Positions 1-20,028 of a stretch of 20,028 nt of DNA are shown here, in pieces. Location: the IMG/VR virus record IMGVR_UViG_3300022752_000495, positions 1 to 20,028 of that record; one strand, 5' to 3'. Both the position numbers and the translations under genes were made by a program. The stretch is from a virus. The notes under the pieces are model-generated. The model ran no database searches. It had not been told where the DNA came from and was given only the letters and a program-made list of their open reading frames with translations. The stretch's first letter is position 1. The number at the start of each line of letters is the position of its first letter.

Positions 1-27
1 GCAGGAAAAGCGTGAAAGACTTAAAAG

Positions 28-408
28 ATGGCAACGTCAAGTAACAGAACAGGACAGACAAAGAAAGTTAGTCTACAGCCTTATGACACTGGTGCTTATC
101 GGATACCTCTGGATTCTTCTTCTGTCGTTTCATCGGTACAAGGAAGTGATGTGATGGGAGTATTAGGATGGATCACTGCCGTTGTCTTAGTAGCTTTTAT
201 GTTACCTTTATTAGCTTGGATGTATCTTGATGTTCTTTCACAGAAACAAGAAGTGAAGCAACAAACTGAACAGATAGAAAGACTTAGAAGAAAGATTGAA
301 AGGAAGGAAAATGATAAAAAGCCTATTAGTATTAATGACAATCTTGTGTTTGACAGGGTGCGAAGACCGTTACCGTTACCCCTGCCAAGACCCAAAGAAT
401 TGGAATAG
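28..408 (+). CDS. Small membrane protein with C-terminal coiled coil
   Basis: A 126-aa reading frame with one membrane segment (about residues 45-67, from GVLGWITAVV) followed by a charged, heptad-like helix (about 70-95), then a Pro/Leu tail (PLPLPLPRP). This one-TM plus coiled-coil layout is seen in inner-membrane spanins, but a clear Rz lies downstream, so the role is open. The start is uncertain. ATG 28 gives a polar 42-residue N-terminal extension whose codons are AT-rich in third position like the neighbours, but with a weak ribosome site. ATG 154 (84 aa) has AAGGAAG about 8 bases upstream and sits at a TGATG junction with an open upstream frame. The 3' end overlaps the lipoprotein gene by 98 bases in another frame. 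I do not recognise a named family. Confidence 0.6.
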   Translation: MATSSNRTGQTKKVSLQPYDTGAYRIPLDSSSVVSSVQGSDVMGVLGWITAVVLVAFMLPLLAWMYLDVLSQKQEVKQQTEQIERLRRKIERKENDKKPISINDNLVFDRVRRPLPLPLPRPKELE

Positions 409-487
409 TGAAGACTGTAAGCCACCAATTTGTACAGCAGCAGGGACTTGTCCTGAGATGCTTGTTAAACCAGAGGAGAAGAAGTAA
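311..487 (+). CDS. Small phage lipoprotein (CEDRYRYPCQDP type)
   Basis: A 58-aa secreted lipoprotein. Residues 1-16 form a lipoprotein signal peptide (MIKSLLVLMTILCLTGC) with lipobox L-T-G-C, so Cys17 would be acylated. The mature part is short, with four more cysteines (PCQDP, DCKPP, ICTA, TCPE) and a charged end. I recall close relatives with the same CxDRYRYPCQDP start in many marine and freshwater T4-like and T7-like phages; their function is unknown. ATG 311 is preferred over the in-frame TTG at 296 because AGGAAGG lies 4 bases upstream. The gene starts inside the preceding frame and ends at a TAATG overlap with the holin candidate, so it is translated with the lysis genes. An outer-membrane or o-spanin-like role is possible but unproven. 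Confidence 0.85.
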   Translation: MIKSLLVLMTILCLTGCEDRYRYPCQDPKNWNSEDCKPPICTAAGTCPEMLVKPEEKK

Positions 488-810
488 TGCCAACAATTGG
501 ATACAAACCAAATAATCGCCTTAACGCTGACGAGATTGAAGTCAGGGTATGGGCATTCGTTATCGTGGTCTTGGTGACCATTCTGCTAGCTTCTATGGCT
601 ATGTTCTTGTATAGCGTTTCATTCGTTACGCAACCAATGAACGGTAGCATGGCTGCAATTGACAAGGTGTATACACAACAGATTAGTACCATCATGGTAT
701 TCATCACTGGTGTGCTTGGTGGTGTTGCTGGTCGCTCTGGTGTCAAAGCAATTGCCAACGCAAGTGCTAAGGCAGAAGCCAACGATAACGATGAGCCACC
801 TGCCCCATGA
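487..810 (+). CDS. Putative holin (two membrane segments)
   Basis: A 107-aa protein with two hydrophobic segments (about residues 21-46 and 66-90), a polar N-terminus and a charged C-terminal tail ending KAEANDNDEPPAP. Size and topology fit class II holins, which form lesions in the inner membrane and release the endolysin; the call rests on this and on position, not on a signature motif. It starts at a TAATG overlap with the lipoprotein stop and overlaps the start of Rz by ATGA, giving the order lipoprotein-holin-Rz/Rz1-endolysin. It could also be an unrelated small membrane protein. I am fairly confident the gene is real and moderately confident in the role. Confidence 0.65.
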   Translation: MPTIGYKPNNRLNADEIEVRVWAFVIVVLVTILLASMAMFLYSVSFVTQPMNGSMAAIDKVYTQQISTIMVFITGVLGGVAGRSGVKAIANASAKAEANDNDEPPAP

Positions 811-1271
811 GCATCCTTAACCCCTACATACTTTTAACCGTCTTGCTGGCTGTTCTAAGCAGTTTTGGAGGGGGTTATTGGAAGGGTGGTCATGATGCTC
901 ACATGAAGCAACAAGCTGAGATTGCTGCTTTAAATGAGAAGGCTAGAGAGACAGAGAAACAAATGGCTGTAGTAGCCACAACATATGCAGATACATTAAG
1001 AAAGTCTAACAAAGATGCTGAAAAGAAAATCACTACTCTTAGGGCTAACATTGCCACTGGTGATTTGCGCCTGTCAATCCCCACCCAAGGCTCCGTATGT
1101 CCCTCCTCAGATGCCGCCCCTGCCGTTGGAGATAACAGCGGAGAAACACGAACCGAACTTGACAGAGAGGTTGCTACATCTCTTATCGCCATCACAGCCG
1201 AAGGCGACACAGCCATAAGAAAGCTTAATGCTTGTATTGAAACCTATAACACTTTAAGGAATATGAAATGA
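807..1271 (+). CDS. Rz: Rz-like inner-membrane spanin
   Basis: A 154-aa i-spanin. An N-terminal membrane anchor (about residues 7-26, ending in FGGGYWKGGHDA) is followed by a long charged coiled coil (about 30-85) and a C-terminal helical part with conserved-looking cysteines (VCPSS, NACIET). Length and layout match lambda Rz. Rz spans the periplasm and, with Rz1, fuses inner and outer membranes after the holin and endolysin have acted. The gene overlaps the preceding stop by ATGA and the next gene by ATGA. A separate Rz1 frame lies wholly inside it, the classic lambda-like nested arrangement, which strongly supports the call. Confidence 0.9.
   Translation: MSILNPYILLTVLLAVLSSFGGGYWKGGHDAHMKQQAEIAALNEKARETEKQMAVVATTYADTLRKSNKDAEKKITTLRANIATGDLRLSIPTQGSVCPSSDAAPAVGDNSGETRTELDREVATSLIAITAEGDTAIRKLNACIETYNTLRNMK
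1015..1218 (+). CDS. Rz1: Rz1-like outer-membrane spanin lipoprotein
   Basis: A 67-aa lipoprotein encoded entirely within Rz in another frame. It has a basic start (MLKRKS), a hydrophobic signal peptide and a lipobox I-C-A-C with acylated Cys20. The short mature domain is proline-rich (PPKAPYVPPQMPPLPLE), the hallmark of Rz1. In the family this protein sits in the outer membrane and pairs with the periplasmic end of Rz to complete lysis of Gram-negative cells. Being fully embedded, its translation depends on the Rz message. The combination of nesting, lipobox and proline content makes an accidental frame unlikely. Confidence 0.9.
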   Translation: MLKRKSLLLGLTLPLVICACQSPPKAPYVPPQMPPLPLEITAEKHEPNLTERLLHLLSPSQPKATQP

Positions 1272-1732
1272 ATTTAACAGCCAACTTCTCTTTACATGAA
1301 CTTACTAAGTCTGAGACTGCTTTACGTTTAGGTCTGGATAATACACCAGATGAAGCAGCCATTACTAGTCTTAAACTTCTGTGTGAGAAAGTATTACAAC
1401 CTGTTAGAGATCATTATAAAAAAGGTGTAAAGTGTAATAGTGCATTTCGCAGTCCTGAAAGTAATGCTGCTGTGGGAGGATCGAAGACCTCAGACCATTG
1501 CAAGGGCCAAGCAGCCGATATAGAAATACCCGGTGTTGCTAATGCTGAGCTTGCTCAGTGGATTATGGACAACTTAGAATATACACAACTCATCCTTGAA
1601 TTCTACACTCCCGGTATTCCTGATAGTGGGTGGGTTCATGTTTCCTATGACCCCAACAATCTTAAGAAACAAGAGTTGACAGCAACTAAACAAAATGGTA
1701 AGACAGTGTATTTAAATGGACTTGTTGCTTAA
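1268..1732 (+). CDS. Endolysin, M15-family zinc peptidase
   Basis: A 154-aa peptidoglycan peptidase of the M15 (D-Ala-D-Ala carboxypeptidase / phage T5-like endopeptidase) fold. The zinc site is visible: S75-D76-H77...A83-D84 (SDHCKGQAAD) and H124 in GWVHVSY, with E111 (LILEFY) placed as the general base. The substrate-side FRSPESN motif (60-66) is also typical. There is no signal peptide or membrane segment, so it needs the holin for export. Its length equals single-domain phage M15 endolysins. It starts at an ATGA overlap with the end of Rz. It would cleave peptide cross-links of the host cell wall at lysis. Confidence 0.9.
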   Translation: MNLTANFSLHELTKSETALRLGLDNTPDEAAITSLKLLCEKVLQPVRDHYKKGVKCNSAFRSPESNAAVGGSKTSDHCKGQAADIEIPGVANAELAQWIMDNLEYTQLILEFYTPGIPDSGWVHVSYDPNNLKKQELTATKQNGKTVYLNGLVA

Positions 1733-1743
1733 GCGGTGATATA

Positions 1744-2040
1744 ATGTCTCCAAACCACCTAAACATAATTGGTAGGGAATATGAGATTGTTTACTTAGAT
1801 GAATTAAAAGACGCTGTTGGTGAGTGTGACTGGGATAATTTAAAAATAAAAATAAAGAACGGTCAGCCCCTGCCACTAGAAGTGGATACAGTGTTACATG
1901 AAACTGTACACGCAATAGATAATGCCATGCAACTTAATATGAACGAAAGACAAGTGTATTGTTTAACTACAGGATTGATATCAGTGTTAAAAGATAATCA
2001 ACATTTTTTAGAATATTTGTATAGGGTAGTAAAAAAATGA
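1744..2040 (+). CDS. Minimal HExxH putative metallopeptidase
   Basis: A 98-aa protein whose centre reads H52-E53-T-V-H56 followed by AID and, 12 residues on, E68 (NERQVYCL). This is the zincin pattern HExxH...E expected for two histidine zinc ligands, a catalytic glutamate and a third ligand. Before it is a short beta-rich region (IIGREYEIVYLDEL, LKIKIKNG). The layout is like the small phage peptidases related to ImmA/IrrE and SprT-like domains, though much smaller. No signal peptide is seen, so it should act in the cytoplasm or be packaged. It sits between the endolysin and the virion block, overlapping the next gene by ATGA. Its substrate is unknown. Confidence 0.75.
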   Translation: MSPNHLNIIGREYEIVYLDELKDAVGECDWDNLKIKIKNGQPLPLEVDTVLHETVHAIDNAMQLNMNERQVYCLTTGLISVLKDNQHFLEYLYRVVKK

Positions 2041-2609
2041 AAGAAAATTTCACAGCAACACAAAAAGAAGTTGTAGCTAGAAAGATGGGCTATGAAGGCC
2101 CTATGCAAATGTTTGATGAGTTCTTAATGTCTAGACCATCAGATGCACAGCGATATGCTTTCATCACTTCTAAGTTTGCTGAGAACATGGCTAAGGGTGG
2201 GATGGTTGGATATGCACAAGGTGGTGCTGTAGCTGCTCCTAAAAGTAAAGCCTCTTATATCATTGAACAATATATGAGATCAATAGGACAAGACCCAACT
2301 AAAAGACTTAATGCTATTTATAGACTTGTTAAGTCGGGGGACTCTATCTTGTTACAAGAGAATGAGTCTGTCTTAGAGCTTAGAAAGATTAAGCCGGGTG
2401 TCGTGTATTGTCATTTATATTCTTTGGATAAACCAATGACACTAGTTAAATCACTTACTAAGTTTATTCAAAAAATAAAACAATCTGATATTAAAGTAAT
2501 ATATGGCCCAACGCCAGACAATAATCAGATTGTTCCGTTGTTAGAAAGTTTAGGTGTTCCTGTAACTAAGTCAGATATTCCTGAATTTTATTGGAAGGCC
2601 ACAGTATGA
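2037..2609 (+). CDS. Putative virion-associated protein with YAQGGAV motif
   Basis: A 190-aa protein of unrecognised family. Residues 54-66 (KGGMVGYAQGGAV) form a glycine-rich turn motif; a near copy, YAVGGAV, occurs in the next protein. I recall such GG-V-A-GG elements from internal or tail proteins of marine phages. The C-terminal 110 residues look like an alpha/beta domain (ILLQENESVLELRKI, VVYCHLYSLD, IKVIYGPTPDN), somewhat reminiscent of an acyltransferase-like fold, but I see no decisive motif. It starts at an ATGA overlap with the metallopeptidase and ends at an ATGA overlap with the 853-aa gene, so it is translated as part of the virion block. Confidence 0.7.
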   Translation: MKENFTATQKEVVARKMGYEGPMQMFDEFLMSRPSDAQRYAFITSKFAENMAKGGMVGYAQGGAVAAPKSKASYIIEQYMRSIGQDPTKRLNAIYRLVKSGDSILLQENESVLELRKIKPGVVYCHLYSLDKPMTLVKSLTKFIQKIKQSDIKVIYGPTPDNNQIVPLLESLGVPVTKSDIPEFYWKATV

Positions 2610-5167
2610 GATATAGTAATAGTTTAGCTCTTTTAGGAATACCTTCATTACCAAGTAATGCGTTTAAACACGTAGGTAATAGGCAGATTAAACTGTATGG
2701 TGGTAATGATCCCATCAGTAAAGCTCTTGATGATGTTGTAGGCTTAGATGATAGTGGTGGTATTGGCGGCACTGTTAAAGAACTTGGATCACAGGTTGAT
2801 GATTTTGTAAATGAAGAAATTCCCGGAGGTTGGGTAACTATTGCTGTTGTTACTGGTGGTTATCTCTATGGGACTGAAATGCTTGCTGCTGATGCAGTTG
2901 GCACAGGCGCTACATTAACAGAAGCAGAGGCCGCTGCTTTAGCAGCCAAAGAAGCTACTGCGGCTAATGCACTAGCAGCAGGCAATACCACCGCATATGC
3001 TGGTCTTGAAACTGCTGCTCTAAATTCTGTACCTGCTGGTGCTTACACTGGTGTAACAGCTAGCAGTATGCCTACACAGCTTGATTACAGCTTTGGATCT
3101 GGTGCTTCTGGAGCACCTTCCTTTAAAGCAACACCGTCAGCCGCTACTAGCTTTGAGCTTGCAGCCCCTACAACAGAAGGGCTTGTAAAAGGAGCCACTC
3201 CTAATTTAAGTTCTTCTTTTAATCCATTTGCTCCTACTAGTATGGGTGGAGCACAAGGACTCACTGTCCCTTCTGCTACTGGTCAAGGCGTTGTGTCTGC
3301 TGCTGGAACATTCGGTACAGCCAATGCAGTCACTCCTAGCGGCACAAACCCCTTTAATTTAGGCAGTAGGGATCAACAGCCACCAACAGAAAAAGAAAAA
3401 GAAGGTAAGGATGTAACTTCTGCTGTTTCTCTCCTCATTGATCTTTTAAGTGAGCGTACTAAATCTACTAGAGGTGAAAGAAGTTATGCCGTTGGCGGTG
3501 CTGTAGAACCCTCTAATCCATCAGCCACTATGGGTGCTGCGACAACTACAGCAATCACTCCCGGAATGGTGTCTGCAACACCACAAGCACCCGCTACACA
3601 ACAAGCTGCTCCCTCAACTAATGTCATTTCTACCGAAGTGGTTGCTCCTCCAAAAACAGCAGCAGAAAAAATAACAACAGATGCTGCACAAGCAAAACTT
3701 GCTGCTAGCCTTACTGGAGTGAATGCAGAACAAGGCACTGTCTCTCAAGGAGCACAGGCACAAGCTGCCACCGCTATCCCAACTGAGACAGCAGTGGGTA
3801 AGGAACAAGCTGCTCAAGGAACAACAACGCTTGTGAAAGCGCCTGAAAAAAGAACCCTACAGGCTGGAGAAATTGTTAGTGGATCTGCTGTAGATCAAAC
3901 AGCAGTGGAAACTGCTCTAGCTAAGACACAAGCTGCTCAAGGTGTAGTGACAGAAGAGATGACCACACAAGGTCAGCTTAATAAACTGTTAACAAACTTT
4001 GATGCAGGAAACCCACCACCTTGGGCTGCTGCTTCTATGCGTGGTGTTACAGCACAGCTTGCCGCTAGAGGACTTGGTGCTAGCAGCATGGCAGGACAGG
4101 CCATTGTTCAAGCCACATTAGAAGCTGCTCTTCCTATTGCTGCCACTGATGCCAAAGTGTTTGAAACAATGGGTTTACAGAACCTGTCTAACAGGCAACA
4201 AACAGCAATGGTGTTGGGAGAACAAAGAGCTAAATTCTTAGGACAAGAATTTGATCAAAACTTCCAGACTAAAGTATTGAACGCTGCTCGTATTGCTGAC
4301 ATTGCTGATAAAAACTTCACTGCTGATGTAACCATTGCTTTAGAGAACGCACGTTTAACAAGCACAATGGATTTACAAAACCTGTCTAATAGACAAGCAT
4401 TGGTGTTAGCTAAGACAGCACAAGTTGCTAATTTAGAAACAGCTAATTTAAATAATAGACAGCAAGTGGCTGTAGAGAATGCTAAGGCTTTCTTAACTCT
4501 AGATGTTAAGAACTTAGACAACAGACAACAGACAGCTCTGTTTAAAGCTAAAGAAATTGCTGATTCAATTATTACAGACACTGCTGCTGCTAATGCAGCT
4601 AAAGCAACCAACGCTGCCAATGCTTTAGAAGCTGATAAAATAAATGCACAACTTGCTCTCTCTGCTTCGCAGTATAATGCAACAGAAAAGAATAAAGTGG
4701 CTATGTTTAATAAGTCTGCTGCTGATGAGCTTATTAAGTTTAATGCACAGGAAGCAAATGATAGAGCAGAATTTAATGCAAACCTATCAACTCAAATTAA
4801 TATAGCAAATGCTAAACTGTTAGCAGATGTTTCTACAGCAAACACTAGAGAAATAAATGCAATGGCTGCTGTCAATGCTAAGAATGCTACAGACTTATCT
4901 GCTTCTACATATGCTCAGCTTTCTCAGACATACAGAGATCAGCTTGAGACAGCATGGAAGACTTCTGATAATGCTTTAATGAGAGCTAATGAAATTTCTA
5001 AAGTGACTATCACTGCTAATGCAACTAAGTATGCTGGAGATGCAGCAGCAGACGCTGCTTACTATGCAGCTTTAGGTAGCCTGAGTGCTGCTCTGTTAAC
5101 CTCCAGCGGCGGTAGTAAAATAGCTGATAGTTTGGGAGAAAAAATATCTAAATGGTTAGGACTGTAA
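2606..5167 (+). CDS. Large Ala-rich virion protein with 11-residue repeats
   Basis: An 853-aa protein, probably a virion/ejection component. Residues 1-290 are Ala/Gly/Thr-rich with low complexity; YAVGGAV is at 294-300. A conserved-looking segment follows (about 470-510, PPWAAASMRGV and ARGLGASSMAGQAI), which I recall from related podoviral virion proteins. Residues 526-778 are about 23 back-to-back hendecads, many beginning with Asn (NLSNRQQTAMV, NAKAFLTLDVK, NAQEANDRAEF), predicting a long continuous helix or right-handed coiled coil. The C-terminus (SKIADSLGEKISKWLGL) is amphipathic. I chose ATG 2606, which overlaps the previous stop by ATGA, over the in-frame TTG at 2591. The function is inferred from size, composition and neighbours; a tail or core protein are both possible. 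Confidence 0.8.
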   Translation: MRYSNSLALLGIPSLPSNAFKHVGNRQIKLYGGNDPISKALDDVVGLDDSGGIGGTVKELGSQVDDFVNEEIPGGWVTIAVVTGGYLYGTEMLAADAVGTGATLTEAEAAALAAKEATAANALAAGNTTAYAGLETAALNSVPAGAYTGVTASSMPTQLDYSFGSGASGAPSFKATPSAATSFELAAPTTEGLVKGATPNLSSSFNPFAPTSMGGAQGLTVPSATGQGVVSAAGTFGTANAVTPSGTNPFNLGSRDQQPPTEKEKEGKDVTSAVSLLIDLLSERTKSTRGERSYAVGGAVEPSNPSATMGAATTTAITPGMVSATPQAPATQQAAPSTNVISTEVVAPPKTAAEKITTDAAQAKLAASLTGVNAEQGTVSQGAQAQAATAIPTETAVGKEQAAQGTTTLVKAPEKRTLQAGEIVSGSAVDQTAVETALAKTQAAQGVVTEEMTTQGQLNKLLTNFDAGNPPPWAAASMRGVTAQLAARGLGASSMAGQAIVQATLEAALPIAATDAKVFETMGLQNLSNRQQTAMVLGEQRAKFLGQEFDQNFQTKVLNAARIADIADKNFTADVTIALENARLTSTMDLQNLSNRQALVLAKTAQVANLETANLNNRQQVAVENAKAFLTLDVKNLDNRQQTALFKAKEIADSIITDTAAANAAKATNAANALEADKINAQLALSASQYNATEKNKVAMFNKSAADELIKFNAQEANDRAEFNANLSTQINIANAKLLADVSTANTREINAMAAVNAKNATDLSASTYAQLSQTYRDQLETAWKTSDNALMRANEISKVTITANATKYAGDAAADAAYYAALGSLSAALLTSSGGSKIADSLGEKISKWLGL

Positions 5168-5379
5168 TGCAACACATTAAATCATACATAAATAAAATAG
5201 AAGGCATCATTGCTTCTAATAAACCCTCTACTTCTAAGAAGAAGCCTATGGGCTTTGCTCCTACTAAGGAGAAGCAAACAGAAGAGACTAAAAAAGAAGA
5301 AATGAATATGAAGATTGTTGCTGACACAGTGCAGGGTATTAGAGAAGCTAGAAAGGGAATGCTAAATGCAACCAAATAA
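5167..5379 (+). CDS. Small basic protein, unknown function
   Basis: A 70-aa Lys-rich protein (21 or so basic residues) with a low-complexity middle (STSKKKPMGFAPTKEKQTEE) and helical ends. No family is recognised. The start is taken at ATG 5167, which forms a TAATG overlap with the stop of the 853-aa gene and has AGGA 5 bases upstream; an in-frame ATG at 5152 would add five residues. It overlaps the next gene by 14 bases. Position inside the virion block suggests a minor structural or assembly protein, but nothing in its sequence proves this. Confidence 0.7.
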   Translation: MQHIKSYINKIEGIIASNKPSTSKKKPMGFAPTKEKQTEETKKEEMNMKIVADTVQGIREARKGMLNATK

Positions 5380-5866
5380 ATCAAGCCCTCTTGATGTAAT
5401 ACAACCAGTACCTCCGGGTATTTCTTGGACTGCTCCTGAGAAGAGCAGGCCTTGGCAACAGCCTCCTCAATTAGTTAATATTGGTGAGGTTGTTCAAAGA
5501 TATATGGATAGTTTTTCTGATCCAGAAGTAATGTCTAATGCCATTGATGCCATAGAAACTAAAGTGCCTCTGTCTGTGATGGCACAATCAATCATGCTTA
5601 ATCATGTAAGCGAAGGTGTTCATACAATGGATATGGGCATACTGGTTATGCCTGTCATTATTGAATTGTTAATTACATTTGCTGAGCTTAGTAACGTAGA
5701 CTACATTGTTTTCCCTGATGAGATAGAGAAACAGAATATTATTCCTGTTGGTATTGCTAAGCTTGCTATGAAGAAAGCTTTAGAGAGCATGGAGAAAACT
5801 GTTGAACAAGTACAGGAAACTAAGCCAGCAGGTCTTATGGCACGTAAACAGAAAGAGGTGATGTAA
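5366..5866 (+). CDS. Conserved phage protein of virion block (PGISWTAPEKxRPW)
   Basis: A 166-aa protein. The N-terminal 35 residues are proline- and tryptophan-rich (PPGISWTAPEKSRPWQQPPQ), and are followed by an all-helical domain (about 38-150) that includes a hydrophobic run (MGILVMPVIIELLITFAEL, 90-108). The PPG-SW...P-RPW-PPQ start is a pattern I recall in proteins next to the internal virion genes of aquatic podoviruses; no biochemical role is known to me. It overlaps its neighbours (14 bases upstream; TAATG downstream), so it is co-translated with them. The hydrophobic stretch could be a buried helix rather than a membrane anchor. Confidence 0.75.
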   Translation: MQPNKSSPLDVIQPVPPGISWTAPEKSRPWQQPPQLVNIGEVVQRYMDSFSDPEVMSNAIDAIETKVPLSVMAQSIMLNHVSEGVHTMDMGILVMPVIIELLITFAELSNVDYIVFPDEIEKQNIIPVGIAKLAMKKALESMEKTVEQVQETKPAGLMARKQKEVM

Positions 5867-7380
5867 TGGCTGGATTCTTTCAAGCATTTGCAACTGGTGC
5901 TGCTACCACCATCACTGAGAATATTAAAAAAGAAGAAAAGAATGCTAGAGAACTAGCTGCTGCTCAAGCGTCTATGCTTATTGATAATCACAATAAAGTA
6001 AAAGATGCTAGAGATAAGCAAGCTAATAAGATGAAAGAGGATGTTCTCTTTCTTAAGTCTCAGTTTCCTACAGTGTCTAATGATGATTTAGTCACTGCTG
6101 CTACAAACCCTGCTGCTATTGCTGCTTTAAAAGCTAGAGCAGCACAGGCTGATTGGGATCCATCTGTAGTTAAGTTTACAGACTTTGCACAGCTTGCTTC
6201 TACCAATACTGGTAAATCAGTGGATGATCTTGTTAACAACATGTATGACATGTCTGCTGCTAAGGCTGCTCCTGTTGAAGCTAATAAGAGTATGAATCTT
6301 ATTCAAAAGATTACAGCAGGTACACAAGATCAAGAACTTAAACGAATTGTTGCTCCTTTAGGTCTTGATCCAGAGCAGTTAAAAGGAGCAATGAACTTCA
6401 AACCTAAGATGCCTGAAGGTGAAGTTAAGTTTAACTTAGGTGTTTTATCCACTCCTAGCTATGATGCACAACTTAAACAAGCAAAGCTTGCTGTAGTTAA
6501 AGCACAAGAGGCTGGTGATCCTGATGCTCTTGCAAAAGCTTCTGCTAAGGTGGCTGCTTTTGTTGTGGCTGAAACTCTTACCCGTACTGAGTCGTTAAGC
6601 AATGAGCAGATACAGTCTAATCTTGTTACAAAGATTCAAGCAGAAAAAGACCCAGAAGTTAAAGCTAAGCTTGAATTAGAATTGAAGAATAGACAGAAAC
6701 TTTTAGCCACTGATAAGAAAGTTACAGAAGCTGATATTAGAACAGACCTTGCTAATAAGATTATTGAAGCAAGAAAAGCTGGCGACACTAAACAAGTGGC
6801 TCTGTTAACTGGTGAATTGAAACAGCGTGAACAGCTTCTTGATAAACAGGAAACTAACGTAGAGAAAATATCAGCAGCCAATTACATTTCAGCAGCCACC
6901 AAAGGTGTTGCTTCTGCTATTCAAGACGCTATGCCTCCCGGCTCATTCATCACCATTACTAATCCTGATGGATCAACTTCTGTACAGCCTAAAGACTTGG
7001 CTTCTGAGAAACTTTATAGACAAGGCATAAATAACGGAAGAAACGCTGTTATTGCTCAGATGACAGGAGCAGATGGTAAGCCTAAGTCTGAGCTTCATAA
7101 GACAGCTTTGATTTCTATTGGTGTTGTGTTTGATCAGAATGGTGTAGCTAGACTTCCAACTGGTGGAGGAACACCGCCTCCTCCTGCACCTCCAGCAGCA
7201 CCAGTAGCAACACCAGCATCAGCAGCGTCAGCAGCGCCTACTCCTGCCCCTGCTAAGCCACCTGCTGCTCCATCAAAGCTTCCTACAGCAGCACAGTTTG
7301 ATGCTAAGTGGGCCACTATGAAACCGGGTGAAACAACAACCGGCCCTGATGGTAAGCCCTACACTAAAGGTAAGAAATAA
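5866..7380 (+). CDS. Putative internal virion / ejection protein (504 aa)
   Basis: A 504-aa, largely helical, charged protein. Residues 1-70 form an amphipathic then coiled N-terminus (FFQAFATGAATTITENIKKE). The middle (about 185-345) has long Lys/Glu-rich helices with an internal duplication, VTKIQAEKDPEVKAKLELELKNRQKLL versus LANKIIEARKAGDTKQVALLTGELKQREQLL. A Pro/Ala linker (about 425-470) leads to a small C-terminal element (FDAKWATMKPGETTTGPDGK, 480-499). Size and position just before the giant protein resemble T7 internal core protein gp15, but I see no sequence signature of it. It begins with TAATG on the previous stop and is followed two bases later by the next gene. Confidence 0.75.
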   Translation: MAGFFQAFATGAATTITENIKKEEKNARELAAAQASMLIDNHNKVKDARDKQANKMKEDVLFLKSQFPTVSNDDLVTAATNPAAIAALKARAAQADWDPSVVKFTDFAQLASTNTGKSVDDLVNNMYDMSAAKAAPVEANKSMNLIQKITAGTQDQELKRIVAPLGLDPEQLKGAMNFKPKMPEGEVKFNLGVLSTPSYDAQLKQAKLAVVKAQEAGDPDALAKASAKVAAFVVAETLTRTESLSNEQIQSNLVTKIQAEKDPEVKAKLELELKNRQKLLATDKKVTEADIRTDLANKIIEARKAGDTKQVALLTGELKQREQLLDKQETNVEKISAANYISAATKGVASAIQDAMPPGSFITITNPDGSTSVQPKDLASEKLYRQGINNGRNAVIAQMTGADGKPKSELHKTALISIGVVFDQNGVARLPTGGGTPPPPAPPAAPVATPASAASAAPTPAPAKPPAAPSKLPTAAQFDAKWATMKPGETTTGPDGKPYTKGKK

Positions 7381-7382
7381 AC

Positions 7383-10300
7383 ATGGCATGGACTCCTCCT
7401 TCTGATGCTGTAGAAGCCACTGCTGCTCCCTCCACTGGTGGATGGAAGCCTCCTGCTGATGCTGTAACAAGTAGCTGGACACCGCCTGCTGATGCTGTTG
7501 TAGCAGAGGCTGCTCCTGCTCCTAAACTTTCTCTTATAGAGACAGCTAAACAAAGTAGCATTCAAGCTGCTGCTAGCAATCTAGAAAGAGAAAAGAAGAT
7601 TAAGGAGAGTCAATTTTCTTTCAAAGACTTGTCTGAAAATCCAGACAACTTCAAAGCCATCAATGACTATGCTGTAGCTAGATTTGGTAAAGAAGGAGCT
7701 ATACTTCCTAATGAAACCAAAGATGACTATGTTAAGCGGTGGGCTAGCCACATGCGTATGCTTTCTTTTGGTAACCTTATTTCAGGTACACAAGAGATAC
7801 AATATTTAAATAATGCTAGTAGAGAAGATTTGTTAAAAGCTAAAAAAGCTTATGACATCTTTGATAACACAGCAAGCTATTTCAGTGAAAAAGGACAGAA
7901 GGGATTTACACCTGTTCTTGATGCTTTAGGAAGTGTTATTAGTGATCCAACCACAGCTATTTCTTTAGGTGCTGGTACTGTAGCTAAGAATGTCTTTGTT
8001 AAAGAAGCTGCCACAAAAGGAATTAGAGCAGCACTAGCTAGTAGGCTTGGTACTACTGCTGCACTCACTGTTCCCACTGTTGAAGGAACAGGCGCTGCTT
8101 TAGGTAACGTACAAGAACAGCGTAGAAAACTTGTAACACAAGACGCTGCTAACAAAAACACAAGAGCCAAGGTTGAACAAGCTAAGCAAGTGGTGGCACA
8201 GCTTCCACCAGAACAGCAGCAAGAAGTGGCTGATCAAATTAAGGAAATTGAAGCAAACTTAGTGGCAGAAGAAAAGAAAGTTGCTGAAGGAATCAACCTC
8301 ACTGAGGCAGGCACTGCTGGAGCTATCGGTGCTATTGGTGGAACACTAGAAACAAGTGGCTTGTTAACAGCCGCTAGGCTTGCTAGAGGTAAGACAAAGG
8401 TGGGAGAGTTAGATGCCATATTAGCAGAGCGTCAACAGGCTGCTAGAGGCCGTATAGAGCCTAAGATGGATGTATCTACACCACCGCCTGAAGTAAAGGT
8501 GGCTCCTAAAGCAGCAACAGAGACACAGCTTGAAGATGCTTATGACATCTTTGAAGGTAGGAAGCTTCTTAATAAAGAAGGAGATCCTACATCTATTGCT
8601 GAGATGCAAATAAGAAATGATGTGAACAAGAAGGCTGCACAGATTGCAAGCAATGTTTGGTCACAAGTTCCTGAGCTTGCTCCTAAAGCTGATCAGAAGA
8701 TTAGTGATGCTGTTAAGAATGTTTTCATGAACATTGAGAACATTGATGATGTTATTCTTCGTGATGCTCTAGCTAATGCTGGAGTTACACCAGAAGAGTT
8801 TGCTCGTATGAATAGAACAACAGCAGGGGACGCTGGTCGTACATTGCAAGCCTATTCTGTTCTTGCTCGTTTACAAAACAAACTTAAGAACATTGATCCT
8901 GCTGCTGCTAAAGAAGTGGATTTGATGTATGGTAAACGTAACACACTGACATCTGCATTCACTGGTCTGTATGATCTATCAATGAGACTAGATAGAGAGC
9001 TTAAGGCCTTGATGGTGTCGCAAGTTGCTACCACTGTACGCAATGCTTTTTCAGGTGGTATGGTTGTAACTTTTGGTGCAGCATCAGAAGCCATTGAGTC
9101 TTCTCTATATCGTATGGGTAAAACAGCCTATGAACTTGGCAGCGGTAAACCATTGACAGGTAGTTTTACTGGTGGTCTTAAAGGTGTCTATGATGATGCC
9201 GTTAGAACAGCTTTCTATTTAGGACAAAGCAACCTATCTTCTGATGTAGCTGAAAGACTTCTTGCTGGTTCTCCTACTCTGCGTGGTCGTATCTTACGCA
9301 CAGTGGGTGAGAACGAAGCCACTGAACTTTCTAAAGTGGCACAGATGGCTAACACATTGAACGTAGCTCAAGATGCTTTCTTTAGAAAAGCCATCTTCAC
9401 TGCTTCTGTTGAGAAACAACTTAGCCGTGTTGGTATTGATATGTATGACATCATGTCACAAGGAAAGAATATTCCTTTTGATGTGCTAAAGAATGCTACA
9501 GATGAAGCATTGGCTGCTACATTTAGCAAGATGCCAACACAAGGTGTAATGTTCCATGCAGTTAAGTTTGTGGAATCATTAGGCCCTGTTGGTTCTACCC
9601 TCGTTCCTTTCCCTCGCTTTATGGCTAATGCCATGTCGTGGACATACAAGCATAGCCCTATGGGTGTCTTTTCTGGTGCTGCTGACATAGCTAAAGGCTC
9701 TTCTATGTTAAGAGCAGGCAATGAAGAAGGTCAGAGATATTTAATGAAGGGCTTAGAGAACACATCTAAGGGTGCTGTAGGTACTGCTGCCATCTATGCA
9801 GCTTATAAATACAGACAAGAAAACCAAGACACTAATTGGTACGATATAAAGAATCCTGATGGAAGTTTAGTAGACACTAGAGCGTTGTTTCCTATGGCTC
9901 CTTTCTTAGCTATGGGTGACTACTTGGTTAAGCTTGAGAAAGCTAGAACAGATGAATTCAGCACTAAAGAATTCTTAGAAGCAATGACAGGTTTCAAAGC
10001 CCCTGCCGGTACTTCTGCGTGGTTGGGAGATAAGTTTGCTGAGTCAGTGTCTAATATGCAAACAGGTGAGGGAAGTGCTGATCAGAAGGTGGCTACATTC
10101 TTTGGTGAGTGGGCAGGTCAATACTTTGGTAGAGCATTAATTCCTGTTCAACAGATCAGTGACTTGATTGGTGCTATTGATAGAGATGAAAATCTACCAA
10201 GAGATGCTTATCAGATTCCTGCTGGTGAAGAAGGCTTTCTTTCTTCTATGAAGAATCAGCTTATTAAGAAGACACCTGTTCTTAAACAAGAGCTTCCTGT

Positions 10301-12935
10301 ATATCAACCAGCTACAAGAAAAGAAGCTGCGTTTAATGATGCAGGGCCTTTGAAGATATTCACTGGTATCACTATCAAGGGAGCACCACAGCCTTTAGAA
10401 GAAGAGATACTTAAACTTAAAATACCAAACAATAAAATCTTTACCTCCACTGGAGATAAGATTGTAGATGCTAGTGCTCGTAAGGTGATGGCTCCTCTGT
10501 TGCTTGATACATTTGATGTGTTAAAAGAAACAGACTTCTACAAGCAAGCTGGCCCTGACGTTAGAAAAATTGCTATGCAAAATCTTCTTACTTGGGCGCA
10601 AACAAATGCTAAAGATATTGCTAGTAAACAAGCAGAGGCTGATGCCTTTAATCGTGGTGAACAAGCACGTTTGTTTGAAATTAAATATAGCAAACTTGCT
10701 CCTGAAGTTAAGAGAGCTACGGCAGAGTTTTATAAACAGAACATGAAGAAAGACTTAGCAGAAACTAAGGACTATGTGTCTGCTCTTTCTATTGCTGCTG
10801 CTCTAAAGAAACAACCAGCATTTGGTGTTGGTGGTGTGGCTACACAGATGGCTGAAACTCTTATTGGTAAGAGTGCAACTAAGGTGGCTAAAAAGTCTAT
10901 CACTGAGTCTGCTGATGACTTGCTTAAGAAGGTGACAGACATGGCTACCAAAGCAGGGGTGGAAGTTGCTCCTGCTGTGAAGCAAACAGAAGACTTGTTG
11001 AAGCAACAAGGAACTCCTGTATCTGTGCCTCCTTCTGTTACAAAGACTGCCCCAAAGAAAGAAGTCATTGTTCCTGCTACACCAATGGAGCCTGCTCCTG
11101 TTGTCAGTAAGACTGAAGAAACAGTGCAGCCAAGCTTTGTGGATGAGATTAATAAATATTCCACAGAGCAACTTAACCAAGCTGAGTCTTTGTTAAAGAC
11201 TAGCATGGGATCGCAGTACCAGCTAGATAAATTTAAAACTGATTTCCCTGATGATTATCAAAAGAGTTTCTTAAATAAGCTGAAAGAGATTGCACCTGAA
11301 GGTACAGCTACACCGCCAACACTAAAAGACTTAACCCTTGTTAGTCCTGATATTGTGTTCACACCAATTAATGATTTAGAAAAAAGAGCTTTATCTAGAG
11401 CACCAGATTTTAACAAGCTTCCTTTGGTAAGCGGTGATACATTCAGAAGAAAAGAAGTATTACAAAATATCAGAGAAATTAGACAGAACACTTTCCCTGT
11501 TTTAGTTGACAAGCTTGATGAGCTTTCCTTTACTAAGGGAGCTAAACCTTTGGATGAAGATGTTATAGCTGTTGCACAAGGTGAATACAGAGCAGCTAAA
11601 GGAAAAGAAGTAGAGGCAGATGATGCTGCTTCTTTAGAAGACTTTGCTTCTTTTGCTTCTAAATACCAAGACAAGCTTGATGCTTTGCGTGTTAAATATA
11701 AAGATACACCTCCTGTTATTCTTTATCATGGTAATAGATCAGAGCGCACTCCTGAAAAACTTGCTAGAGGTTTCTACAATCCTCAGACAAACAAGATGTC
11801 TCACTTTGAATTGAATGCTGGAGCCATCTCCTTTACCAAAGATCCCAACTTAAACTATTACATTGAAAAGTTTGGTGGCAAAAATCCTAAGAATATTTCT
11901 CAAGTGGAAATACCATATGCTGAATATGAATTCAGAAGAGTGAACATGCCTCTTGATGCATATGATAAACAGGATTTAAACTATCTAGCAAGAACAATCA
12001 CTGGTAGTCCTAATGTGGCTAGACCATTGAGCTTGCCCCGCTCACAGCTATTTAAAGAAACAGAAGATGTTTTTGTTGAAGCAGATAAGCTTAAGGTGAC
12101 ACAAGACATAGCTGGTGTTAGTGAGAAGTATGGGAAGATAAGTGCTAGAGAAACAAAAATAAATGATGCGTTAGCTAGGCTTAATGACTTTAATTACAGC
12201 TCTACTAAAGGACTGGCTAGCAAAACTGCACCTAATGCCTATCAAGCATACAAAGATATTCGCACTGTGTTTAATGAAATTGCTAAGTCTTCAGAGGTGA
12301 CATCAACTAAAACAGGCTATGGTCAAAACTATTATTCTGCTTTAGAGAAGTACCAAAGCGAACTTAATTCAAGTATTAACAAGCTGCTAAATATTTATAG
12401 GGATGAGATGAGCCAAGAAGCTTTTAACACTAGTCCTAAACCTGCTATGTTGTTGGAGCTTAAGAAAGCTTTACAGAAAACAGATCCGATTTTGTACTCA
12501 GCAGGAGAACAAAAGAAAGCCATTGAGACTATCAGAGATATTACACCCAAGCTTAATAAAGGTGGTGGCTTAGGTTTGAAAAAAGATAGTACAGAAGAAG
12601 GACTAGCCCCATACGGTTTACGCAATAGTGGTGAAGGTGCTAAAGGTAAGGGATATCTTGGTGCGCTTCCAAATAAAGAAGGCGGTGTGTCTACAGAAAT
12701 ATCTTCTGAGTTTACATACAAAGGAAAGAATGTAGAGCATCCACTCATTGTGCCTACATTAAATAAAGCTGAGCTTAATCATTTATTGGCGGGTAAGGAA
12801 GCAACTGATGCCATCTATTCAAAGGCACAAGCCTTTGCAAAGAAAAGAATAGATGAGGGTAAGAGTGTGTTTGCTGAGCCTACAGAGATGCGCTATCCAA
12901 CACCTGATCAAAAGGGACTAGCTTCTAGGAAGTAA
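7383..12935 (+). CDS. Giant multidomain virion / ejection protein (1850 aa)
   Basis: An 1850-aa polyprotein-like virion protein, by size and place comparable to T7 gp16-type ejection proteins, though no transglycosylase motif is evident. Residues 1-40 carry three WxPPxDAV repeats (W3, W21, W32). About 80-350 is helical with hydrophobic Gly/Ala stretches (ISLGAGTVAKN, AGAIGAIGGTL) that could enter membranes. A central domain (about 470-1010) includes STLVPFPRFMANAMSW. Residues 1050-1350 are helical and Pro/Ala-linked. About 1445-1570 resembles an ADP-ribosyltransferase fold (L-Y-H1449-G, ISFTKD, Y1492/Y1493, FVE1566). The end (about 1744-1840, YGLRNSGEGAKGKGYLG ... VPTLNKAEL) is a module I recall from many phage proteins. 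It is probably injected with DNA. It is the last right-pointing gene. Confidence 0.85.
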   Translation: MAWTPPSDAVEATAAPSTGGWKPPADAVTSSWTPPADAVVAEAAPAPKLSLIETAKQSSIQAAASNLEREKKIKESQFSFKDLSENPDNFKAINDYAVARFGKEGAILPNETKDDYVKRWASHMRMLSFGNLISGTQEIQYLNNASREDLLKAKKAYDIFDNTASYFSEKGQKGFTPVLDALGSVISDPTTAISLGAGTVAKNVFVKEAATKGIRAALASRLGTTAALTVPTVEGTGAALGNVQEQRRKLVTQDAANKNTRAKVEQAKQVVAQLPPEQQQEVADQIKEIEANLVAEEKKVAEGINLTEAGTAGAIGAIGGTLETSGLLTAARLARGKTKVGELDAILAERQQAARGRIEPKMDVSTPPPEVKVAPKAATETQLEDAYDIFEGRKLLNKEGDPTSIAEMQIRNDVNKKAAQIASNVWSQVPELAPKADQKISDAVKNVFMNIENIDDVILRDALANAGVTPEEFARMNRTTAGDAGRTLQAYSVLARLQNKLKNIDPAAAKEVDLMYGKRNTLTSAFTGLYDLSMRLDRELKALMVSQVATTVRNAFSGGMVVTFGAASEAIESSLYRMGKTAYELGSGKPLTGSFTGGLKGVYDDAVRTAFYLGQSNLSSDVAERLLAGSPTLRGRILRTVGENEATELSKVAQMANTLNVAQDAFFRKAIFTASVEKQLSRVGIDMYDIMSQGKNIPFDVLKNATDEALAATFSKMPTQGVMFHAVKFVESLGPVGSTLVPFPRFMANAMSWTYKHSPMGVFSGAADIAKGSSMLRAGNEEGQRYLMKGLENTSKGAVGTAAIYAAYKYRQENQDTNWYDIKNPDGSLVDTRALFPMAPFLAMGDYLVKLEKARTDEFSTKEFLEAMTGFKAPAGTSAWLGDKFAESVSNMQTGEGSADQKVATFFGEWAGQYFGRALIPVQQISDLIGAIDRDENLPRDAYQIPAGEEGFLSSMKNQLIKKTPVLKQELPVYQPATRKEAAFNDAGPLKIFTGITIKGAPQPLEEEILKLKIPNNKIFTSTGDKIVDASARKVMAPLLLDTFDVLKETDFYKQAGPDVRKIAMQNLLTWAQTNAKDIASKQAEADAFNRGEQARLFEIKYSKLAPEVKRATAEFYKQNMKKDLAETKDYVSALSIAAALKKQPAFGVGGVATQMAETLIGKSATKVAKKSITESADDLLKKVTDMATKAGVEVAPAVKQTEDLLKQQGTPVSVPPSVTKTAPKKEVIVPATPMEPAPVVSKTEETVQPSFVDEINKYSTEQLNQAESLLKTSMGSQYQLDKFKTDFPDDYQKSFLNKLKEIAPEGTATPPTLKDLTLVSPDIVFTPINDLEKRALSRAPDFNKLPLVSGDTFRRKEVLQNIREIRQNTFPVLVDKLDELSFTKGAKPLDEDVIAVAQGEYRAAKGKEVEADDAASLEDFASFASKYQDKLDALRVKYKDTPPVILYHGNRSERTPEKLARGFYNPQTNKMSHFELNAGAISFTKDPNLNYYIEKFGGKNPKNISQVEIPYAEYEFRRVNMPLDAYDKQDLNYLARTITGSPNVARPLSLPRSQLFKETEDVFVEADKLKVTQDIAGVSEKYGKISARETKINDALARLNDFNYSSTKGLASKTAPNAYQAYKDIRTVFNEIAKSSEVTSTKTGYGQNYYSALEKYQSELNSSINKLLNIYRDEMSQEAFNTSPKPAMLLELKKALQKTDPILYSAGEQKKAIETIRDITPKLNKGGGLGLKKDSTEEGLAPYGLRNSGEGAKGKGYLGALPNKEGGVSTEISSEFTYKGKNVEHPLIVPTLNKAELNHLLAGKEATDAIYSKAQAFAKKRIDEGKSVFAEPTEMRYPTPDQKGLASRK

Positions 12936-12967
12936 TTGTATACTTAAAAACATACATTGTATACTTA
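12935..12967. repeat. 12-bp direct repeat at the convergent junction
   Basis: The sequence attgtatactta occurs twice, at 12935-12946 and 12956-12967, exactly 21 bases apart. Each copy contains the palindrome GTATAC. It fills the gap between the stop of the giant virion gene and the CCA end of the tRNA gene. The spacing of two helical turns suggests paired protein binding. I see no stable hairpin plus T-run here, so it is not a standard terminator. Confidence 0.7.
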
Positions 12968-13042
12968 TGGTAGGGCATACAGGAATTGAACCCATATTCA
13001 TGGTGTAGAAGACCATTGTATTATCCATTATACTAATGCCCT
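12968..13042 (-). tRNA. tRNA-Arg (anticodon UCU)
   Basis: A 75-nt tRNA including CCA. On the minus strand the acceptor stem AGGGCAT pairs with ATGCCCT (7 bp), followed by discriminator A and an encoded CCA. The D stem is GTAT/ATAC. The anticodon stem is ATGGT/ACCAT with loop CTTCTAC, giving anticodon TCT (13007-13009) preceded by U33 and followed by A37. The T stem ATGGG/CCTGT contains two wobble pairs, and the T loop is the canonical TTCAATT. UCU reads AGA/AGG; AGA is visibly the commonest arginine codon in the phage genes here. The gene lies 7 bases after the last left-pointing CDS, so it is probably processed from that transcript. Confidence 0.93.
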
Positions 13043-13049
13043 GTCTCTC

Positions 13050-13235
13050 TTAAGCAGCTTCTTTAAGCTTCCTTAAGTTATCAAAATAACCCCTATCAAA
13101 TCCTCTCTGCCATTCCTTTCCTTGAACGGTGTAAGGATTGTATTGGTTATTCAACCATCCCTTTGTAAAGGCAAAGTAGCCTTGCTCAAACTGAATACGC
13201 AAGGGTGCTGTGCGTTCTGCTTTAATTACAATCAT
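13050..13235 (-). CDS. RMF-like small protein
   Basis: A 61-aa basic protein with G19-x-x-A22-x-x-x-G26, N33-P-Y35 and W42-x-x-G45 (GYFAFTKGW, NPYTV, EWQRGF). This spacing matches the ribosome modulation factor / CrpP small-protein pattern (Gx2Ax3G...NPY...Wx2G), a family often carried by phages and plasmids. Bacterial RMF binds the 30S subunit; the role of phage versions is not established. I chose ATG 13235, which overlaps the previous stop as ATGA and has GGAG 6-7 bases upstream, over an ATG at 13271 that would overlap the neighbour by 40 bases. It lies directly before the tRNA gene. The family call is from pattern only. Confidence 0.7.
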   Translation of the reverse strand: MIVIKAERTAPLRIQFEQGYFAFTKGWLNNQYNPYTVQGKEWQRGFDRGYFDNLRKLKEAA

Positions 13236-13708
13236 ATCTTCTCCATTAGCTGAGATATTTTTAAGTTCCAACAGTCTGACTTTACCACATATCCATTCGT
13301 AGGGTCAACATCCCCCTTCTTCATGAACACAGCATCTTTAAAATATTGATGTTTTTCATACACACCAAGATACCATCCAATAGAGAAGTCATTCTTCACC
13401 CTACAGAAAGCATAGTAGTCACAGTCTTGTTTAATATTTAAATTAGCAATGCTGCAATCATATGTTTCTAATGGGACATAGCCTGTCTGCTTTGTCTTGA
13501 CATCAATCTTAGTGCCATCATCTAGAACCAAGTCATAGTCGTAAGTGTTATCCAACTTACCACCTAATACCTGTTGAGCAATAGCTTCACCAATGAAGCC
13601 AGCCATATTGCCAGCCCCTCTGATGATGCTATTGTAAAGCTGCCCCATCTCAGCAGCTTTATCTCTCGCTTCCACTAACATAGTAGGAGTGATGACTACT
13701 TCAATCAT
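13232..13708 (-). CDS. PD-(D/E)XK nuclease-fold protein
   Basis: A 158-aa protein with the layout of a PD-(D/E)XK nuclease: an N-terminal helix with G-E41 (GFIGEAIAQQVLGG), Y-D57-Y-D59-LVL before a hairpin, then I-D69-V-K71-T-K. The acid, the D-x-K pair and the upstream glutamate are the expected Mg2+ and catalytic residues. The rest is beta-rich (DYYAFCRVKNDFSIGWYLGVY), as in proteins of this fold seen in aquatic phages. The start is taken at ATG 13708, overlapping the RNR stop by ATGA; an in-frame TTG lies at 13720. No strong ribosome site is visible, so translation is probably coupled to RNR. It may act in recombination, end processing or host DNA degradation; the substrate is not known. 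Confidence 0.7.
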   Translation of the reverse strand: MIEVVITPTMLVEARDKAAEMGQLYNSIIRGAGNMAGFIGEAIAQQVLGGKLDNTYDYDLVLDDGTKIDVKTKQTGYVPLETYDCSIANLNIKQDCDYYAFCRVKNDFSIGWYLGVYEKHQYFKDAVFMKKGDVDPTNGYVVKSDCWNLKISQLMEKI

Positions 13709-15621
13709 CGGACAGGACAAGCACCAGAGGCACAGTCGTCATCAAGTCCAATGTTAGCTTCATCAATAGTGGTGATGAGCTTAGTGCTTGCAACCAATGC
13801 ATTGTATTGGTCTTCACTAATCTCTTCCAGCGGTGCTTGATGGAAGCCATGCTCTGAGTGCAGCAGGAAAGACAAGCTCTTATGGCTGTGCTTGTAGTGC
13901 TTCTTCAGATACTTACGAATCTCTGGAAGCTCTTCCTTGCGGTAGTAGACAGTGCAAGACACACTGTTATCACTCCACACTTCTTGTAGCCACTTAACTG
14001 TTTCCAATTGCTGGATGGCAGTCATGTCTTTAGCCAACACTGCATGATCAGGATGACGGAATGGGAATGATACAACCATAGTTGAATGGTCTTCACTACC
14101 ATCGAAGTTACGCTGATACTCTACAGGGTAGCCATGATCACGGCACACCTGCACCAATGAATGATTAGAAGCAATACGAATACGTCTAATCATAAATCTA
14201 GCATAGGCTGGATGACAGCCACTGGTAACACCGGGCAACAAAGACAATGTGCCTGATGGCTTAACAGTGGTGAGCTTCACAGACTTATTAAAGCCATGCT
14301 TTTGGCTGTAGAAAGCATCGTAGTTACGCAGCTTCTTATAAGCCAAAGCTAACCAGCTTTTTTGTTCTTCGTTGGATTGAAGCAAACCAGTGATGCCAAT
14401 ACCCATACGCATGTTCTCATGAACAATGGCCTCTGTTTGCGGTAGATGGCAAGGCAGAGCAAGGCTGTGTTTATTAATCCGATAAAGCAGTGTAGCCACA
14501 TCATTAAACTCTTCTTCACTTTCAATGTTGGGCAGATAGATTTCTGCTAAGCAACATGTTTCTTTATCAGCTAAGCTTTGCTCAGCACATGGGTTATAGC
14601 CCTGCACTTTTGGATCAGGATATTCTGTCTCACCTAAGCGTCCAACTTTGCGGGACAGCTTTAGGTTGATGAGTCCATAAGGTTCTCCCTTACCCTCATA
14701 GCCATCCCAAAAGAATTCATGCAAGTCACTGATGTCATCACAGACAACAGAGTTGTTTGACATTGCTCTCCATGACGGGATGTTTCCCATGTCCCATCGT
14801 TTAGCTAACAGATATTCAACATCGTCTGCGTCACCAATAGCAATCTGTGCTGACCTACGTACATTACCAGCAACAACAATGGAGCCGATGATGTTCATAA
14901 TGTCTAAGCAATCAATGGGGCGTAGCTGCTTTCCTTTGCGCTTCTCCAGCACATCAGAGATGTTATTGATACCATTACACAGATCTTCAGGGCCACTAGC
15001 TGTACCACCAAAGCCTTTGATGGGTGCTCCCTTACCACGAATAAGCTGTGTGCTGTAGGTAAAGGTGCAGCCATTCTCTGAGTCGCTTAAGAACGCTGCC
15101 TTAAGTGTTTTGCCCAAAAGTTTAACCCACCCTTCACGGCTATCTGGCACAATAAAAGAAGCGTCAGCGGTATCAAGGCGAGTAGGACGAACAAATCTAG
15201 AATTAACGAGCGGAAGTTTATCAACATTATTCCTTTGAATGTTATAGCCAACACCACTGCCTAACATCAACAAATCCATAGCCCATGTGAAAGGCTCAAC
15301 AGGTTTATCAATGACAGTGAATGCACAGTTTTGTAGGCTAGCTAAGCCAAGCTTAGAGACAGTGGGAGTACCCAATTGCCATAGGAAGCGTCCTGCAACA
15401 ATGCCTTTTAAACCCAACAGATAGCCCCTTAAACGCTCTTGTTCTGCTTCGGTGAAGCCACACCCTAGCTGATCGTTAGTGGCTCTTACAACCCTGTCTA
15501 CTACGTCTGTAAACTCCTCCGTCTTACTGTTTAAATCTGTCTCATTAAGTCTTCGTGCATATGTTCTTTTCATTGTTAAATAGCCAACAGTTGACCAAGG
15601 CGTTACTACATTAGTATTCAT
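13705..15621 (-). CDS. nrdJ: Ribonucleotide reductase, class II (B12-dependent)
   Basis: A 638-aa adenosylcobalamin-dependent, monomeric-type reductase that makes deoxyribonucleotides in the cytoplasm. Key residues are in place: C99 (LQNCAFTVID), N343-P-C345-A-E347, with C356 eleven residues after C345, matching the N/C/E/C pattern of the Lactobacillus leichmannii enzyme. The C-terminal C630-ASGA-C635 pair is the swinging thiol relay. PSGTLSLLPG (455-464) is the conserved phosphate-binding loop. It is about 100 residues shorter than the L. leichmannii enzyme (about 739 aa), as I recall for other phage forms. ATG 15621 has GGAG about 6 bases upstream. It follows a terminator and a short gap, and starts the RNR - nuclease - RMF-like - tRNA group. 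The class needs no oxygen or NrdB subunit but depends on host cobalamin. Confidence 0.93.
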   Translation of the reverse strand: MNTNVVTPWSTVGYLTMKRTYARRLNETDLNSKTEEFTDVVDRVVRATNDQLGCGFTEAEQERLRGYLLGLKGIVAGRFLWQLGTPTVSKLGLASLQNCAFTVIDKPVEPFTWAMDLLMLGSGVGYNIQRNNVDKLPLVNSRFVRPTRLDTADASFIVPDSREGWVKLLGKTLKAAFLSDSENGCTFTYSTQLIRGKGAPIKGFGGTASGPEDLCNGINNISDVLEKRKGKQLRPIDCLDIMNIIGSIVVAGNVRRSAQIAIGDADDVEYLLAKRWDMGNIPSWRAMSNNSVVCDDISDLHEFFWDGYEGKGEPYGLINLKLSRKVGRLGETEYPDPKVQGYNPCAEQSLADKETCCLAEIYLPNIESEEEFNDVATLLYRINKHSLALPCHLPQTEAIVHENMRMGIGITGLLQSNEEQKSWLALAYKKLRNYDAFYSQKHGFNKSVKLTTVKPSGTLSLLPGVTSGCHPAYARFMIRRIRIASNHSLVQVCRDHGYPVEYQRNFDGSEDHSTMVVSFPFRHPDHAVLAKDMTAIQQLETVKWLQEVWSDNSVSCTVYYRKEELPEIRKYLKKHYKHSHKSLSFLLHSEHGFHQAPLEEISEDQYNALVASTKLITTIDEANIGLDDDCASGACPVR

Positions 15622-15651
15622 GTTTCTCCAGTGTGTATGAATGTTGAGGTG

Positions 15652-15675
15652 AAAAAAAGGAGCAGAGTTGCTCCT
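15652..15675 (-). terminator. Rho-independent terminator upstream of RNR
   Basis: On the minus strand AGGAGCA-ACTC-TGCTCCT forms a perfect 7-bp stem with a 4-base loop, followed directly by seven Ts (the A run at 15652-15658). It lies in the 81-base gap after the 103-aa gene and before the RNR gene. It would end or attenuate transcripts coming from the SSB-to-ThyX genes. Confidence 0.8.
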
Positions 15676-15702
15676 AGATGGGGATGCAGTTATACACCAA
15701 AA

Positions 15703-16014
15703 CTATTCTTCAGAAAAATCTTCTTCTTTGTCTTCGTCTTTTAGTTTCCAGTTTGTGTATACCAATCTATTTGTGGTGAGTAAATCATGCGTATAAATAT
15801 CCACATCATACAAAACATCTTGCTTGATGGGATAGCCATAGACAATTTCTAGAAAAGAAAGGAAAGCTTCTACAGCGTTAGGCCAACTAGTAGCATCGTC
15901 CACTTCATGGGAAAGCTCAGTGGTTTTTCCATCAGGTGTAGTGTGTCTAAAATTAAAGCGAGCAGGAGATAGGCCTAACTGCGCTTGGCGATAATTTTCT
16001 TGAATATAATTCAT
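15703..16014 (-). CDS. Hypothetical protein (103 aa)
   Basis: A 103-aa acidic protein with no family I recognise. It reads as a mixed alpha/beta domain (ARFNFRHTTPDGKT, VEAFLSFLEIVYGY, DVLYDVDIYTHDLL) with a very acidic C-terminus (KDEDKEEDFSEE). I chose ATG 16014, one base after the ThyX stop, with AAGGAGT about 7 bases upstream; the longer frame to 16110 would overlap ThyX by 95 bases. The gene is the last one before the terminator at 15652-15675, so it probably closes the ThyX transcription unit. An acidic tail of this sort also appears on the SSB of this phage, but that does not set a function. Confidence 0.75.
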   Translation of the reverse strand: MNYIQENYRQAQLGLSPARFNFRHTTPDGKTTELSHEVDDATSWPNAVEAFLSFLEIVYGYPIKQDVLYDVDIYTHDLLTTNRLVYTNWKLKDEDKEEDFSEE

Positions 16015-16015
16015 G

Positions 16016-16636
16016 TCAAACTCCTTCAAATAAACTAGGGTACAAAGATGATAGCACAGCTTTACATTGCTCTGCAATCTCTCTATGTTCTTTTTGTGTA
16101 GACTCTTCACAACGAATATCTACATAGTGTAACCAGCTACGCAATGTACCATTCATGTACATGCGTGACGTAGTTAGTCCTTCAGGCAACACCTTCCTAG
16201 CCACTTCCTTTGCTATGCCTAAGCTTAAAGCAATCTTGTATGCATTGGTAGAAAGCTTCCATGTGGCTGTCTGTTGTTCATCCCACCAACGCTGAAGCTC
16301 TCTGTCCTGTGTAGGTATACTGTTCTGTCTATTCTTATCATCTTGAAGCCTCGCTTCTCCTCTGCTCCAATCAACTACCTCTGCATAGCGTTGACTAAAC
16401 TCTTGAAAGCTAAAGCTTCTGTGACGTAAGATTTGTCTAGCAATATCTCTAGTGGTATTAATTTCCATACAGATATTCACCATTTCAAAAGGACTCCAGT
16501 GCTTGTGCTTCATTAAATATTTAAGAAGCTTAGGCGCTGTGTTCTTGTTGTCTTGGTTGTCTTGGTTAGAAACCCGTGCCATATAAGCAACGAGTTCCTC
16601 CCCATGTGGCGTAGACCAAATGAGTTTAACACTCAT
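16016..16636 (-). CDS. thyX: Flavin-dependent thymidylate synthase ThyX
   Basis: A 206-aa ThyX, which methylates dUMP to dTMP using FAD, NADPH and methylenetetrahydrofolate. The family signature RHRx7S is at 71-81 (RHRSFSFQEFS), followed by QRY. The N-terminus MSVKLIWSTPHGEELVAYMARVSN and the C-terminal RSWLHYVDIRCEESTQKEHREIA are typical of the substrate-binding helices. Length matches the family (about 200-250 aa). ATG 16636 is chosen because it begins at the usual family start and has AGGTGG upstream; ATG 16654 would add six residues. It overlaps the previous gene by 11 bases. With the class II RNR it gives the phage its own thymidine supply independent of host ThyA. Confidence 0.93.
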   Translation of the reverse strand: MSVKLIWSTPHGEELVAYMARVSNQDNQDNKNTAPKLLKYLMKHKHWSPFEMVNICMEINTTRDIARQILRHRSFSFQEFSQRYAEVVDWSRGEARLQDDKNRQNSIPTQDRELQRWWDEQQTATWKLSTNAYKIALSLGIAKEVARKVLPEGLTTSRMYMNGTLRSWLHYVDIRCEESTQKEHREIAEQCKAVLSSLYPSLFEGV

Positions 16637-17174
16637 AGGTAGCAGCCACCTCATCTAGATAAGCATCTGCTTCACTGGAAATCATATAATGACCAAGCAA
16701 AGTTTTACATGCATTGCGTACATGAATATTGTGATCAACATCCTCTGGGAAGATGAGGTATGAATTGTTATAGGTATTTACTAAACAGTTTTTCAACTCA
16801 GCCACAAGGAGGGATTCCAGTTGTTCTGATTCAAGAGCCACCCAAACTTTACCGTCCTCTTCCTCTTCTTCGTCTTCTACAATGAACCAATCATCGTCAT
16901 GTTCATCGTAGTAATACCAAGCGTCTTCGTCTTCTACATAGTAGTATTCAACGTCTCCATCTTCATCATAGAAGTAGTTAGCGTCTTCTTCTTCAGCCTC
17001 AACTTCAGCTACATAGGTATCAGGGGTGTACAGCTTACCTTCTTCCACAGCCTTAGTTAACATGTTCACTAAAGCGTAGTTGATTAAATGATGTGTGGCT
17101 TCTTTATCCATGTCTACATGGCAATTGACACTTCCATCTTCGTTCTCTTCATATTGGGTCAGTTCAATCTTCAT
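16626..17174 (-). CDS. Acidic protein with aromatic decapeptide repeats
   Basis: A 182-aa protein of unknown function. The flanks (1-60 and 108-182) look like an ordinary helical domain. Between them, residues 66-105 form four tandem 10-residue units: NYFYDEDGDV, EYYYVEDEDA, WYYYDEHDDD, WFIVEDEEEE. Each starts with three or four aromatic or hydrophobic residues and ends in acids, giving a strongly negative, Tyr/Trp-rich strip. Such surfaces occur in DNA mimics and in protein-binding inhibitors, but no homology is claimed. ATG 17174 overlaps the HNH stop by ATGA; a moderate AAGGAAA site lies about 8-9 bases upstream. It may be a regulator or an inhibitor acting on a nucleic-acid-binding host protein. 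Confidence 0.75.
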   Translation of the reverse strand: MKIELTQYEENEDGSVNCHVDMDKEATHHLINYALVNMLTKAVEEGKLYTPDTYVAEVEAEEEDANYFYDEDGDVEYYYVEDEDAWYYYDEHDDDWFIVEDEEEEEDGKVWVALESEQLESLLVAELKNCLVNTYNNSYLIFPEDVDHNIHVRNACKTLLGHYMISSEADAYLDEVAATYEC

Positions 17175-17608
17175 TTCTTTTTCCTTTCAGATTTTTCCTC
17201 ATCAGTTTTTAATTTATGACAAGGCTTACACAATACCTGCAAATCAGGCAACTCACAAAACATTCTATCAATATATACATCCCAACTAATAAACCCTACA
17301 GAGGGATCAACTACTGGATGTATATGGTCTACTTGTACATCTGCTGCTACAAACTCTTCCTTACACATAGCACACTTGTAATGCTGTGCCATTAGTCCTG
17401 TCTTCTTATTAGTCTTTCTACCAATCAATGCAGCCTTAAGAGCTGTATATTTCGGAGGCCACTTACGTGACGCTGCTCTTAAAGCAGACGTAATGAAGCT
17501 TCTGAATCTAGCATCAGTCCACTGACCGCCGTTTCTATTCTTTGGGGATAGTTTCGTCAAGGATGTTAGACATATTGGCAGCAGACTCTTCCTGTGAGAA
17601 GAGATCAT
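17171..17608 (-). CDS. HNH endonuclease
   Basis: A protein of about 145 aa with a C-terminal HNH nuclease domain. C79xxC82 (CAMC) and C127xxC130 (CKPC) form the structural zinc site; D94-H95 (VDHIHP) and H131 (CHKLKT) are the catalytic positions. The usual Asn before LQ-LC is replaced by Asp (PDLQVLC). The basic N-terminal part (GGQWTDARFRSFITSALRAASRKWPP) probably contacts DNA and is, as I recall, shared by free-standing phage HNH proteins. The start is uncertain: ATG 17608 overlaps the 69-aa gene by 74 bases with no ribosome site, while a TTG at 17560 would give a 129-aa form nearer the conserved region. It may be a homing endonuclease or a replication/packaging nicking enzyme. Confidence 0.8.
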   Translation of the reverse strand: MISSHRKSLLPICLTSLTKLSPKNRNGGQWTDARFRSFITSALRAASRKWPPKYTALKAALIGRKTNKKTGLMAQHYKCAMCKEEFVAADVQVDHIHPVVDPSVGFISWDVYIDRMFCELPDLQVLCKPCHKLKTDEEKSERKKK

Positions 17609-17744
17609 GAGCAATGCTCAACGCTTCATCAAGAGACACAGCAACAAACTCAGCACATACCTCAGTGTTGTTTTTTATTTCTGTGTAAAAGACAACATAG
17701 CCATTAGCCACTGGTCTTAATTCAATTGAACTATCTTGTATCAC
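17535..17744 (-). CDS. Hypothetical protein (69 aa), GTG start
   Basis: A 69-aa acidic protein, no recognised family. It has an N-terminal beta region (IELRPVANGYVVFYTEI), then a helical part (VSLDEALSIAHDLFSQEE) and a short tail MSNILDETIPKE. The start is GTG 17744, overlapping the preceding 58-aa gene as GTGA and with GAAGG about 6 bases upstream. The 3' end overlaps the HNH frame. The Asp-Glu-Ala-Leu-Ser-Ile-Ala phrase recalls small phage proteins with a DEAL-helix, but I cannot name it. It is supported by the overlaps and the ribosome site. Confidence 0.65.
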   Translation of the reverse strand: MIQDSSIELRPVANGYVVFYTEIKNNTEVCAEFVAVSLDEALSIAHDLFSQEESAANMSNILDETIPKE

Positions 17745-17917
17745 GTTAGACCTTCGATGTCTATGTGATTGAAAATAGTTTCGCTTGGATACAATGTTTC
17801 TAGTCCATCAGTCACACACTCTGCAACAAACTCAGATAAAGAATCTTCATCTAAGTAGATTGAGAGTAAGTCTTCAGGGTCTACAAAAACAGTGACCGAT
17901 ACAGTTATCTTAATCAT
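17741..17917 (-). CDS. Small acidic protein (58 aa)
   Basis: A short gene that simple length cut-offs miss. It encodes 58 aa: a beta-like start (MIKITVSVTVFVDPEDLLSI), then an acidic helix (DEDSLSEFVAECVTDGLETL) and a tail ending HIDIEGLT. Support comes from context: ATG 17917 overlaps the preceding stop as ATGA and GGAGG lies 7 bases upstream, a very good ribosome site; the TGA at 17741-17743 overlaps the GTG of the next gene. Without it there would be a 170-base hole in an otherwise gap-free operon. The family is not recognised. Confidence 0.8.
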   Translation of the reverse strand: MIKITVSVTVFVDPEDLLSIYLDEDSLSEFVAECVTDGLETLYPSETIFNHIDIEGLT

Positions 17918-18177
17918 TCCATAGCCTCCAAACGTACATCAATTAGCTTGGCATATCCCATGATGTCATGCCAACTATCACGATGATAACAATCTCCGTT
18001 AACAAGTCGTGACATTTTGTGAGCAATCATATCCAGAGCTTCTGCCATATCCGGTTCTAACATATGATAGTTAACTCCGTATTTCAGGACAGCCTTTAAA
18101 TCTTGGGCAGTGGCAGCAATATTCACAAATTCTCCATAATGTCTGGCTCTTCTATCTAAGGTTTCTTCTATGTTCAT
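17914..18177 (-). CDS. DUF6378-like phage protein
   Basis: An 87-aa helical protein. The motif chain RRARHYGEF (9-17), ALDMIAHKMSRL (47-58) and DSWHDIMGYA (67-76) matches what I recall of DUF6378, a small phage family with the pattern R..YG.f, mi..K.aRl and DsW.DiaGYa; no function has been assigned. The conserved acids and His could bind metal, as in all-alpha nucleotide pyrophosphatases, but this is speculation. ATG 18177 lies two bases past the previous stop with a GGTGGAAAG site upstream; a GTG at 18192 would add five residues. It overlaps the next gene by ATGA. Confidence 0.8.
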   Translation of the reverse strand: MNIEETLDRRARHYGEFVNIAATAQDLKAVLKYGVNYHMLEPDMAEALDMIAHKMSRLVNGDCYHRDSWHDIMGYAKLIDVRLEAME

Positions 18178-18178
18178 A

Positions 18179-18520
18179 TTAATGCTTTCCACCTACAGTT
18201 TTAGTTGCTTCTGTTAGAACAAGACTGTCCCCAAAACTATCGTGGTTGGGATCGTATTCAAACTCACCAACATCACCATAAAATTTACTACAGTATTCCA
18301 TAATCTGTTTAGCAATTTCTTCATGCTCTTCCATAAAAGGTATGACGGACGCAAGAAGAACACCCATTCCAATCATGTCGTCCATGTTTTCTTTAGTAAT
18401 AGTGATAGGGCCAAAGCCACTAACTAATACCTCAAACCCACCTATCCACTCATCGTTTTCAAAAGTGGGTCGTAAGATTACAGCTACATCGTTAGGTCTT
18501 AAGTCTGATTTATTTTCCAT
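18179..18520 (-). CDS. Hypothetical protein (113 aa)
   Basis: A 113-aa acidic protein of unknown function. The N-terminal half is beta-rich (DVAVILRPTFEND, GGFEVLVSGFGPITI), followed by two helices (NMDDMIGMGVLLASVIPFME and EEIAKQIMEYCSKFYG) and an acidic Gly-rich end (GEFEYDPNHDSFGD). I see no catalytic motif, signal peptide or true membrane segment; the hydrophobic helix 45-62 is likely buried. ATG 18520 overlaps the exonuclease stop by 11 bases, with GAAAGAAGAA upstream. Its place among replication genes suggests an accessory early protein. Confidence 0.75.
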   Translation of the reverse strand: MENKSDLRPNDVAVILRPTFENDEWIGGFEVLVSGFGPITITKENMDDMIGMGVLLASVIPFMEEHEEIAKQIMEYCSKFYGDVGEFEYDPNHDSFGDSLVLTEATKTVGGKH

Positions 18521-19223
18521 GTTCTTCTTTCATTGGTGGTTGCCACTCCTGCCCTTCATATCTACGAAGCCAAAGCAGTCTAGCATTTTCTAAAACTCTT
18601 GCTTCATTTCCATCATAAGCAAGAACACAAGCAGCATACATATCTTCTTCAGATGTTGTCTCAGATAAGAGCGTCTCTGCTTTAGCAGGGCCAATGCCAC
18701 GTAGTCCAATGATATTATCAGCGGCATCGCCTGTCAATATTTGTTTGTAAAAAGAATGCATGCCTGCCTCATGGGTAACATGATATCCAATCTTCTTTAC
18801 AAAGTTGTAATGCCAGCCTGCTATCTGATCTAAATCTTTATCTACAGAAGCTATCACACATTCTTCTTTAAGAAGAGTTGCCTCAATAGCTATAGCATCG
18901 TCTGCTTCTTGTCCTTCAATAACGACAGCACCCCACTCCTTCACCATGTGCTGGCGTAGGGCAGGGAGATGCTCTGGTTTAGGCGCTGTTCTGTTGCCTT
19001 TATAAACAGCAGTGGTTGCTATGTTGTTCCTGAAGTTATTCTTTCCTGTGAGAAAGAGTTTCCACTGGCTTACATAGCAACCATCAAAGGTGTTATCTAC
19101 ACCGCACATAAGAATGTCAGCAATGTAACTGTTAAGAGTAAACTTAGCAGTGGTTATGCTTTCATTCTTACATGCAAAAGCGATGCGATACCCTATGATA
19201 TCAGCATCAACTAAGGCTATCAT
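18510..19223 (-). CDS. 5'-3' exonuclease (FEN / T7 gp6-like)
   Basis: A 237-aa structure-specific 5' nuclease. The acidic metal sites are visible: D6/D8 (LVDADIIGYR), E106-A-D108-D109 (QEADDAIA), D128-K-D130-x-D132 (SVDKDLDQI), and G165-D166-A-A-D169-N. The helix-3-turn-helix follows (IGLRGIGPAKAETLL, 172-186), and YKGNR (74-78) is the helical-arch element. This is the pattern of T7 gp6, T4 RNase H and the 5' nuclease of DNA polymerase I. It would remove RNA primers and degrade host DNA. It starts at a TGATG junction with the 65-aa gene, without a good ribosome site, so translation is coupled. Confidence 0.92.
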   Translation of the reverse strand: MIALVDADIIGYRIAFACKNESITTAKFTLNSYIADILMCGVDNTFDGCYVSQWKLFLTGKNNFRNNIATTAVYKGNRTAPKPEHLPALRQHMVKEWGAVVIEGQEADDAIAIEATLLKEECVIASVDKDLDQIAGWHYNFVKKIGYHVTHEAGMHSFYKQILTGDAADNIIGLRGIGPAKAETLLSETTSEEDMYAACVLAYDGNEARVLENARLLWLRRYEGQEWQPPMKEEHGK

Positions 19224-19420
19224 CAGGCGACAGGCTGTTCAAAGGGCAGGGAAAGCTGTGCTTCCTTAGCTTTAGCTTCTTGCTGAGCAGCCTGCACTTG
19301 TGGTGCAGCTTGTTGTTGAATGGTGTTGACCAGTTTAAAGACCATATCATAGGGAACTTTACCTAAAGCACCCATAATAATGTTAACATCATCAACATGG
19401 AGATCAAGTTTAATCTGCAT
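19223..19420 (-). CDS. Small conserved phage protein (65 aa)
   Basis: A 65-aa protein: an N-terminal domain (MQIKLDLHVDDVNIIMGALGKVPYDMVFKLVNTIQQQ) and a Gln/Ala-rich, then acidic, tail (AAPQVQAAQQEAKAKEAQLS). I recall many small phage proteins with the pattern VN-I--ALG-LPY--V--LI--I--Q, often beside SSB or exonuclease genes; function unknown. ATG 19420 has AAAGGAAAA about 8 bases upstream, the same ribosome-site style as the SSB gene. It lies 11 bases after the SSB stop and joins the exonuclease by TGATG. It could be an adaptor for the replication proteins on either side, which is inference from position. Confidence 0.8.
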   Translation of the reverse strand: MQIKLDLHVDDVNIIMGALGKVPYDMVFKLVNTIQQQAAPQVQAAQQEAKAKEAQLSLPFEQPVA

Positions 19421-19431
19421 TTTGTTTTCCT

Positions 19432-19854
19432 TTACAGAACGTCTTCGTCATCAGCAGAGATACCACCACCACCTGAGTATTCAACCAAGTCAGTGACAAC
19501 CAGCTTGATCAATGATGCGCTAACGCCTTTTTTATTTTTGTATGTCCAATTATATGTACCAACCAAAGCCTTAGCCTTGCTACCATTACCAATGTCTTCA
19601 GTGATTTCATCACCATCAACATCGAATGCTTTCATTGGTTTGTTCTTAGATTTACAGGTAATATACTTACCCATGTCAGCTTTCTTTTCACTGTCTTGAT
19701 TAACAGACAGACCCATTTCTTCCAATGCTTCTGCTGCTGCATCAGACAAGTTACACAAGTTAACTTGATAAGCACCGCTCATCTCATTCATCTTGTTCAA
19801 TTGCGCCCAATAAATGTCGCACTTAATCTTCAACTTCTTTTTTTCATCAGCCAT
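19432..19854 (-). CDS. ssDNA-binding protein, T7 gp2.5-like
   Basis: A 140-aa predicted single-stranded DNA-binding protein. It begins MADEKKKLKIKCDIYWAQLN, has a beta-rich core (GKYITCKSKNKPMKAFDVDG, SKAKALVGTYNWTYKNKKG) with the GxGSKAKAL-x-x-x-Y-W phrase typical of gp2.5-type OB folds, then SLIKLVVTDLVEYSGG. It ends in an acidic tail with a hydrophobic last residue (ISADDEDVL). In T7 gp2.5 and bacterial SSBs such a tail binds the polymerase and helicase-primase. Family length is somewhat greater (T7 gp2.5: 232 aa), so this is a short version. ATG 19854 has AAAGGAA upstream and is preferred over TTG 19872. It coats ssDNA during replication and recombination. Confidence 0.8.
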   Translation of the reverse strand: MADEKKKLKIKCDIYWAQLNKMNEMSGAYQVNLCNLSDAAAEALEEMGLSVNQDSEKKADMGKYITCKSKNKPMKAFDVDGDEITEDIGNGSKAKALVGTYNWTYKNKKGVSASLIKLVVTDLVEYSGGGGISADDEDVL

Positions 19855-19887
19855 TTCAATTTCCTTTATCAAAACCCACCAGTAACG

Positions 19888-20028
19888 TCAGTGGCAATCA
19901 CGCCAGTTGTTGCCAATCTTTCCTTCGGCATCAACAGGACATCTAAATTGTAACACTTCTCCTGCTTTTGTTGCAGCTTTTTCAATAATATCTACAGCCT
20001 GTTGTGCCTGAGATACATCTACTTCCCA
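19888..20028 (-). CDS. C-terminal fragment of an early gene (runs off the window)
   Basis: The last 46 residues of a left-pointing gene whose start lies beyond the right edge (WEVDVSQAQQAVDIIEKAAT, then AGEVLQFRCPVDAEGKIGNN and WRDCH before TGA). It has a helix and then a short Cys/His-containing end (RCPVD, DCH), which might bind zinc if completed upstream. No family can be assigned from so little. The stop is 33 bases before the SSB start, and the codon use matches the neighbours. Confidence 0.65.
   Translation of the reverse strand, partial: WEVDVSQAQQAVDIIEKAATKAGEVLQFRCPVDAEGKIGNNWRDCH

What the first reader, a model, noticed from the sequence alone, without database searches (positions are those of the whole stretch)
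11717..12092. ADP-ribosyltransferase-like segment inside the giant ejection protein
Residues about 1445-1570 read like an ART-PolyVal-type fold: a first strand ending L-Y-H1449-G, an A-I-S-F-T-K-D strand, then N-Y-Y (1491-1493) and a late acidic strand (EDVFVE1566). H-Y-E is the triad of one ART class. The domain follows Pro/Ala-linked helices and precedes another module, as in polyvalent phage proteins. If real and active, the enzyme would enter the host with the DNA, as T4 Alt does, and modify host proteins at once.
Basis: inference. Interest (0 to 1): 0.6.

Follow-up and report, generated by a model that had tools for sequence, protein, structure and literature searches.

The report
Phage-injected ADP-ribosyltransferase with eraser partner
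A freshwater phage probably injects, along with its DNA, a large protein carrying an ADP-ribosyltransferase domain of a previously unrecognised family, and the near-complete genomes of its relatives also encode an enzyme of the kind that removes ADP-ribose, which suggests an early, reversible chemical modification of the host.

Summary
The 1850-aa ORF (7383-12935) really contains an ADP-ribosyltransferase (ART)-fold domain, at aa ~1409-1573. Pfam, PHROGs and PDB sequence searches with the window's own sequence find nothing. An alignment of 46 relatives from viral contigs gave a confident AlphaFold2 model (pLDDT 88, pTM 0.80). All 50 listed PDB fold matches are ARTs or RES domains of the ART superfamily (best E 1.3e-3, probability 1.00). 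Invariant residues include H1449-G, S1483 (in SFTxD, at the usual Tyr position) and E1559-x-E1561. E1566 is invariant but lies after the last strand, so E1561 is the better catalytic Glu. The set is H-S-E with an ExE motif, not H-Y-E, and the domain fails the ART-PolyVal profile.

The carrier matches the last large structural-module protein of HMO-2011-type podoviruses, which lack this C-terminal extension. New observation: all 15 ART-carrying contigs of 54-62 kb tested also encode a DraG-like ADP-ribosylglycohydrolase, as does the window's 98%-identical twin; three HMO-2011-type genomes without the ART have none. I read it as a virion-delivered ADP-ribose writer whose phage also makes an eraser. 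Fold is well supported; catalysis, delivery and target are inferred.

The parts
7383..12935 (+). 1850-aa protein; homologue of the last large structural-module protein of HMO-2011-type podoviruses, with a C-terminal extension of about 700 aa
8523..10817 (+). aa 381-1145, conserved ejection-protein-like core shared with HMO-2011, CRP-345 and ctYwJ313 (20-26% identity)
11607..12101 (+). aa ~1409-1573, ADP-ribosyltransferase-fold domain (N-terminal helix plus split beta-sheet)
   Evidence: alignment A7; AF2 pLDDT 87.8, pTM 0.80; Foldseek
11727..11732 (+). H1449-G1450, strand 1, invariant in 46/46
11829..11843 (+). S1483-F-T-K-D1487, strand 2; S1483 and D1487 invariant; S1483 at the position of the usual H-Y-E tyrosine (motif match by eye)
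12057..12065 (+). E1559-T-E1561 (ExE); E1561 opens the last core strand and is the best catalytic Glu candidate
12078..12080 (+).
12603..12932 (+). aa 1741-1850, separate C-terminal module also found in endolysin-like phage proteins, ending KGLASRK
   Evidence: (hits H8-H12)

Best explanation
The domain is a divergent, probably active NAD+-dependent ADP-ribosyltransferase fused to the C-terminus of a podovirus ejection (internal virion) protein. It most likely enters the cell with the DNA and transfers ADP-ribose from NAD+ to a host macromolecule in the first minutes, using H1449 and S1483 to hold NAD+ and E1561 (with E1559, an ExE arrangement) for catalysis. A DraG-type ADP-ribosylglycohydrolase encoded in the oppositely transcribed replication/metabolism cluster, and made only after phage genes are expressed, would then remove the modification or protect the phage's own components. 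Shown here by computation: domain, predicted fold, conservation, co-carriage with the hydrolase. Inferred: catalysis, virion packaging, injection, substrate and timing. An arginine target is a guess from the ExE motif plus the DraG-type partner.
For: Model with pLDDT 87.8 / pTM 0.80; all 50 listed PDB fold hits are ART-superfamily (diphtheria toxin, exotoxin A, cholix, Jlx, tankyrase, PARP13, RES), best E 1.3e-3, probability 1.00, TMq up to 0.48; viral library next hits include a phage NAD(+) ADP-ribosyltransferase and an iridovirus PARP-like protein. Independent sequence hints: the top three PDB hits of the A7 profile are RNA 2'-phosphotransferases of the ART superfamily (E 0.5-0.8); 4/46 members hit the PHROG RNA 2'-phosphotransferase family (best E 1.2e-3); hhalign to E. 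coli KptA 47% over 29 columns. Invariant H1449, S1483, E1559, E1561 in 46 sequences; dN/dS 0.09-0.17. Hydrolase in 15/15 ART-carrying contigs of 54-62 kb, in 13/17 of 32-52 kb, including the window's twin (G016; 98.2% over 16.4 kb), with GEWTDD and DADT(V) motifs intact. ART absent from the whole genomes of HMO-2011, CRP-345 and ctYwJ313. The module is a separate gene just downstream in several lineages, showing it is a self-contained unit.
Against: No virion proteomics. ART and hydrolase are both features of one clade, so co-carriage may partly be shared ancestry.
Confidence: 0.62

Rival explanations
1. The domain is an NAD+-consuming ART-fold enzyme that does not modify macromolecules (RES-like NAD+ phosphorylase/NADase), lowering NAD+ to weaken host defence or metabolism.
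For: RES domains rank among the PDB fold hits with the highest TM-score normalised by target (0.47-0.49); the strand-2 residue is atypical.
Against: The phages carry an ADP-ribosylglycohydrolase, whose characterised members act on ADP-ribosylated proteins (PMC9503650), and no Macro domain was found.
Confidence: 0.13
2. The domain is a catalytically dead ART fold kept as a structural or binding module of the ejection protein.
For: The usual tyrosine is replaced by Ser, and the second aromatic is only partly kept.
Against: H1449, S1483, E1559, E1561 and D1487 are invariant across sequences down to about 42% identity; the module also exists as a separate gene.
Confidence: 0.15
3. The domain is a KptA/Tpt1-like RNA 2'-phosphotransferase or RNA-directed ART working in RNA repair.
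For: The strand-1 region PPxxLYHG...GF is closest by profile to KptA/Tpt1.
Against: The match is confined to 29-38 columns around the H motif; the ExE end differs from the H-H-h clade, which is recalled and not tested here.
Confidence: 0.05
4. The hydrolase is unrelated to this ART and counters a host ADP-ribosylation defence; the co-carriage is shared ancestry. (This rival concerns the pairing, not the ART itself.)
For: All carriers form one clade; the two genes are thousands of bases apart on opposite strands. ARH without a described ART is reported in five HMO-2011-type genomes (PMC9038755).
Against: All carriers over 50 kb tested have both, across deep divergence.
Confidence: 0.3

Closest known systems
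ART-PolyVal / Tox-ART-HYD2 domains of polyvalent phage proteins (Roseovarius Plymouth podovirus 1 vRNAP; PMC5512222)
   Same: ART domain inside a giant podovirus protein thought to be injected; same strand-1 YHG motif; the terminal E-x-V-I/F strand can be lined up by eye
   Different: No PF18760 match; only 9 columns align by hhalign; described active site H-Y-D against H-S-E with ExE here; different carrier protein
T4 Alt (Alt/VIP2 clade, R-S-E)
   Same: Proposed head-packaged ART that acts at once after injection
   Different: Strand-1 His, not Arg; not among the listed fold hits; carrier is an ejection-protein homologue
PARP and diphtheria-type ARTs (H-Y-E clade)
   Same: Best fold matches; His in strand 1; Glu at the start of the last strand
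   Different: Strand-2 Tyr replaced by an invariant Ser; sequence identity 9-18%
ART-ARG pairs: DraT-DraG and the Aeromonas phage pair (PMC9503650)
   Same: Writer and glycohydrolase eraser in one genome
   Different: Here the writer is part of a probable virion protein and the eraser is in the replication/metabolism cluster, not an adjacent gene
HMO-2011 phage1322_22 protein and its equivalents in CRP-345 and ctYwJ313
   Same: Syntenic last large structural-module protein, 20-26% identity in the core
   Different: 1128-1218 aa, without the C-terminal ART extension; no ART elsewhere in the genome

Membership tests
ART superfamily | Split beta-sheet ART fold | tested here: met
   Predicted model pLDDT 87.8; all 50 listed PDB fold hits are ART-superfamily, best E 1.3e-3, probability 1.00
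ART superfamily | Conserved NAD+-binding/catalytic residues in strands 1, 2 and last | tested here: met
   H1449 and S1483 in their strands and E1561 at the start of the last strand, all invariant 46/46; pocket geometry not measured
ART superfamily | NAD+-dependent activity | not testable with these tools
   needs assay
H-Y-[EDQ] clade | Tyr in strand 2 | tested here: not met
   Ser in 46/46 at the inferred position; the later aromatic is Y/F in 36/46
H-Y-[EDQ] clade | His in strand 1 | tested here: met
   H1449 46/46
R-S-E clade (T4 Alt/VIP2) | Arg in strand 1 | tested here: not met
   His 46/46
R-S-E clade (T4 Alt/VIP2) | ExE motif and strand-2 Ser | tested here: met
   E1559-x-E1561 and S1483 invariant; assignment of the Ser rests on a by-eye match of ISFTKD to IYFTTD-type motifs
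ART-PolyVal (PF18760) | Profile match over cut-off | tested here: not met
   none at E<=10 for the window domain or at E<=10 for 46 members
Polyvalent/virion-delivered effector | Present in virion and injected | not testable with these tools
   position and homology only
KptA/Tpt1 RNA 2'-phosphotransferase | Match to the family profile over its length | tested here: not met
   only the H-motif region aligns
DraG/ARH (partner, not in window) | PF03747 match with metal-site motifs | tested here: met
   E down to 6e-42, GEWTDD and DADT(V) motifs conserved

The most novel reading that the evidence does not exclude
A core writer/eraser pair split by time of delivery: an ART of a new H-S-ExE type that arrives in the virion, and a glycohydrolase made from early phage genes that erases its mark, so that the phage imposes a transient ADP-ribosylation pulse (perhaps on arginine) at the start of infection.
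Probability: 0.3. Interest if true: 0.8.

Novelty: new variant of a known kind. Interest (0 to 1): 0.6.

Why it matters
Virion-delivered ARTs are proposed to be a first-line phage strategy, but by published survey ARTs are found in only about 3% of podoviruses and ADP-ribosylglycohydrolases are rare in phages (PMC9503650). Here both occur together in every large contig tested of a podovirus clade related to the abundant HMO-2011 group, in a family that current ART profiles miss. It gives a defined domain, point mutants and a candidate eraser to test whether phages time the removal of a host modification.

Tried and rejected
Single-sequence Pfam, PHROGs, NCBIfam and PDB searches gave only chance hits. 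A first AF2 model from 25 close sequences was poor (pLDDT 66) and its fold search was not significant; it was replaced after deepening the alignment. Direct profile comparison with ART-PolyVal domains gave 6-7% probability over 9 columns, above 60 column-shuffled controls (maximum 0.7%) but too little for membership. Two genome-contig scans found no cellular relatives. Macro domains as alternative erasers: none in 18 records. Searching RNR relatives for ART-less genomes gave mostly short marine fragments, so the ART-negative set beyond the three complete genomes is weak. ARH-first scan: most ARH contigs were too short to reach the ART locus; of the five of 28 kb or more in that test, four carry the ART and one (33 kb) does not.

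Full report
1. The observation. The ORF 7383-12935 (+) encodes 1850 aa; aa 1445-1570 map to 11715-12092 and the quoted motifs are there. The window's own sequence has no meaningful match in Pfam, PHROGs or the PDB, so a single-sequence profile search alone would have refuted the idea.

2. Relatives. Iterated searches of viral contigs brought in relatives down to about 42% identity; clustering gave 39 groups below 82% identity. In the 46-row alignment A7, 21 of 176 positions are invariant, including H1449, G1450, E1476, S1483, D1487, E1559, E1561, E1566 and K1569. The domain is under purifying selection (dN/dS 0.09-0.17). No relative was found in two scans of bacterial and archaeal genome contigs, and none convincing in 50,697 phage records.

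3. Fold. With A7, AlphaFold2 gives pLDDT 87.8 and pTM 0.80, all five models alike in confidence. Against the PDB every one of the 50 listed matches is of the ART superfamily; best E 1.3e-3, Foldseek probability 1.00, TMq up to 0.48. These are fold matches at 9-18% identity, not evidence of toxin function. In the viral library the one close match is a 47%-identical phage protein named only for a large-polyvalent-protein-associated domain; after it come a phage ART and an iridovirus PARP-like protein among other hits. Weak but independent sequence signals point the same way: KptA/Tpt1 enzymes are the top three profile hits in the PDB and RNA 2'-phosphotransferase is the most frequently hit PHROG.

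4. Active site. H1449 lies in strand 1, S1483 in strand 2, and E1561 is the first residue of the last core strand (residues 156-159 of the model); E1566 (model residue 161) lies in the following loop. Y1492 is Y or F in 36/46 and Y1493 is not conserved. In ART-PolyVal domains of N4-like vRNAPs the end strand reads like TEAMVIV..DQI, which matches TEDVFVEADKL by eye and also favours E1561; this is an inference, since hhalign aligns only the H motif. The signature is therefore H-S-E with ExE, mixing features of the H-Y-E and R-S-E clades. Placing S1483 at the Tyr position is my reading of the motif, not a structure-based alignment.

5. Carrier protein. Core aa 381-1145 is homologous to the last large structural-module protein of HMO-2011, CRP-345 and ctYwJ313, with the same gene order and an oppositely transcribed class II RNR cluster beyond. 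Those proteins are 1128-1218 aa and their whole genomes lack the ART. The ejection role is inferred from position and from comparison with T7-like internal virion proteins; I found no proteomics. In several lineages the ART module is a separate ORF of about 540-690 aa directly downstream, with its own ATG or TTG start and, in one group, a GGGG-containing leader; on a core-domain tree the fused/split state needs at least two to three changes.

6. The partner. A DraG-like ADP-ribosylglycohydrolase (PF03747) is present in 15 of 15 ART-carrying contigs of 54-62 kb and in 13 of 17 of 32-52 kb, where absences may be truncation. It is absent from the three ART-less genomes HMO-2011, CRP-345 and ctYwJ313 and from ten ART-less fragments. 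The window is a 20-kb fragment without it, but contig G016, 98.2% identical over 16.4 kb, has it about 6-7 kb beyond the window's right end on the strand of the RNR cluster. Metal-site motifs are intact, and the nearest solved proteins are DraG-type hydrolases. Published work reports such a gene in five HMO-2011-type genomes, with unclear function (PMC9038755). Caveat: all ART carriers are one clade, so the contingency table is not a test of independent association.

7. Mechanism. Best reading: virion-delivered ADP-ribosylation at entry, later removed or restrained by the phage's own hydrolase. Shown: domain, predicted fold, conservation, co-carriage. Inferred: activity, packaging, injection, substrate, timing. 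Rivals are an NAD+ phosphorylase/NADase, a dead fold, an RNA-directed enzyme, or a hydrolase aimed at host ARTs.

8. Novelty. Virion-delivered ARTs in giant phage proteins are known (PMC5512222, PMC9503650) and an ART-ARG pair is known in Aeromonas phages. New here are the family, its H-S-ExE signature, its attachment to an HMO-2011-like ejection protein, and the pairing with a glycohydrolase. Hence a new variant of a known kind.

Noticed in passing
G016 6316-7053 (locus L308); 15 contigs: DraG-like ADP-ribosylglycohydrolase in every ART-carrying contig of 54-62 kb tested; absent from HMO-2011, CRP-345 and ctYwJ313.
   Followed up: partly
window 12968-13042 (-): tRNA-Arg(TCT) immediately downstream of the giant ORF, at the same place in many relatives (tRNA-Trp in L015, tRNA-Arg plus tRNA-Thr in L026); none detected in the matching stretches of the three HMO-2011-type genomes.
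   Followed up: partly
window 12603-12932: C-terminal module aa 1741-1850 resembles parts of endolysin-like phage proteins (39-46% identity) and is missing in some relatives.
   Followed up: no
C-termini of the giant proteins and their split forms: Most end in a (K)GGLASR(R/K)-like tail; possible processing, packaging or targeting signal.
   Followed up: no
L026, L030, L042, L057, L096, L119, L182: The ART module is a separate downstream gene instead of a fusion; the state changed at least two to three times.
   Followed up: yes
window 13232-13720 (-): 162-aa ORF beside the RNR with a sub-threshold match to DUF6998 (E 1.6e-4).
   Followed up: no
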